Assembly: GCA_014055495.1 (NCBI GenBank)
Contig: WIAG01000021.1
Coordinates: forward strand, 1-59,006
DNA length: 59,006 nucleotides
Source: Nitrospira sp. CR1.2
Lineage (GTDB): Bacteria; Nitrospirota; Nitrospiria; Nitrospirales; Nitrospiraceae
Direction of reading: 5' to 3'
Positions 1 to 59,006 of the stretch are shown here, in pieces. The notes under the pieces are model-generated. The model ran no database searches. It had not been told where the DNA came from and was given only the letters and a program-made list of their open reading frames with translations. The translations under genes and the position numbers were made by a program. Each line of letters opens with the position of its first letter. Positions within the stretch are counted from its first letter, which is position 1.

Positions 1-50
1 GCGGGGAGGGGTGGAAGTGAGAGTGAAGGACGAGGTCGCGCGGCCCTTCT

Positions 51-414
51 TGCTCGCAGAACGCGCACGCTAAGAAGGTGCTCGTCCCATGCGCGCAGGG
101 AAGGGCCGCGCAACCTCATCCTTTGGAGAAGTGGAAAGAAGAGAGGCCCTCGTTGGACGCGCGCAATTGGAACCAGCCCGACTGTCCCTCCGGGAGATGG
201 AACACGAACAAGTTCTGAAGGGCCATCTTAGAGAATCTGCTCGCGGAACGCGCACGCTGGGAAGGTGCTCGTCCGACGCGCGCAGTCGAGGACCCACCAG
301 CCAACCCGCTTTGGCTAAGCGAGGGGAAAATCGTGGAATGAGGGCAACTTGTTGGTCTCTCTCAGGTCGCGCAACGCGCGGCCTCGGAAGGCCCTCGTTG
401 GACGCGCGCAGTGG
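51..414. repeat. Cluster of imperfect palindromic repeats
   Basis: Related GC-rich units occur at 51-98, about 105-166, 238-285 and 363-414. The copies at 51-98 and 238-285 are nearly identical over 48 bases, beginning TGCTCGC and ending in a GCGCGCAG block. The copy at 363-414 can fold: GGCCT (390s) pairs with AGGCC around a CGGA loop, and outer CGCGCAACG pairs with CGTTGGACGCG allowing a two-base bulge. A partial relative lies at 775-803. Reading frames exist across the cluster, but their translations follow the repeats and look non-coding. I see no convincing gene in 1-484. This resembles REP-type or cassette-recombination repeats; which one is not settled. Confidence 0.55.
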
Positions 415-574
415 CAGACGAACCGGGCCACTTGCTAGAGCGGAGAGTGATCTTCAAGTGTTGGCCCGCTCAACTGCTAATTAGGTGCCGATAGGCCGGC
501 TGGTCAAAGGGGTCAGCGGGGTCTTATCCAAGCATCTTAAACGGAACGAGATAGTACATAGCCATGGTGCATGT

Positions 575-775
575 ATGACTAAGAAGAACTGGTGGTACGT
601 CTTCCTGGGGATCGTTCCAACGTACGGTGCGAATAACAGCCTTCAGCAGTTCGGTGAGCCGTGGAGTGGACTAGTGGCGGGCGTGGTTGTCACGGGAATC
701 TTTCTTGGTAGTACCAAGGGAGTGCAACTCCTGATGCGGAAGGCAAAAAGGAAGCGGGGTGCTGATGAGTTTTGA
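575..775 (+). CDS. Small putative membrane protein, orphan
   Basis: A 66-residue protein starting MTKKNWWYVFLGIVPTYG, with one or two hydrophobic segments (about residues 6-18 and 33-52) and a strongly basic tail (KAKRKRG). An upstream GTG at 485 would extend the frame by 30 residues, but the ATG at 575 gives the more natural membrane-protein start. No clear ribosome binding site is visible. I do not recognise the family. It lies between the palindromic repeat cluster and an attC-like site, which fits a gene cassette. Function is unknown. Confidence 0.35.
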   Translation: MTKKNWWYVFLGIVPTYGANNSLQQFGEPWSGLVAGVVVTGIFLGSTKGVQLLMRKAKRKRGADEF

Positions 776-967
776 GAATCTCGCACGGGAAGCGCGGACG
801 CTACCGAAATTTGAGTGACTACGCCGGACTTCAAGGCTGGTACTACAGGCTGAGAATCATATAGATGCACGAACCGGAATTGCGTGCAGTTAAAGGGCAC
901 AAAGATATCGTCGCCGAGGCCGCGCTCTTGCTATCGATTGTCGCTTCGAGCATTTCCATTAGCCGCC

Positions 968-1036
968 ATGCACCCCAACAGATACTTCCGGGCGACGCTC
1001 GGCGAACCGTGCGTGCCTGAAGCTGGACGTTGGCAA
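968..1036 (+). other. attC-like recombination site (candidate)
   Basis: Outer arms CCCCAAC (973-979) and GTTGGCA (1029-1035) are near-complementary. Inner arms ACTTC (984-988) and GAAGCT (1019-1024) pair with one extra base in the right arm. This two-tier symmetry with a displaced base is characteristic of integron attC sites. The next reading frame starts 16 bases downstream (1052), as in gene cassettes. The right core does not fully match GTTRRRY, so the call is tentative. Confidence 0.35.
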
Positions 1037-1051
1037 TAAGGGGACAGCGAG

Positions 1052-1471
1052 TTGAATACTCTGAGATGGATTACGGTACTGCCAGGAGCCACGGTATGCG
1101 ACTATTTAGCGTACTTCATCGGAGGCTTCATCAACAACTTATCGATCACACTGTCTTTTGGCGCGCCACTCGACGGCTGGGTGAAGGTTGCCGCTGACGT
1201 CATGGCGCATGTGTATTTAGGTGGTGCATTCACGTACTCAGCTGTGCGGATCGCGCCTTCAATTCCCAAGTATGTTGCCCTCGCGGCTTTAGTGCTGCTC
1301 TTGGTTTTTGCCAGTCTATCTCTGTGGTGTTCTTTCGCTACAGGAAAGTTTTACGCGTTACTGGCTATCGGTGGTGTTCTGTTTGGTGGTGTTGCCGCGG
1401 TACTTGCGGCGTTTGCCGGTGAGATCGTGCCGTACGATGCCAGCAGATTGAAGCGAAGTGGATACGCCTAA
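1052..1471 (+). CDS. Putative four-helix membrane protein, orphan
   Basis: A 139-residue hydrophobic protein with about four membrane segments (residues roughly 10-30, 45-65, 72-95 and 100-122) and a charged C-terminus. The start is a TTG at 1052 behind GGGGACAG; an internal ATG would remove the first helix. The stop lies inside GCCTAAC (1465-1471), the form that often begins an attC site just after a cassette gene, and a weak GTAGGC partner follows about 50 bases later. I do not recognise the family. Context suggests an integron-type cassette. Function is unknown. Confidence 0.5.
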   Translation: MNTLRWITVLPGATVCDYLAYFIGGFINNLSITLSFGAPLDGWVKVAADVMAHVYLGGAFTYSAVRIAPSIPKYVALAALVLLLVFASLSLWCSFATGKFYALLAIGGVLFGGVAAVLAAFAGEIVPYDASRLKRSGYA

Positions 1472-1547
1472 CCTGCACACCGACACGGACGCACAAACAG
1501 CAAGCGAGACGCTATTGTAGGCGATTCGCTTCTATCAAAGGAACGCG

Positions 1548-2046
1548 GTGTTTCCAGAAATTCTTAGAGAAGGTATTTGGCACACGACTAGTGTTGAACG
1601 CTTTAGAGGTATCTTGGCTGCAGGGAGCATTCTTCCAGACCCGCCCATCCCTGATCTGGACAGATGGGGAACTGCATGCGGTCCTACAGGTTACCCATTT
1701 GTGCGGAGCATAGGCGCTGTAAGCGTCTTCGATTTCTCGGGTTTTGATGAGGCCACATACAACGAGAAGTATCCGCTTTCAATGTGGCGGACGTTTGTCC
1801 CATGTTTTAACAAATGGGATGAGTCGATCTGGATTGAACTGGATCGTTCGGCGATCAAGAATAGTTTTATCGGCGGGCCGGAGCTTTTGGAGCGATGGAA
1901 ACAACGGAACGAACTGGGGGAGAAAGATAATGCCGATCATTGAGGCCGCTCATATCGGACCGGTTCCGATTTCTGCGTTTCGGCGTGTTCACAAATACAG
2001 CACGCACGATCAAGAATTTAGGCAAATCCAGTACCAAGCAACCTAG
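1548..2046 (+). pseudogene. Cassette-type protein (HTTSVERF family), frameshifted near 1927
   Basis: The frame from GTG 1548 encodes a protein opening MFPEILREGIWHTTSVERF and containing GAVSVFDFSGFDE and a WIELDR segment. It stops at 1943 after residue 131. The overlapping frame continues in register with IMPIIEAAHIGPVPISAF and stops at 2046. From memory, proteins with this HTTSV...FDF...WIE...EAAHIG layout are single polypeptides of unknown function found in integron cassettes. A one-base change near GAGAAAGATAATG (about 1921-1933) would therefore split an intact gene. Sequencing error or genuine decay cannot be separated here. GGAAC precedes the start. Confidence 0.5.
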
Positions 2047-2082
2047 CTGGCAAAAGATCGGCCACGCCAGAATAACAACTTT

Positions 2083-2131
2083 GCTTAACAATCCGACCAG
2101 CAGGACACGCAATAGGCTGGGCTTGTTGGGA
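2083..2131 (+). other. Inverted-repeat element, attC-like or terminator
   Basis: GCTTAAC (2083-2089, matching RYYYAAC) faces GTTGGGA (2125-2131), with CCAGC (2097-2101) pairing with GCTGG (2116-2120) inside. It lies just after the frameshifted cassette gene. The layout resembles a short attC site, but at 49 bases it is small for one, so a simple hairpin terminator is also possible. Confidence 0.25.
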
Positions 2132-2281
2132 AGAATAGTGTCGGGAATGATTTAGAGGGCGTGCACGCCAGCTAGAACTGGCAGATATTCACGTTTCTGC
2201 ACTTACTTGCTTTCTTCGATATACGACAGATCCCGAAGCTGGTGAGTTTGGTTTGCGAGGCTCGACTGCGTCTCATGCCGG

Positions 2282-2545
2282 TTATACCGCGGTCTTTTTG
2301 TGTGATGCTCGCTTTGGCCGGGTGGTGAGACGTCGCGTTGTTTCCGACATCTCTAGGAGCGAACGAAGGGCTGCGTTGACTGAAGCCGAGTCTCGAAACG
2401 CCTCTGCGACATCCGGTTCTAGGACGGCAACATTGGCCCCTTCTTTCAACAATCGTCGGTAATACTTTCCCCGGACGGCTGTCGCATAGTCAAAGGTATA
2501 CTCCGGCCGCATGTCATCCGATGGAGTTAGCCGTTTACGCTTCAT
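2282..2545 (-). CDS. brnA: BrnA-type antitoxin
   Basis: An 87-residue protein whose second half (VAVLEPDVAEAFRDSASVNA, then ALRSLLEM) has the beta-strand plus two-helix layout of ribbon-helix-helix antitoxins. Its start overlaps the end of the upstream BrnT gene by 11 bases, the normal toxin-first order of brnTA operons. In the family the antitoxin dimer binds its own promoter and neutralises the ribonuclease toxin. The N-terminal half (YTFDYATAVRGKYYRRL) is typical of antitoxins paired with this toxin. The name is given from context and layout. Confidence 0.75.
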   Translation of the reverse strand: MKRKRLTPSDDMRPEYTFDYATAVRGKYYRRLLKEGANVAVLEPDVAEAFRDSASVNAALRSLLEMSETTRRLTTRPKRASHKKTAV

Positions 2546-2804
2546 GACGCTTCCTTTCTCCCGCGGTCGCTAGACGGGCGCTAATGATTCTCACGACTGT
2601 CCCTCGATCTGTATGGGCTACTACAAGAAGACGGCCGCGAGCAGAATAGCCAATCGTCAGATATCGTCGTTCGCTGACCGAGTGATCGACATCGTCCACT
2701 GTTGCCGCAAGTGGATCGTAGAAGACTGTCACTGCCTCATCGAATGAGATTCGGTGTTTCTGGAGATTTCGCCTGGCTTTGCTCCGATCCCACTCAAATT
2801 CCAC
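2535..2804 (-). CDS. brnT: BrnT family ribonuclease toxin
   Basis: An 89-residue protein with the DUF497/BrnT signature: MEFEWDRSKARRNLQKHRIS at the N-terminus, then FDEAVTVFYDP, a central ERRYLTIGYS and a C-terminal RIISARLATAGERKRHE. The family folds like RelE and cleaves RNA to halt growth. Length is normal for BrnT. It is the first gene of a two-gene operon with the overlapping antitoxin. The pair borders the accessory zone at the left of the window, consistent with stabilisation of acquired DNA. Confidence 0.88.
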   Translation of the reverse strand: MEFEWDRSKARRNLQKHRISFDEAVTVFYDPLAATVDDVDHSVSERRYLTIGYSARGRLLVVAHTDRGTVVRIISARLATAGERKRHEA

Positions 2805-2863
2805 GCCGTCATTCTAAAGAACGTATCAGAAACTGTCTATGCGGGAGCTGGAAATACTGCTTT

Positions 2864-3250
2864 TCATCCCTGCAGCTGCTTCATCATCGCGGCTGGGTTC
2901 CAGTAGCCCCACATGGTGTGGATTTTTCCGTTCTCGTTGATCTCGAATACATCGATGCCTTCTACGACAACCTCGCGGCCGGTTTTGCCTCGTCCGCGGC
3001 CGGTGAATTTCACCGCCGTCCTGTTGCCCGTGATGAAGACATGATCCGCTGTCAGTTCGATGGTTTGGAACAGGTCGAGCACGCCGCGGATGAATCGGCC
3101 CAGCGCCGCATGGCCTTGTAACGGTGTCGGTGCTCCCGGTTCGTAACTCGTGCCATCCTCGGCAAAACAGCTGATCCAGGAGTCCGCGTCCATCTTCCCG
3201 ATGGCCGCGAAGTATTGCTGTACTGCGGTCGGGGGCGTCTCGACGGTCAT
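2864..3250 (-). CDS. SnoaL-like / NTF2-fold protein
   Basis: A 128-residue protein with the SnoaL/NTF2-like pattern: AVQQYFAAIGKMDADSWISC near the N-terminus, a loop rich in E, P and G (GTSYEPGAPTPLQGHAALG), then an alternating beta-sheet region ending IHTMWGYWNPAAMM. Members include polyketide cyclases, steroid isomerases and many uncharacterised small-molecule binders, so the substrate cannot be read. ATG 3250 follows AGGAGG-type bases (GGAGGAACGAC). It appears to be a single-gene unit facing the BrnTA operon's 5' end. Confidence 0.75.
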   Translation of the reverse strand: MTVETPPTAVQQYFAAIGKMDADSWISCFAEDGTSYEPGAPTPLQGHAALGRFIRGVLDLFQTIELTADHVFITGNRTAVKFTGRGRGKTGREVVVEGIDVFEINENGKIHTMWGYWNPAAMMKQLQG

Positions 3251-3449
3251 GTCGTTCCTCCTGTGATCTCTGAAGCGGGTATGTGTGCCACCGGTCGGGT
3301 TTCCGACCGCTGTTCATACTACGATGGGATTTGATCATCGGATTGCTTGCGGCGCGCGTCTGGGTGGGGAACGTGAGTCGAGGGTGCAGCCCAGGATCTC
3401 GCTCGGAGACGAGAGGAGAGAAGGGCCAGGCGCGATAGTCGGCCTGACG

Positions 3450-4007
3450 TTACTCGATCACCCAGAGTGCGATGCCGGAGAGGTCCCGTGACAGACGATC
3501 GGCAATGCTGCTGCTGAAGAGACGTGCTGCGCCCGGTGGGCCGTGCCTGGTGACCACGAGGGTGCCATAACCGCCTGAGCGCACTTCATCCAGAATGGTA
3601 TCGACGACATCGCCCGCGTATCCCAATTTCAGGGTGACTCGCTCGGTCGGAAACCCTGTGTTCCTAAGTCGTTCAAGAGCCCGTTCGAGAATGGGATATT
3701 CCAGGGTCTCCTCCATGTGCCTCCATTCCTGCTGGTCTTTGCGGAGTTGTTCGCCCAGTTGATGCTCCATGTCGGGATTTTCCGAGCCGCCATGTTCCAT
3801 CAATTCGCGCGGCATGGGGTTCAACACATGAAACAGGGTGACGGCTACACTGGGCGTCTCTCGAAGCAGTGTTCCGACGTACTGGAGTGCACGGGCGGTG
3901 GCATTTGAATCGTCGACGGCGATGAGCAGGTTCTTTGCGGAGACGGAGCGGTTCGAAAGTGGATCCGGTGTGAAGAGGGGTTGGTCCCGAGGCGCAATCG
4001 TGGTCAT
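3450..4007 (-). CDS. Universal stress protein (UspA family)
   Basis: A 185-residue single-domain UspA protein. KNLLIAVDDSNATARALQYV (about residues 26-45) is the first strand and helix, and VTLFHVLNP is the second strand. A long helical insert follows, and the C-terminal half has LVVTRHGPPGAARLFSSSIA. The last motif corresponds to the G-x2-G-x9-GS/T nucleotide loop, here in the altered form GPPGAARLFSSS, so ATP binding is possible but not certain. The first 25 residues are an extension. Usp proteins act in the cytoplasm under stress or growth arrest. It stands alone. Confidence 0.85.
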   Translation of the reverse strand: MTTIAPRDQPLFTPDPLSNRSVSAKNLLIAVDDSNATARALQYVGTLLRETPSVAVTLFHVLNPMPRELMEHGGSENPDMEHQLGEQLRKDQQEWRHMEETLEYPILERALERLRNTGFPTERVTLKLGYAGDVVDTILDEVRSGGYGTLVVTRHGPPGAARLFSSSIADRLSRDLSGIALWVIE

Positions 4008-4307
4008 GATGTCACCATGTAAAGTTTTGTGCCGTCCTGATTGTGTGGTTTCCAGCGCGCTGCGAGGAGATGGTGCTTCTGTGGAGCGAGGAGTCTCATG
4101 GTGCCCTCGGGGTGAGAGGGGCTGAGGCGCCGGCGTGGAACAGGACTGGATCGAGCGTGAGACGTTGCCATGCCAGCGTAGGGATTAGCCTATGCTTTCA
4201 TGCAGAGGAAATCAATTCGGGACCGACCGGAAACCGACGCCGGGGAAACGCAGGCGCAGGGTCTCCCGGGCGAAGTAAATCGAGACACGATAGAGCGGTG
4301 AGGGAAG
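4008..4307. other. Intergenic, no gene seen
   Basis: Three hundred bases upstream of the universal stress gene and downstream of the DUF5069 gene. The open frames have no family features and no ribosome binding site. I could not fix a promoter or a structured RNA here. Confidence 0.5.
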
Positions 4308-4742
4308 TTATCTGCGTCTGAGCGGAACCGTGCGCCCTTCTTCTAAGTCTTGCAGATCCGACCAGGCGGTGATGTCGGTGCGCGAAGGATCCACCGCATC
4401 ACGGTACTTCATGAATTTCGCGGCGCTTTCGGGCGAACTCGGGCCACGCTCGAGCAACTTCCCATTCCATGCCTCGATCTCGGCTTCGCCATGCGGGGTG
4501 GCGGTACGTCGAAACCACTCCGCCACCCCGTCATCGGTGTGATTGGCCTTCACCGCCGCCGTGAATTGTTCGGCGGTGATGCCGGCAAAGTCCAGCAGCC
4601 GGTCGTCCATCGGGCAGGGATAGATGTACTCCCCTTCAGTTCCCGCCAGGACGGCGCGGCACTTGTCGGTCATCCGTGCGAGGTGGACATACCCACCAAG
4701 CTTCGCCTTCATGCTACGCGGGACTGTCGAACGAAGATCCAT
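4308..4742 (-). CDS. DUF5069 protein
   Basis: A 144-residue protein beginning MDLRSTVPRSMKAKLGGYVH and continuing LARMTDKCRAVLAGTEGEY, then YPCPMDDRLLDFAGI and a WF...AEIEAWN segment. This is the DUF5069 pattern (R-S/P-P-R-S, LGGY, R-M-x-DK, EY-x-Y-x-CP-x-D). The family's function is unknown. The start codon overlaps the stop of the preceding DUF3386 gene in a TAATG arrangement, so the two are probably translationally coupled and act in the same process. SRTDITAWSDLQDLEEGR near the C-terminus is a common ending of the family. Confidence 0.8.
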   Translation of the reverse strand: MDLRSTVPRSMKAKLGGYVHLARMTDKCRAVLAGTEGEYIYPCPMDDRLLDFAGITAEQFTAAVKANHTDDGVAEWFRRTATPHGEAEIEAWNGKLLERGPSSPESAAKFMKYRDAVDPSRTDITAWSDLQDLEEGRTVPLRRR

Positions 4743-5419
4743 TAGCCCAACAATTTATGGTTGGTGAAGGTGAGCGTCCGTACGAGCACGGCGCCGTTTT
4801 CATAGGAGATGATGCGCCGTGTCGCCGGGAGATCCGAGGATCCGACACGTACGTGGGCGTCCGTGAAGCTCTCCACATTCCGGAGTTTGCCGTCCTGCGG
4901 CGCGAAATAGTAGACCGTGTATTTGGTGGTCAGTTGTTTCTGGTCCTGCGTCGTGCTGCTTTCTTCCACATTGATCGTGAATGCGACGTGGGGCATTTTC
5001 CGGTTGATCTGCGTGATGCGGTGATCCTTGATGCGATAGAAGGACTGCATGCCGTCGCCATGGACGTCGAGGCGGCGGCCTAACGGATGCTCGTCGCCGG
5101 CTTCCATCGTGAGCCGATGCTTGCCGTCCGACTCCTCAAACTTACGGGGCGCGCGGTGCACGGCGATCATGCCGATCTGTTCTTGCGCCCATTTTTGGAT
5201 GGCTTCGTCCGGCAATTGCACCGTGACTTCACGCGGCCCTTTGACGACGACGGTGCCGCTCACCAGTTGGCCGTTGGTGTTCACGGTCAGGTCGGCTGAA
5301 AACCCGCGAAAATCAGGCTGCCAGCGCGCGGTGTTTTCAAAGGCTTGCTGAAGCAGGGCTCGGGCTTGGGGGTCGTCGGCGACGGTCACGGCTGTATCGA
5401 CTGGGGCAGCATGTTGCAT
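4742..5419 (-). CDS. DUF3386 protein
   Basis: A 225-residue protein with the DUF3386 layout. ARALLQQAFENTARWQPDF begins the domain (about residues 18-37), followed by a beta-rich region ending in RRIISYENGAVLVRTLTFTN. The family is best known from cyanobacteria and has no established function; the repeated long strands suggest a lipid- or ligand-binding barrel, which is inference. AAAGGAG lies upstream of ATG 5419, fixing the start. There is no signal peptide, so it is likely cytoplasmic. It is first in a two-gene operon with the DUF5069 gene. Confidence 0.75.
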   Translation of the reverse strand: MQHAAPVDTAVTVADDPQARALLQQAFENTARWQPDFRGFSADLTVNTNGQLVSGTVVVKGPREVTVQLPDEAIQKWAQEQIGMIAVHRAPRKFEESDGKHRLTMEAGDEHPLGRRLDVHGDGMQSFYRIKDHRITQINRKMPHVAFTINVEESSTTQDQKQLTTKYTVYYFAPQDGKLRNVESFTDAHVRVGSSDLPATRRIISYENGAVLVRTLTFTNHKLLG

Positions 5420-5662
5420 CGGGGTGGCTCCTTTGTCTCGTGGTTGATGTGCTGAGGATTATAGAGCCCTTCGTCCGGTATCTACAACCAGACGGAGGGC
5501 GCCGACAAGTCCGGGGGCATGTGCCGATGTGTAAGTTTTTCTCTTTCTTGCACAGGTTTGTGTAGTACTGGCTAGGCCGAATCTGTTATAGTTCGAAGCA
5601 TTTCATCCGGCGATGGGGCGGATGAGGGCAATGGGTCTCAGGCATTCCGTGAAAGGAGCGCT

Positions 5663-6007
5663 ATGGAGCGGCGAGCAGCGTCTCATACTGAAGAAGAAGA
5701 AATGAACCAACGGCGACGCTTGTTGGGTCTGGCTCGAAAGGGTGATCCCAAGGCCATCAGCAAGCTGTTCGAGCTGTATCAGGTTCGCGTGTTGAACGGC
5801 GAGATGCTGAGCAAGCTCAACAAGTCGTACTACAAGGCGGCGGCTGCCCAGGAGCAAAAAGCGGCTCAAGCCCCGGCCAAGGCCACAAAAGGTTCGCAAG
5901 CCACCCATGGCAGTGCGAAGGGGAGTTCCAAGAAGCCTGCCCTGGCTGCTCCGTCGACGAAAGCGAAATCCACGAAGCCTGCTGCGCCCAAAAAGCGCAC
6001 CAAGTAA
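5663..6007 (+). CDS. Small basic Ala/Lys-rich protein
   Basis: A 114-residue protein. The N-terminal half (RRRLLGLARKGDPKAISKLF, then ELYQVRVLNGEMLSKL) looks like a folded helical segment. The C-terminal 50 residues are a low-complexity tail of A, K, P, S and T, like the tails of histone-like proteins. AAAGGAGCGCT precedes ATG 5663; an internal ATG at 5702 is an alternative. It could bind nucleic acid through the basic tail, but no known domain is seen. The 240 bases upstream hold no other gene. Confidence 0.6.
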   Translation: MERRAASHTEEEEMNQRRRLLGLARKGDPKAISKLFELYQVRVLNGEMLSKLNKSYYKAAAAQEQKAAQAPAKATKGSQATHGSAKGSSKKPALAAPSTKAKSTKPAAPKKRTK

Positions 6008-6061
6008 CCGGCGTCTGCGTCGACTCGGTCGGCGCAGACCTGTGCACATCCTTCTCCCTCC

Positions 6062-6355
6062 CTACTGCACTCCGACGCGTAACCCTCCGGCAGCCAGTTT
6101 GGCGCCGATGTCCTCCGCCAGCTTTCGCGCACCGGAGTAGACCGTTGCCTGTCCTTCATGATCGATACGCCAGGCCAACTCAAACGCCCGGGAGGAGTTC
6201 ATCCCTGGAATATATTTACAGAATAGGCCGATGACTTGTTGGTACGTGTGGCACTCGCAATTGAAGACGATCACGCGGGCTTCCAGGTCGTCACCGGTGC
6301 CCACGTCGGTCGTGTCGAGAGCTTCGGGGGTTATAACGGGGGTGAGGGTGCTCAT
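6062..6355 (-). CDS. ClpS-like adaptor with altered recognition site
   Basis: A 97-residue protein matching the ClpS core: ARVIVFNCECHTYQQVI, a helix, then ELAWRIDHEGQATVYSG and a final helix ending LAAGGLRV. ClpS feeds N-degron substrates to ClpA or ClpC. In characterised ClpS the loop N-D-D and a His in the H-x-x-G segment hold the substrate amino terminus. Here Asn and His remain, but the two Asp positions read Cys-Glu. It may therefore have different specificity or be a paralogue. The acidic N-terminal extension of about 25 residues is as in ClpS. It is the last gene of a run on this strand. Confidence 0.75.
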   Translation of the reverse strand: MSTLTPVITPEALDTTDVGTGDDLEARVIVFNCECHTYQQVIGLFCKYIPGMNSSRAFELAWRIDHEGQATVYSGARKLAEDIGAKLAAGGLRVGVQ

Positions 6356-6425
6356 GTGTTCGTCTTGTCGGGGGTGGAGTGTACCAGGTGAGACGGGGCT
6401 GAGTGCAACAGCTCTGTGCCGGGCC

Positions 6426-7097
6426 TTACTGCCTGAGGTATTCGTGTGGAAGGTCGATACATTTCCGCCTGACGCTTCGGCCCAATAAGCTGTGGTGCGT
6501 GTGGCAGTCGGTCACGGGTATCAGCTTGTGTGTCTGCGCGAGGCGGATCGTATAGACCTGGGCCGCGGCCGTTTTGAGCAGGGCGAGGCCGTACTCGAAA
6601 CGATAGGCCTCCTCCAGCGATAGGCCGGGTTTTGCGAGCGCTTGCACCTGGGCGACGGTGCAGTGATTGGTGGCCCGCTCCGGCTCCAGAAGGCGGAGTA
6701 ACGCAGCCGGGCCTGGGACCAGCATGCCCCCGATGTGCATGGCATGAGTCAAGTCAAACAGGCCGCGCTGAAAACGACGATCCTCCCGAAGAGCTGTATG
6801 GAACGAATCGCGCCAGGAAGGGTCGGCCAGATCACGGTCGACCTCTGCTATGGCGGCGGCATCCAGGGGCCCCGAGACCTGGTACCCTTGTACGATTCGG
6901 CCTTCGGTGACCAGCGCCGGGTGGTCATCACCCATACGGTCTTGGTACGCCATGGTGCCCATCAATGGTGTCAGCCGAAGCGCCATGTAATCCCGGAAAT
7001 GAATCGCGTCGTATTGTGACAGCAGGCGATCCAGGGTTTCTGGGGAACAGAGGTGAAACGGATGGAAGAGGGCGTTGCGCGTGGGAGACGAGAGCAT
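6426..7097 (-). CDS. Conserved hypothetical protein
   Basis: A 223-residue protein starting MLSSPTRNALFHPFHLCSPE, mostly helical, with GTMAYQDRMGDDHPALV in the middle and a His/Cys-rich end (DCHTHHSLLGRSVRRKC). I do not recognise the family. The frame is open to an ATG at 7220, but that would overlap the strong upstream small gene and adds a basic, low-complexity leader, so I prefer 7097. Neither start has a good ribosome binding site. The clustered His and Cys near the C-terminus may bind metal; that is inference. It follows the HemW run on the same strand. Confidence 0.6.
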   Translation of the reverse strand: MLSSPTRNALFHPFHLCSPETLDRLLSQYDAIHFRDYMALRLTPLMGTMAYQDRMGDDHPALVTEGRIVQGYQVSGPLDAAAIAEVDRDLADPSWRDSFHTALREDRRFQRGLFDLTHAMHIGGMLVPGPAALLRLLEPERATNHCTVAQVQALAKPGLSLEEAYRFEYGLALLKTAAAQVYTIRLAQTHKLIPVTDCHTHHSLLGRSVRRKCIDLPHEYLRQ

Positions 7098-7185
7098 GGA
7101 TGTGGTATGGGCCGTGACTGGTCTTTGCGATTCGATGGAGGGCTGGGGAACGGGTGCGCGCCTGCGTTCTAGCGTGGATATCGGC

Positions 7186-7386
7186 CTACCAGGTATCCAT
7201 GTCGATGACCTCAGTGGCATCCCAGAGGTTTTTCAATTCGGCTTCGGCAATCGCTTTCTCACGATCCGCTTCCGTATCCTCACCGAATTTTCTCGGTGCT
7301 GTAGCGTCTTGCCCGGCGGCGGCGACCGGTTGTTCTTCAACCGGCTGACGGCGGCGGCGTTTGCTGGGATCCATATTGACCGGCAT
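7186..7386 (-). CDS. Small charged hypothetical protein
   Basis: A 66-residue protein. A very basic KRRRRQPVEEQP segment near the N-terminus is followed by an acidic region (FGEDTEADREKAIAEAELKN) that ends EVIDMDTW. AAGGAGG eight bases before ATG 7386 gives strong support for translation. It sits 26 bases after hemW on the same strand and is probably in its operon. No domain is recognised. A short helical or disordered accessory protein is likely. Confidence 0.6.
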   Translation of the reverse strand: MPVNMDPSKRRRRQPVEEQPVAAAGQDATAPRKFGEDTEADREKAIAEAELKNLWDATEVIDMDTW

Positions 7387-7412
7387 GAGACAGGCCTCCT
7401 TAAACTCGTCGA

Positions 7413-8666
7413 CTAGGGGGATGCCGCCTTGTGTTCGGCACGCATGTCGTTCGCAGCTGCTCTACACTGTTGACGCGGCGGAGCGGAGAAGTCAAGAGCA
7501 TCGGCGCCGTACGGTGTCTCCTCGAGCCCGGCGAGCAGGGCGACCGCCACAGTATCCGCATACCGTCGACCGCTGGAACTGAGGCGGACGACCTTCCCGT
7601 TGCATTCCAGGAGACCCTCGGCCACCAATGTGGCAATGCTGTCGGCCAATCCGGAAAAGGAGAGGGCCTCAGTCTCGTCCAATGCCACACCTTCCGTCAG
7701 GCGAAGCCCGAAGGTCAGGCGATCGCAGGCCTGGCGGGCGCGACTGAGCGGTTCGGATTCCGACACCGGAAGTTGGTTGCGTTGGAGAGAGGAATGGTAC
7801 GCGGTCAGGTTGCTCACGTTCCCGAACCGTCGACCGCCGACGTAGGATTGGGCGCTCGGGCCCAGTCCCAGATAGTGGCCGCCGGTCCAGTGCAGTCGGT
7901 TGTGGCGACTGGCAAAACCGGGGAGGCAATAGTTCGCAATTTCGTAGCGCCGATAACCGGCTTCGGTGAGGGTCGTCTCGGCAAGGTCTTCCAACTCATT
8001 TTGACGCGACTCGTCCGGGGCGGGGACCATCCCTCGCCGGATGGCTGCCTGCAGAGCCGTGCCGTCCTCCACCGTCAGCGCATAGCAAGACAGGTGAGTG
8101 GGATTGAGGGCCAGGATCTCCTGGAGCGAGCGGTTCCAACTCTCCACCGTCTGTCCCGGTAAGCCGTACATGAGATCGAGATTGATATTCTCGAAGCCGG
8201 CATCCCGCGCAGTGGTCACGACCTGTCTGGTATTGAGCGGAGAGCCAGGGCGTCCGACTCGATCCAGTTCGATCTGGTTCATGGATTCGGCCCCGAGGCT
8301 GAGACGGGTGAAGCCGCCGCTTCGGAGTATCCGCACACTCTCCGCTGTCACGGATCCCGGATGCGCCTCAACGGTCACCTCGGCGTCCGATGCAAGACCA
8401 AAGGCGTCCACCGCCGCGGAGAGGATGCGCGTCAGTTGCAGCGCATCGAGGGTGGTCGGCGTCCCGCCACCGAAATAGATCGAGCCCAACGGGTGAGCCT
8501 CAAAGGGGGAGTCCTCGGCGTACAGACGCAGTTCCGTCAGCAATGAATCCACGAATGCTGCCGCGGCGCGCTGGTGGTGAATTTCGAGATAGAAGGCGCA
8601 GAAGTGACAGCGCTGATGACAGAAGGGGACGTGAATATAAAGCCCCTGATCGGTCGCCTGCCGCAT
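7413..8666 (-). CDS. hemW: HemW, radical SAM heme chaperone
   Basis: A 417-residue protein. GLYIHVPFCHQRCHFCAF gives the radical SAM CX3CX2C cluster at C16, C20 and C23. IYFGGGTPTTL is the glycine-rich SAM-binding strand, and NINLDLMYGLPGQTVESW is typical of HemW and the related coproporphyrinogen dehydrogenase HemN. The C-terminal HemW domain includes SCYALTVEDGTAL and RYEIANYCLPG. HemW proteins bind heme and are thought to hand it to respiratory enzymes. The frame is open further upstream, but ATG 8666 sits ten bases after the preceding gene's stop and starts at the usual distance before the cluster. Confidence 0.92.
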   Translation of the reverse strand: MRQATDQGLYIHVPFCHQRCHFCAFYLEIHHQRAAAAFVDSLLTELRLYAEDSPFEAHPLGSIYFGGGTPTTLDALQLTRILSAAVDAFGLASDAEVTVEAHPGSVTAESVRILRSGGFTRLSLGAESMNQIELDRVGRPGSPLNTRQVVTTARDAGFENINLDLMYGLPGQTVESWNRSLQEILALNPTHLSCYALTVEDGTALQAAIRRGMVPAPDESRQNELEDLAETTLTEAGYRRYEIANYCLPGFASRHNRLHWTGGHYLGLGPSAQSYVGGRRFGNVSNLTAYHSSLQRNQLPVSESEPLSRARQACDRLTFGLRLTEGVALDETEALSFSGLADSIATLVAEGLLECNGKVVRLSSSGRRYADTVAVALLAGLEETPYGADALDFSAPPRQQCRAAANDMRAEHKAASP

Positions 8667-8676
8667 GTCCGCTCGT

Positions 8677-8934
8677 TCAGTGAGAGCCGGCGGAAAAATC
8701 GCGCACCATGGCCACCTCGATTTCGTCGGTCGGCGAGAGCCCCCGATTTCGAACATGGGATTTCCAGGCCGGATAGTCCCGCAGCGTATCAAACAAATTC
8801 TTCATCAGTACCGGCTTGATCTGCGTCTCCCATTCTCGCAGCCACGCCCGCTCATCGTACGGGCCGTCGTAATCGTCGGGAAATTGCGCTTCCAGGCTGA
8901 TACGAAACACAAACGATTTATCTTCTGACCACAT
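8677..8934 (-). CDS. Conserved small hypothetical protein
   Basis: An 85-residue protein: MWSEDKSFVFRISLEAQFPD, then DYDGPYDERAWLREWET, then a helix ending in YPAWKSHVRNRGLSPTDEIE. It is acidic, with no signal peptide. I recall similar short proteins in other Gram-negative bacteria but no assigned function. It lies just upstream of hemW with a ten-base gap, so it is probably the first gene of that operon. Confidence 0.65.
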   Translation of the reverse strand: MWSEDKSFVFRISLEAQFPDDYDGPYDERAWLREWETQIKPVLMKNLFDTLRDYPAWKSHVRNRGLSPTDEIEVAMVRDFSAGSH

Positions 8935-8958
8935 TTGTGGGCTCCTGTCGGCTGGTAA

Positions 8959-8988
8959 TTGCGAAGTGAATCGGACCTTACTTATAAT
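8959..8988 (+). promoter_or_regulatory. Sigma70-type promoter for the FmdB-type gene
   Basis: TTGCGA (8959-8964) and a perfect TATAAT (8983-8988) are separated by 18 bases. The first ATG that makes a good protein is 29 bases downstream at 9017. The element lies between divergent genes. Confidence 0.6.
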
Positions 8989-9016
8989 GCCTCAACTTCC
9001 AAGGAGTACAGCCCCC

Positions 9017-9244
9017 ATGCCCATCTTCGAATACGTCTGTCAGGAATGCAACCATCGCTTCGAGCTTCTCGTACAGGGGAGCACCGTGTCGGCCTGTCCA
9101 TCCTGTAAGGCCACGGCGCTGCACAAACAGTTTTCAGCCTTCGGCGTCGGGGCGACCGGCGGGTGGCCGGTCACGTCCAATTCCGGTGGCGGGTGCGGGT
9201 CCTGTGGCGATCCGCGTGGTCCCGGCGCCTGTTCGATGAATTGA
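9017..9244 (+). CDS. FmdB-type zinc ribbon protein
   Basis: A 75-residue protein starting MPIFEYVCQECNHRFELL, with a second pair CPSC at about residue 32. These two CxxC pairs form the FmdB/CxxC_CxxC_SSSS zinc ribbon. A glycine/serine tail carries a further CGSCG and a late Cys. FmdB was named as a putative regulator of formamidase or amidase genes; most members are uncharacterised. An upstream ATG at 8966 overlaps the promoter and adds 17 atypical residues, so 9017 is chosen. Confidence 0.85.
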   Translation: MPIFEYVCQECNHRFELLVQGSTVSACPSCKATALHKQFSAFGVGATGGWPVTSNSGGGCGSCGDPRGPGACSMN

Positions 9245-9263
9245 CCAGGAAGCAGGTCGCCTC

Positions 9264-9581
9264 ATGGAACAACCTGAAGACCAGATGCGCCGTGCAATCG
9301 GGACGGTGTTGCAATCGGATCCTCTGATCAAATTGCTGCAGGAAGTGCGGCTCGGTCGGATGAAAGCAACCGATCCGGGCTTGCGCGCCGTGACCGAATC
9401 ATGGATGGCGGTCTATTCGCAGGTGTTGCAGGCGCAACCGGTACCGGCAGCCCTCTTGCCTCGCCTGGATCCGACCCCTCGGCTGCAGGTGTTAGTCGAT
9501 GCCGGGGTGTTGTCCTGGGATGATCCGGGAACCGCCAGCCTGCGCGATGTGTTTCAACGCCTCTCGGCTCCTGCTGCGTGA
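9264..9581 (+). CDS. Conserved small hypothetical protein
   Basis: A 105-residue helical protein (MEQPEDQMRRAIGTVLQSDP ... DDPGTASLRDVFQRLSAPAA). No domain is recognised and there is no signal peptide. It begins 19 bases after the FmdB-type gene and overlaps the next gene by four bases (GTGA), so the three genes probably form one operon from the promoter at 8959. Confidence 0.6.
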   Translation: MEQPEDQMRRAIGTVLQSDPLIKLLQEVRLGRMKATDPGLRAVTESWMAVYSQVLQAQPVPAALLPRLDPTPRLQVLVDAGVLSWDDPGTASLRDVFQRLSAPAA

Positions 9582-10261
9582 CCTGTATGCATCGTCGCGC
9601 CCTGTGGATGTTCCTTGCCACAGCCCTGCTCGTGCCGGCGGCAGTGCGAGCGGAGGGAGTTTCCGGCGTGCAGCCGTTGTATCGCGAGTTTTCCGCCGCG
9701 CTCGGCTCCCTCCCTGCTCACAGTCATCTGCTTCTTGAGCCTGGATCGATTGAACGGTTCCTCACGGCGCTGGATGGACATCCGCCCGACTGGGCCGCCG
9801 TCTACGGTCGAGGACATCATGATCCAGGCCACGATGAACGACTCTTCGCTCTAAACCGTGAACGTGACGCGAAACGAACAGGTAACAATGCCCTTCAGTG
9901 GGTGGTGGCCTTTGCCTGGCTGGGGGAACTTTCGCGTTTTGACCAGGAGGAGGGCGGCTTTCGCGTGGCGCTGGGGCCGAAGTTCATTCGGACCCGTTGG
10001 GGCGAGGTGCGGTTCAAGCATGAAGACCTCCCGGCGACACTGATTGCGCTGGCGGGTGCCGAAACGGCGCATCTCAGGGCGAGGCTTCAGCAGGAGGAAC
10101 GGATCGACATCGAGGTGTTGATGGCGGGACGGCTGATTGAAGAGGAGTCGCTGGTCTATGACTTTTCGCATGAAGTTGAGGGAGAGGGCCTGATCATGCC
10201 GGTGGTGCGCGTCGACGCCCTGGCGTTCGTGTTGCGGGAACAGCCCGGCCAACAGCCGTGA
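9578..10261 (+). CDS. Secreted hypothetical protein
   Basis: A 227-residue protein with an N-terminal signal sequence (RRALWMFLATALLVPAAVRA, cleavage after VRA). The mature part is mixed alpha/beta, with ALQWVVAFAWLGELSRFDQE and a late VDALAFVLREQ. The GTG at 9578 overlaps the upstream stop as GTGA; ATG 9587 is an alternative. The family is not recognised. It is probably periplasmic and the third gene of the operon starting at 9017. Confidence 0.6.
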   Translation: MTCMHRRALWMFLATALLVPAAVRAEGVSGVQPLYREFSAALGSLPAHSHLLLEPGSIERFLTALDGHPPDWAAVYGRGHHDPGHDERLFALNRERDAKRTGNNALQWVVAFAWLGELSRFDQEEGGFRVALGPKFIRTRWGEVRFKHEDLPATLIALAGAETAHLRARLQQEERIDIEVLMAGRLIEEESLVYDFSHEVEGEGLIMPVVRVDALAFVLREQPGQQP

Positions 10262-10291
10262 CGAGGCGTCTGGCTTGCACAGGGTCCATGG

Positions 10292-10936
10292 TTAGGGCAT
10301 TTGCTTGAGGTGGGGGTAGGCCTGGTGCAGACAGGTATCGCACACAGCTTCTTTGACGTTGGAGCGTGCCTGACGACGGAGATAGTCTTCAATCCGTTGC
10401 CAATAGGTGCCGTCGCTGTTCACCCGTTTGCACTTGGCGCAAATGTGAATGGTGCCATGGCGTGTGGTGATGTGTTCGAACGCACGGTCGAGTTCCTTCG
10501 TTCGTTCGAGCAACTCCTGTTCACGGAGTTTTCTCGCATCGATTTCTTGTTTGAGACTGAGCGCGGTCGCGACACGTGCCAGTAACTCCGTGGGAATGAC
10601 GGGCTTGCGGATGTAATCCGTCGCGCCTGCCGTATAGGCTGCCTGAATATCCTCGGCTGTTGTGTGCGCGGTTGTGATGATGATCGGCAGGGCCTGCAGC
10701 TGCTCTTCCAGCCGGATTTGTTGACAGGCTTCCAATCCGCTCATCTCCGGCATCTCAATGTCCATCAGCACGAGATCGATCACGGTTGCCGGTTTCACGC
10801 GCTTTCCCACCCCGAGCAAGTCCAGACCCTCCCGGGCGCTGCCGACCGGCAGGAGCGGTCCAAATCCGGCGCTCTGCAGAATCGTCTGGATCAGCTCCCG
10901 TTCTTCCTGAAAGTCGTCGATGATCAGAATGCTCAT
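10292..10936 (-). CDS. Response regulator with C-terminal Cys domain
   Basis: A 214-residue protein. Residues 1-120 form a receiver domain with the acidic pair at D7-D8, phospho-acceptor D59 (DLVLMDIEMP) and a KP pair in DYIRKPVIPTE. A coiled-coil linker with many E, K and R follows to about residue 165. The C-terminal segment has two Cys pairs (CAKC and CDTC) around YWQRIEDYLRRQ. This tail is common on stand-alone receivers and PAS proteins and probably binds metal or mediates dimerisation. It lacks a DNA-binding or enzymatic output. No kinase is adjacent. Confidence 0.85.
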   Translation of the reverse strand: MSILIIDDFQEERELIQTILQSAGFGPLLPVGSAREGLDLLGVGKRVKPATVIDLVLMDIEMPEMSGLEACQQIRLEEQLQALPIIITTAHTTAEDIQAAYTAGATDYIRKPVIPTELLARVATALSLKQEIDARKLREQELLERTKELDRAFEHITTRHGTIHICAKCKRVNSDGTYWQRIEDYLRRQARSNVKEAVCDTCLHQAYPHLKQMP

Positions 10937-11064
10937 GGTTTCGCGTGGCTCCTTGACGCCGTTGGGAACATTTCATCTAGCGGGCTGTGGACCGGTCGGC
11001 CGGTTGCGTCATCGCTTGCACTGAGCGCGGAGTGCCGTCTCGCATCAACACACATCGCATCCCT

Positions 11065-11814
11065 CTAGGCTGCCTCTTCTGCTCGATCGAGGAGCAGCCC
11101 TAGCTCGGTGAGGGCCTCCCGGACCGAGGCCAGGTCGCGGGCCTTCGCCGCTTGTTCGAGATGCGCCCCGGCCAGACCGATCTCGGGAAATCCGTACGAG
11201 CCGGCCAGCCCCTTGATACGGTGGCCCATGGTCCGGAGGCTCTCAAAGTTCCCCTGGTCGACCGCGTCACGCATCTGTTTCATATCCTGGCGGCGTTGAT
11301 CGAGGAAGAGCGGGCGTTGCCGCTGAATGGCCTCTTCGATGCGAGCAGTCATCTCCGCATATGAGAGGGCCTGCCTCGCCACGTCGGGTCTCGGATCTGC
11401 GGGACAATAGGTGTGTAACGTCGTGAAGAGCTGCTGCTTCGTCAGGGGTTTGGCCAGCAGCCCTGTACATCCGGCCGACCGGCTCTCCTCCTGAGCTTCG
11501 TCACATGAATGAGCCGTCAACGCCAGGATCGGGACAGGCACCCGTTGCTGAGCAGCCTCCCAGTCACGAATACAGCGCGTGGCGGTGAATCCGTCCATCA
11601 CGGGCATCTGCTGATCGAGAAGTACCAGATCGAAGGGATGAGCCTTAAAGGCTGCCACAGCCTGCGCTCCATCGGACACCCCTTCGACTTGGTAGGGCAT
11701 ATCGCGAAGATACGACTGCACCAACAGGTGTGCTTCGTCGGAGTCGTCCGCCAACAGGATGCGAAACGTGACTCCATGCCTGCGTGTCGCGGATTGTGGG
11801 AGAGCGGCTGTCAT
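11065..11814 (-). CDS. Response regulator with HPt domain
   Basis: A 249-residue protein. The receiver domain spans about residues 16-135, with D23-D24, phospho-acceptor D67 (LVLLDQQMPVMDG) and the conserved Lys in LLAKPLT. The C-terminal HPt domain (about 150-249) carries its phosphoryl His at H198 in GHRIKGLAGSYGF. Such REC-HPt proteins usually act inside multistep phosphorelays with a hybrid kinase located elsewhere. The start at 11814 is chosen over 11832 because the extra six residues add nothing. It lies upstream of the other response regulator on the same strand. Confidence 0.88.
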   Translation of the reverse strand: MTAALPQSATRRHGVTFRILLADDSDEAHLLVQSYLRDMPYQVEGVSDGAQAVAAFKAHPFDLVLLDQQMPVMDGFTATRCIRDWEAAQQRVPVPILALTAHSCDEAQEESRSAGCTGLLAKPLTKQQLFTTLHTYCPADPRPDVARQALSYAEMTARIEEAIQRQRPLFLDQRRQDMKQMRDAVDQGNFESLRTMGHRIKGLAGSYGFPEIGLAGAHLEQAAKARDLASVREALTELGLLLDRAEEAA

Positions 11815-11998
11815 GTCTGTCCTCGGGCGCACTCACAGTATAGCGGCTGAGGCCCGGGCGACCTAGAATCTCCTCAAATTGTGACAGGCGATGCGCTGGT
11901 TGATGAACTGGTGAAAGGAAGATGATTGCGCAGGAGCGATGCAGGACCGTTCTACCGGGCTGAGCGAGGTGGTCGCACCGTGATGAAACCGCCGGCCA

Positions 11999-12901
11999 TC
12001 AGTAGCTGTCGCGCGCACAGCGAAAGCCGGTTCCGGAAGGGCGGCTGTCCATCGTGCCCCAATCGCGATCGGTGGCGCGTAAACTGATGGCCGGCTTGAG
12101 CCAGGACCCTCCACGCATCGCTTTGATGGCCCCGCGCCCCGGTCCCTGCGGGTCGGTCAGGGACGCCGACCGGTAGTGGTTGGGGTTGTACCAGTCCTGG
12201 ACCCATTCGGCGGCATTACCCGCCATATCCATCGCTCCATAGGGACTGGCGCCGGATGGAAAGCTCCCGACCGGCAGCGTCAAAATCTCGCCCCTCACGC
12301 CCTTCTCTTTCGAAATCGCTGCGCCTTCCCCTCTGATCCAAAAGGCTTCCCATTGGGTACTATCGGCGAACTGGACGGTGCGTTGCGCCCAATAACTGGC
12401 GCTGTTGGCGTGATCGAAATTCCACTCATTGCCCCAGGGATAGGTTCGCCGGTCCGTTCCCCGCGCGGCCTTTTCCCATTCTGCCTCCGTCGGCAACCGT
12501 TTGCCGGCCCAGCGGCAGAAGGCCACGGCATCCAGCCAGCTGACATTGACGACTGGATGTTGTTCGATGCCCGACAGGGGACGGTTGTGGGCCCACAGGG
12601 TCAGGGCAGGAGCGGCATTGGCAGGAGCTTCGTAGCCGGTTTCCTGCACGAAGCGCGCATAGGCGGCATTGGTCACTTCGTATCGATCGATCCGGAAGGC
12701 GCTGAGGTAAACCAGGCGCAACGGTTGCTCGTCCGGGAGACCCCCCTCATCGGATGAGGCCCCCATCGTAAACTCACCGGCCGGAACCAGTACCATGTCG
12801 TCAGGCGTGCGCTCCGCCGAAGCGATGTCATGCCCTGCAGCGGGAAGGAGGCTGAGTATGGCGCAGAGGAGCAGGCGCTGAACGGCGTGGCGGGTGATCA
12901 T
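11999..12901 (-). CDS. SUMF1/FGE-fold secreted protein
   Basis: A 300-residue protein with a signal peptide (RLLLCAILSLLPAAGHDIAS). The sulfatase-modifying-factor fold begins DMVLVPAGEFTMGASSDEGG, continues with YEVTNAAYARFVQETGY, VNVSWLDAVAFCRWAG and KRLPTEAEWEKAARG, and ends RGGSWLKPAIS...GTGFRCARD. In formylglycine-generating enzyme a pair of C-terminal Cys does catalysis. Only one obvious Cys is present in the final motif, so catalysis is doubtful and a binding role is likely. ATG 12901 overlaps the upstream stop as ATGA, so it is coupled to the PqqC/CADD-like gene. Confidence 0.85.
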   Translation of the reverse strand: MITRHAVQRLLLCAILSLLPAAGHDIASAERTPDDMVLVPAGEFTMGASSDEGGLPDEQPLRLVYLSAFRIDRYEVTNAAYARFVQETGYEAPANAAPALTLWAHNRPLSGIEQHPVVNVSWLDAVAFCRWAGKRLPTEAEWEKAARGTDRRTYPWGNEWNFDHANSASYWAQRTVQFADSTQWEAFWIRGEGAAISKEKGVRGEILTLPVGSFPSGASPYGAMDMAGNAAEWVQDWYNPNHYRSASLTDPQGPGRGAIKAMRGGSWLKPAISLRATDRDWGTMDSRPSGTGFRCARDSY

Positions 12902-13650
12902 GGTTTGACCAGTTTGCAGGCCTTGGCGACGGCGTCCCGATAGGCCATCCACAGCGTGAGTCCCCGGGAGACACAGGTAAGGACGGCATTCTGTTGCCGC
13001 CTGGTTTCCGCATAGCCGACGACCATGGCGTAGGCATCCTGGCGATGGCCGGCCTCTACTTTTTGATGCGCACGGATGAGGTCCATGGACTGCCGTGCGA
13101 TCTTGTGGTGCCGGATGAGGGGATGGGCGTCGATATAGGCTTCGATCTCCGCCTCGCTTTTCGGCTTGGACGGTTTCTGAATCTCCTGACGATCCTTGAT
13201 GCTGCCTTCGACAAACACCGCGAGCGCGGCGGCACCGACCACCCAGTCACGGCTGGCCGTGACCTTCTCCAGCCATCGTCGGTAGCGGGCGCCGGCGGGA
13301 AGCAGTCTGGCGGTTCGGAACAGGTCGCGGCTGAACCCGAGCCCCTGCATCATTTCGTTAAAGAGTTCCGGGTGCGATCGGCCGAACGAGAGTCCTCCGG
13401 TATCTTCCTCATAAATATTCTCGGCCAACATGCGCCGGACGTCCGGAGGCGGATTCTGGCCATGGACGCGTGCCAGCAGCACGGGGAAGTCCCGGACATA
13501 GACAAGGAACTCTTGCTGGTAGTGGAGTTTCAGTTGTGCCTTGGAGATCCCGGGCCCCATGATGATCGGCCAGGCCCAGTGGTGCTTACGATCCATGATG
13601 GAGAGCAGGCGCTCGATAAATTGTGCACGGCTCAATCGCTTCTGTGTCAT
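12898..13650 (-). CDS. PqqC/TenA/CADD-like metal oxidase
   Basis: A 250-residue all-helical protein of the heme-oxygenase-like fold. HHWAWPIIMGPGISKAQLKL, YEEDTGGLSFGRSHPELF and HHKIARQSMDLIRAHQ supply the Glu/His clusters expected of a dimetal site. The pattern is nearest to PqqC and to CADD-type proteins; from memory, CADD homologues make p-aminobenzoate by an unusual self-sacrificing reaction. I cannot tell which reaction applies. It is coupled by ATGA overlap to the secreted SUMF1 protein, an unusual partner. Confidence 0.75.
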   Translation of the reverse strand: MTQKRLSRAQFIERLLSIMDRKHHWAWPIIMGPGISKAQLKLHYQQEFLVYVRDFPVLLARVHGQNPPPDVRRMLAENIYEEDTGGLSFGRSHPELFNEMMQGLGFSRDLFRTARLLPAGARYRRWLEKVTASRDWVVGAAALAVFVEGSIKDRQEIQKPSKPKSEAEIEAYIDAHPLIRHHKIARQSMDLIRAHQKVEAGHRQDAYAMVVGYAETRRQQNAVLTCVSRGLTLWMAYRDAVAKACKLVKP

Positions 13651-13653
13651 GTC

Positions 13654-13683
13654 TTGCCTTCCTTCTTTCCCGCTGGCTACAAT
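13654..13683 (+). promoter_or_regulatory. Candidate promoter for the gene at 13697
   Basis: TTGCCT (13654-13659) and TACAAT (13678-13683) are 18 bases apart. The next ATG is 14 bases after the -10, which would leave a very short leader. The element lies between divergent genes. Confidence 0.4.
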
Positions 13684-13696
13684 CAGGCCCGATCAC

Positions 13697-13981
13697 ATGA
13701 ACCCGATTACCATTCAGAATTCAGACGACATCCTCAATTTCCTCGCCGAGATTTCGTTACGCGGCAAAGGGTTTACGACCGATTGCCTGCTGGATTATGT
13801 GCTCGACGAAGGATTCACGGAACCGATCTATCTGAATGCCTCCGGCGAAGACCCGGACGCGTTCTACAAGAATGAACCGCAAGCCTGGGCGATCTACCAG
13901 ATTCGTGAGTGGAAGCGCGTCCTCACGGTGTCCGGCGGCCCTGGAAAAGAGCGGCGAGTGCAGATCACTGAAACCCCGTAG
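13697..13981 (+). CDS. Small conserved hypothetical protein
   Basis: A 94-residue protein starting MNPITIQNSDDILNFLAEIS, with a middle FTTDCLLDYVLDEGFTEPIY and a C-terminal WAIYQIREWKRVLTV. It is acidic and probably globular with mixed helix and sheet. No family is recognised. The frame is open further upstream but would run through the divergent gene, so the ATG behind the TACAAT element is preferred. Confidence 0.55.
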   Translation: MNPITIQNSDDILNFLAEISLRGKGFTTDCLLDYVLDEGFTEPIYLNASGEDPDAFYKNEPQAWAIYQIREWKRVLTVSGGPGKERRVQITETP

Positions 13982-14217
13982 GTCGTCCCTCTGAATGCGA
14001 TGCTTCGGGCTCGATTCGAGACCGCCTGCTCCCGGCAAACGATCGAGGTCCGACGAGGCTCCGCCGGAACGTTGATACCCACTCGTCTACGTATCTGTGA
14101 GTGTATTGACCATCCGAGTGAATTGCAACGAATCACGGACTGTTCGCAGCCCTGGTGAGCCGTTTCGCACCGTGCCTCACTCCCTGGTTGCGCGAAACAG
14201 CCACCCGGAGGCCCACT

Positions 14218-14487
14218 GTGACGCCACGACAGCAGCCTGGGAGAGCCGGCACCTTCGTCACGCTCTGTGAATCGGGAGATGTGGGTGAACTGGCGCTGAT
14301 CAGAAGTCTGCTCGATGGGAACAGGATCCCCTACGCCGTCCAGCACGAACATGTCGGCGCGCTGTACCCCGGGGTGGCTCTGTTGGGCAGTCGGGTGATG
14401 GTTGACCCGCGAGACCGGCAGCGGGCCGAAATTCTGCTCAGTCGATTGGTGCTTCAGGTGCGGGAGGCAACGGGCGAGGCAGAGTGA
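14218..14487 (+). CDS. DUF2007-type signal-transducing protein
   Basis: An 89-residue protein. FVTLCESGDVGELALIRSLL begins the domain, then DGNRIPYAVQHEH, GSRVMVDPRDRQRAEILLSR and a short tail. The pattern (switch in a domain, resolve by aligning two paths) matches DUF2007, a PII-like ferredoxin fold called putative signal-transducing protein. GGAGG sits seven bases before GTG 14218, a better start than the ATG at 14155, which has no ribosome binding site and adds 21 arginine-rich residues. Confidence 0.7.
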   Translation: MTPRQQPGRAGTFVTLCESGDVGELALIRSLLDGNRIPYAVQHEHVGALYPGVALLGSRVMVDPRDRQRAEILLSRLVLQVREATGEAE

Positions 14488-14517
14488 TGACCTGACCTGC
14501 AGGCGCGAGGCAGTCGG

Positions 14518-15018
14518 TTACGGGTGCCCCTTGGGTTTGACCGGCTCCGGATTGGTCGGGAGCGGCAGGCGCACATCCGACCCCGAGAAATGCCCGCCGA
14601 TCAGCTTTCCTTCCTCAAAGTACAGATAGCGGTGTTTGACGACCGCCGGACTCTCCCAATCTTCGAAAATCCACTCTTCCTGTCGTAGCCCGTCCTTGGT
14701 GTGTGTAACGTTCATCGTGTTCGGGGATCCCCACGCATCGAGCACCTGCTTGCGGTCCATGCCGACCATCACGCGGTGGCTTTCAATATGTTTGGAGAAA
14801 TCGGGGTCCAGCCAGCCGGGAACAAATCGGAAGGCAATGAGGGCCACCACAAACAGGACCAGGAATGTGTTGATAATCAACCGGACCGGCCGTTGCCGGA
14901 TAAATGGCGTCGGTTCCTCCGCCGGGGGGAGGGCTGAAACGGGATTGGCCGAGGTCGTGTGATCGGTCACGGGGATCCTTCCGGTAACAAATGGGCGCTT
15001 TTCCAACTGCTCTTGCAT
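14518..15018 (-). CDS. Membrane-anchored hypothetical, BamE-like fold possible
   Basis: A 166-residue protein with a proline-rich cytoplasmic leader, one membrane segment (LIINTFLVLFVVALIAFRFV, about residues 48-67) and a periplasmic domain. The domain has VMVGMDRKQVLDAWGSPNTM followed by EEWIFED and YLYFEEGKLIGG. The G-M-x-R-x-Q-V...WG-x-P helix-loop and the following strands resemble BamE/SmpA-type folds, which scaffold envelope complexes. That assignment is inference. ATG 15018 is used instead of an in-frame TTG at 15027. Confidence 0.6.
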   Translation of the reverse strand: MQEQLEKRPFVTGRIPVTDHTTSANPVSALPPAEEPTPFIRQRPVRLIINTFLVLFVVALIAFRFVPGWLDPDFSKHIESHRVMVGMDRKQVLDAWGSPNTMNVTHTKDGLRQEEWIFEDWESPAVVKHRYLYFEEGKLIGGHFSGSDVRLPLPTNPEPVKPKGHP

Positions 15019-15133
15019 GCTAAACAATCGTTTTTCTGTCCGTCAAGGGAGGGAGTGGCGCAGGGGCAGGGCCTTTTCGCCGTGAGAATCGATTTTGACC
15101 TGCTATGCTTAGTGGAGGAATGTGAGGACGGCG

Positions 15134-15793
15134 ATGGCAGGACGGGGTGGAACATGGCAAGTAAGCTTGTTGTGGGCGATCCTCCTGGGGAGCCGGCTTA
15201 TGACGGGTGAGGGCAGTTCTGCGGCAGCCGGGCCGCTCTATGTTTATACCGATGCCCAGGGGCAGCCGGTCCTGACCGACAATCTTGAGCAGGTGCCCGC
15301 CGCATACCGGGGTCGGGTGCGAACCATGACCGGTGCCGATGCGTCGGCAGCCCCGGCACCTGAACCGATTGCAGCGACCTCCGCCGTGCCCCATCCGGCT
15401 TCGAAGGGGGTCATCGGGGACCTGCTTGATGCAGTCGCCGGAAAACTGGGGCCGCGAGCCATCAAGGGGCTCACGCCCTATCAAACGGCTGTGACGATTG
15501 TGGCAGGCTCGGCCGCCGTGGTGCTCCTCCTCATGATCTTTCTCAGCGCCAACCCCGCGATTCGCATCCTCTGCAAGTTCCTTCTCGTGCTCGTCGCAGG
15601 TGCTGCGCTCTATCATGTGGTGGCGTTTGAGGCGCCGACGCTGGAGGCCGTTGCCGGACCTCCGCAACAGGGTTCAGGGCAAGCCGTGGAGAATGTGTTG
15701 GGGCGGCTGAGAAGCCAAACCGAGCAGAATTACCGCGCACAGGATGAACGGACAACACGCCAAATGGAGCCGGCCGAACAGCCGACCCCCTGA
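15134..15793 (+). CDS. DUF4124 membrane protein
   Basis: A 219-residue protein with a signal sequence (about residues 8-30). Just after it comes a DUF4124-type segment (PLYVYTDAQGQPVLTDNLEQ, then VPAAYRGRV), seen near the N-terminus of many periplasmic proteins. Two adjacent membrane helices follow (VTIVAGSAAVVLLLMIFLSA and FLLVLVAGAALYHVVAF), then a Q/E-rich tail. An upstream GTG at 15122 is possible, but GAGGA lies six bases before ATG 15134. Role unknown. Confidence 0.65.
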   Translation: MAGRGGTWQVSLLWAILLGSRLMTGEGSSAAAGPLYVYTDAQGQPVLTDNLEQVPAAYRGRVRTMTGADASAAPAPEPIAATSAVPHPASKGVIGDLLDAVAGKLGPRAIKGLTPYQTAVTIVAGSAAVVLLLMIFLSANPAIRILCKFLLVLVAGAALYHVVAFEAPTLEAVAGPPQQGSGQAVENVLGRLRSQTEQNYRAQDERTTRQMEPAEQPTP

Positions 15794-15799
15794 CGGGTA

Positions 15800-16579
15800 T
15801 TAGTCCGCATAGGTGGGCATCGGAATCTTTTTTGTCGCCGTAGCGGGTGGAGGTTGTTGCGCGAAGGCCCTGGAGTAGGGATTCAGGACCGGTTCGTGAG
15901 TATTACGCTGGCGAAGCTTGACGAGCGGCAGACTTTGGGTGCTGATCTCGAGGCGGTCGATCGGGGCTTTCAGCGTGAGCGGATCAGGCATGCCTTGGAG
16001 CGCGAACATCTGAAACGCGAGTGACCAATCGAGTGCGTCCTTCCCCTTCTCCCGGACGATGAACCTCGCCTCAGCCGACGGCTTGCCGGAAAAAAACAAC
16101 AACATGATGTTTGAGCGGAAGACCGGCGCAGCCGCGTCGTCCGACGGTTTAAATTCTGGAACGAACAGCGGGACTTTGCTCAAGGCGACCGGTGGGGAGA
16201 ACTCGATATCCACGAGCCGCACAAACAGGGGGCGCTGCTCGCTATGGTCGTTCGGATCGAAGGTGTAGCTGAACGAGTAGCGAACTTCTACTCCGTCCCG
16301 TTTAAACGTATAGACATCCTCGCCGTTCTCCGGCGAGGCGACTTTCTTGAAGTACTGGTCCCAATCGGCGATAGGGTAATAGGTAAAGACGCGCAAGGCC
16401 GATTTGCGGTCGCGCACCGCCTGCGGCAGCCCGAGTTTCTCGTGGAGCTGGGTTTGCGTGAGCCCGAGATAGCCGTCGTCAAAATAGGGCCCTGCCCAGA
16501 CCAAGCCGGCTCCGGATCCCAGGACACAGATGCAGAAGAAGGAGCGCAACAGCAGGCGAGTGACTGTCTGAAACACCAT
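15800..16579 (-). CDS. Secreted hypothetical protein
   Basis: A 259-residue protein starting MVFQTVTRLLLRSFFCICVL, with a signal peptide cleaved near VWA-GPY. After YLGLTQTQLHEKLGLPQAVR the body is beta-rich (YYPIADWDQYFKKVASPENG, FSYTFDPNDHSEQRPLF). LTQTQLHEKLGLPQ is similar in style to the BamE-type helix-turn of the gene at 14518. A longer frame upstream would run into the divergent metH, so ATG 16579 is preferred. The family is not recognised. Periplasmic location is likely. Confidence 0.65.
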   Translation of the reverse strand: MVFQTVTRLLLRSFFCICVLGSGAGLVWAGPYFDDGYLGLTQTQLHEKLGLPQAVRDRKSALRVFTYYPIADWDQYFKKVASPENGEDVYTFKRDGVEVRYSFSYTFDPNDHSEQRPLFVRLVDIEFSPPVALSKVPLFVPEFKPSDDAAAPVFRSNIMLLFFSGKPSAEARFIVREKGKDALDWSLAFQMFALQGMPDPLTLKAPIDRLEISTQSLPLVKLRQRNTHEPVLNPYSRAFAQQPPPATATKKIPMPTYAD

Positions 16580-16665
16580 AGGATGTACGCTCAGGATCGA
16601 GCCAGACAATGTCGGCATCCTATCGGCCAGGGTAGGCAATGTCAAGGCGCGGTCACGGTCATGGC

Positions 16666-16695
16666 TTGCTGAAAAAAGTCGGTTCCCGATATGAT
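16666..16695 (+). promoter_or_regulatory. Sigma70-type promoter for metH
   Basis: TTGCTG (16666-16671) and TATGAT (16690-16695) are separated by 18 bases, in the divergent region 73 bases before the metH start. I see no cobalamin or SAM riboswitch in the short leader. Confidence 0.5.
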
Positions 16696-16768
16696 GCCCG
16701 CTCCATCGCGAGTCCCGGACGTCCGCGGCGCCTGCCAGACGTTTCGAGACAGAAAGACATAGGTAGTC

Positions 16769-19700
16769 ATGCCGGTACATGAAGTAGCAGCCCTGCTCCG
16801 GGAGCGAATCCTGATCCTCGACGGTGCCATGGGCACCATGATCCAACGGTACAAGCTGGACGACGCCGCCTTTCGCGGGACACGATTTCAGCAGTGGACC
16901 AAGGATCTCAAGGGGCACAACGATCTCCTCAACGTCACGCAACCGGCCGTCATCGAGGCGATCCATCGCCAGTACCTCGAAGCAGGGGCGGACATCATTG
17001 AAACCAACACCTTCAATTCCCAGTCGGTGTCTCTCGCCGACTACGGGATGGAGGATCTGGGCTATGAGCTTTCGAAGGCCGGGGCTGAGTGTGCCCGGCG
17101 GGCCGTCGCTGCCGTCACCCGGGCGCAGCCCGCTCGACGGTGTTTCGTCGCCGGTGCCATCGGCCCGACCACGAAAACCTCCTCGATCTCCACCGATTCG
17201 AACGATGCCGCAGCCCGCGGCACGACCTTCCCGGAATTAGTGCGGGCCTATGCGGACCAGGTCCGCGGCCTATTGGACGGCGGCGTCGATCTGCTGCTGG
17301 TCGAGACGATTTTCGATACGCTCAACGCCAAGGCCGCGTTTTTTGCGATTCAGCAACTGTTTGCCGAAGGCGCCAGGCAGGTGCCGATCATGGCGTCGGT
17401 CACCTTCATTCAAGCCGGCAGCAATCGTGGATTTTCCGGCCAAACCGTCGAAGGGTTCTGGAATTCCATATCTCATGTGCCGCTCCTGAGTGTCGGGATG
17501 AATTGCGCGCTGGGGCCGAAGGAAATGCGGCCGCTCATCGAAGAGTTGTCGCAGCTCGCGCCCATTTATGTCAGTAGTCACCCGAACGCCGGATTGCCGA
17601 ATCCGCTGCTGCCGACGGGGTTTCCCGAGACCCCGGAATCGTTGGCCCCGCAGTTGCGCGAGTGGGCGCAAAACGGATGGCTCAATATTGTGGGCGGCTG
17701 TTGCGGCACGACGCCGGACCACATTCGCACCATTGCGGACGCGGTGCGCGGCGTCTCACCCAGACGGCCGGGCAGGGTGGAGCCGTATTTGCGGCTCAGT
17801 GGCCTGGAGGCGCTGACGGTTCGGCCGGAATCCAATTTTGTCAATGTCGGCGAGCGGACCAATATCACCGGGTCACCGGCATTTTCCAAGCTCATACTGG
17901 CAGGGGATTACGATAAGGCCCTGACGGTGGCGCGTCAGCAGGTTGAAGGCGGGGCGCAGGTCATCGATATCAATATGGATGAAGGCATGCTGGACTCCAA
18001 AGCCGCCATGCAGAAATTTCTGCGCCTGCTTGCTGCGGAGTCCGATGTCGCGCGTGTGCCCATCATGGTGGACAGTTCCAAGTGGGAGGTCATCGAAGAA
18101 GGCCTTCGCAACATGCAAGGGAAAGGCATCGTCAATTCCATCAGCCTGAAGGAAGGGGAGGCCAAGTTTCTGGAGCAGGCCCGACTCATCCGCCGGTATG
18201 GTGCGGCGATGGTCGTGATGGCGTTCGACGAGCGGGGCCAGGCCGATTCGCTGCCCCGACGCATCGAAATTTGCGAGCGCTCGTACCGCTTGTTGACCAC
18301 GCAGGTCGACGTGCCGCCACAGGACATCATTTTCGATCCGAACATCCTCACGGTCGCGACCGGACTGGAGGAGCACAACAACTATGCGGTCGATTTCATT
18401 GAGGCGACCCGCTGGATCAAGCAGCATCTCCCGCTGGCCAAAGTGAGCGGCGGGGTCAGCAATATTTCGTTCTCGTTCCGCGGCAACAATGTCGTGCGTG
18501 AAGCGATGCATGCGGCGTTTCTCTACCATGCCATTCAGGCCGGGCTCGACATGGGAATCGTCAACGCCGGGCAATTGGCCGTGTACGAGGAAGTTCCCAA
18601 AGATCTGCTGACCCTGGTGGAAGACGTGCTGCTGAATCGCCGGCCGGATGCGACGGAGCGATTGGTGGTCTTCGCCGAAACGGTCAAGCAAAAGGGCAAG
18701 GCGGCGGTGAAGGACGATGAGTGGCGTTCAAGGCCGGTCGACGAACGGTTGGCCCACGCGCTGGTCAAAGGACTGACGGACTTTATCGATCAGGATGTGG
18801 AGGAGGCCCGGCAAAAATCCGCCCGCCCGCTCGATGTGATCGAAGGGCCGTTGATGGCGGGGATGAATATCGTCGGCGATCTGTTCGGCTCAGGAAAGAT
18901 GTTCCTGCCCCAAGTCGTAAAAAGCGCGCGGGTGATGAAAAAAGCCGTCGCCTACCTCATGCCGTTCATGGAGGCTGAGAAGCAGCGTCTGGGCACGTCC
19001 CGCGCCAACGGCAAGGTGCTGCTCGCGACGGTGAAAGGCGATGTGCATGACATCGGCAAGAACATCGTCGGGGTGGTGTTGGGCTGCAACAACTATGAGG
19101 TGATCGACCTGGGGGTCATGGTCGCCTGCGAGACCATTCTTGCGACGGCTCGTGAACAGCAGGTGGATGTGATCGGTCTCAGCGGCTTGATCACACCCTC
19201 CTTGGATGAAATGGTGCACGTCGCCAAGGAGATGACGAGGCAAGGATTTACGGTGCCTCTGCTCATCGGCGGCGCCACGACCAGCAAAGCTCATACGGCC
19301 GTGAAGATCGCTCCATCCTATGGGAATGCGACGGTTCATGTCCTGGACGCGTCACGCGCGGTCGGTGTCGTGGGGAGTTTGATCAACGAGCAACAGCGGG
19401 CGGACTTCGCTGCGTCGGTTCGCGCCGACTATGACCGAATCCGGCAGGCCCACCAGGATCGGGGATCTAAGGCGCTGATCAGCCTGGAGGCCGCCCGAGC
19501 GCATCGCTTGCCGACCGAGTGGGCTGCGGCGGATCTGCCCGTGCCTTCATTCACCGGGGTGCGCCGAATCGATCGTATGTCGCTCCGGGAGCTGGTGCCC
19601 TTCATCGACTGGACCCCGTTCTTTCATACCTGGGAATTGCGCGGGCGGTATCCCGGCATTTTGGAGGACCCCACCGTCGGCCCCAAGGCCAAAGAGCTCC

Positions 19701-20452
19701 TTGCGGATGCCCACGCGCTGCTGGAGGAAATCATTCGCGGAGACCTGCTGACGGCTCGCGGCGTGTACGGGTTTTTCCCGGCGAACAGTGTCGGCGACGA
19801 TATCGAACTCTACCGGGCCCCTGACCGGCGCGAGGTGGTGAGCACGTTCCACACGCTTCGGCAACAGACGGAGAAACCTGCGGATCAGTTCAATCTGGCG
19901 CTGGCCGATTATGTCGCCCCCAAAGATGCCGGTCGGACGGACTACGTCGGCGCCTTTGTCGTGACGGCAGGCATCGGTGTGGAAGCGCTGTGCGCGAAGT
20001 TCGACAAGGACCACGACGACTACAACTCCATCATGGTCAAGGCATTGGCGGACCGGTTAGCCGAAGCGTTCGCCGAATGGCTGCACAAACAGGTTCGGTC
20101 CGATTGGGGATACGGAAAGGCGGAATCGCTGACCAATGAGGACATGATCCGCGAGCGCTACCGGGGTATCCGTCCCGCACCCGGATATCCGGCTTGTCCG
20201 GATCATACCGAGAAGCGAATCCTATTCGACCTGCTGCAGGCGGAGTCGCAGTCGGGAGTGATCTTGACCGAGTCCTATGCCATGTTGCCGGCGGCCGCTG
20301 TGAGCGGTTGGTATTTTGCCCATCCACAGGCCAGGTATTTCGCGGTGGGCAAAATCAATCGAGACCAGGTCGAAGACTATGCGAAGCGGAAGCAGCTTCC
20401 CGTGGGCGAGGTGGAGCGCTGGTTGGCGCCGAATCTCAACTACGAGACATAA
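16769..20452 (+). CDS. metH: Cobalamin-dependent methionine synthase
   Basis: A 1227-residue protein of full length. The homocysteine domain carries zinc ligands C246 (GMNCALG) and C311-C312 ([11 protein letters not shown]). The methyltetrahydrofolate domain follows ([14 protein letters not shown] to about residue 650). The cobalamin module has a helical cap, then [16 protein letters not shown] with axial ligand H760. The C-terminal activation domain (about 910-1227) ends with the AdoMet motif region [17 protein letters not shown]. It transfers the methyl group from 5-methyltetrahydrofolate to homocysteine through methylcobalamin. It appears monocistronic, with its own promoter. Confidence 0.97.
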
Positions 20453-20560
20453 GTGCGAAGGGCCGATTGCAAATAGCAGATAGCGTATGGCGGACAGAAA
20501 GGGCGAGGAAAACTCCGGCCTCTGCGCCATCAGCTACCAGCCATACATTCTCTTATCCAA

Positions 20561-21058
20561 TCAGTTCCTGACGGCTGCGAGGGGCGAGGGAAGGGCAGGA
20601 GAGGCAGATACGCCGGAGGCGACGCTCGCGAGCGCCGTTTTGATCCAGTGATACCGTTCTTCCGCCCAGGCATTGAACTCGTCAGAATTTTCGAACACCA
20701 GTTCCCAGGCTTTGGCGGCATCCAGCAATAACAGCTGGTGCGGCTGATTCTGCGCGGGGAAATACACCACCAAGACGGCGGATTTTCCGGTCAGGCTGAT
20801 ATCCGTGAATACGTGAATCATGGCCGCCTGCGGTATGGGAATGTCGCGCGTCGCCGCGGCGACAAGCGGTTGGTAGAGGCGGTGGAGCAGGTTCGTGGTG
20901 TCCTCATAGGGGCACGCGGTTCGCAGCAGCCGCGGATTGGGGCGGTCTCCAAAGAGATTATCGGTCAGGTAGGTGGCGGCTTCCCATGTCGGCATCATGC
21001 CGGATGAGGCGAGGTTCTCGCACAGATAGGCGATCCAGTTTCGTGTCGCGCGGCTCAT
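20561..21058 (-). CDS. Conserved hypothetical protein
   Basis: A 165-residue protein starting MSRATRNWIAYLCENLASSG, with a central beta-region (IHVFTDISLTGKSAVLVVYF) and LLLLDAAKAWELVFENSDEF near the C-terminus. It has no signal peptide and no recognised domain. Its start overlaps the stop of the HD-GYP response regulator gene by four bases (ATGA), so it is co-translated with it and may act with that regulator. Confidence 0.65.
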   Translation of the reverse strand: MSRATRNWIAYLCENLASSGMMPTWEAATYLTDNLFGDRPNPRLLRTACPYEDTTNLLHRLYQPLVAAATRDIPIPQAAMIHVFTDISLTGKSAVLVVYFPAQNQPHQLLLLDAAKAWELVFENSDEFNAWAEERYHWIKTALASVASGVSASPALPSPLAAVRN

Positions 21059-22233
21059 CGGGCCTCCCCCTGGTCCTGTTCACCCAAACGCTGCCGGGAG
21101 GCGGCGAGCCAGCTCGGATCGGCAAATTGATCGTAGATGCGCTGGACATCGGGCATGGAGTCGAAAAAGATGTCGAGCAGAATGGGATCAAAATGTTTGC
21201 CCCGTTCTTTCAGCATGAGTTCCTTCGCGTGATCGAAGTCATAGGCGGGCTTGTACACCCGTTGTGTCGTGATCGCGTCGAAGTTGTCGGCGATGGCGGT
21301 AATCCGTCCCTCCAGTGGAATATCCTCCCCCTTCAGACCTCGCGGGTACCCGGTGCCGTCGTACCGTTCATGGTGTGTCCAGGCGATGACCGCGGCCACC
21401 TTCAGGAGTTCCGAGTCCGAGCCGGCCAGAATTCTGTAGCCGATTTCCGTGTGCTGGGTGATGACTTGGAATTCTTCCGGCGTGAATTTTCCGGGCTTCA
21501 GCAACACATGATCCGGCGTGCCGATCTTCCCGATGTCGTGCATGGGGCTCGCGGTCCGGATAAGGTCGCAGCGTTCGGGCGACAATCCGTACCGGCGCGC
21601 GAGCAGTTCACAGTAATGACTCATCCGTTGAATGTGTTGAGCCGTCGAACTGTCCCGGAATTCGGCGGCGATCGCCAGCCGTTGAATCGTTTCCTCGCGT
21701 GAGAGGCGGAGCTCCTTTTCGCTGCGCTCCAGCCATTCGAGGGCCTGCTGCAGAGCGATCGTCCTGGTCCGGACGACCTCTTCGAGATTCTCCCGGTGCA
21801 TGGAGTTTTCGATTTCCAGCTTTCGTCGCCGGAGGGCGTTCGCCACGTTGATCAACACTTCATTCGCTTCAAACGGCTTGATGATGTAGCCGAAGGCACC
21901 CATATCGAGCGCGGCATTCGCGAGCACGGGGCTGTCGAGACCGGTGATCATGATGACGGCGGTGCTGGGATACTGGGTGAGGATGTGGCGAATGAGATCC
22001 ATACCCGACTCGCCCGGCATGTTCACGTCGCAGAGCACCATGGCAAAGGAGCCATTCTCCATCCGTTGTCTGGCTTCGCGGGCCTCGCCGGCCAGTGTGA
22101 CCTGGTAGCCGTGGGGCTGAAGCAAGTAGCCCAACAGGCGGCGAATGGGTTCTTCGTCGTCGACGATGAGAATGTTGCGGTTTTCGAGGATCGATTGCTG
22201 GGTGGCCACTTCGCTGACGTTCGGAATGCTCAT
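21055..22233 (-). CDS. HD-GYP response regulator (c-di-GMP phosphodiesterase)
   Basis: A 392-residue protein. Receiver domain (about residues 18-140) with D25-D26, phospho-acceptor D69 (VLCDVNMPGESG) and IIKPFEAN. A coiled-coil linker (about 140-195) follows. The HD-GYP domain includes the HD pair in ASPMHDIGKIGTPDHVLL and HHERYDGTGYPRGLKGEDIP. All metal-binding signature residues that I can locate are present, so it is probably an active cyclic-di-GMP phosphodiesterase controlled by phosphorylation. No kinase is adjacent; it is coupled to a hypothetical gene downstream. Confidence 0.93.
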   Translation of the reverse strand: MSIPNVSEVATQQSILENRNILIVDDEEPIRRLLGYLLQPHGYQVTLAGEAREARQRMENGSFAMVLCDVNMPGESGMDLIRHILTQYPSTAVIMITGLDSPVLANAALDMGAFGYIIKPFEANEVLINVANALRRRKLEIENSMHRENLEEVVRTRTIALQQALEWLERSEKELRLSREETIQRLAIAAEFRDSSTAQHIQRMSHYCELLARRYGLSPERCDLIRTASPMHDIGKIGTPDHVLLKPGKFTPEEFQVITQHTEIGYRILAGSDSELLKVAAVIAWTHHERYDGTGYPRGLKGEDIPLEGRITAIADNFDAITTQRVYKPAYDFDHAKELMLKERGKHFDPILLDIFFDSMPDVQRIYDQFADPSWLAASRQRLGEQDQGEAR

Positions 22234-22693
22234 AGACCTGGCTCGCTGGTTGAGGTAATCGGGAGGCGCTCCCGAAGGTGTCTGAGGGATAGCGTCTCTA
22301 TCGGCTGTTGGGTCCTAAGTCTGAAGTGCGCGGGGGCACGTGTGAATTGTGCACCTTCCGTGCCACTGGAACCGTTTGCCGACTGGCCTGCCCGAGCACG
22401 CATAGGAAGCCGCGGAGGTGGCCAGTCTGGGCACACCTGCACCACGATCATCGCGACACTCGAAGAAGAGATGGTCACGGTGCTGTCAAATCTGACGGCG
22501 GTCGGCGTGGGACAGAAGCGAAATCCTCCCTTCTCGACACATGAAGTGGATTATACCGAGGCACTCTGTGAACGCCAGCCGAAACGCAGTTTGTGAACCT
22601 CGCCCGCATCGCACATCCTGCATTTGCTCTTTGTGGACCCGTTCACTATAATCCGCTCCTTTAGATCGACCGGCGATGAAGGAGTAAAACTGA
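22234..22693. other. Intergenic region upstream of rph
   Basis: 460 bases between divergent genes. A 41-codon frame at 22470-22595 has a weak GAAGAAGAG leader but no features; I do not call it. The only clear element is the promoter at 22624-22652. Confidence 0.5.
22624..22652 (+). promoter_or_regulatory. Sigma70-type promoter for rph-rdgB
   Basis: TTGCTC (22624-22629) and a perfect TATAAT (22647-22652) are exactly 17 bases apart, 41 bases before the rph start. Spacing and -10 are near ideal, so this is the best promoter in the window. Confidence 0.7.
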
Positions 22694-23437
22694 ATGGCTA
22701 GCGGGGCAGGGTTGGGGCGTATCGACGGACGACGGCGTGATCAAATTCGGCCTGTGAAGGTCACGCGCAATTTTACGAAACATGCCGAAGGTTCCGTCCT
22801 GATCGAGATGGGGGACACCAAGGTAATCTGTACCGCCTCGGTCGAGGAAAAGGTGCCCCCGTTTCTCAAGGGAAAAGGGACCGGTTGGGTGACCGCCGAA
22901 TATGCCATGCTGCCGCGGGCCACGCACGACCGTTCGCCTCGGGAGTCGGTGAAGGGCAAACAAGGCGGCCGCACACTGGAGATTCAGCGGCTGGTCGGGC
23001 GGGCGCTGCGCGCGGTGATCGATACGAGCCGATTGGGGGAACGGACCATCTGGATCGATTGCGATGTCATCCAGGCCGACGGGGGAACCCGCACTGCCTC
23101 CATCACCGGAGCGTTCATCGCCCTCGCGGATGCCCTGTCTGTGCTCAAACGGCGCGAGTTGATCAAGGTCAATCCACTGACCGACTACCTGGCCGCCATC
23201 AGTATCGGCAAGGTCGGCGGGCATGTGATGGTGGATCTGGCCTATGAAGAGGACTCGAACGCTGAAGTCGACTTGAACCTGGTGATGACCGGCGCCGGGC
23301 AGTACGTAGAAGTTCAGGGGACGGCTGAAAAAACTCCGTTCAACAAGAAAGATATGGACGAATTCCTCGACCTTGGGTGGGGGGCGATCCGCGAGTTGGT
23401 GGATCTGCAGAAGTCGCTGATCGGTGCGCTGAGTTGA
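22694..23437 (+). CDS. rph: Ribonuclease PH
   Basis: A 247-residue protein. Signature segments in order: [76 protein letters not shown], and a late [20 protein letters not shown]. RNase PH trims tRNA 3' ends phosphorolytically and forms a hexamer. Arginine and aspartate residues for phosphate and catalysis are conserved in the R-S-x-R and DADGGTRT-like strings. GGAG lies upstream of ATG 22694. It shares an operon with rdgB (two-base gap) and lies just upstream of two tRNA genes. Confidence 0.96.
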
Positions 23438-23439
23438 CC

Positions 23440-24044
23440 ATGCACATTGTGTTGGCGACCAAAAATCAACACAAGAAGCAGGAACTGGTCGCTTTGTTGC
23501 GTGGTCTGGACATCACGATTCGCACGCTCGATGACTTTCCTGAGGCCCCGGACGTGGTGGAAGACGGTGACACCTGCGAAGCCAACGCCATGAAAAAGGC
23601 CGTGGAAATGGCGCAGTACACGGGGCTCACGGCGGTGGCGGATGACACAGGGCTGGAAGTCGATGCCTTGGGCGGCCGCCCAGGCGTCTTTGCCGCCCGC
23701 TACGCGGGCGAACAGGCCACCTATGAGGACAATTGCCGGAAGTTATTGCTGGAATTGCAGGGTATTCCGGCAGATCGGCGAACTGGGCGCTTTGTGACCG
23801 TCGCGGCCATTGCGACGCCGGAAGGCAAGCGCCTGTCGGCGAAGGGCCTCTTGGAAGGCGTGATCGCCGAACAGCCTGCTGGTTCCCATGGTTTCGGGTA
23901 TGATCCGGTATTTTGGCTGCCGGAATACGGTCAAACGCTGGCGCAACTGGCGCCGGAAGTCAAGAATCGCATCAGCCACCGTGCCCTCGCCTTCACCCAG
24001 GCGAGGACATTGTTGCAGCAGCTGATCGCCGAACAAAGCTCAGT

Positions 24045-24054
<10 letters not shown>
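23440..24054 (+). CDS. rdgB: XTP/dITP diphosphatase (RdgB/HAM1)
   Basis: A 204-residue protein. MHIVLATKNQHKKQELVALL carries the T-x-N-x-x-K nucleotide-binding motif; TAVADDTGLEVDALGGRPGV is the catalytic acidic loop; SHGFGYDPVFW is the base-specificity loop; and KNRISHRALAF closes the site. It hydrolyses non-canonical purine nucleotides and protects DNA. It begins two bases after rph. Its last three codons (GGG GCG TAG) lie inside tRNA-Pro, an overlap of ten bases. Confidence 0.96.
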
Positions 24055-24122
<68 letters not shown>

Positions 24123-24343
24123 CCCACTCGTCTCACATTCGCACTCTTCGCCCCGGCCACCAACAGCCTCGATCGCCTGTCGTGAAGGGGAAAGAGGCCA
24201 TCGGTTGTCCCTTTCATGACCGTGAGGAACGTCTCCATGGCTGCATCCACGTTTGTGAGGCGGTCTGTGCCAACGGTGGACTTCTGGAATCCCGGGACGT
24301 CTTCTTGTATAAGGGAAGGCGGTGAAGTTGTAGCACGCGACGC

Positions 24344-25550
<1,207 letters not shown>

Positions 25551-25576
<26 letters not shown>

Positions 25577-26216
25577 GGTGGCTCTCCTTTCGTTCCCCGC
25601 TCTTATTGGACTCGCGCCACTTTCTCGCTGCGACTCGGTTTTGGCAGCGCGGCTGACAGTATAGCTGGTCGCGTCGGATCGCGAAAAAGATCGTGGCGCA
25701 CTCCGGACAGCGTCGAATGTAATCCCCCGTTTGGGCCAGAAGGTGGACAAATCGGTATTCAAACTCCTTCGCCTTGCGTTTCGCACTCACGATGACCGTC
25801 CCGGCCTCGTCAGAGCCCTCACCCGGCGACACCACGACCAGCGTCATCTGCGGAAACGTGAAAGTGGTGTAGCCTTCATGCCAATAGAGTTCCAAGTGCT
25901 CCAGGACGGTAGCCTGAATGTCCAGGGCTTCTTTGCGACTGGGTATCGTCTGATAGTTCTTCGCGTTCGGCACGCCTTCCACGCTCCAGCCACTCTCCGG
26001 GGCCACCATCCCGCCATACCGCTCCCCCGTCTCATCGACAAAGGCCGCGACCTCAAACGCCACTAGCGTCCATTCCGTGGGCGTCAAGGCCTCCAGGTCG
26101 GTCTGTAAAAACCGGAGCATCCACCCCACGGCGCCATCCGGCATCGTCTGGATACGCTCCATCGCCTTCTCATACTCCACTTGGAACTCATGCTCGGCTT
26201 GCTCCTGTGCGCTCAT
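25551..26216 (-). CDS. Zinc-finger-tailed island protein
   Basis: A 221-residue protein. The N-terminal 150 residues are mixed helix and sheet (EWTLVAFEVAAFVDETGERY, FPQMTLVVVSPGEGSDEAG). The C-terminus reads RRCPECATIFFAIRRDQLYC, then QPRCQNRVAARKWRE and a K/G/S-rich basic tail. The CxxC...C-x3-C spacing with QNRVAARK resembles the CGNR zinc finger found in putative transcription factors. DNA binding is therefore likely; the N-terminal domain is not recognised. It overlaps the integrase start by 26 bases, so it is probably cotranscribed and may regulate it. Confidence 0.65.
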
Positions 26217-26419
26217 GCCTTCGGCTCCTTTTTCACCTGGACCCCTCCCTCAGTTCTTAATCCCAACACCACCGAAAAATGTGTCGTGCGAAAGGGCCGA
26301 TTTCACCGGAATGTGTTTGGCAAGTGTACCTCCCCCTTGCTAATGGGTGTCAAGAGGAATCACGGCTCAACAATATCAGCCGTGATCATTTTTGAACCAT
26401 TCTTTCAAGGAGGTGTCCG

Positions 26420-26629
26420 ATGGTCCCGAGTACAAAATTGATCACCATTCGAGAAGCGGCGAACCGGTTAGGGCTCAAGGAAAGCACGATCAGGAAAGCC
26501 ATCCTGAAACGGCAGATTGCCTATGTAAAGCCGTCGATCAGGGCGGTGCGGATTCCCATCGAAGAACTCGAACGGATTCTGGCTGCCGGTCTTCGTCCAG
26601 CCATTCCTCAAGCGGAGGCTGCCCGATGA
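26420..26629 (+). CDS. Excisionase-like HTH protein
   Basis: A 69-residue protein. LITIREAANRLGLKESTIRK and AILKRQIAYVKPSIRAVRIP form a MerR/Xis-type winged helix-turn-helix, ending with a helix EELERILAAG. GGAGG precedes ATG 26420. Small proteins of this type act as excision directionality factors or regulators. It is divergent from the integrase pair and overlaps the next gene by ATGA, so the two are coupled. Confidence 0.8.
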   Translation: MVPSTKLITIREAANRLGLKESTIRKAILKRQIAYVKPSIRAVRIPIEELERILAAGLRPAIPQAEAAR

Positions 26630-27339
26630 GCCGCTGGAAGGAGTTCCGGCGGGAACCAGTGGCCGGGGAATGGACGCGAAAGCAGAAACGAGGCTATCAC
26701 CGCGTCCGGTCGCTGCTCTGGTTCTGGGAATGTCACCAGTTCCAAGTGCTCTGGGTCACACTGTCGACGGCGGAAGGCGGGGATGCGGAGAAGCTGACTT
26801 ATCACCACAAGCAGCTGCGCCAGCGGATCGAACGCCAGCTGGGCTTTCAGGGGTTGGAGTATTACCAGGTCCGGACGGAGGAGGGACATGGCGTGCTCCA
26901 TATCTTCTGGGCCTGGCGGGTGCCGGAGGGGGAACGAGCCCGACGGTTCTGGATCTCCCAGGAATGGCTCTCCTCACAATGGCAGGCTCTCCACGGGGCT
27001 CCGGTGGTCTGGATCAAGGCCTATCAGCCCAGCCATCGTTCCCGGAACCGTCTCAGCCGGTACGTCATCAGCCAGTACGTCCAGGATCAATGCGGCTACG
27101 TGAATATGTGTTGGTCCTGGAAGCGCTCCCTTGGATTTCCCATCAGCCGACTCTGGGAGGAGATGCGGCACCAATGGTCCACAAGGAACGCCTATCGCCG
27201 GATCAGGGGCGAGATCGAAATCCCTCGGATCGTGTTCATCAAGACTTGGGAGGATCTGCTTTCGGGGCATCCGATTTGGTTCAGTGGCACTATTCTGCAA
27301 TTGGTACTGGGAAAGGGGCTGGTCTATCAGGAGGTGTGA
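26626..27339 (+). CDS. Rep-like replication initiation protein, divergent
   Basis: A 237-residue protein starting MSRWKEFRREPVAGEWTRKQ. The order of segments resembles rolling-circle replication proteins: VLWVTLSTAEGGDAEK (motif 1 strand), EEGHGVLHIFWAWRV (motif 2 position), then RFWISQEWLSSQWQALHG, and RYVISQYVQDQCGYVN (possible tyrosine motif). The usual His-hydrophobic-His pair is reduced to LHIF and the Y-x-x-K form to YVISQY, so activity is uncertain. GGAGG precedes the ATGA-overlapping start. Position after an Xis-like gene suits an element that replicates after excision. Confidence 0.5.
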   Translation: MSRWKEFRREPVAGEWTRKQKRGYHRVRSLLWFWECHQFQVLWVTLSTAEGGDAEKLTYHHKQLRQRIERQLGFQGLEYYQVRTEEGHGVLHIFWAWRVPEGERARRFWISQEWLSSQWQALHGAPVVWIKAYQPSHRSRNRLSRYVISQYVQDQCGYVNMCWSWKRSLGFPISRLWEEMRHQWSTRNAYRRIRGEIEIPRIVFIKTWEDLLSGHPIWFSGTILQLVLGKGLVYQEV

Positions 27340-27341
27340 GG

Positions 27342-27584
27342 ATGATCTGGCATCGATGCGATCTGAAGCTGCCGAGTCTATTTGGACCAGCGTGTTGCGG
27401 GAGGGAGGCTACCACGTACGATCGGGCACAGAAAGCCTGGCTTTGTCCTGAACATACGAAGGAACGGCTCTGTGAATTCTGCCAAGTCGAAGGAGCCTGG
27501 GTACGGTTCTGCTATCGAAAGAGCGATGTCACATGCGAAATCTGGCTCTGTATCGAGTGTGCGGACCTCACTGCGAGACGGTGA
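27342..27584 (+). CDS. Small Cys-rich zinc-binding protein
   Basis: An 80-residue protein starting MIWHRCDLKLPSLFGPACCG, with AWLCPEHTKERLCEFCQVEG and a final EIWLCIECADLT. At least eight cysteines in CxxC, CPEH and CC groups indicate one or two zinc sites. No enzymatic domain is seen. GGAGGTGTGAGG directly precedes the ATG, two bases after the Rep-like stop, so it belongs to the same operon. A regulatory or replication-accessory role is possible. Confidence 0.65.
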   Translation: MIWHRCDLKLPSLFGPACCGREATTYDRAQKAWLCPEHTKERLCEFCQVEGAWVRFCYRKSDVTCEIWLCIECADLTARR

Positions 27585-27787
27585 CACGTTCTAATCAATT
27601 TCTCCCTGTCACCCGTCCACTATCCCTCACGGGTGAGAGGGAACGATGCTCCGTCCTTATGCGAGGCGGCGAGGCGTCAGCTTGGCCGCCGTTCTGTTGG
27701 ATCGTTGTTTACAAAGACAGAGTAGAGAAGAGGAATACTGAAACCATGAGGAGATTAGGAACGCAAAGATTCCGCCCAACGAGGCCG

Positions 27788-27823
27788 CCCGGCCGTTCCG
27801 GACCACTGGACCGGACGGCCGGG
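27788..27823. other. Large GC-rich hairpin (origin or terminator)
   Basis: CCCGGCCGTTCCGG (27788-27801) pairs with CCGGACGGCCGGG (27811-27823) across a nine-base loop with one bulged T. No T-run follows. Confidence 0.6.
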
Positions 27824-27829
27824 GGGATC

Positions 27830-27844
27830 GGGGGCGCAGCCCCC
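27830..27844. other. Second perfect hairpin
   Basis: GGGGGC (27830-27835) and GCCCCC (27839-27844) around a three-base GCA loop, six bases after the large hairpin. Could terminate the Rep operon or form part of an origin. Confidence 0.55.
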
Positions 27845-28106
27845 GCTTCACTTGATCTATATGGTCAAAGTAGGACGATTTTCATCTTTGATTTTCCAGT
27901 CGCAACCTTCTATTGATATTTTGCCGATTATTCAAATCGTCTATCCTCGCACTGAAGTTCTTATCTAGAACCCTCGAAATTCTGAAAGAATCGCGCTATA
28001 TTCCAGCGTCCTTTTAATCAGATTCTTGAAAATACCGTCAAGGAGTATCCGTAGATCTTCAGTGCACTCCGACGTGAGATGCTCACGAACTCAAAAGGAA
28101 TAGCCT

Positions 28107-29213
28107 ATGGCCAAGCCACGTATATTCGTAAGTTCAAGTTACTACGATCTCAAACACCTGCGGTCGTCCTTGGAGAACTTCGTGGAATCACTCGGATTCG
28201 ATGCAATTCTTTCAGAGAAGGGCAAGATTGCCTATACTCCCGACCTCCCGCTTGACGAGTCTTGCTATAGAGAAGTCGCTTCTGTCGATATATTCGTTTT
28301 GATTGTTGGCGGTCGATATGGCTCGGAGATGTCATCAGGTAAGTCACCTATTCCCAAGACATTTTATGACCGGTACAACAGCATTACTCGTGGTGAGTAC
28401 CGCTCCGCTGTTGAAAGAGAGGTTCCAATTTATGTGCTGATCGAGCGTTCTGTTTACGCTGAGTATGAAACCTATTTAAAGAATAAGAGTAATAAGGCCA
28501 TCTCATACGCACATGTTGATTCGGTGAATATTTTTGAGTTAATCGAAGACATTGTCAGCCAGCCGCGCAACAATCCGATTCAACAATTCGACAAATACAG
28601 CGACATCGAAGACTGGCTTCGTGAGCAGTGGTCCGGTCTATTTAAGGAGCTCCTCCAGCGTATTCAGCAGCAGGCACAGCTTTCTTCACTTCAGGCTCAG
28701 GTATCGCAAATGTCGGAATTGAACACGACTTTTAAGCGCTATCTGGAGGAAATTGTGTCGCGAATAGCCCCGAAGCAGTCCGAAAAATTAATCGAAAGAG
28801 AAACGAAGAGACTTGAAGCAGCAGGCCTACTCCGAGAAGCTTTAAAAAATCCACTGATCGGTTACCTTACGAGCACCTTCGGTTTAACGACAGAGGATGT
28901 ACAAAATGCAATTTCAGGAGCTGAGTCGTTTGAAGATTTTGTAATGCGATTGGGAAGTTCTTTAGATCTTGAGCAGCGTAATTTATTGCAGGGAGCATTG
29001 CTTGGTAGGTTTAGAAGGCAAGCAGGGACGGATCTCAATCATGTACGCGCCATCTTCGGTGTACACCCCTTCCCCATTGGGTCAGCAGATGCGGAGGGTA
29101 AAGTGGCAATAGGTTCTACCAAACGCCAAACTAATAAGCGACGGACAAAAAAAGCTGCGAAAGAGGCTATTAACCCGCCTCATTCGTCGAGTAGCCCTGA
29201 CACTGAGAGCTAA
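28107..29213 (+). CDS. DUF4062 protein, likely defence cargo
   Basis: A 368-residue protein. KPRIFVSSSYYDLKHLRSSL, then EYTP-like acidic loop and DIFVLIVGGRYGS (about residues 3-75) match DUF4062, a TIR/flavodoxin-like fold. RGEYRSAVEREVPIYVLIER follows. A coiled coil (about 175-225) leads to a helical C-terminal half and a Lys/Arg-rich tail. DUF4062 domains occur as sensor or effector parts of predicted anti-phage proteins; no partner domain such as an NTPase is fused here. The gene is AT-rich relative to the core. Confidence 0.75.
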   Translation: MAKPRIFVSSSYYDLKHLRSSLENFVESLGFDAILSEKGKIAYTPDLPLDESCYREVASVDIFVLIVGGRYGSEMSSGKSPIPKTFYDRYNSITRGEYRSAVEREVPIYVLIERSVYAEYETYLKNKSNKAISYAHVDSVNIFELIEDIVSQPRNNPIQQFDKYSDIEDWLREQWSGLFKELLQRIQQQAQLSSLQAQVSQMSELNTTFKRYLEEIVSRIAPKQSEKLIERETKRLEAAGLLREALKNPLIGYLTSTFGLTTEDVQNAISGAESFEDFVMRLGSSLDLEQRNLLQGALLGRFRRQAGTDLNHVRAIFGVHPFPIGSADAEGKVAIGSTKRQTNKRRTKKAAKEAINPPHSSSSPDTES

Positions 29214-29343
29214 TTCGGAACGAGAATATTTGCGGTTCAACCCTGATTCCAATTTTCCCTTTTCAGCGCGGTGTCAGGAGAACTGCAGGTTCCGATATGA
29301 ATAAAGCGCGGGGAGGCGGATTGCATTTTCATCCAGGAGATTT

Positions 29344-29380
29344 GGTCCCGGTTTTTGGTCCCGGTTCGGTCTCGGTTTTG
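29344..29380. repeat. TCCCGGTT-type repeats upstream of internal att
   Basis: GGTCCCGGTTTTT, GGTCCCGGTTC and GGTCTCGGTTTTGTCC in direct order. They parallel the repeat clusters at 24467 and 30486. Confidence 0.45.
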
Positions 29381-29507
29381 TCCACGATCACAGGTATGCT
29401 TCAGTCGTCCTTCATCCTCATGGACTGATACAAAAGCTCTTGTTCTATAAAGAGAACATGTCCATCTGTCCTCCTTGATCGCTGTCTGTCTCTAAAGTGC
29501 GTTGTCC

Positions 29508-29554
29508 GCCTTCGGATTCGAGGGTTGGGGGTTCAAGTCCTTCCGGGCGCACCA
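29508..29554 (+). other. Diverged tRNA-Arg 3' half, internal att
   Basis: Aligns without gaps to 24374-24420, sharing GCCTTC, GAGGGT and CCGGGCGCACCA plus scattered bases. The anticodon-loop equivalent reads CTTCGGA, as in an Arg TCG anticodon, so it may derive from a different tRNA-Arg. No 5' half is present. Confidence 0.6.
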
Positions 29555-29632
29555 TAATTCAAGAGCTTATGAGTTTCTACTAGTTGTGAAGTGTTGTATA
29601 GTGCTATTGCAGCAGCAGAAGGGGGGATTAAA

Positions 29633-30373
29633 ATGCTTCCGGATCCAAGCGAGCTCTTGAAAGCCGTTCCAGCGAAGGAGGTCTATCAGGACGCGCTCCA
29701 GCCCGCTGTACGCAAACTAGGGGACTCGTTAGCAGATACCGTGGAGGCTGCACGTTTTCTTCTTGCCCCAATTGAGTATATCAAGGCATGGCGGTCGAGA
29801 TGGAACCGGTATCTCAAGCGGATAGAAGAAAAGGTGCCTGAATCTAACCTGATCGAACCGGCCCCGGAGGTCATAGGTCCTGCGATCCTAGGCCTCCAGT
29901 TTTCCAGGGAGGACGGTATCCAAACTGAAATGTTTGTGAATCTCTTGGCAAGAGCCGTGGACAAGGAACGAGTCGTAGAGGCCCATCCGGCCTACGCTCA
30001 GATTATCAGCCAGCTTCATCCGGACGAGGCAATTATTTTATATCTGCTTAAGAGGCAAAGCTATGTTCTAACGGAGAGGGCCAATTACAATGTTGAGACG
30101 CGCCTGTTTAGTTTGCGATCTGAAGAATCCAATGACTTCCCGATTTCACAATTATCCTTTCCGCAAAACTTTCGGTCATTTGTTGATCACTTGTACCACT
30201 TGGGCCTAGCCGCCATAACGCAAATAGGAAACCAGGAAATTCTGAAGGACGCCAACGATCAGCAAACAGGTGTCCGAATCAGGAGCCGGATTGGTCTGAT
30301 GGCGTTCGGCGAAGCATTCGCCAAGGCCTGTGTGCCGGATAGTTTCGACATGAAGGCTCCTCCGAACTCTTAG
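29633..30373 (+). CDS. Abi-alpha / DUF4393 family protein
   Basis: A 246-residue protein starting MLPDPSELLKAVPAKEVYQD, then LQPAVRKLGDSLADTVEAAR, a hydrophobic FLLAPIEYIKAWR, and IEEKVPESNLIEPAPEVIGP, followed by LLARAVDKERVVEAHPAY. This is the DUF4393 (Abi-alpha) pattern, a family named for links to abortive infection. GGGGGG lies before ATG 29633. The C-terminal third (FGEAFAKACVP) is typical of the family. It sits alone between two att-like sites and is the main surviving gene of the right-hand element. Confidence 0.8.
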   Translation: MLPDPSELLKAVPAKEVYQDALQPAVRKLGDSLADTVEAARFLLAPIEYIKAWRSRWNRYLKRIEEKVPESNLIEPAPEVIGPAILGLQFSREDGIQTEMFVNLLARAVDKERVVEAHPAYAQIISQLHPDEAIILYLLKRQSYVLTERANYNVETRLFSLRSEESNDFPISQLSFPQNFRSFVDHLYHLGLAAITQIGNQEILKDANDQQTGVRIRSRIGLMAFGEAFAKACVPDSFDMKAPPNS

Positions 30374-30485
30374 CATCAGCTTATTTCTCAACTCAATGGC
30401 GATGGTCTGTGATCCGATCAGGGGTAAAGTTGCGGGTAAAAAAGGCACATCCTTCCACATTTAGCTCCGAATTCTTCTTTAAATT

Positions 30486-30530
30486 ACTCCCGGTTTTACT
30501 CCCGGTTCGCTCCCAGTTTTGCTCCCGGTT
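30486..30530. repeat. TCCCGGTT repeats near right end (arm-type candidate)
   Basis: Four 11-12-base units in direct order: ACTCCCGGTTTT, ACTCCCGGTTCG, CTCCCAGTTTTG and CTCCCGGTT. The first 25 bases are identical to 24467-24491. Confidence 0.55.
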
Positions 30531-30648
30531 GCCAGTCCAACCTAATCCTACTTAGTCCCACCTGGAAGGAAGATTTTCGCTTGGTTTAGCATTCGTTTAG
30601 ACGATACAATCATACTGAATCTTTAATAATATCATTGGCTTCTGGTTG

Positions 30649-30695
30649 GCCTTCTAAGCTGAGGGTCGTTGGTTCGATTCCAACCGGGCGCACCA
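30649..30695 (+). other. Right attachment site
   Basis: A 47-base copy of the tRNA-Arg 3' end from the GCCTTCT anticodon-arm to CCA. Only two bases differ from 24374-24420, and they are paired partners in the T stem (GTTGG/CCAAC instead of GCTGG/CCAGC). Confidence 0.85.
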
Positions 30696-31118
30696 ACATT
30701 CATCACACGCTGAAAAAGAAGGCGATGCGGTAATGAAGATTTGCCGGACTTTTTCAAGTGCTATACCCCGATGCATCGGCCCAAGCGCAAACCCACCTCG
30801 GACTAAAAAACGGGCCCCCGAATGGGAGGGCCTCATGCCGATTGGTATGCCTTTTCGTGACATTAGTCATAGCAAGTATCGCCAATCCCATTGAGGGCGA
30901 CCACCCGGTCACCCTCGGTCTTGAACGGAAGTGTATCGGCGGGCGGAGTTGAATCGCGCGACGATTCAAGGTTAGATTCACCGGATCAATCTTGCATGAG
31001 ACACCACACAACGCCGACTTGAAGGAACTGCAGACCGTGCCATCTGTTTCGGTTTTTTCAAGTAAAGGCCGCGTGTTCGTGGCCACTCACTTAACGGCAG
31101 AAGCCTGGGAGAAGCGGC

Positions 31119-31481
31119 ATGTCAAACACCAGCGACATACATGGTGCTCAGCCTCATCCTGACTTACTGAGTATTTCCACCGTCACGGCTGTTGTGCCGG
31201 GAGAGCGCCCAATTGTGAGGTTATCTCAGACGCTATTCTTTCCAGAAGGACAATGCCGGACGGCTGATCGCGGATTGATCGGTCCTGCACAGGTGGTTCA
31301 CGTGGTCCAGAACGGAGACGAGATCGACCACTATGTGGATACAGCCGACGCGCTTGTCGTGGGTCAGCAATACGCCGTTTCAATAGATGGACAATGGCGC
31401 TACGAACAAGCGGTGGCCCACTACCTCGCAGCGAAGATTTTTCACGATATTCTTCATAGAAGACCAGAAGATTGCCAATGA
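31119..31481 (+). CDS. Hypothetical protein next to island
   Basis: A 120-residue protein starting MSNTSDIHGAQPHPDLLSIS, with VPGERPIVRLSQTLFFPEGQ and a helical C-terminus (EQAVAHYLAAKIFHDILHRR). GGGAGAAG lies upstream. It has no recognised domain, signal peptide or membrane segment. It lies between attR and a possible old tRNA scar at 32.7 kb, so it may be acquired DNA. Confidence 0.5.
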   Translation: MSNTSDIHGAQPHPDLLSISTVTAVVPGERPIVRLSQTLFFPEGQCRTADRGLIGPAQVVHVVQNGDEIDHYVDTADALVVGQQYAVSIDGQWRYEQAVAHYLAAKIFHDILHRRPEDCQ

Positions 31482-31554
31482 AGGCATCTATTCAAAACCT
31501 TCATGGTTCACTGCAAAGGCATATTTGGTATCGTTGGGTTGAGCCGCGTGCCAG

Positions 31555-31851
31555 TCAGTCAGCGCTTCGGGGTTCTTTTAGGCGATTGATTCGTACGTCG
31601 AGATCGTGGGACATCTTTTCCAGGACGGCGATTTGGGCATTCATGATCAGGGCAAACCCTCTGTTGTAAGTCTCCATGGCTTCCTCCTTTGAATGGACCT
31701 GCTCCAGCTGAGTATCCATGGAAACGGCGAATTTCTTCCCCGCGAAATACCATTCCTTTTCTTGCTCTTCGAACCACGTGTGGACCAGGAACCACGTCTC
31801 GCGTGTCCACTCCGCCTCTCCATCCTCCTCGTCCGGCTCAGTGAGCTTCAT
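31555..31851 (-). CDS. Small acidic hypothetical protein
   Basis: A 98-residue protein beginning MKLTEPDEEDGEAEWTRETW, with an aromatic segment FLVHTWFEEQEKEWYFAG and a helical C-terminus (FALIMNAQIAVLEKMSHDLD). No domain is recognised. It is soluble and acidic. ATG 31851 follows a GTG; the ribosome binding site is weak. It lies 21 bases downstream of a secreted small protein on the same strand. Confidence 0.5.
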   Translation of the reverse strand: MKLTEPDEEDGEAEWTRETWFLVHTWFEEQEKEWYFAGKKFAVSMDTQLEQVHSKEEAMETYNRGFALIMNAQIAVLEKMSHDLDVRINRLKEPRSAD

Positions 31852-31872
31852 CACTTTCTCGATCAGCCGAAG

Positions 31873-32172
31873 TCATTTCGCGCACTGGGTGGCCAACTGA
31901 GCCTTCACCTCGAACAGCCTGGTACGTCCTGTCAGCGTCGCATGGATTTGGTCGCTCGTCTGAGCGTACTGATCCATAGCGGTCATGATGCCTTTTTCGT
32001 CGATATAGGTCGGGAGACTGTCCTGCCCGGAGGCACTCCCGACCGAGGACAAACCAAGTACCAGGATCATCGCATACCCTGCGCATGATGCCCGCAAGAG
32101 GGCTCTGACAAGGTGGCACAAATGCCATACCTGACGGCTTATTGAAGATGACCATTTGTGACTGATTGCCAT
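31873..32172 (-). CDS. Small exported hypothetical protein
   Basis: A 99-residue protein. The first 34 residues are basic and hydrophobic, followed by MILVLGLSSVGSASGQ, a plausible signal ending SASG-QDS. The mature part is about 48 residues (TYIDEKGIMTAMDQYAQTSD) with a single Cys near the end. AAGGTGG lies before ATG 32172. An internal ATG (32070) is an alternative start for a shorter signal. No family is recognised. Confidence 0.45.
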   Translation of the reverse strand: MAISHKWSSSISRQVWHLCHLVRALLRASCAGYAMILVLGLSSVGSASGQDSLPTYIDEKGIMTAMDQYAQTSDQIHATLTGRTRLFEVKAQLATQCAK

Positions 32173-32309
32173 CTGTTACCACCTTGGTTTAGAGGGACCG
32201 TTCCGCCGATCCTCTCTACCATGAGTAGGCAGGCAGAGGTAGGGTGACACAGACGCTTCCCCTCGTCCTTCCTCAAGATACATCTGCCAGCAATCGAGAG
32301 AACGCGAGG

Positions 32310-32468
32310 CTAGGCGGCTTTCAGGTCGTGGTCGCTGATCTTTTCCTTTTGAGCCGGGCAGGATTCGTGCTCGGAATCGATCAGGTGATTGACCAGGACC
32401 TTCAGCAAGGTCCAGATGATCGGAATGGCGAACAAGGTGGAGAACAGAATGAATTCGGGAGCAAGCAT
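32310..32468 (-). CDS. Tiny single-span membrane protein
   Basis: A 52-residue protein starting MLAPEFILFSTLFAIPIIWT, then LLKVLVNHLIDSEHESC and a charged tail ending DHDLKAA. The first 28 residues form one membrane span; the rest is polar. No strong ribosome binding site is visible. Proteins of this size and shape often modulate membrane enzymes, but nothing identifies a target here. It lies on the flank of the tRNA-Arg island. Confidence 0.45.
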   Translation of the reverse strand: MLAPEFILFSTLFAIPIIWTLLKVLVNHLIDSEHESCPAQKEKISDHDLKAA

Positions 32469-32680
32469 ACTTCAAGTGTAGCGCGTCTTCTGCAGGTGGC
32501 AAGCAGGGGCGACCGACATCCGATTGCACATGCGGCGTGACCGCGATATCGATCAGATCCGCCCCCATTCCCTTGTTACACGTAAGCGTAATCCATGAGA
32601 CATTTTCTCCTTGTTCTACGCGATGCCGGTCGTTATCCTCCACCTTGAGAAGCGCTCCCAGTAACACGTGTGCCCGCAGG

Positions 32681-32712
32681 GCCTTCTCCATTGAGGGGAG
32701 CCGGGCGCACTA
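32681..32712 (+). other. Possible old tRNA-Arg att scar
   Basis: GCCTTCT (32681-32687), five bases, GAGGG, then AGCCGGGCGCAC (32699-32710). These are the tRNA-Arg 3' blocks in the same order and, for the first two, the same spacing as at 24374, with 16 bases between GAGGG and AGCC lost. DUF748 begins just after. Confidence 0.35.
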
Positions 32713-32732
32713 CCTTCCACCCTGTGCCTGAC

Positions 32733-35675
32733 ATGGCGTTGTTCGCGCGGTACCGAATCGTTCTCATCCTGCTCTGCGGCTGCCTGGCCCTCTACGCGCT
32801 GTTGGGGTTCGTCGTTGCGCCCTATGCGGTGCAGACCTACGTGATTCCCGCCCTGTCCGAACGATTGCGGCACCCCGTTCTGCTCGGCGATGTTCGCATC
32901 AATCCCTTTACCTTTTCCGTGGCGTTGACGGGATTCGAGATCCAGGAACCGGACCACACCCCGATGGTCGGGTTTCAGGAACTCTTTGTGGATTTCGAGG
33001 GCACCTCCCTCGTCCGTTCCGCTTATATTTTCGATGAGATTCGTGTGACGCTTCCGTTCGGGCTTGTGCACGTCCGCGCGGACGGCACATTGAACCTGCT
33101 GGGCCTTGCCCCTCCGGCATCCGACCAGCCGTCTTCACCGGTCGCGCCGGAAGAAGACAAGCAGAAGGCGCCGCTCCCGCCGGTCGAGATTCGTCTGCTC
33201 AGTATTCAACGGGGTGTGATCGAGTATCGGGACGATACCAAACAGCAACCGATCACGATCGACGTCGTGCCGATTGAAATTACGTTGCGCAATTTCGGGA
33301 CGCGACGCGGGGGCGAGAACGCCTACGCCTTCTCAGCCGAATTCGCTGAGGGAGAAACGCTGGCTTGGGAGGGGACGCTCCACCTCGACCCGCTGGAATC
33401 GGATGGTCACCTCTCTCTGTCGCATGTCGACCTCACGACGTTCTGGCCCAGCCTCCGCGACCGGTTCCGGTTCGATATTCTGAGCGGGACGTTCCTGGTC
33501 GACGCGCGCTACCACTTCGATACCAGGCAGTTCCCGGTCAATCTGCTGGTGAACGACGCCAAGATTGAACTCGCCGATTTCCGGTTGTCTGCGGCGGGAA
33601 GCCGGGACCCGGTGCTGACGCTACCTGCATTGGGTGTCCACGGCATCCGCTTGGACCTTCCGAAGCGGGAACTGGGCGTTGGCCGGGTGGCCCTGGCCGG
33701 TGCGGACGTGCGGGCCTGGGTGGCTGAGGACGGGGTAGTGAACTTCAAGCCGCTGTTTGCTCCCGTGCCTGCGCCGGAGAAGGCGGCAGCACCAACGGAG
33801 ACGCCCGCTCCTGCTGCAGGGGCGCCATGGACCGTCGAGGTGCAGGCCGTCGAAGTCGATCAGTCGAAGGTCGAGTTTGAAGATCGGACTCTTGCCACGC
33901 CTGCGCAACTGAGTATCGAAAATCTGCGGGCGACCGCCAAGGATCTGCATGTGCCGTTTCGAGGCTCGATTCCGGTGACGGCCGGTTTCACGCTCAATCA
34001 GCAGGGAACATTTGACGGACAAGGCAGCGTGCAACTCGACCCGCTGCAGGCATCGCTCTCTCTCAAGTTGGCGCATATCGGCCTGCGACCGTTCCAGCCC
34101 TATCTGGATCGCACCATGCAGGTCGATATCATGGACGGCGAATTGGAATTGGCCGGCGAGGTGGCCTATCGAGCCCGACCCGACTCTGAACCGATCTTGC
34201 GCTACACGGGCCAGGTGGGGGTGAACACACTGCATGTGGCTGAGCGGGTGTCGGGAAAGGAATTCCTGGGATGGACGGCCTTGGGACTGCAGAAGGTGGC
34301 GCTGGACGTCTCACCGACCAAGGTCAAGATCGGCGAAATCGCGCTCCGCGATCCGGCAATTCGGCTGGTGACGGAGAAAGACGGCTCGCTGAATCTGTCG
34401 CGGTTGATGCGCAAGACGGAACCGCAGCAAGCAGAGCCCACCCCGCCGCCGGCGGTTCCCGAGTCGCCCGCCAAGAAGACGGCTCCCACGCCGGTGGACA
34501 TCGAGGTGGTGCGACTGTCGAAATTGTCGGCGACCTTTATCGACGAATCGATCGATCCGGTCGTGGCGACAGGCATTACCGATCTCAGCGGCACGATCAA
34601 AGGTTTGTCTTCCAAGCAGGTGGCCAAGGCTCAGGTGGCGCTGGCCGGTGAAGTGGACGACGTGGCGCCGATCAAGATCCAGGGCCAGATCAATCCGTTG
34701 AGTGAGGATGCCTACACCCATCTGACGTTTCTGTTCCAAGGGGTCGATCTCACGGCGGTCTCTCCCTATGCAGGGAAATATGTCGGCTACCCCATCACCA
34801 AGGGCAAACTGTCGCTCGATCTCATGTATCAGGTCTCGAAGAAGCAGCTGGTAGGGGAAAACAAGGTGCTGGTCGATCAGCTGACCTTCGGGGAAAAGAC
34901 CGAGAGCCCGGATGCGACGAGTTTGCCGGTGCGCCTGGCCGTGGGGTTGCTCAAAGACCGGCGGGGCCGGATCGACATCGACTTGCCGGTGCGTGGAGAC
35001 CTGAACGAACCCGATTTTCGCTATGGCCGGGTGGTGCTCAATGCATTGGTCAATCTGATTACCAAAGTGGCCACCTCGCCCTTTTCGGCGCTGGGTGGAC
35101 TCGTGGGCGGCGGAGCGGAAGATTTGCAGTTCGTCGAGTTTGTTCCGGGAAACGAGGAGGTGGGAGAAGCGGAGCAACAGAAGATCGACTCCATCGCCAA
35201 AGCGCTTCAGGAGCGACCGGCGTTACGGGTTGATGTCACCGGGACTGCCGATCCCACACGCGACCGCGAGGCGTTGGCGATGCAGAAAATCTCGGCAGAT
35301 GTGCAACGACGATTTACGCAGGGTGGAACCAAAAATCTCCAAGCGGTCCTCTCTCCCTCGCGCGAGTTCGAGTTGTTGAGCGATCTCTATGCGGAGAAAC
35401 TAGGCAAGCAGCCCATGAAGAAGGAAGAACTGCCGGGTGGAACATCCGTCGAACGCGTGCTCACAGCCGACGAACTCCGGCAACAGTTGGTGCCGGCCAT
35501 GGGTGTGGAGGAGGCGGAGTTGCGACTGTTGGCGCAAGGCCGTGCCAAAGCTATTCGGGAACGCTTGATCGAACAGGGCGGCTTACCGGAGGATCGGGTG
35601 TTTCTGGTGGAGGTGGAACTGGCCGCGTCCGAAGGCAAGCAGGTGCGGGCCCATCTCAATTTGACGGGCAGCTAG
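32733..35675 (+). CDS. DUF748 / AsmA-like envelope protein
   Basis: A 980-residue protein. A membrane anchor (YRIVLILLCGCLALYALLGF, about residues 7-26) is followed by a long beta-repeat region of the AsmA/DUF748 kind, with GFEIQEPDHTPMVGFQELFV and repeated LNLLGL, LNLSRL strands. Proline/alanine-rich linkers interrupt it (around residues 355 and 580). The C-terminal 100 residues resemble an OmpA-like peptidoglycan-binding fold (ALQERPALRVDVTGTADPTR). Such proteins span the periplasm and are tied to envelope lipid transport. ATG 32733 gives the anchor at the N-terminus. Confidence 0.85.
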   Translation: MALFARYRIVLILLCGCLALYALLGFVVAPYAVQTYVIPALSERLRHPVLLGDVRINPFTFSVALTGFEIQEPDHTPMVGFQELFVDFEGTSLVRSAYIFDEIRVTLPFGLVHVRADGTLNLLGLAPPASDQPSSPVAPEEDKQKAPLPPVEIRLLSIQRGVIEYRDDTKQQPITIDVVPIEITLRNFGTRRGGENAYAFSAEFAEGETLAWEGTLHLDPLESDGHLSLSHVDLTTFWPSLRDRFRFDILSGTFLVDARYHFDTRQFPVNLLVNDAKIELADFRLSAAGSRDPVLTLPALGVHGIRLDLPKRELGVGRVALAGADVRAWVAEDGVVNFKPLFAPVPAPEKAAAPTETPAPAAGAPWTVEVQAVEVDQSKVEFEDRTLATPAQLSIENLRATAKDLHVPFRGSIPVTAGFTLNQQGTFDGQGSVQLDPLQASLSLKLAHIGLRPFQPYLDRTMQVDIMDGELELAGEVAYRARPDSEPILRYTGQVGVNTLHVAERVSGKEFLGWTALGLQKVALDVSPTKVKIGEIALRDPAIRLVTEKDGSLNLSRLMRKTEPQQAEPTPPPAVPESPAKKTAPTPVDIEVVRLSKLSATFIDESIDPVVATGITDLSGTIKGLSSKQVAKAQVALAGEVDDVAPIKIQGQINPLSEDAYTHLTFLFQGVDLTAVSPYAGKYVGYPITKGKLSLDLMYQVSKKQLVGENKVLVDQLTFGEKTESPDATSLPVRLAVGLLKDRRGRIDIDLPVRGDLNEPDFRYGRVVLNALVNLITKVATSPFSALGGLVGGGAEDLQFVEFVPGNEEVGEAEQQKIDSIAKALQERPALRVDVTGTADPTRDREALAMQKISADVQRRFTQGGTKNLQAVLSPSREFELLSDLYAEKLGKQPMKKEELPGGTSVERVLTADELRQQLVPAMGVEEAELRLLAQGRAKAIRERLIEQGGLPEDRVFLVEVELAASEGKQVRAHLNLTGS

Positions 35676-36058
35676 CCCTTCGGTTCAGGTGAGGATTTCG
35701 GTTGATAGCGCATCCGCGTGCCGTGAAGCAGCGAGAGCTCGATTTCGCTCGCGCTCAGTTCCGAGGGAAAGTAGGCGCCGGAGATTTTGGCTGCATTGAT
35801 GCTGGCGCCTTCAAGATTCGCCTTGCGAAAATCGATGCCGCGAAGGTCGGCTTGCCGGAAATAACAGTCGGTAAAATCCAGACCATCGACGTCCAGCCCT
35901 CGTAGATCCAGCCCGCGAAGGTCGCAACGGGTCAGGTCCACTTTTTCGCCGGAGGCCCGTTTGACGTTGAATTCCTTGATGCACCCCTCGCGGAGCAAAC
36001 GATACATGGCATCGTTCGAGAGGCGTAGTCCGGACGCGGGTGGTGGTGAGTGATCCAT
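35672..36058 (-). CDS. Pentapeptide repeat protein
   Basis: A 128-residue protein. After a short helical N-terminus it carries about ten pentapeptides in CDLRGLDLRGLDVDGLDFTD, CYFRQADLRGIDFRKANLEG and ASINAAKISGAYF, building one short right-handed quadrilateral helix. Pentapeptide proteins can mimic DNA or mediate contacts, but short ones are mostly uncharacterised. AAGGAG precedes ATG 36058. Its stop shares four bases (CTAG) with the convergent DUF748 stop. Confidence 0.85.
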   Translation of the reverse strand: MDHSPPPASGLRLSNDAMYRLLREGCIKEFNVKRASGEKVDLTRCDLRGLDLRGLDVDGLDFTDCYFRQADLRGIDFRKANLEGASINAAKISGAYFPSELSASEIELSLLHGTRMRYQPKSSPEPKG

Positions 36059-36269
36059 GCGAACTCCTTGGGCTCCTGGGCTACTTATCGGATGGAGGAG
36101 CGAAAACTTGAGTGAATGCGTCGTTGTGGGACATCCGGAGGAGTGTCCGGCTTCACCGGGGGTAGCTTCTGCTTGCACCGCACGCGTCAGACACGGTAAC
36201 CTTAACCGAATTTTTCGGTCATAAGGCCGTACGATTCATACATTCGAACCGTTAGGGAAGGAGGACATC

Positions 36270-36905
36270 ATGGGACTACGACTGGGCGACGACGCCCCGA
36301 ATTTTACAGCGGAAACGACGGACGGGACGATCAATTTTCATGAGTGGCTCGGGGGCGGATGGGGGATCTTGTTCTCGCATCCCAAGGATTACACGCCGGT
36401 CTGCACGACCGAGTTGGGCTACATGGCCAGGATCAAAGGGGAGTTCGACAAGCGGGGCGTCAAGATACTCGCCATCAGCGTGGATCCGTTGGATTCACAT
36501 CGCGGGTGGATGAAAGATATCAACGAAACGCAGAACTGCACCGTGGCCTATCCGATCATTGCCGATCCGGAAAAGAAGGTTGCCGACCTGTATGACATGA
36601 TCCACCCGAATTCGTTGGACAGCATGACGGTTCGATCGGTGTTTGTGATCGGGCCGGACAAGAAGATCAAGCTGATGTTGACGTATCCGGCTTCCTGCGG
36701 AAGAAATTTCGATGAATTGCTGCGGGTGGTGGATTCACTTCAGCTGACCGCCAAATACAAGGTCGCGACTCCGGTGAACTGGAAAGACGGACAGGATTGC
36801 ATCATCACGCCGGCCGTGAACGATGCGGAAGCCAAGACGCTTTTCCCGAAGGGGTTCAGGACCATCAAGCCCTATCTCCGCGTCACTCCGCAGCCCAACA
36901 AGTAA
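36270..36905 (+). CDS. 1-Cys peroxiredoxin (Prx6 type)
   Basis: A 211-residue protein. HPKDYTPVCTTELGYMARIK holds the peroxidatic Cys in the PVCTTE motif (about C46), and the active-site Arg lies in SMTVRSVFVIGPD. YKVATPVNWKDGQDCIITPA and the extended C-terminus are specific to the Prx6 subfamily. It reduces peroxides in the cytoplasm. GAAGGAGGACATC before ATG 36270 is a strong ribosome binding site. No reductase partner is adjacent. A hairpin follows the gene. Confidence 0.94.
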   Translation: MGLRLGDDAPNFTAETTDGTINFHEWLGGGWGILFSHPKDYTPVCTTELGYMARIKGEFDKRGVKILAISVDPLDSHRGWMKDINETQNCTVAYPIIADPEKKVADLYDMIHPNSLDSMTVRSVFVIGPDKKIKLMLTYPASCGRNFDELLRVVDSLQLTAKYKVATPVNWKDGQDCIITPAVNDAEAKTLFPKGFRTIKPYLRVTPQPNK

Positions 36906-36933
36906 CCGTTGCGGCGCTCCCGATGGACCAGCA

Positions 36934-36961
36934 GAGGAGCCGGCTTGCAGGCCGGCTCCTC
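36934..36961. terminator. Hairpin terminator between convergent genes
   Basis: GAGGAGCCGGC and GCCGGCTCCTC pair perfectly (11 bp) around TTGCAG. It lies between the peroxiredoxin and the radical SAM gene, so it may stop both. There is no long T run. Confidence 0.6.
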
Positions 36962-37085
36962 CCAGGCTTGCCCATTCCCTCTCTCCTGCCGTTCACAGTC
37001 TGCAACCTCTTCCTGCGCCGGGATGCCCCTCGGTGTGACGCTGCCTGTTCGCTGGAGATGACGGCAGCGCCTGTCGATGGAGGTA

Positions 37086-39275
37086 TCACACCAACAGCAG
37101 ACCCGCCTGTTTGATGGTGTCCCAAGCGGCCGTCCCGGCAAAGCGCTCGAAGGCTCGAGCGCCGGAACTGGGGAACGACGCCCGAAGGTCGGCCAGGCGT
37201 GGATAGGTGCCATCCGCGGCAGACGACGGCGTTGACTCTCGGATGAGAGCGAGGAGCCACTCAGCCTGTGCCGGTGCCAGCATCAGTGAAAAATCTTCGG
37301 TGCGGGTCGGAAGGATGATTCTGCTTCGCGTGGTTCCCGCCGACAGAACGACGGGCCGACCGCCGATCCAGACACAACGGCGTTCAGCCGTGAGTGGAGT
37401 CGGGAATGGGGCTGCGAGGGATTGCGTGAGCCAGGTGCGGGCGACGCGGGGTGGTTTGACGCGATGTGAGAACCAGCGCTGTACCGGAAGGTCGAGGCCT
37501 GCCCGCTCGATATAGTTCAGGACCGCATTCCGAAGGCCTGCCCCGAGCCAGGGCGGGCAGGTGGCGCGGGAGTCGGCATGGCGAAGATCGTTTTCGGCAA
37601 ACCCGGCAAACACGGGACCGAGAATGGTGAGGCCTTCGGCAGCCGGATTGAGCCCGATGGGGCTGTGCGCCGTGGCTGTGAATTTGTGCCAAAAGGCGGA
37701 TTGCAAGAGGTTGCCGGCAAACAACTGACGCACGCGTTCCAATGAATCTACGGTGTCGGCAATGGTCTCACCGGGGCACCCGTACATCAGGTAGGCGTGG
37801 ACGAGAATCCCGGCCTGCCGAAAGGCCGCCGCCACCCGCGCGGTCTGGTCGACGGTAATTCCTTTTTTCATTTGTTCGAGCAGACGGTCCGAGGCCGCCT
37901 CAAGGCCTGCAGTCAGCGCGATGCAACCGGATGCGGCCAGGAGTCGTGCCAGATCGGGAGAGAAGGCTTCCTCGAACCGAATGTTCCCCCACCAGGAGAT
38001 AGTCTGGCCCGTCTCCAGCAACCGCAGCGCCAGTGCTTTTAAGGCAGCCGGAGGCGCGGCTTCGTCGACGAAGTGAAAGCCCCGTTGCCCGGTTTCGCGA
38101 ATCAAGGTGTCGATCTGGCGGAGCAAGACGTCTGTGGGGGTCGTTTCGTAACGCGCAATGTAGTTCAGCCCGACATCGCAGAATGTGCATTGCTTCCAGT
38201 AACAGCCGTGGGCGACGGTGAGTTTATTCCAATGCCCTTCGGACCAGAGGCGGTGCATTGGGTTCAGGCTGTCGAGGATGGAGAGGTAGTCGCCCAACGG
38301 CAGGCCGGTATACGTCGGGGTGCCGAGTTCCTGCATGGGCACATCCGGCTCGGTGGTGCCGTCTTGAAACGACACCCGGCCGTCCAGCAGCATGAATGTC
38401 CGGCACAGTTTGCTGGGCGGGCGTGTGCCCGCCAGGAAGTCGAGGAGACACAGGAGCGGTCGCTCGCCGTCGTCGAGCGTCACGTAATCCACGTACCGGA
38501 ACAATCGAGGATCCTGCAATCGCCGCAATTCCGTATTCACGTAGCCGCCGCCCAGCACGACCTTGGTGTCTGCCTGTCGGGTCTTGATGGCTTGCGCGAT
38601 ACGCAAGGCGCCGAATAGGTTGCCGGGGAAGGGCACGGTGAGGCCGACGAGATCGGGGGTGGTGCGGGCGAGGTGTGGCCCGAGTGCGTCGAGGAGCAAT
38701 CCGTCGGTCAGGCTCAACGGTTGAGACAGGGCCGCCTCAATCCGGTCGAACGACGACGTCGCCTCCATGATCTGCTCGGCGTAACGATTCAGGAACAGAT
38801 GGGGCGCGACGGTTTCGTGCAGCAGGTCCGTCAGGTCTTCGATGTAGAGGGTCGCCCGGTGGCGGGCTGCGTCGGTCGGGGAGCAGGCGTGTGGGGCTCC
38901 TCCAGGGCGTTGATCGGCGGCGAATCTGGGGCCTTCCGGCAGAAATCCCGGCCTCGCGAGGTGAGGCGCCAACATGGGATCTTTTCCCTGAAGAAAGGCC
39001 ATGACCGGATCGATGGTAGCCAGGTAGGCGTCCTCAAGGGCGAGGATTTGTTGGACCTCTCCGGGCCAGGCCACATCCATGTGCTTGATGCGGTGAAACG
39101 CCTTTCCGAGTCCGGGGCGTGAAAAGAGACGCAGGATCATTTCGAGGCCGAGATCGGCCTGTTCCGCCTCATATCCCCGGGATCGCAGGAAGCCCGTTAA
39201 GTAGGCCGTGGCCGGGTAGGGTGTATTGAGTTGCGTGAGAGGTGGAATGACGAGGAGAATCCGCGGCTGAGCCAT
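37086..39275 (-). CDS. B12-binding-domain radical SAM protein
   Basis: A 729-residue protein. The N-terminal Rossmann-like B12-binding region (ILLVIPPLTQLNTPYPATAY, VGLTVPFPGNLFGALRIAQA) is followed by the radical SAM barrel. The cluster motif is HGCYWKQCTFCDVGL, a CX4CX2C spacing, as in many of this subfamily. WWGNIRFEEAFSP and LMYGCPGETIADT belong to the barrel. A further 180 residues form a C-terminal domain that I do not recognise. Related proteins methylate or rearrange unactivated carbons; substrate unknown. ATG 39275 starts MAQPRILLV. It appears monocistronic. Confidence 0.88.
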   Translation of the reverse strand: MAQPRILLVIPPLTQLNTPYPATAYLTGFLRSRGYEAEQADLGLEMILRLFSRPGLGKAFHRIKHMDVAWPGEVQQILALEDAYLATIDPVMAFLQGKDPMLAPHLARPGFLPEGPRFAADQRPGGAPHACSPTDAARHRATLYIEDLTDLLHETVAPHLFLNRYAEQIMEATSSFDRIEAALSQPLSLTDGLLLDALGPHLARTTPDLVGLTVPFPGNLFGALRIAQAIKTRQADTKVVLGGGYVNTELRRLQDPRLFRYVDYVTLDDGERPLLCLLDFLAGTRPPSKLCRTFMLLDGRVSFQDGTTEPDVPMQELGTPTYTGLPLGDYLSILDSLNPMHRLWSEGHWNKLTVAHGCYWKQCTFCDVGLNYIARYETTPTDVLLRQIDTLIRETGQRGFHFVDEAAPPAALKALALRLLETGQTISWWGNIRFEEAFSPDLARLLAASGCIALTAGLEAASDRLLEQMKKGITVDQTARVAAAFRQAGILVHAYLMYGCPGETIADTVDSLERVRQLFAGNLLQSAFWHKFTATAHSPIGLNPAAEGLTILGPVFAGFAENDLRHADSRATCPPWLGAGLRNAVLNYIERAGLDLPVQRWFSHRVKPPRVARTWLTQSLAAPFPTPLTAERRCVWIGGRPVVLSAGTTRSRIILPTRTEDFSLMLAPAQAEWLLALIRESTPSSAADGTYPRLADLRASFPSSGARAFERFAGTAAWDTIKQAGLLLV

Positions 39276-39341
39276 GGCTGGGACATACCACACTACATGC
39301 GGGGGCTGCCAGTCGCATCGAGGATGTCTCGGGAGATCGTG

Positions 39342-40685
39342 TCAGGCAGCGCGGATGGAGGACTGGACAAAATAGCCGGTCCATCGCTTGAGGTGAAAGT
39401 ACTCCACGACTTTACTTGGCAGCTCCCCGCGTGTCATGCCGCGAAGAATTGTCAGTTCCGGTTGTGACTGGAGGTCCGCGGTGACCGGTTCTCCTGGCGG
39501 GCCATCCTCGTCGTAGAGGAGGACTAGAGGTTTCAACCGATACTTGAAGTTGATGTTGAGTACCTGGGCGAACCGTCCGTCTGAGAGGGAAAGGACGGTT
39601 CCGGGCGGATAGACTCCCAGGGTTTGGATCATGGCCACCAACACATCCGCGGCAAACATCTGCCTCTGGTACTTGTACATGGTCGAGAGTGCTTCAGCTG
39701 GCGAGAGGGCCTCCTCCGGGTAGAGGCTGTTGACCAGCGAGTCGTAGTGGTCGACGGCGCTCACGATTCTGGTGGGGAGGGAGATTTGGTCTCCCTTCAG
39801 TTTTTCGGGATAGCCCGAGCCGTCCAGCCGCTCATGGTGACTGCGGATGACGTCCAAGACTTCCTCCGGGATGTGAGGGAATTTTCGGAGCATCTCTACG
39901 CCCAGGTAGGGATGAAGCTGATACTTCACGTTTTCAGCTTCCGACCGGCGGGCGCGGGTTTGAAGAATATGTTTTGGAATGCGATGTTCTCCGATATCCA
40001 GCAGGAGCCCGGCCATCCCGATCATCTGTAGCGCCTCCTGGTCGATGTCGAACTGCTGAGCGACCAGCATGGAGAGGGTAGCGACATTCATGGCACGGAT
40101 AGTCGATGCATTCTCCACATCTTCGGGGTCGAAGGCGCTGGCTACGGTACCGGCTGCTTCGGTGTTGGCGAGGAGGGTGTTGAGTCCGCCGATCATCGAT
40201 TCCGCGCAACGGATTCCTTCCTCCGATCCGTTCGAGAGTTCCTTCATCATCTTCGAACCGGTTCCGAGCATCTCGCGGTAGGCCTCGGACGCCATCTGCG
40301 CCGACTGATGGTAATCGCCCTGCGTCGGTCGTTCCTGCTCGACTGGCGAAGTGGGTGGCTCGGTTGAGGATTCCGCATGGTGCTCTTCAGCGGCAGGCTC
40401 CTGTGCCGGCCGGCGATCGGCAATTGCTTCGATCGGTGTCCCTTCTCCATCCGTCTCGGGATCCGATTCCCTCGGGTAGACCAGGACGGTGCCCAACCCG
40501 AGACCCTTGATCGTGTTGATTTGGCTCTGCGAGGTCAGTTTGAACGAGCGTCGTGGAAAGGGGTGGCGAAACCAGGAGCAGTTCAGGTCGACATACATGC
40601 CCACGCGAAGGTACTCGGGACTGAGCTTCATGCTGTCGGATTTGTCGAGCTTCGTGGGTTCGCTGGGCGTTTTTGCGAGCGACAT
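39342..40685 (-). CDS. HD-GYP protein with degenerate HD pair
   Basis: A 447-residue protein. The N-terminal domain (LSPEYLRVGMYVDLNCSWFR) is of the DUF3391 type that precedes HD-GYP domains. A disordered E/P/S-rich linker follows. In the HD-GYP domain the pair usually read HDIGK is LDIGEH (GLLLDIGEHRIPKHI), so the HD histidine is lost. The HHERLDGSGYPEKLKGDQIS signature is intact, and HP and AVDHYD are kept. The protein may still bind cyclic dinucleotide but is unlikely to cleave it with a normal dimetal site. No receiver domain is present. Confidence 0.85.
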   Translation of the reverse strand: MSLAKTPSEPTKLDKSDSMKLSPEYLRVGMYVDLNCSWFRHPFPRRSFKLTSQSQINTIKGLGLGTVLVYPRESDPETDGEGTPIEAIADRRPAQEPAAEEHHAESSTEPPTSPVEQERPTQGDYHQSAQMASEAYREMLGTGSKMMKELSNGSEEGIRCAESMIGGLNTLLANTEAAGTVASAFDPEDVENASTIRAMNVATLSMLVAQQFDIDQEALQMIGMAGLLLDIGEHRIPKHILQTRARRSEAENVKYQLHPYLGVEMLRKFPHIPEEVLDVIRSHHERLDGSGYPEKLKGDQISLPTRIVSAVDHYDSLVNSLYPEEALSPAEALSTMYKYQRQMFAADVLVAMIQTLGVYPPGTVLSLSDGRFAQVLNINFKYRLKPLVLLYDEDGPPGEPVTADLQSQPELTILRGMTRGELPSKVVEYFHLKRWTGYFVQSSIRAA

Positions 40686-40952
40686 GACCTTCTCGTGCTC
40701 AGACCGATGGTTGCGACCTACGTAAGGACTTCAGGCTATGGCCTGTATCGGTGCCGGCCGTATGAAACTTGACGCAAATCGTGAGTCTTGCCGCTGCGAT
40801 GGATTGTCATCAGATCAGCAGGGATGTGATCCGAGAGGAAGATGTCGGAGGAATCATGGGGTGACTGTGTCGAAATGCTGGCGAGGAATATCAATACATA
40901 CAATTAGTTATGAGGTGATTATGCAGCGATTGTAGATGTATGGATTCAGGCG

Positions 40953-42092
40953 TCACCTGCGTTCGAGCAGGCGAAGAAATGTTCGACATGCGTTGCGTAT
41001 GTGTGTGGGATCACGGCGTATGTCGCTGCCGAGAATGAAGACCACATCGGAGTCATACAGCGCCGTCATCTCCTGAATCCGTGAGGCGTTCATCCTCCCT
41101 GCGGCGGTTGGAAACGTACGGGCGAGCGTCCTCAGCTCGGTTCGACAGGCCTGTGCGATGCCGCGACAATCGGCTTGCGTGACAGGATAACCCACGCCGT
41201 ATGTGGGGTAGATAGAAATGTCCGCACCGGCCAGGCGAGGCAGGAGTCCAAAGAGGACTGATGGGGCGATGCCGCTGTCCCGGCTCACGTAGTGACTTCC
41301 CAGAAAATCCGGGTGCAGGATCAGCGGTAGGGAGAGCGCCGCCAGGCCTGAGAGCGCGGCGACGGCATCGTAGCCTGTCAGTCCTGGGCAGATCAGGAGC
41401 GCCCCTGCTCCGAGCTGCTTTGCCTGAGCCGCCCGTTCGAGGAGGGTTGGCCAAGGCCCGGAGATGTGTGGCGCATACAGACAGGGCCGACCGGTTTTCT
41501 TCGATGCTGCAGCGATGACCTCAGCGCAACGCGCGACGCGCTCTTCGAATGGGCAGAACGGATGATCGCCGAGACTTTGATCATCTTTGATGAGGTCGAC
41601 TCCGCCGAGGGCGAATTCATAGGCCAACTCCGCGAGTGCATCTGGGCTAAGACCGAGTGGCTTCAGGACCGTGCAGAGCAGCGGACGCGCAGAAACTTCA
41701 AGTTGTGCGCGAAGTCCATCGACGCCCAGCCGAGGGCCGGGTATCCGGGTGAGGGCCGCATCTGGAAGGATCAGATTGGCGAGGCGCACCCCTCCTTGCA
41801 AGCTCGCCATGCCGAAACTCATATGCAGGAGCGTACTCATGGTGCCATCGAGCAGCTCCACCGGGAAGGTGAGCAAGGCGGCGTGCACTCCCTCGCCGAC
41901 ACCTTCGACATGCTCCACCCGGCCCAAGAGTTCATTCCTGATTGGCCCGTCGGGAATGACATGGTCCGCTGCCTCGACGGTCTGGTCGATACAGAGGAGA
42001 TCGGCTCGTCGGCGCGCCTCGTCGGTTGATCCGTCAAGGTGATACTCGACTGCGAAGCGTTGTCCTGAGAACCGTAGCCGGTCAGCGGTCAT
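40953..42092 (-). CDS. RuBisCO-like protein (form IV type)
   Basis: A 379-residue protein with the RuBisCO large-subunit fold. GPRLGVDGLRAQLEV precedes LLCTVLKPLGLSPDALAELA, whose K144 corresponds to catalytic K175. GGVDLIKDDQSLGDHPFCPF has K169 and D171 at the carbamylated-lysine and metal positions, but Q172 replaces the second acid. In HPDFLGSHYVSRDSG loop 6 lacks the usual Lys, and AGADISIYPTYG follows. These losses rule out CO2 fixation and indicate a form IV enolase- or isomerase-like role. GGGAGGAGG supports ATG 42092. It stands alone. Confidence 0.9.
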   Translation of the reverse strand: MTADRLRFSGQRFAVEYHLDGSTDEARRRADLLCIDQTVEAADHVIPDGPIRNELLGRVEHVEGVGEGVHAALLTFPVELLDGTMSTLLHMSFGMASLQGGVRLANLILPDAALTRIPGPRLGVDGLRAQLEVSARPLLCTVLKPLGLSPDALAELAYEFALGGVDLIKDDQSLGDHPFCPFEERVARCAEVIAAASKKTGRPCLYAPHISGPWPTLLERAAQAKQLGAGALLICPGLTGYDAVAALSGLAALSLPLILHPDFLGSHYVSRDSGIAPSVLFGLLPRLAGADISIYPTYGVGYPVTQADCRGIAQACRTELRTLARTFPTAAGRMNASRIQEMTALYDSDVVFILGSDIRRDPTHIRNACRTFLRLLERR

Positions 42093-42207
42093 GATGCCTC
42101 CTCCCGTTGCACTTCGGACGGACGAAAGGGTACCGTATCTGCGCGCGGGTGGGTAGTGCTGACTTGCCATGCGATGGACGACCCTGTCGGCAGGCAAGGA
42201 GTGAGGG

Positions 42208-43023
42208 ATGCGACAACGGTTGCCAGTAGGAGGAGGGATTCCCCTCATTTTCTTGTTGTGGGGGCTGGTCGGTCTGCCGGCTGTCGGAGGATGGCAGGAG
42301 ATTGTCCATGCGGCGTCCCGGCTGGTCGATCTGACGTACAGTTTCGACGAGACGACGCTGGTGTGGCCGCGCAATCCCCCGTTTCACCGTGACGGGAGCC
42401 AGAGGGGTGGAACGGCCGATGAGGCCTGGTACACGACCGGACAGGTGGCCCTGTCCGAACATGCCGGCACGCACATGGATGCGCCGATCCATTTCGCGCA
42501 GGGGCAGGTCGGGATCGACGGGATTCCGGTCGAGCAACTCATGGGCCCTGCCGTGGTGATCGATGTGCGTGCCTCGGTGTCGAAAGAGAGGGACTATCGG
42601 TTGTCTCTCACCGATCTGCATCGCTGGGAGGCGCAGTACGGAGTTATCCCGAATGGTGCCGTCGTCCTGATGTTCACTGGGTGGGGCGCCCATTGGCAGC
42701 ATCGAGAGCAGTATTTCGGTAGTACGACGCCGGATGTGCCCACGACTCTGCATTTTCCGGGATTCTCAGAGGAAGCGGCGCGGTTCCTGGTGACAGAACG
42801 ACACATTGCCGGCATCGGGATCGATACGCCAAGCATTGACTACGGTCCTTCGCAGGACTTCGTGGTGCACCGCATCGTCAATGGCGCCGGCCTGTACGGA
42901 CTGGAAAACGTGGCGCGGCTGGATGAGCTTCCATCCTACGGCGCCACGCTGATCGCCCTGCCGATGAAAATCACCGGCGGCAGCGGGGCTCCGGTACGCA
43001 TCCTTGGCATTCTGCCTGAATAA
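42208..43023 (+). CDS. Secreted cyclase-family hydrolase
   Basis: A 271-residue protein with a signal sequence (about residues 9-35). The cyclase/kynurenine-formamidase metal motif is HAGTHMDAPIHF. VDLTYSFDETTLVWP opens the domain and ITGGSGAPVRILGIL closes it; an acidic DTPSIDYGP segment supplies further site residues. Members hydrolyse amides or lactones with a metal ion. Export distinguishes this one from cytoplasmic arylformamidases. It is divergent from the RuBisCO-like gene by 115 bases. The substrate is unknown. Confidence 0.88.
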   Translation: MRQRLPVGGGIPLIFLLWGLVGLPAVGGWQEIVHAASRLVDLTYSFDETTLVWPRNPPFHRDGSQRGGTADEAWYTTGQVALSEHAGTHMDAPIHFAQGQVGIDGIPVEQLMGPAVVIDVRASVSKERDYRLSLTDLHRWEAQYGVIPNGAVVLMFTGWGAHWQHREQYFGSTTPDVPTTLHFPGFSEEAARFLVTERHIAGIGIDTPSIDYGPSQDFVVHRIVNGAGLYGLENVARLDELPSYGATLIALPMKITGGSGAPVRILGILPE

Positions 43024-43147
43024 CGTGCGCAGATGCCCACGTGGCTGTTCGCGCCCCTCGACAGTGCAAAACGATTGAGAGCCGGGCTGTGGTGGCGCTC
43101 GGTGAGGAACCAGATCGGTATGACATGGGAGGGTGCGTGGTCGCCCG

Positions 43148-43726
43148 ATGAATGGCTATACACTGTACAGCGATTTTAATTGTCCCTTTTGTTACGCGTT
43201 GCATGAGCGGTTGCACGGGCTTGACGTCATGGACCAGATCGAGTGGCAGGGCGTGCAGCATGCCCCGTATCTGCCGGTGCCCATGATGACTTGGGGTGGG
43301 CACTTGGGCGTCGAATTGAAGCAGGAAGTCGAGATGGTCCGCCGTCTGGCGCCCGACCTGCCGATCATCGTGCCGACGGGAAAACCCAATACCGGCCGTG
43401 CAATTGCCTCCGCCGCTCGGGCGCTGCATCTGGATCGTTTGCGAGGGAGGCTGTTTGTGCGTGCGTTGTATCGACTGTTCTGGTGTGACGGCCAGGATCT
43501 GTCGGATCAAGAAGTCTTGCGGGAAGAGGCCGTCCGTCAAGGATTCACCGGGGATCAGTTGATCGAGAGTGCTGCTCCATCGGTGGAGCGACTTCTCACG
43601 AGGTGGAACGACCAGTGGGAGCAGACGGAGCACCAGGGGGTCCCGTTGCTCCAGCGTTCGGATGGGCAGATGCTGGTCGGACTGCTCCCCAGGGAAACCC
43701 TGCACATGTTTTTTGCCGGTACGTAG
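43148..43726 (+). CDS. DsbA-family thiol oxidoreductase-like protein
   Basis: A 192-residue protein starting MNGYTLYSDFNCPFCYALHE. The CPFC motif sits after the first strand as in DsbA-family and 2-hydroxychromene-carboxylate isomerase proteins. The helical insertion and the cis-Pro position (EHQGVPLLQRSDG) are recognisable. There is no signal peptide, so it is probably cytoplasmic. The redox role is inferred from the CxxC. ATG 43148 is preferred over 43133. It follows the cyclase gene by 124 bases. Confidence 0.8.
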   Translation: MNGYTLYSDFNCPFCYALHERLHGLDVMDQIEWQGVQHAPYLPVPMMTWGGHLGVELKQEVEMVRRLAPDLPIIVPTGKPNTGRAIASAARALHLDRLRGRLFVRALYRLFWCDGQDLSDQEVLREEAVRQGFTGDQLIESAAPSVERLLTRWNDQWEQTEHQGVPLLQRSDGQMLVGLLPRETLHMFFAGT

Positions 43727-43874
43727 AATCGCGCTCCTGGTCGCTCCGCCGCCATCAGCAAGACTCCTGCAGCAAGTGCCGAATCAGTTTGTGGTCGATC
43801 ATCCCCGTGGTAAGAGTGGGTTGGTAGGCAGGCGCTTCCGTCCTGCCGTGCCGTTCACCTCACAGGAGTGATCC

Positions 43875-44624
43875 ATGAAAACAACATCCTTGGCGCTGGC
43901 TGCCGGCATTCTCACCGTCCTGAGCATTCATGCCGCGGCCTCGACGACGTGGGCGACGGATGCCGCATCGACTGCGGCCAAGTCTCCGACGGTTTCTCCC
44001 GAGGCCACACAGGGTGAGGACAAGACAGAGTGGTATGTGAGTCTGTATGTGCAGGGGAGTCGTCCTCTGGACCGTCCGGTGCGGTTGCAGGAAGATCCCT
44101 TCGCAAATACCGACGTGCAAGGCGGGTTAGGGGGCGGATTGAAGGTTGGATTTTTTCCGGCCTTCACAGGGCGGTTCGTCGGGTTGGAAGCCGAACTGTC
44201 CGGCCTCGACGGCAAGGTCAACGCGCCCGCGGCGACGACCGGCGGGGTGACCAGAAGTGCAAATTTTCGGCTCCAATCCATCAATGCCATGGCGAATGTG
44301 CTGTTGCGTTATCCGGGCGAGGTCATTCAACCGTATATCGGAGTCGGAGCCGGCCTATCGGGAGGGTTCGCACGAGATTTGAATCTGCAACATAGCACTA
44401 TCGGCGTGGTCCATGAGAATGCTGCGGACGGGGCGTTCGCCTATCAGTTCATCGGCGGGCTGCGCGCCAATGTCGGCGAACGACTCTTTCTCTTCACGGA
44501 GTACAAATATTTTGTGGCGAACTATCAATGGGAGAGTGAATTTCCGAACGGAGCCCGTGGTCCCTCCTTCACCCTGAACTCCCGGATGCATGTGATTGCA
44601 GGGGGGCTTGGGTTTCATTTCTAA
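43875..44624 (+). CDS. Outer-membrane beta-barrel protein
   Basis: A 249-residue protein. A signal peptide (LALAAGILTVLSIHAAASTT) and a Ser/Thr/Ala-rich linker precede an eight-stranded OmpA/OprF-like barrel: WYVSLYVQGSRPL, LGGGLKVGFFPAF, FVGLEAELSGLDG, FQPYIGVGAGLS-like strands, AYQFIGGLRANV, LFLFTEYKYFVA and a terminal GGLGFHF ending in Phe, the standard outer-membrane sorting signal. ATG 43875 follows AGGAG (CAGGAGTGATCC). Specific function is unknown. Confidence 0.88.
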   Translation: MKTTSLALAAGILTVLSIHAAASTTWATDAASTAAKSPTVSPEATQGEDKTEWYVSLYVQGSRPLDRPVRLQEDPFANTDVQGGLGGGLKVGFFPAFTGRFVGLEAELSGLDGKVNAPAATTGGVTRSANFRLQSINAMANVLLRYPGEVIQPYIGVGAGLSGGFARDLNLQHSTIGVVHENAADGAFAYQFIGGLRANVGERLFLFTEYKYFVANYQWESEFPNGARGPSFTLNSRMHVIAGGLGFHF

Positions 44625-44804
44625 TCCGTCTTCCGAGTCCGTCTGGCGCGCCTTCCGTGACCGCCTCTGCCTCCTCTCGTTCTGCCAAGGTTTCTCCCGC
44701 AGGCAGAGCCGATGCTTCCGCCGCCACCTGCTTGCAGGGTGGCGCGCGCGAAGCATACAATACCCCCAGCAGGCAGCTCACTCCATGACCGGGAGGCATG
44801 CGCT

Positions 44805-46088
44805 GTGTTCTGGGATAGACGGCATTCTGCACAACAACCGGATCCTCTCTGTTCCTTCTGCGGAAAACCTCAGGCTTCTCTTCAGGCCCTGCTCCCCAGT
44901 CCTGAGCCACATACGTGCCGGTCATGCCGGACGTCTTCTCCGCTCTTGATCTGCGGGGAATGCATTCAACGCTGCTCCCAGTCGTTGAACCAGGGCAAGC
45001 ATGGCGGCTCCCAGGAACCAACCGCCTCGATCCCCGTGGTCCTGCCCACACCACCAGAAATCAAAACCGCACTCGATGCGTATGTGATCGGGCAGGAGCA
45101 TGCCAAGAAAGTGCTCTCCGTCGCGGTTCACAACCACTACAAACGCATCGCCAATCGAGAGCGCCTCAAACACGTCGATCTCCAGAAGGGCAACATTCTG
45201 ATGATCGGGTCGACCGGGACCGGAAAAACACTGCTCTCGCAGACCTTGGCCCGCATTCTTCATGTGCCCTTTACCATCGCGGATGCTACGGCGCTGACGG
45301 AGGCCGGGTATGTGGGGGAGGACGTCGAAAACGTCGTGCTCAAACTGCTGCAGAGCTGTGACTATGATGTTGCGCGGGCAGAGACCGGCATTATTTATAT
45401 CGATGAAATCGACAAGATCAGCCGCAAGTCCGAAAACCCATCCTTGACGCGCGATGTGTCCGGCGAGGGCGTGCAACAGGCGTTGCTGAAGCTTGTGGAG
45501 GGCACGATGTGCAATGTGCCTCCGAAGGGAGGCCGCAAACATCCGGAGCAGGACTACATTCGTGTGGATACGACGAACATCCTGTTCATCGCCGGCGGGG
45601 CGTTCGTCGGACTCGATCAACTCATCGCGCAACGGACGATGCCGAAGAGGTTGGGGTTCGGGGCGCTCACGTCAAGCCGAGAGATCGACGGCCATACCGA
45701 GATGCTGCGCCATGTGCAAGCTGAAGATTTACTGAAGTTCGGTCTCATTCCAGAATTCGTCGGCAGATTCCCCGTGTTGACCACCTTGGCCGACTTGGAC
45801 GTGCCCGCGCTCATTCGAGTCTTGACCGAGCCCCGCAATGCGTTGGTGAAACAGTATCAGGCCCTGTTTGAGATTGAAGGCGTCGATTTGCAGTTTACCG
45901 ACGCGGCGGTCAAGTCGATCGCTCGACGGGCGGCGGTGATGAAAACCGGGGCCAGAGCGCTCCGTACGATTCTGGAAGAAGTGATGTTGGATCTGATGTA
46001 TGACGTCCCCGCATTAGCCGGCGTGAAATCCGTGGTCATCACGGAGGAAGTGATTGCCGGCACGCAACAAGCCCAACTCCTAACCTAG
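44805..46088 (+). CDS. ClpX-type unfoldase with expanded zinc domain
   Basis: A 427-residue protein from GTG 44805 (GGGAGG upstream). The zinc domain begins CSFCGK but contains an extra CRSC pair and about 13 residues before CGECIQRC, giving seven cysteines. The AAA+ part is ClpX-like: Walker [16 protein letters not shown], pore loop GYVGED, Walker [14 protein letters not shown]-type loop [11 protein letters not shown], and an LGFGA loop at the ClpP-binding position. Unfolding and ClpP docking should be retained; the altered zinc domain may change adaptor or substrate choice. No clpP lies beside it. Confidence 0.9.
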
Positions 46089-46352
46089 CAGGATGCGGGA
46101 AAAGTTCGCCGGCGGCGTTCTCGACCTCCGTGAAGCCCATCTAAGTCAGGATCCGTATCCGGGCTGTCACGAGAGACGAACGACGTTTCATGAACGACGG
46201 ACGATGAGGACGGCCTGTTTGCGCATCCTGCACCGTGCCGGCCTTGCCGATTCCTCTTTCGAGCCGGAGCAGGGCGTCGATTTTCAATCTGGGCAGTCCT
46301 CTCCCGTTCCTTTGGTAAGCCGAGAGTCTTGGTGCGACTGCGTGCAGTCGGA
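46089..46352. other. Intergenic, dispersed repeat
   Basis: 264 bases after the ClpX gene. The ACGAACGACG-rich segment at 46169-46190 matches the repeat at 57989-58010 at 20 of 22 bases. No gene is seen. Confidence 0.5.
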
Positions 46353-46511
46353 CTATGCGGCGTGCCTGGTTTGCTGATGGCGTGTCGTGGCCGCGTTGTG
46401 TGGAAGCGTGGACATCATTCGCCTCTTCTCCGATTCGCTTTCACCCGCCATGGACCAGGCGATCAGCCACACAAGCGCAATCATCGTCCCGAGACCAATG
46501 AGCTCGACCAT
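46353..46511 (-). CDS. Tiny membrane protein
   Basis: A 52-residue protein starting MVELIGLGTMIALVWLIAWS, one membrane span followed by a polar, Arg/His-rich tail. GGAGGTGCCCT directly before ATG 46511 is a textbook ribosome binding site, the best evidence that this is translated. It follows another tiny membrane gene by 52 bases on the same strand. Neither has a known family. They could be subunits of a membrane complex or stress peptides. Confidence 0.6.
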   Translation of the reverse strand: MVELIGLGTMIALVWLIAWSMAGESESEKRRMMSTLPHNAATTRHQQTRHAA

Positions 46512-46563
46512 AGGGCACCTCCGGCATGTGAAAAGTAGGTTCCTGTGACCCGCTTGCAAGCGT

Positions 46564-46743
46564 CTACGCAGCTTGGCGAGGGCTGGCCTTCGCGTGGGTG
46601 CCAGACTCTTTCCCCCCTTCGATGTTTCCGCCAGAGGTCTTGGGCGACCCGCTTCGGGCGGAATAGGCAATGTCGATGCACAGAAACAGCGTCGCCACCA
46701 TCGCCAAGAGTCCTGTCACGATTCCCCAATACACTCCTGACAT
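46564..46743 (-). CDS. Tiny membrane protein
   Basis: A 59-residue protein starting MSGVYWGIVTGLLAMVATLF, one span, then LCIDIAYSARSG and a flexible Gly/Ser/Lys tail. The start has no strong ribosome binding site. It is the upstream partner of the 52-residue membrane protein. Both look like small single-span proteins of unknown function. Confidence 0.5.
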   Translation of the reverse strand: MSGVYWGIVTGLLAMVATLFLCIDIAYSARSGSPKTSGGNIEGGKESGTHAKASPRQAA

Positions 46744-47388
46744 AGGTCACCAACTCGTCGCTATACAGCGCGAGTCCTTTTGTGTCGCGCCCGACCTGCC
46801 GATGTGATGCCGTGTGGCGTTTCGGCGGGGGCGTGGCGTTCTCACGGTGGATGATCCGGATGCAACGGCCAATGGAAGTTCACCAACAGACCAGGTCGCT
46901 CGAAACCTCGGTGCGGTCAGGTATTCGACAAGTGCCAACGGGGGCAAAGAGTATCCTGCCCCTCGCACCGCAGGCATCGATGCTTCGAGCACTGAGGCGC
47001 TGACGGATGTGTTCGTGAACGTGGACGATGTCTGCTCAATGGGGTGGTGAGTGCGATCAATGAATGGGACCAGGCCACTTGAAGAAGATAACCCGGCGCG
47101 AACGTTGGAAAGGGGAGCTGGGAGGAGGACGTGACACCCGCCCTGTCCGTCCCGCTGGATTTGTGCTCCACGGAAGAACATGACAGCCACCTCCTGAACG
47201 AGGCGGATCGGACATGAACGAGACTAAATCCTATGCTTCCTGTCATAACCAGTCAAGCATGTGAAGAGCGAGCATGGCTAGAGCGAGGCGCAGTCGATCT
47301 GCTTCCACGACGGTGAGTAACATGTGGCTGTGAACAGCCGCAATCTCGTCCGTTCGCCGGTGAATCCGACGTGCACCGGGGGAGTGGA
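46744..47388. other. Long intergenic stretch, no gene seen
   Basis: 645 bases with overlapping open frames on both strands (for example on the minus strand 46747-47190 and on the plus strand 46814-47050). None has a recognisable domain, signal peptide or ribosome binding site. It could be decayed coding sequence. I found no repeat or structured RNA. Confidence 0.45.
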
Positions 47389-47796
47389 TTAGATCGTGTC
47401 TGGATTCAGGGACGTGCCGGGGCGCTCGGGCTTGGATGATTTGAAGCGCAAAGTCAGTTCCGGTTCTTCGCTCTCGGGCGAGAGGTTGAACGACCCTTCG
47501 GCGCTCAGATGTTCCTGCGAGCGTGATTTACCATGAGGGAAGAACCTCAGCTGGAATTCTCCCTTTCGTGGTCCCGTCGAGCCGTCGCCCGGGAACAGGC
47601 CGTTGACCTCGACATGTTCCCGCAATGCGGCGAGCGCGCGGTTGTACAGGTCGCACAGGATGCTCTCCGGCATCCTGCCGCTGCACGCGCTGCCATCGGT
47701 CGAACTGTGCGATGTGTCATTCGACGCAGCCTGACTATCCGTCACCGGGAAGCTGAAGGCCGTGAGGAGTGCAGTGACGAGGAGTAAGCGTCGCAT
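47389..47796 (-). CDS. Small secreted hypothetical protein
   Basis: A 135-residue protein with a signal sequence (MRRLLLVTALLTAFSFPVTD, cleavage near SQA). The mature protein has two cysteines (DGSACSGRMPESILCDLYN) followed by a helix and a beta-rich C-terminus. A disulfide is possible. No family is recognised. ATG 47796 is preferred to 47832 because it places the signal at the N-terminus. Confidence 0.65.
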   Translation of the reverse strand: MRRLLLVTALLTAFSFPVTDSQAASNDTSHSSTDGSACSGRMPESILCDLYNRALAALREHVEVNGLFPGDGSTGPRKGEFQLRFFPHGKSRSQEHLSAEGSFNLSPESEEPELTLRFKSSKPERPGTSLNPDTI

Positions 47797-47882
47797 GACC
47801 TCAATGTATCGTGAGGGGAAGGATCGGGTCAAGCCGCAGGTCGTCGACTAAAGGAAGGACGTGCCGGACTTGCCGGCCGGCA

Positions 47883-49046
47883 TCAGCAGCGGGTGAGGAG
47901 CTTCTCGTTTCGATTCCATTGCGAGACGGTGCCGCTTGTGTCGGTCAGCTCCAGTTTATCCTGGGACAGGACACGGACCGACAGCGGAGGAGTTTTACCC
48001 TGGGCCACGACGAGACGGAAGCGGTCCTGTTCCCGTTCGAAGCGGCCGGTCTGCAAGGTCGCTTTGTAAAACTCGGACACGTTGGCTGCGGTGATCTTCC
48101 AGACAAATTCTTCCTGGCGATCGACGAATTTCGACGATCCTTCCCAGGTTCCTACCAGAGACGGTTCGACCGGCGGGAGCCGTTTGACGGCCAGCTTGTG
48201 TGGAACGGCTGCAAACGAGTTCCAGAGCAGAGGATCGAATTTGCTCGGCGCCTGATTCTTGGGGAGTTTATCCCACGTCACGCTCAAAATGCCGGTGGTG
48301 GAAAAGCGATCGGCGTTCGCCATCTGATAGGTTCCATGCAGAATCTCCGGATACGACTCGGCTTCCCACCGACCCCGGTCTGCGGTGACTATGCCCGGCA
48401 TGACGATGGCGGTCGTCAGTGTCCAGCCATCGGGTTCGGTCAGGGTGAGGTGGCCCTTGCCGTACATCAGGCCCACGGGCATACATCCGTACCAATCACC
48501 GGCCCATTGCGAAGGGGGTCCCGTGGTTCCCGGTTCCGCGGCCGCGGAGGGCGTGCGCGTCGCGCCGCCGAGCCTTGTTGCTGCAACTTTGGCAAGATTC
48601 GTGACCGCCGCTTGCGGATTCGCCTGTTTCGGCGAAGTCAGTGAGAGCGTGACGAGCGCATCCGCCTTTAAGAACGTCAGCTGAATGTCGCCGATCGGTG
48701 AGCGGAGCGTAAAGGCGCCGTCGCCCACACCCGGGACCGGCTGATGACCGGCTTTCGCACGTTGATCGTGAAAGAGGCTCGTCTTGTCTCCGACAGGTCC
48801 GGAGTCCAGCTCGACGACCACGGTCTCCTGCGGATTTCGTTTGGCTTGGTAGAGACATTGCTGGTCATTTTGACGTGGACCTTGGGTGACGGGCGTGCCG
48901 ATGGCGAGTTCCACGTCGGCTTCGGTGATGATGAGGCAGGCATTGAGGTTGTTCGAGAGCGCCTCATTCGAGGGTGAACATCCGAAAACCGTCGCTCCCA
49001 GAAAAAGGCCGCAACAGGTCCGGCATATCGTGGACGAAAGATTCAT
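47883..49046 (-). CDS. Putative lipoprotein, DUF3558-like N-terminal domain
   Basis: A 387-residue protein. The N-terminus ends in VFGCSPSN, a lipobox-like site. ACLIITEADVELAIGTPVTQ and QCLYQAKRNPQETVVVELDS form a DUF3558-like domain (about residues 35-165) found in actinobacterial lipoproteins. The second half (WAGDWYGCMPVGLMYGKGHL, then VGTWEGSSKFVDRQEEFVWK) looks like lipocalin-type repeats. Both halves suggest ligand binding at the envelope. Function unknown. Confidence 0.65.
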   Translation of the reverse strand: MNLSSTICRTCCGLFLGATVFGCSPSNEALSNNLNACLIITEADVELAIGTPVTQGPRQNDQQCLYQAKRNPQETVVVELDSGPVGDKTSLFHDQRAKAGHQPVPGVGDGAFTLRSPIGDIQLTFLKADALVTLSLTSPKQANPQAAVTNLAKVAATRLGGATRTPSAAAEPGTTGPPSQWAGDWYGCMPVGLMYGKGHLTLTEPDGWTLTTAIVMPGIVTADRGRWEAESYPEILHGTYQMANADRFSTTGILSVTWDKLPKNQAPSKFDPLLWNSFAAVPHKLAVKRLPPVEPSLVGTWEGSSKFVDRQEEFVWKITAANVSEFYKATLQTGRFEREQDRFRLVVAQGKTPPLSVRVLSQDKLELTDTSGTVSQWNRNEKLLTRC

Positions 49047-49150
49047 AGAGCAGCAAGTCTAGGAGCGTTTTGCCGAAAATTGCAAGTTGCGCAGGTGATC
49101 CAAGCCTGATCGACAGTCGATGTTGATGTTGAAGAGACGGCCCCTGTTGT

Positions 49151-49570
49151 TCACGACGGGATAAATTTCAAGGACAGGCCGTTGATGCAATACCGTAGTC
49201 CCGTGGGTCTGGGGCCGTCATTGAACACGTGGCCTTGATGCCCGCCGCAGCGCGCGCAGTGGACCTCGGTGCGAGTCATGAAGAATTTGCTGTCGGTTCG
49301 GGTCTCAACCACCTTCGGGTCGATCGGCTGCCAGAAACTGGGCCAGCCGGTGCCGCTGTCGAATTTATGTTCCGACGAATAGGCCGGGAGATCGCAGCCG
49401 GCGCAATGGTAAATGCCGGCCTGGTGATTCTCGTGCAAGGGGCTGGTAAACGCGCGCTCAGTGTCTTCATGGCGGAGAACTTGATAGGCGGCAGGGGACA
49501 GCAGTTTTTTCCACTCGTCGTCCGTCTTCGTGACTTTCACGATCGGTCCGATCTCTATGTGTGCTGACAT
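49151..49570 (-). CDS. msrB: Methionine sulfoxide reductase B
   Basis: A 139-residue protein. Two zinc CxxC pairs (HCAGCDLP and HCARCGGHQ), SGTGWPSFWQPID around the substrate site, and the catalytic Cys in GLRYCINGLSL. It reduces methionine-R-sulfoxide in proteins. A resolving Cys is not obvious at the usual early position. AGGAG six bases before ATG 49570 decides the start over the adjacent ATG at 49573. It lies just downstream of lon on the same strand, separated by a hairpin. Confidence 0.95.
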   Translation of the reverse strand: MSAHIEIGPIVKVTKTDDEWKKLLSPAAYQVLRHEDTERAFTSPLHENHQAGIYHCAGCDLPAYSSEHKFDSGTGWPSFWQPIDPKVVETRTDSKFFMTRTEVHCARCGGHQGHVFNDGPRPTGLRYCINGLSLKFIPS

Positions 49571-49722
49571 CATGATCTCCTGGGCATGGGTGTGGAGTAT
49601 GGGCATGACTGATCCCGGTACCTGCCACCTTACAGATGTCTTTACGGAAGGGCAAGGCGAACGGATGGGTCGCGGGCGCGGGAGGTTTCAAGTCCGTCAG
49701 CGTATCAGGGAGGGGAAACGAG

Positions 49723-49744
49723 GCCCCGGCTGTCGAGCCGGGGC
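49723..49744 (-). terminator. Hairpin downstream of lon
   Basis: GCCCCGGCT (49723-49731) and AGCCGGGGC (49736-49744) pair perfectly around GTCG, just after the lon stop. No T run is obvious, so termination strength is uncertain. Confidence 0.6.
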
Positions 49745-49752
49745 TGTGCGGG

Positions 49753-52149
49753 TTACGAGGCGCTTGAGGTTGTCACTGGTTCAGGTCGTTCCGATGCGGA
49801 AGGGGAATCCTGATTGAATGCCGCCGGCAGTACCTCTTCGATCCGTTCGACCGGGAGAATCGTGAGTTCATCCCTGACTTCCTGCGGCACCTCCTTCAGG
49901 TCCTTCTCGTTGGCCTTGGGGAGGATGATCCGCTTGATACCGGCCCGATGGGCCGCCAGGACCTTCTCCTTGATGCCGCCGACCGGCAGCACCAGCCCCG
50001 TCAAGCTGATCTCGCCGGTCATGGCCGTATCGCTTCGCACCGGCTTGCCGACATAGGCCGACGCCAGCGCCGTGGCCATGGTGATTCCGGCCGACGGCCC
50101 ATCTTTCGGGATGGCTCCGGACGGGACGTGGATATGCACGCCGTTCCGCTTGAAGCGCGAGATGTCCAGGCCCATGCTCTCGGCATGCGACCAGAGATAA
50201 CTACGCGCGGCGCGAGCCGACTCCTGCATGACGTCCCCCAATTGTCCCGTCAGGGTCAGTTCGTGGCTGCCGGGCAACAGGGTCGTTTCGATATAGAGCA
50301 CGTCTCCGCCTGTCGGTGTCCAGGCCAGTCCAGTCGCGACGCCTGCCGGCAGGTTTTTCCGTGCCTCTTCCGGCTGAAACCGTTCCTGGCCGAGCCATTC
50401 GTCCAGAAGCGTTTCAGTGATGTCGACCGGTGCAGCCGGCGCATCCGTCGGCCGATCGGCAAAGGCCACGGCAACCTTGCGGGTAATGCGGCCCAGCATT
50501 TGCTCCAACTGCCGGACTCCCGATTCCCTCGTATACCGGCTGATGATGTGGTCGAGCACCGCATCCGGTAACGCGACGTCTTCGGCTCGCAGCCCGGCTT
50601 CCTTCAGTCGTCTCGGCCAGAGATAGCGGAGCGCGATTTCGCGTTTCTCCCGCTCGCTGTAGCCGTTGACCCGGATGATCTCCATCCGGTCCAACAGAGG
50701 CTGGGTGAGTGTCTCCAGCGTGTTGGCTGTGGTGATGAAAAACACCTTCGACAAGTCAAACGGCAGATCGAGATAGTGGTCGCGGAACGTGTGGTTCTGC
50801 GCAGGGTCCAAAATCTCCAGCAACGCCGACGCAGGGTCACCGCGGAAATCCCGTCCCAGCTTGTCGACTTCGTCCAGCATAATGACCGGGTTATTGACTC
50901 CCGCTCGCCGGACCGCCTGGATGATACGGCCGGGCAGCGCGCCGACGTACGTGCGGCGATGCCCTCGCAGTTCCCCTTCGTCATGCAATCCGCCGAGACT
51001 GAAGCGCTCGAAAGTCCGCCCCATCGACTTGGCGATCGATTGCCCTAGGCTGGTCTTTCCCACGCCGGGAGGGCCGACCAGGCAGAGAATGGGGGCCTTG
51101 GCGGAGGGGTTCAACTTCAAGACCGCCAGATGCTCCACAATGCGCTCTTTGACTTCCTTGATGCCGTAGTGATCCTCATTCAGGACCTGTCGCACGTGTG
51201 CCAGGTCAAGCCCTTCCTCGGACGACTTGTTCCACGGCAGTTCCAGCACCAGTTCGAGATAACTCCGGATCACCTGATGTTCGGGTGACGCGCTGGGCGT
51301 CTTCGCCAGTCGGGTCAATTCTCGATCGGTTTCCTTGCGAACGTGCTCCGGAAGATCGGCCTCCTGAAGTTTTTTCCTCAGGGCTGCCACCTCGTCTTCT
51401 TCTCCGGTCACTTCGCCCAACTCCTGCTGGATCGTCTTCAGTTGCTCGCGCAGCAAGTACTCCCGCTGGGTTTTGCCCAGCTTCTCCTTGGCCTCGCTGG
51501 CGATTTTGTCGCGTAACTGGAGGATTTGAACTTCGCGTGAAAGCGCCGCATACAGCCCCCGCAGCAAGTCCGCCCGGGTGGAGGCTTCCAGCAATTGTTG
51601 CTCGCCGTCGAGCGTGAGATTCAGCAAAGAGGCGATCCGGTACGCCAGGGTCACCGGGTCCTCCTCGGTTCCCAGTGCGGCCACGGCTTCATGCACACCG
51701 GGAGTCTGAATCAATTTCGGCAGTTCCGTAATGATGTCCAGAATCGCCCGATGCAAGGCCTCGACCTCCGTGCTCCGTTCTGCCGGCGGAGGAAGTTGTT
51801 TCACCCGTGCTTGGAGGTAGGGATCCACCTGGTCGAGTTTCAGCAAAACGAACCGCTCCAGGCCTTGGATCAGGATGTTGTAGTGCCCTTCGGGCGCTCT
51901 GGCCGTTTGTTTGATGACGGCTTTGGTTCCGATCGAGTAGAGATCTTCCAATGCCGGGTGATCGGTTTGTGCGTCCCGTTGGGCCACGACGAGCAACGTC
52001 TTGTCTTCCGTCTTGAGCGCTGCCTCCACGGCAGCAATCGAACGGTCGCGCCCCACCGTCAGCGGCATCATCGTACCGGGAAACAGCACGGTCCGCTTCA
52101 AGGGGAGTATGGGAAGATGCGTGAGTATGGGCGTGTTGAGATCAGTCAT
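49753..52149 (-). CDS. lon: ATP-dependent protease Lon
   Basis: A 798-residue LonA protein. N-terminal LON substrate domain (LPILPLKRTVLFPGTMMPLT), a coiled coil (about 200-270), Walker A GPPGVGKTSLGQSIA and Walker B VIMLDEVDKLG, then the Ser-Lys protease: catalytic Ser in KDGPSAGITMATALAS and Lys in GGIKEKVLAAHRAG. It is a soluble hexamer that degrades damaged and regulatory proteins. Length is standard. A short acidic, Ser-rich C-terminal tail follows the protease domain. Confidence 0.97.
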   Translation of the reverse strand: MTDLNTPILTHLPILPLKRTVLFPGTMMPLTVGRDRSIAAVEAALKTEDKTLLVVAQRDAQTDHPALEDLYSIGTKAVIKQTARAPEGHYNILIQGLERFVLLKLDQVDPYLQARVKQLPPPAERSTEVEALHRAILDIITELPKLIQTPGVHEAVAALGTEEDPVTLAYRIASLLNLTLDGEQQLLEASTRADLLRGLYAALSREVQILQLRDKIASEAKEKLGKTQREYLLREQLKTIQQELGEVTGEEDEVAALRKKLQEADLPEHVRKETDRELTRLAKTPSASPEHQVIRSYLELVLELPWNKSSEEGLDLAHVRQVLNEDHYGIKEVKERIVEHLAVLKLNPSAKAPILCLVGPPGVGKTSLGQSIAKSMGRTFERFSLGGLHDEGELRGHRRTYVGALPGRIIQAVRRAGVNNPVIMLDEVDKLGRDFRGDPASALLEILDPAQNHTFRDHYLDLPFDLSKVFFITTANTLETLTQPLLDRMEIIRVNGYSEREKREIALRYLWPRRLKEAGLRAEDVALPDAVLDHIISRYTRESGVRQLEQMLGRITRKVAVAFADRPTDAPAAPVDITETLLDEWLGQERFQPEEARKNLPAGVATGLAWTPTGGDVLYIETTLLPGSHELTLTGQLGDVMQESARAARSYLWSHAESMGLDISRFKRNGVHIHVPSGAIPKDGPSAGITMATALASAYVGKPVRSDTAMTGEISLTGLVLPVGGIKEKVLAAHRAGIKRIILPKANEKDLKEVPQEVRDELTILPVERIEEVLPAAFNQDSPSASERPEPVTTSSAS

Positions 52150-52404
52150 GTCTCCCTCCAGGGTAACCGGAAGATCTTCGCGTCACAGCGGGAAGGGTTG
52201 CGGCACATCCGCTCTCACGCTGATCACCGTTCTTCTAGATAGCCACGGGGAGGGGTGAGTCAAGCGCCGATCGCTGAGAAGCGAGCGGATGATGCGAGCG
52301 AGCCGAATGAACAACAGCGGATTGCCGAACAGCCATTGCCGAAGAGTCGTGAGATGGAACTGTGGTTCGGTTGCGTGGGCATCGCCATGGGAGCAGTAGG
52401 CGGG

Positions 52405-54516
52405 CTAGCGATCGATGAAGAGGCTCCCGGCGTTCTCCAGGTACGTTCGCCGATTGAGCCGCTCCGGACGCGCCTCGGCCTTCGCGGAAGGCACGGAGGA
52501 ATAGTCGTCGCGCCCTTCGAGGTCCAAAAACGCGCCGACACTCGTATCGGCGCCAAGCCCGAGCCCTCGGCTGACCGCATATTGATCCGCTCCGCCTTCC
52601 TCGATGAACAAGCCCCATCCTCCCAGGTCGGCCATGCCTAATCCCGTCGAGGCCGGCAGGTCGTAGAAGTCGCTGTCCGAGCCGCCATCGACGGCCAGCG
52701 CCACGCTGCCGTCCCAGGCGGTGCCGCCGTTGTAGAACGGACCTTTTGAACCATAGCGGTCTTTGCCCTGGTAGTCGATGGTCAGGCCCACTCCGAAATG
52801 GGCCGCACTGCCGTGGCCATACCGCGCCGCCTGATGCTCGTCGTCTCCCGCCAGATCGAGCGTAACGCCGACCCCGAAGAAATAGCCGTGTCCTTGGGAA
52901 AAGTTTGCGCTACGGTACCGATCTTGACCGGCCAGATCGATCAGGAGTCCCCAGCCGCCGGCCAGACTCTGTGCCCGTTGGGCCGGTTGTTTGCTCAAGA
53001 TGCGAAGCCCCGACCCCGTTCCAAGCCCGAAACAATCGTATTGAAACGAAGGATCGTGCGGGCGCGTGTGCGGAGCCTCGCTCTCGTTGTACGCGCTGGG
53101 GTACCGTCCGCCGCACTCGTACGTATCGGTTCCCGCCACATCGATCAACGCTCCGACGCCCAGCGGGCCTCCAAACCCGAGCGCGTAGCCATGACTCGTA
53201 TACCGGTCGTCGCCCGCACGGTCCACCAGAAGGCCGAATCCCCCGAAGGCCGCACCCTGAGTAAAGCGGCTACCGTCATAGACATCATGGCCGCCTCCGT
53301 CGTACAGGATGCCAAGCCCCGCAAGGCCGACTCCGCCGGAGCCGGGCGTCAAGCGATAGGTATCGTCGCCGCTGTGGTCGATCACGATGCCGATGCCCAC
53401 ACGTCCGGTGGCCAGCCCCAGCGCAGCCGGTTGATAGGTGTCGTTGCCGCTCAGGTCGATCACAAGACTGTTGCCGAGATCGCTATTCGGGCTGGCGCCG
53501 ATGAGTCCACGGTAGCTGTCGTTGCCTCCCAGGTCGATGATCAGCGCCGCACCCCTGTCGAGGTTGTACGTATTGGGGCCGTATCCACCGATGACGAACA
53601 ATCCATAGGACGTCTGTTGCACCAGCAGGAGATCCCCGGTGATGCCGGGGACACTCTGCGCGACCGGTTTCCGGTGCTGCAAGGCAATCTCCAGCTGTTG
53701 GAGAAACTTTCTGTTGCCGAGCCGGGCCAATCGTTGGGCGGCGGCGATCAGTGAGCCGTAATCGACCTGCTGCGTGAGCAAGGTGGCGAAGGTGACTGCC
53801 GCCTCCGCCTCCGCAAGGCGGGCCGGTGGCGTGATTTGCGGGGTGAACTGCTCCACGAGGGGTCGAGCCTGAGAAAACAGAAACTCCCGGTCCTGGGGAG
53901 ACAGATGGCGTAAGGCCTGTTCACGGTCCTGATACGCCTGTTGGAGCTCGTCCGTCAGAAACGTGAGCAGTTCCTCGCTGACCAGGGTGACGGGAAACGT
54001 CAGCGGCGCGAAGGAGGCACCGGTGCGATCCATCCCGCCTTCCAGAATGTCGATGACGGCGGGCAGCCCTTCGACACCGGATTCGGCAGCGGTCGACGCG
54101 AACAGCCCGGCCTGTTCGAGTGCGGCAAGACCCTCCCAGGGATCCGCCAGCGCGCGCAGGACAAGGTCGCGTTTAAATTTCGCCGGCTTGTTGGATTGAT
54201 CGGCCAGGGTTTTTCGCAGTGCGGGGAGGGCGACGTTGAGATTGTCCCGCAGTTCCGGTTCGACAAGATCTTTCAGTCGCGCCACCATCGCCAGCTGCTG
54301 CCGGTCGATCTGCCGGTCCGGCGCCGGCGTCACGGCGAACAGGGTAGAGAGTCGCGCACAGCCGCTCAAGAGGACCGAGAGCGCCAGGACCATCAGGAGT
54401 CCGAGCCGTCGATGCGAAGGTGTGGCCCGGCTTGGTTTCGAGCTGGCTGTCCGAATCGAATCGGACTGACGAGCAGCGGCCGGCCGGTCGCCGGATGGTA
54501 GAGCGGCGCCGATCAC
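52405..54516 (-). CDS. Lipoprotein with twelve D-x-x-G-x-D-x-Y repeats
   Basis: A 703-residue protein. A signal ends in LLSGCARL, a lipobox. Residues about 60-300 are helical (VEPELRDNLNVALPALRKTL). The C-terminal half has twelve tandem units of about 28-35 residues with the core L-I-D-x-x-G-x-D-x-Y (for example IIDLGGNDSYRG, VIDHSGDDTYRL, LIDLAGQDRYRS). Glycine-rich spacers follow the GxGxG style of calcium-binding or beta-solenoid repeats. The first 41 residues before the signal are unusual, so the true start may be later. It begins 30 bases after otsA. Confidence 0.75.
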   Translation of the reverse strand: MIGAALPSGDRPAAARQSDSIRTASSKPSRATPSHRRLGLLMVLALSVLLSGCARLSTLFAVTPAPDRQIDRQQLAMVARLKDLVEPELRDNLNVALPALRKTLADQSNKPAKFKRDLVLRALADPWEGLAALEQAGLFASTAAESGVEGLPAVIDILEGGMDRTGASFAPLTFPVTLVSEELLTFLTDELQQAYQDREQALRHLSPQDREFLFSQARPLVEQFTPQITPPARLAEAEAAVTFATLLTQQVDYGSLIAAAQRLARLGNRKFLQQLEIALQHRKPVAQSVPGITGDLLLVQQTSYGLFVIGGYGPNTYNLDRGAALIIDLGGNDSYRGLIGASPNSDLGNSLVIDLSGNDTYQPAALGLATGRVGIGIVIDHSGDDTYRLTPGSGGVGLAGLGILYDGGGHDVYDGSRFTQGAAFGGFGLLVDRAGDDRYTSHGYALGFGGPLGVGALIDVAGTDTYECGGRYPSAYNESEAPHTRPHDPSFQYDCFGLGTGSGLRILSKQPAQRAQSLAGGWGLLIDLAGQDRYRSANFSQGHGYFFGVGVTLDLAGDDEHQAARYGHGSAAHFGVGLTIDYQGKDRYGSKGPFYNGGTAWDGSVALAVDGGSDSDFYDLPASTGLGMADLGGWGLFIEEGGADQYAVSRGLGLGADTSVGAFLDLEGRDDYSSVPSAKAEARPERLNRRTYLENAGSLFIDR

Positions 54517-54546
54517 AGGTGCGCTCCGGACCTGTTCGTGTGCCGG

Positions 54547-56073
54547 TTACTCAAGGGAGGGACTATCAAGAGGAGGGAGGAGTCCCGCATCGCGCAGACA
54601 GTCGTCGGCCCAAGTGCGAATATCGTGTGCCGCCAGATAGGTCCGCATGCGATGCATGCGTTCCCGTCGCTCCTGCCGCGGCATTTCCAGTGCCTGGCGA
54701 ATCGAGTCGGCCACACCCTCCGGGTCGTAGGGGTTGATGACCAAGGCGTCGGTCAGTTCTTCTGCTGCGCCGGCCATGTGGCTCACCAGTAACACGCCCT
54801 TCTCATCCACCTGGCTGGCGACATATTCCTTCGCCACCAGGTTCATGCCGTCGTAGACGGAACTGACGAGCGCCAGGTCCGCCATCCGGTAGTAGGCCGC
54901 CAGGGTGTCCATGCCGATCCGCCCTTCGCGGAACTCGATCGGCCGCCAGCGCGAGGCGAGCGAACTGCCGGGGTTGGAGACACTGCTGTAGCGCATGTTG
55001 ATGTCGTTCACCGTCTCGCGGATCAGTTCACGATAACGTCGATAGGCTTCCACGTCTCCTCGGGTCGGCACCGCGATTTGAATAAAGGTGAACCGTCCCC
55101 GGTAGTGCGGGAACTGGTGAAAGAAGGCATCGATGGCCCACAAGCGTTTGAGCAATCCCTTTGTATAGTCGAGACGGTCGACGCCGAGCCCGATGCGCAC
55201 ATCCGGTTGAAAGACGTGAAGGTTGCGCAGGGCATCCATTGAACGGGTGACCTGAGGGGATTGGGCTCGCTCCGCCCACGTTTCAAAGCCGATGCTGATC
55301 GGTCGGGACACGGCCTTGGTCGCATGGCCCTTGTAGTCAAGACGGTGGTCGTCCGCGTGAAGGTCTGCACCCAGGAACTCTTTCGCACATTCGACAAAGC
55401 AATGGAGAAAATTTTGCGTCTGGAACATCAGCAGATCGCAGGTAAGCAGGGATTCCAACACTTCGCGTCGCTCCGGCAAAATGCGAAAGGCATCCGGGCC
55501 CGGCCAGGGGATATGCCAGAACATTGCCACCGGCTGTTTCGGCAGCGATGCTTTCACCATACCCGGGAGCAGCGCCAGGTGAAAATCGTGCACCCAGACG
55601 AACCCGGGTTTCGTCTGGAGTTCGCCCAACACCACTTCGGCGAAGCGGGCATTCATGGCCTGGTAGGCGTGCCAATAGGCTTTGCGGTAGTCGACGCGAT
55701 CCAAGGTCAAGTGGCACAGGGGCCACAGCACCTGGTTTGCATAACCGTGATACCCGCCTTTGATCTCGCCCGGTTCCAGCCAGACGCGGCGCAGACGGTA
55801 GGTCGGCGCGTCCGGCGGGACTTCAACGGTCATATCCTGACCCACCACGTCGCGGTCGGCTTTGCCGCTGCCCCAGGCAATCCAGGTCCCGCCGAGGCGG
55901 CGCATCATGGGGTCGAGCGCGGAAACCAGCCCTCCGGAAGTCCGTTCCCAGATGAGATGGTTTTTGATCAGACGGTGTTCGTAGGGCTCACGATTCGAGA
56001 CGAGGATGAGGCGTGCAAGGGAGAGGTCGCTTTCGCGCTGTGCCGCTTCGAGAGGAGCGTGAGACGTGTTCAT
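54547..56073 (-). CDS. otsA: Trehalose-6-phosphate synthase
   Basis: A 508-residue GT20 glycosyltransferase. ARLILVSNREPYEH and TSGGLVSALDPMMRRLGGTW form the N-terminal loop, VWVHDFHLALLPGMVK and FWHIPWPGPDAFRILP the acceptor side, and RIGLGVDRLDYTKGLLKRLW plus YDGMNLVAKEYVASQ the nucleotide-sugar site. It makes trehalose-6-phosphate from UDP-glucose and glucose-6-phosphate for osmotic and desiccation stress. A glucosylglycerol-phosphate synthase cannot be excluded. No phosphatase gene is adjacent. GAGGGTGG precedes the ATG. Confidence 0.92.
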   Translation of the reverse strand: MNTSHAPLEAAQRESDLSLARLILVSNREPYEHRLIKNHLIWERTSGGLVSALDPMMRRLGGTWIAWGSGKADRDVVGQDMTVEVPPDAPTYRLRRVWLEPGEIKGGYHGYANQVLWPLCHLTLDRVDYRKAYWHAYQAMNARFAEVVLGELQTKPGFVWVHDFHLALLPGMVKASLPKQPVAMFWHIPWPGPDAFRILPERREVLESLLTCDLLMFQTQNFLHCFVECAKEFLGADLHADDHRLDYKGHATKAVSRPISIGFETWAERAQSPQVTRSMDALRNLHVFQPDVRIGLGVDRLDYTKGLLKRLWAIDAFFHQFPHYRGRFTFIQIAVPTRGDVEAYRRYRELIRETVNDINMRYSSVSNPGSSLASRWRPIEFREGRIGMDTLAAYYRMADLALVSSVYDGMNLVAKEYVASQVDEKGVLLVSHMAGAAEELTDALVINPYDPEGVADSIRQALEMPRQERRERMHRMRTYLAAHDIRTWADDCLRDAGLLPPLDSPSLE

Positions 56074-56179
56074 GTGCCACCCTCATGTTCCCTGTGAGCT
56101 GGTATCAGCTGCGTCCTGACCATGGATTGAAAATAGGAGCCTTTCGCCCTCGTGTCAAGCGGCGAGGTGCCGGGAGCCC

Positions 56180-57346
56180 TCAGCCATTCGCTCTCTTCTT
56201 GCGGAGGCTGCCGGCCACCATGCGGAACTCGAAGAGACGGCATTCGATGGCGCCGTTGAAGAGGGGAATGCGCCGGGAAGGGGCCAGCCGCAGCTGCCCG
56301 GGAAGTTTCATGTCGGCGGTAAAAATCTGGACGGTCCAGTTGCAAAAATGTTGTTTCAGATGATCGCCGAATTGCGGATAGTAGGCCTTGAGCGATTCAC
56401 TCTCCCCCATGCGGTGGCCATAGGGCGGGTTGGTGACCAGCAGGCCCGTATCGGCCGGCGCGGGGAGTTGCCGTGCATCGCCTTCCCGTAACGTCACGAG
56501 CTCGCTGCATCCGGCGATGGTCAAATTGGCTCCGATCGACGTCAGTGCCTGGGAGCTCACGTCGGCCGCATGGATCAGACCGGACGCGCCCGGCCTTTCA
56601 GCCGCCTTCAGTTCGGCGCGCAGCTGATCGGCCGTGCGGGGGTCATAGGACAACAGTTTCTCGAAGGCGAACCGGCGACCGATGCCGGGGGCGACCCGAC
56701 GAGCCATTAACGCGGCTTCTACCACGAAGGTTCCGCTCCCGCACATGGGATCGTAGAGCAGGGTGTCCGGCGTCCATTTGGACAGCCGCAAGATTCCGGC
56801 TGCGAGATTTTCCCGAATCGGCGCCTCGCCGGCAGACTTCCGCCAGCCTCGCTTGAACAGCGGCTCGCCGGAGGTGTCCAGGTAGAAGGTGCACTGGGTA
56901 CTGTCTAAGTACACGGCGATCAGCATGTCCGGGGCATGGGTATCTACCGACGGGCGTCTGCCCCGGGCGTACTGAAACCGGTCACACACCGCGTCCTTCA
57001 CACGTAAGGTCACGAAGTCCAGACTCGTGAGCGGGCAACGGTGCGCGCTGACTTTCACCTTGATTCGCTGCTGCGGTGTGAACCAGTCCTGCCAGCGAAT
57101 GGCGTGGGCCGCATCATACACATCGTGTTCGTCGCGATAACTGCATTCTGCGATGCGTAGGAGCACACGGCTGGCAATGCGGCTTTCGAGGTTCACGCGG
57201 TAGCAGAGGGTGAGGGGGCCGGCAAAGGCCACACCGCCTGCGGTCGGCTTGACGTCGGCTGCGCCCAGGTCCGTCAGCTCCTGGGCCAGGACCGGTTCAA
57301 GGCCGCGGGGGCAGGGTGTAAAAAAAGCGTGAAGTGTGTTATCCAT
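56180..57346 (-). CDS. THUMP-domain RNA methyltransferase
   Basis: A 388-residue protein. FTTPCP-like FFTPCPRGLEPVLAQELTDL begins the THUMP RNA-binding region, and the class I methyltransferase domain has DPMCGSGTFVVEAALMARRV and the catalytic NPPYGHRMGE. This architecture matches RlmL-N/YpsC-type guanosine N2-methyltransferases acting on 23S rRNA or tRNA. ATG 57346 opens MDNTLHAFFTPC. Its start lies 34 bases from the divergent Nudix start, so their promoters must overlap coding sequence. Confidence 0.87.
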   Translation of the reverse strand: MDNTLHAFFTPCPRGLEPVLAQELTDLGAADVKPTAGGVAFAGPLTLCYRVNLESRIASRVLLRIAECSYRDEHDVYDAAHAIRWQDWFTPQQRIKVKVSAHRCPLTSLDFVTLRVKDAVCDRFQYARGRRPSVDTHAPDMLIAVYLDSTQCTFYLDTSGEPLFKRGWRKSAGEAPIRENLAAGILRLSKWTPDTLLYDPMCGSGTFVVEAALMARRVAPGIGRRFAFEKLLSYDPRTADQLRAELKAAERPGASGLIHAADVSSQALTSIGANLTIAGCSELVTLREGDARQLPAPADTGLLVTNPPYGHRMGESESLKAYYPQFGDHLKQHFCNWTVQIFTADMKLPGQLRLAPSRRIPLFNGAIECRLFEFRMVAGSLRKKRANG

Positions 57347-57380
57347 TTCTGGCGTTCCGTCGTCCGAATCGAGGGGTTGC

Positions 57381-57923
57381 ATGAAGTTTTGTAGTGAATG
57401 CGGGGCCGGCCTGTCGACACGAATTCCTCCGGGCGATAATCTGCCGCGGTTCGTCTGCGATACCTGCCAGGTCGTTCATTACGTCAATCCGAAACTCGTC
57501 GCCGGCTGTATTCCAGAATGGGAAGACAAGATCCTGCTCTGTCGCCGGGCAATCGAACCCCGCATCGGGCACTGGACCTTTCCCGCCGGCTTCATGGAAG
57601 TCGGAGAGAGCACCGAACAGGCGGCGATCCGCGAGACGTTCGAGGAAGCCCATGCCGACGTGGAAATCACGTCTCTGTATGCCGTGCTGAGCCTGCCCCG
57701 CATCAGCCAGGTGCACATGATATTTCGGGGTGTCCTGCATAAACCGGAGTTTAAACCCGGTACGGAAAGCTTGGATGTACGGCTGTTCGCGTTGGATGCG
57801 ATTCCCTGGGACGACCTGGCCTTTCCCGTCATCCACGAGGCCCTCGAACGCTACGTGGCGGACGTAGCCCGCGGCGCCTTCTCCATGCATTTCGGCAGTG
57901 TCTTTCCCCGGATGAAATCGTAA
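57381..57923 (+). CDS. Zinc-ribbon Nudix hydrolase
   Basis: A 180-residue protein. The N-terminal zinc ribbon is MKFCSECGAGLSTRIP and FVCDTCQVVHYVNPK. The Nudix box reads GFMEVGESTEQAAIRETFEE followed by A-H, so the second-last Gly of the usual GX5EX7REUXEEXGU pattern is His. Proteins with this layout are NADH- or FAD-type pyrophosphohydrolases. ATG 57381 follows GAGGGG and adds the first Cys of the ribbon. Cytoplasmic. Confidence 0.88.
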   Translation: MKFCSECGAGLSTRIPPGDNLPRFVCDTCQVVHYVNPKLVAGCIPEWEDKILLCRRAIEPRIGHWTFPAGFMEVGESTEQAAIRETFEEAHADVEITSLYAVLSLPRISQVHMIFRGVLHKPEFKPGTESLDVRLFALDAIPWDDLAFPVIHEALERYVADVARGAFSMHFGSVFPRMKS

Positions 57924-57932
57924 CCCGCATTC

Positions 57933-58011
57933 GTGAAGCGTGAATCGTGAAGCGTATCTCGCAAATTAAGAATAGTCTTTCACGAACGACGAGATACGAA
58001 CGACGCTTCAC
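57933..58011. repeat. Intergenic palindromic repeat
   Basis: GTGAAGCG occurs at 57933 and 57947, and GTGAAGCGTATCTCG (57947-57961) pairs with CGAGATAC (57990-57997) and ACGCTTCAC (58003-58011) with a five-base bulge. The right arm resembles 46169-46190, so it is a dispersed element that may also terminate the convergent transcripts. Confidence 0.6.
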
Positions 58012-58016
58012 AGGTC

Positions 58017-58322
58017 TTAATTGCTGCTGGGCATGATGAGCCCTAATTCCTCCGCCGGCGGATGCACGAAGGTGAATCCTTTGTCCTTCTGAAAGTCCAC
58101 GGTCATTCCGTTTGTGCGGTGCACGCTCGCCCGATCCAGCGCCACGGTGAGGCCTTCAATGTGCTGCACCTCATCCTCTTCCTGCGCTGCAGGTTCCAGG
58201 GTGATCGAGAGGGACAGGCGTTGCGCATCCACGTCGCGTAACGCAATCCGTACGACCGGATCGTCCGGATGTTCCTCGATCAACTTGCGCAATCGTTCGA
58301 TGGCGGTCCAGGTGAGATTCAT
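58017..58322 (-). CDS. Cysteine-less IscA/HesB-like protein
   Basis: A 101-residue protein with the A-type iron-sulfur carrier layout: LTWTAIERLRKLIEEHPDDP, VRIALRDVDAQRLSLSITLE, then a hydrophobic strand, GMTVDFQKDKGFTFVHPPAE at the usual D-y-x-x-x-x-GF-x-F-x-NP position, and a C-terminus where C-x-C would be. None of the three cluster-binding Cys of IscA is present. It may have become a structural or regulatory protein. It lies five bases downstream of the toxin gene and is probably in its operon. Confidence 0.7.
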   Translation of the reverse strand: MNLTWTAIERLRKLIEEHPDDPVVRIALRDVDAQRLSLSITLEPAAQEEDEVQHIEGLTVALDRASVHRTNGMTVDFQKDKGFTFVHPPAEELGLIMPSSN

Positions 58323-58327
58323 CGTGG

Positions 58328-58603
58328 TCAGGCTGGTCTGGCCCGCTGCGTCGACGCTGCGTGCTGGATGTGGTGAATGTCTACAAGTTGTTCGGTCCGG
58401 TCGATCGAATAGAAAATCCGCCAGTCGCCCACCGCATATTTATGGATCCCGGGCAGGTCGGCAGCGACCGGCTCATGGCGCAGATTATCCACGTTGGAAG
58501 CCAGCCATTTCGTCTTGTCGAACAGACGTTGAGCCATGGCAGGATCCGCCACCCGCAGGTCGGTGATCACATCGGGCCGAAAGGCGAGGCGGTACCAGGG
58601 CAT
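58328..58603 (-). CDS. RelE/ParE-type toxin
   Basis: A 91-residue protein starting MPWYRLAFRPDVITDLRVAD, with LPGIHKYAVGDWRIFYSIDR and LVDIHHIQHA. The L-x-G-x-x-KY-x-V-G-D-w-R-I-x-Y order is the RelE/ParE toxin fold. RelE members cut mRNA on the ribosome and ParE members poison gyrase; which applies is not clear. ATG 58603 is one base past the upstream antitoxin stop. A longer start at 58642 would overlap that gene by 38 bases. Confidence 0.85.
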   Translation of the reverse strand: MPWYRLAFRPDVITDLRVADPAMAQRLFDKTKWLASNVDNLRHEPVAADLPGIHKYAVGDWRIFYSIDRTEQLVDIHHIQHAASTQRARPA

Positions 58604-58604
58604 C

Positions 58605-58823
58605 TCACCACCGCAGGCCGAGCTGGTCGGCCACTTTGTCACCGGTGATGCGTTCCGTCGAAGCCAGGGATTGCTTCAGGCGATCACGAACCGACTCGCC
58701 GAGGGGTGCGCCGAGATCCGGGTCACCCAGCAAGGTGCGCAGGCGGTCATCGACCAGGCCCTGCACCAAGTCCTTCAATTGTGCCAATGTGAGCTGGGAT
58801 AGGTTTGTCGACTGTTCGGCCAT
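58605..58823 (-). CDS. Antitoxin partner of the RelE/ParE-type toxin
   Basis: A 72-residue helical protein (MAEQSTNLSQLTLAQLKDLV, then RTLLGDPDLGAPLGESVRDR). The length, charge and place directly before the toxin with a one-base gap (TGAGATG) identify it as the antitoxin. No DNA-binding domain is clearly visible at the N-terminus, so operon control may need the toxin or another protein. The final third (LKQSLASTERITGDKVADQL) probably wraps the toxin. Confidence 0.72.
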   Translation of the reverse strand: MAEQSTNLSQLTLAQLKDLVQGLVDDRLRTLLGDPDLGAPLGESVRDRLKQSLASTERITGDKVADQLGLRW

Positions 58824-59006
58824 GGACTCCTCTCAGCGTGCAAAAGCATACGGGGCCGCTGTCAGGAATTGCAAGACAGCGTATTGCGCCGTGTAAAATC
58901 TTACTCTGGGACAGATCGTTGCGCCATTTGTAAATCTTACCCTCCAGCCCTGCATGGTGCGGGGCCGAAGGAGGGTGCGGATGGAGGCACGTGGCATGGC
59001 GCGACG
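58824..59006. other. Intergenic end of window
   Basis: Two similar blocks, TGTAAAATCTTACTCT (about 58894) and TGTAAATCTTACCCTC (about 58929), lie 35 bases apart. They could be a regulatory pair or a remnant of a mobile element. No gene is seen to the window edge. Confidence 0.4.

Follow-up and report, generated by a model that had tools for sequence, protein, structure and literature searches.

The 59,006-nucleotide stretch of DNA analysed here (the window), from the nitrite-oxidizing bacterium Nitrospira sp. CR1.2, encodes a 703-residue lipoprotein predicted to combine a helical domain with a β-solenoid of 12 coils, and four polar residues assigned to coils 7–10 of this solenoid, or to the insertion preceding them, are nearly invariant in its homologues. 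The reading that we favor, with moderate confidence, is that the protein is a calcium-stiffened solenoid lipoprotein of the outer membrane with one specific site on coils 7–10.

Gene and Export Signal

The lipoprotein gene occupies 52405–54516 on the minus strand and is present as a single copy in the genome. Its open reading frame starts with a GTG codon at 54516, the sole plausible start, which has a GGAG about 8 nt on its 5′ side, and the stop codon ends at 52405. Residues 1–52 (54361–54516, minus strand) form a signal peptide with an unusually long n-region. It leads into the lipobox L50-S51-G52-C53 (54358–54369, minus strand), with lipidation predicted at Cys53. The signal peptide and a lipobox ending in Cys mark the protein as a bacterial lipoprotein, in agreement with the lipid anchor proposed in the first-pass annotation of this DNA. 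The residue at position +2 following Cys53 is Ala, which by the Lol rule of E. coli predicts an outer membrane location.

Repeat Array and Predicted Fold

AlphaFold2 modeling of the mature protein, with 23 sequences as input, gave a structure with a pLDDT of 89.8 and a pTM of 0.91 (protein residue numbers are model numbers plus 51). The model consists of about ten helices followed by a β-solenoid, the arrangement that the first-pass annotation had suggested and for which it had asked for a structure prediction. The helical domain covers residues ∼72–281 (53674–54303, minus strand), and the 12 coils of the solenoid cover residues ∼286–703 (52408–53661, minus strand), with FIDR-COOH as the last residues. 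Modeled alone, the helical domain had a pLDDT of 80.4, and structure searches produced no clear fold match for it (best Z 3.6).

The solenoid contains 11 exact [DE]xxGxDx[YHF] motifs at a spacing of 26–27 amino acids, and a degenerate coil 10, with the sequence GGSDSDFY, brings the total to twelve coils. Two wider gaps between motifs, of 68 and 58, arise from an insertion after coil 6 and from the degenerate coil 10. The insertion, which alignments show to be conserved, separates coils 6 and 7 (residues ∼467–518; 52963–53118, minus strand) and contains the motif GxGxGxR505. Shuffling the solenoid 20,000 times while preserving its composition yielded a mean of 0.1 motifs and a maximum of 3, as against 11 in the real sequence. 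The number of coils and their register are unchanged across phyla despite sequence identities of 26–40%. Of the twelve L-I-D-x-x-G-x-D-x-Y units originally proposed, the number twelve therefore stands as a number of coils, but the fixed L-I-D does not, the residues before the Asp being merely hydrophobic.

The C-terminal sequence (52408–52425, minus strand) is SLFIDR-COOH. A hydrophobic residue followed by Asp and then Arg, Lys, or Gln is found three or fewer residues from the C terminus in 56 of the 99 homologues, and it possibly caps the last coil.

Structural Relatives and the Question of Calcium

A Foldseek search returned no significant match and placed PDB entry 3p4g at an E-value of 1.7. 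The match to 3p4g rests on a second aligner, VIA-align, used to rescore the Foldseek list, which ranked this entry at the top with a Z-score of 18.2 over 274 of 301 residues, an rmsd of 3.2, and 18% identity. The runners-up were generic β-helices with Z-scores of at most 11.8. A viral structure library contained no match with an E-value below 0.001.

Entry 3p4g is region IV of MpAFP, also called MpIBP, from Marinomonas primoryensis, a Ca2+-bound solenoid built from xGTGNDxuxuGGxuxGxux repeats (PMC3492233) in which the Ca2+ ions run along one edge only (PMC6891781). Both this domain and the Nitrospira lipoprotein are β-solenoids of 12–13 coils, the latter by prediction, and each coil has a single acidic turn (GTGND in the former, DxxGxD in the latter). 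The repeat length differs, however, being 19–21 amino acids in MpAFP region IV and 26–27 in the Nitrospira lipoprotein. MpAFP region IV carries ice-binding rows of Thr and Asn and belongs to a 1.5-MDa adhesin for which type I secretion is presumed (PMC3492233), whereas the Nitrospira lipoprotein has its own lipobox, a helical domain, and a site composed of His, Asp, Tyr, and Arg. The Thr/Asn array that MpAFP presents at turn positions 3 and 5 is absent, position 3 being Ala, Gly, Ser, or Glu. Among 1015 motifs from the family, Thr is not one of the six commonest residues at the ice-binding position.

At its Gly, Asp, and hydrophobic positions, the DxxGxDxY motif also agrees with the calcium-binding RTX turn GGxGxDxU (PF00353; PMC6891781, PMC3492233). 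RTX proteins differ from the Nitrospira lipoprotein in having a GGxGxDxUx nonapeptide repeat, two rows of calcium ions, and type I secretion (PMC6891781). Moreover, the +1 position of the turn, where RTX proteins require Gly (PMC6891781), is often Leu, and so the geometry at the metal would not be identical. Two observations nevertheless lend indirect support to the proposal that the Asp-rich turns hold calcium: the closest match in structure is MpAFP region IV with its bound Ca2+, and the motif agrees with the RTX turn. Surface binding by the solenoid, offered as the other possible role of these turns, is plausible.

The generic β-helix matches included a GH28 enzyme (1ia5), a GH91 enzyme (9j4i), and the fucoidan lyase FdlA (7xz8), with VIA-align Z-scores of 9.5–11.2. 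Like the lipoprotein, parallel β-helix enzymes acting on carbohydrates have a row of polar residues conserved on successive coils. Unlike them, it matches no sequence family, and its conserved residues match no known catalytic set.

An Apparently Unnamed Family in Several Phyla

The lipoprotein matched no family in Pfam, NCBIfam, PHROGs, or PADLOC even at an E-value of 10, and phmmer, run with the protein against the PDB, found no sequence relative. The first-pass view of the repeats as something out of the ordinary is in keeping with this outcome, which places them in no well-described family of these collections. Profiles of known β-helix lyase or hydrolase families in Pfam and NCBIfam gave no match. 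PF00353 did not match any of 23 members at E-values up to 10, nor any of the further homologues scanned. Searching the PDB with a profile of the family produced no match to the solenoid, and the weak matches to the helical part resembled generic helical bundles. No relatives were found on plasmids, phages, or viral contigs, and no literature on the family was found among open-access papers.

The gene is nonetheless widespread: none of the 29 genomes of the genus lacks it, and it occurs in 37 of 61 relatives. In profile searches, 55 of the 295 genomes of the source phylum, Nitrospirota, carried it, as did 124 of 132 genomes of Zixibacteria and 101 of 246 genomes of Planctomycetota, where it often occurs as paralogues. 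In the phylum of a metagenome-assembled genome labeled 'Proteobacteria', two of 349 genomes gave a match, one of them weak. The family thus appears to be large, spread over several phyla, and unnamed. In a quick FastTree phylogeny, the Nitrospirales proteins cluster with five Planctomycetota proteins (support 1.0), and six Nitrospirota proteins of another class lie on a separate, PDZ-bearing branch; such a tree is compatible with possible transfer between phyla. One homologue (G159:C44:15712-17307) is split into several pieces that lie in different reading frames, contains a TAG codon, and is likely a pseudogene or an assembly error.

Relatives of the lipoprotein carry additional modules. A PDZ domain is present in the Nitrospirota relatives of the other class (loci L079–L084) and in several from planctomycetes, and HEAT repeats are fused to other homologues. 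At 16 of the 22 Zixibacteria-type loci fetched (L126, L131, and L135–L154), the next gene downstream encodes a HEAT-repeat protein, and upstream of these solenoid genes there are two contexts, with TatC at some loci and a type IV pilin-like gene at others. Taken together, the PDZ and HEAT modules suggest that members of the family have protein partners. Directly upstream at two Nitrospirota loci is a gene for a VanZ-like membrane protein (7576–8418 in L081 and 7975–8799 in L082), which overlaps or touches the start of the PDZ-solenoid gene.

A Near-invariant Site on Coils 7–10

Weighted conservation was calculated from 99 homologues, with an effective number of 44. Beyond the Gly, Asp, and Tyr residues of the repeat, the strongest polar conservation was at R505, Y545, H573, and D602. 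R505 (model residue 454; 53002–53004, minus strand) lies within the insertion before coil 7 and is 98% conserved. Y545 (model residue 494; 52882–52884, minus strand) is 97% conserved and is located on coil 8 at offset −9. H573 (model residue 522; 52798–52800, minus strand) on coil 9 and D602 (model residue 551; 52711–52713, minus strand) on coil 10 are both at offset −8, and each is 99% conserved. The entropy is 0.09 bits at H573 and D602, compared with 1.9–3.8 bits at offset −8 in the other ten coils, and is 0.25 bits at Y545.

H573 and D602 each precede the repeat Asp of their coil by 8 residues and are therefore expected to stack at a distance of about one coil, and the register argues that all four residues would be clustered in space. 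From this pattern of conservation, we infer a ligand-binding or catalytic site, although these near-invariant residues may instead be structural. No gene neighbor indicates a substrate.

Gene Neighborhood

The gene upstream of the lipoprotein gene encodes an OtsA-like trehalose-phosphate synthase of family GT20 (54547–56073, minus strand; Pfam Glyco_transf_20, E = 7e-120), and the gap between the two genes is exactly 30 bases, as first noted. The gene for Lon protease lies downstream (49753–52149, minus strand) at a distance of 255 bp. Throughout the genus the gene order is THUMP methyltransferase–otsA–lipoprotein–Lon–MsrB. At the loci examined in other genera of the Nitrospiraceae, the order is often THUMP methyltransferase–lipoprotein–Lon with no intervening otsA, and elsewhere the neighbors differ again. 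The lipoprotein–Lon adjacency is kept in several other genera, more widely than that with otsA, and the neighbors are different in other phyla. The earlier proposal of a link to otsA thus holds as an adjacency fixed in the genus but fails at the loci examined in other genera, where otsA is not adjacent, and so the link is recent or lineage-specific.

The downstream genes for MsrB (SelR; 49151–49606, minus strand) and Lon make up, with otsA, a same-strand run with a stress flavor that is kept in the genus. Also conserved in the genus, downstream of MsrB, is a gene for an apparent 387-residue lipoprotein (TVFGCSPS) with no Pfam match (47883–49046, minus strand). Elsewhere in the window are a gene for a ParE-like toxin (58328–58642, minus strand; PF05016, E = 1e-6) and an adjoining short open reading frame (58017–58322) with a marginal Fe-S_biosyn match.

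Discussion

In the reading that we favor, Sec export and lipidation of Cys53 would anchor the protein in the outer membrane, and extracytoplasmic calcium would let the acidic DxxGxD turns stack as they do in RTX and MpAFP domains, producing a row of ions that stiffens the solenoid. The helical domain, aided in relatives by PDZ or HEAT modules, would hold partners, and the row of His, Asp, Tyr, and Arg would bind, and possibly cut, a polymer of the envelope or the extracellular space, for instance a glycan. To what was computed, namely the family, the lipobox, the predicted fold, the motif, and the conserved site, this reading adds calcium, the side of the membrane, the ligand, and the chemistry by inference. 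A more far-reaching version, which we put forward tentatively, is that the family comprises calcium-stiffened β-solenoid enzymes of the envelope in several phyla, with a helical domain and a fixed set of 12 coils, often with PDZ or HEAT modules, and with an R-Y-H-D site on consecutive coils acting on an envelope or extracellular polymer.

An alternative is a plain rod on the outer membrane, stiffened by calcium and purely structural or adhesive. In its favor, the closest structural match is an adhesin domain, and the associated PDZ and HEAT modules are of kinds that bind proteins; in such a rod, the His, Asp, Tyr, and Arg residues would brace a corner of the solenoid rather than form a catalytic site. 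However, adhesive repeats usually expand and shrink, whereas here the number of coils is constant, and conservation is concentrated at two of twelve equivalent positions. It is mainly because these two positions are nearly invariant and the others variable that we prefer a binding or catalytic site and regard the plain rod as a serious but lesser possibility. Membership of the RTX (hemolysin-type calcium-binding) family is improbable. The likeness of the motif, and of the structure to a non-canonical RTX domain, MpAFP region IV (PMC3492233), would fit it, but PF00353 matches neither the window protein nor any homologue scanned, the repeat is 26–27 residues long rather than 9 or 18–19, and an N-terminal Sec lipoprotein signal (LSGC) takes the place of a C-terminal type I signal. 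Shared ancestry with the RTX repeats is possible.

Two further proposals start from the gene neighborhood. That the lipoprotein serves in ice binding or desiccation, in connection with trehalose synthesis through otsA, would agree with the position of otsA 30 bp upstream, kept in the genus, and with a best-matching fold that binds ice. We consider this very improbable, as the Thr row required for ice binding is missing from the 1015 motifs and otsA is not adjacent at the examined loci of other genera. A role in envelope stress or protein quality control is compatible with the site-bearing, calcium-stiffened lipoprotein that we favor, and would make sense of the Lon and MsrB neighbors, of the conservation of the five-gene order in the genus and of lipoprotein–Lon in several others, and of the relatives bearing PDZ or HEAT modules. 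It is unlikely all the same, since 255 bp separate the gene from that for Lon, which is a housekeeping protease, and the neighbors are not the same in other phyla.

Although it occurs in every searched genome of the genus, in nearly all of those of Zixibacteria, and in about two fifths of those of Planctomycetota, the family is nameless in the profile libraries searched. It resembles a long-repeat, Sec-exported counterpart to the calcium solenoids of RTX type, and point mutation of the near-invariant site would allow its function to be tested directly.
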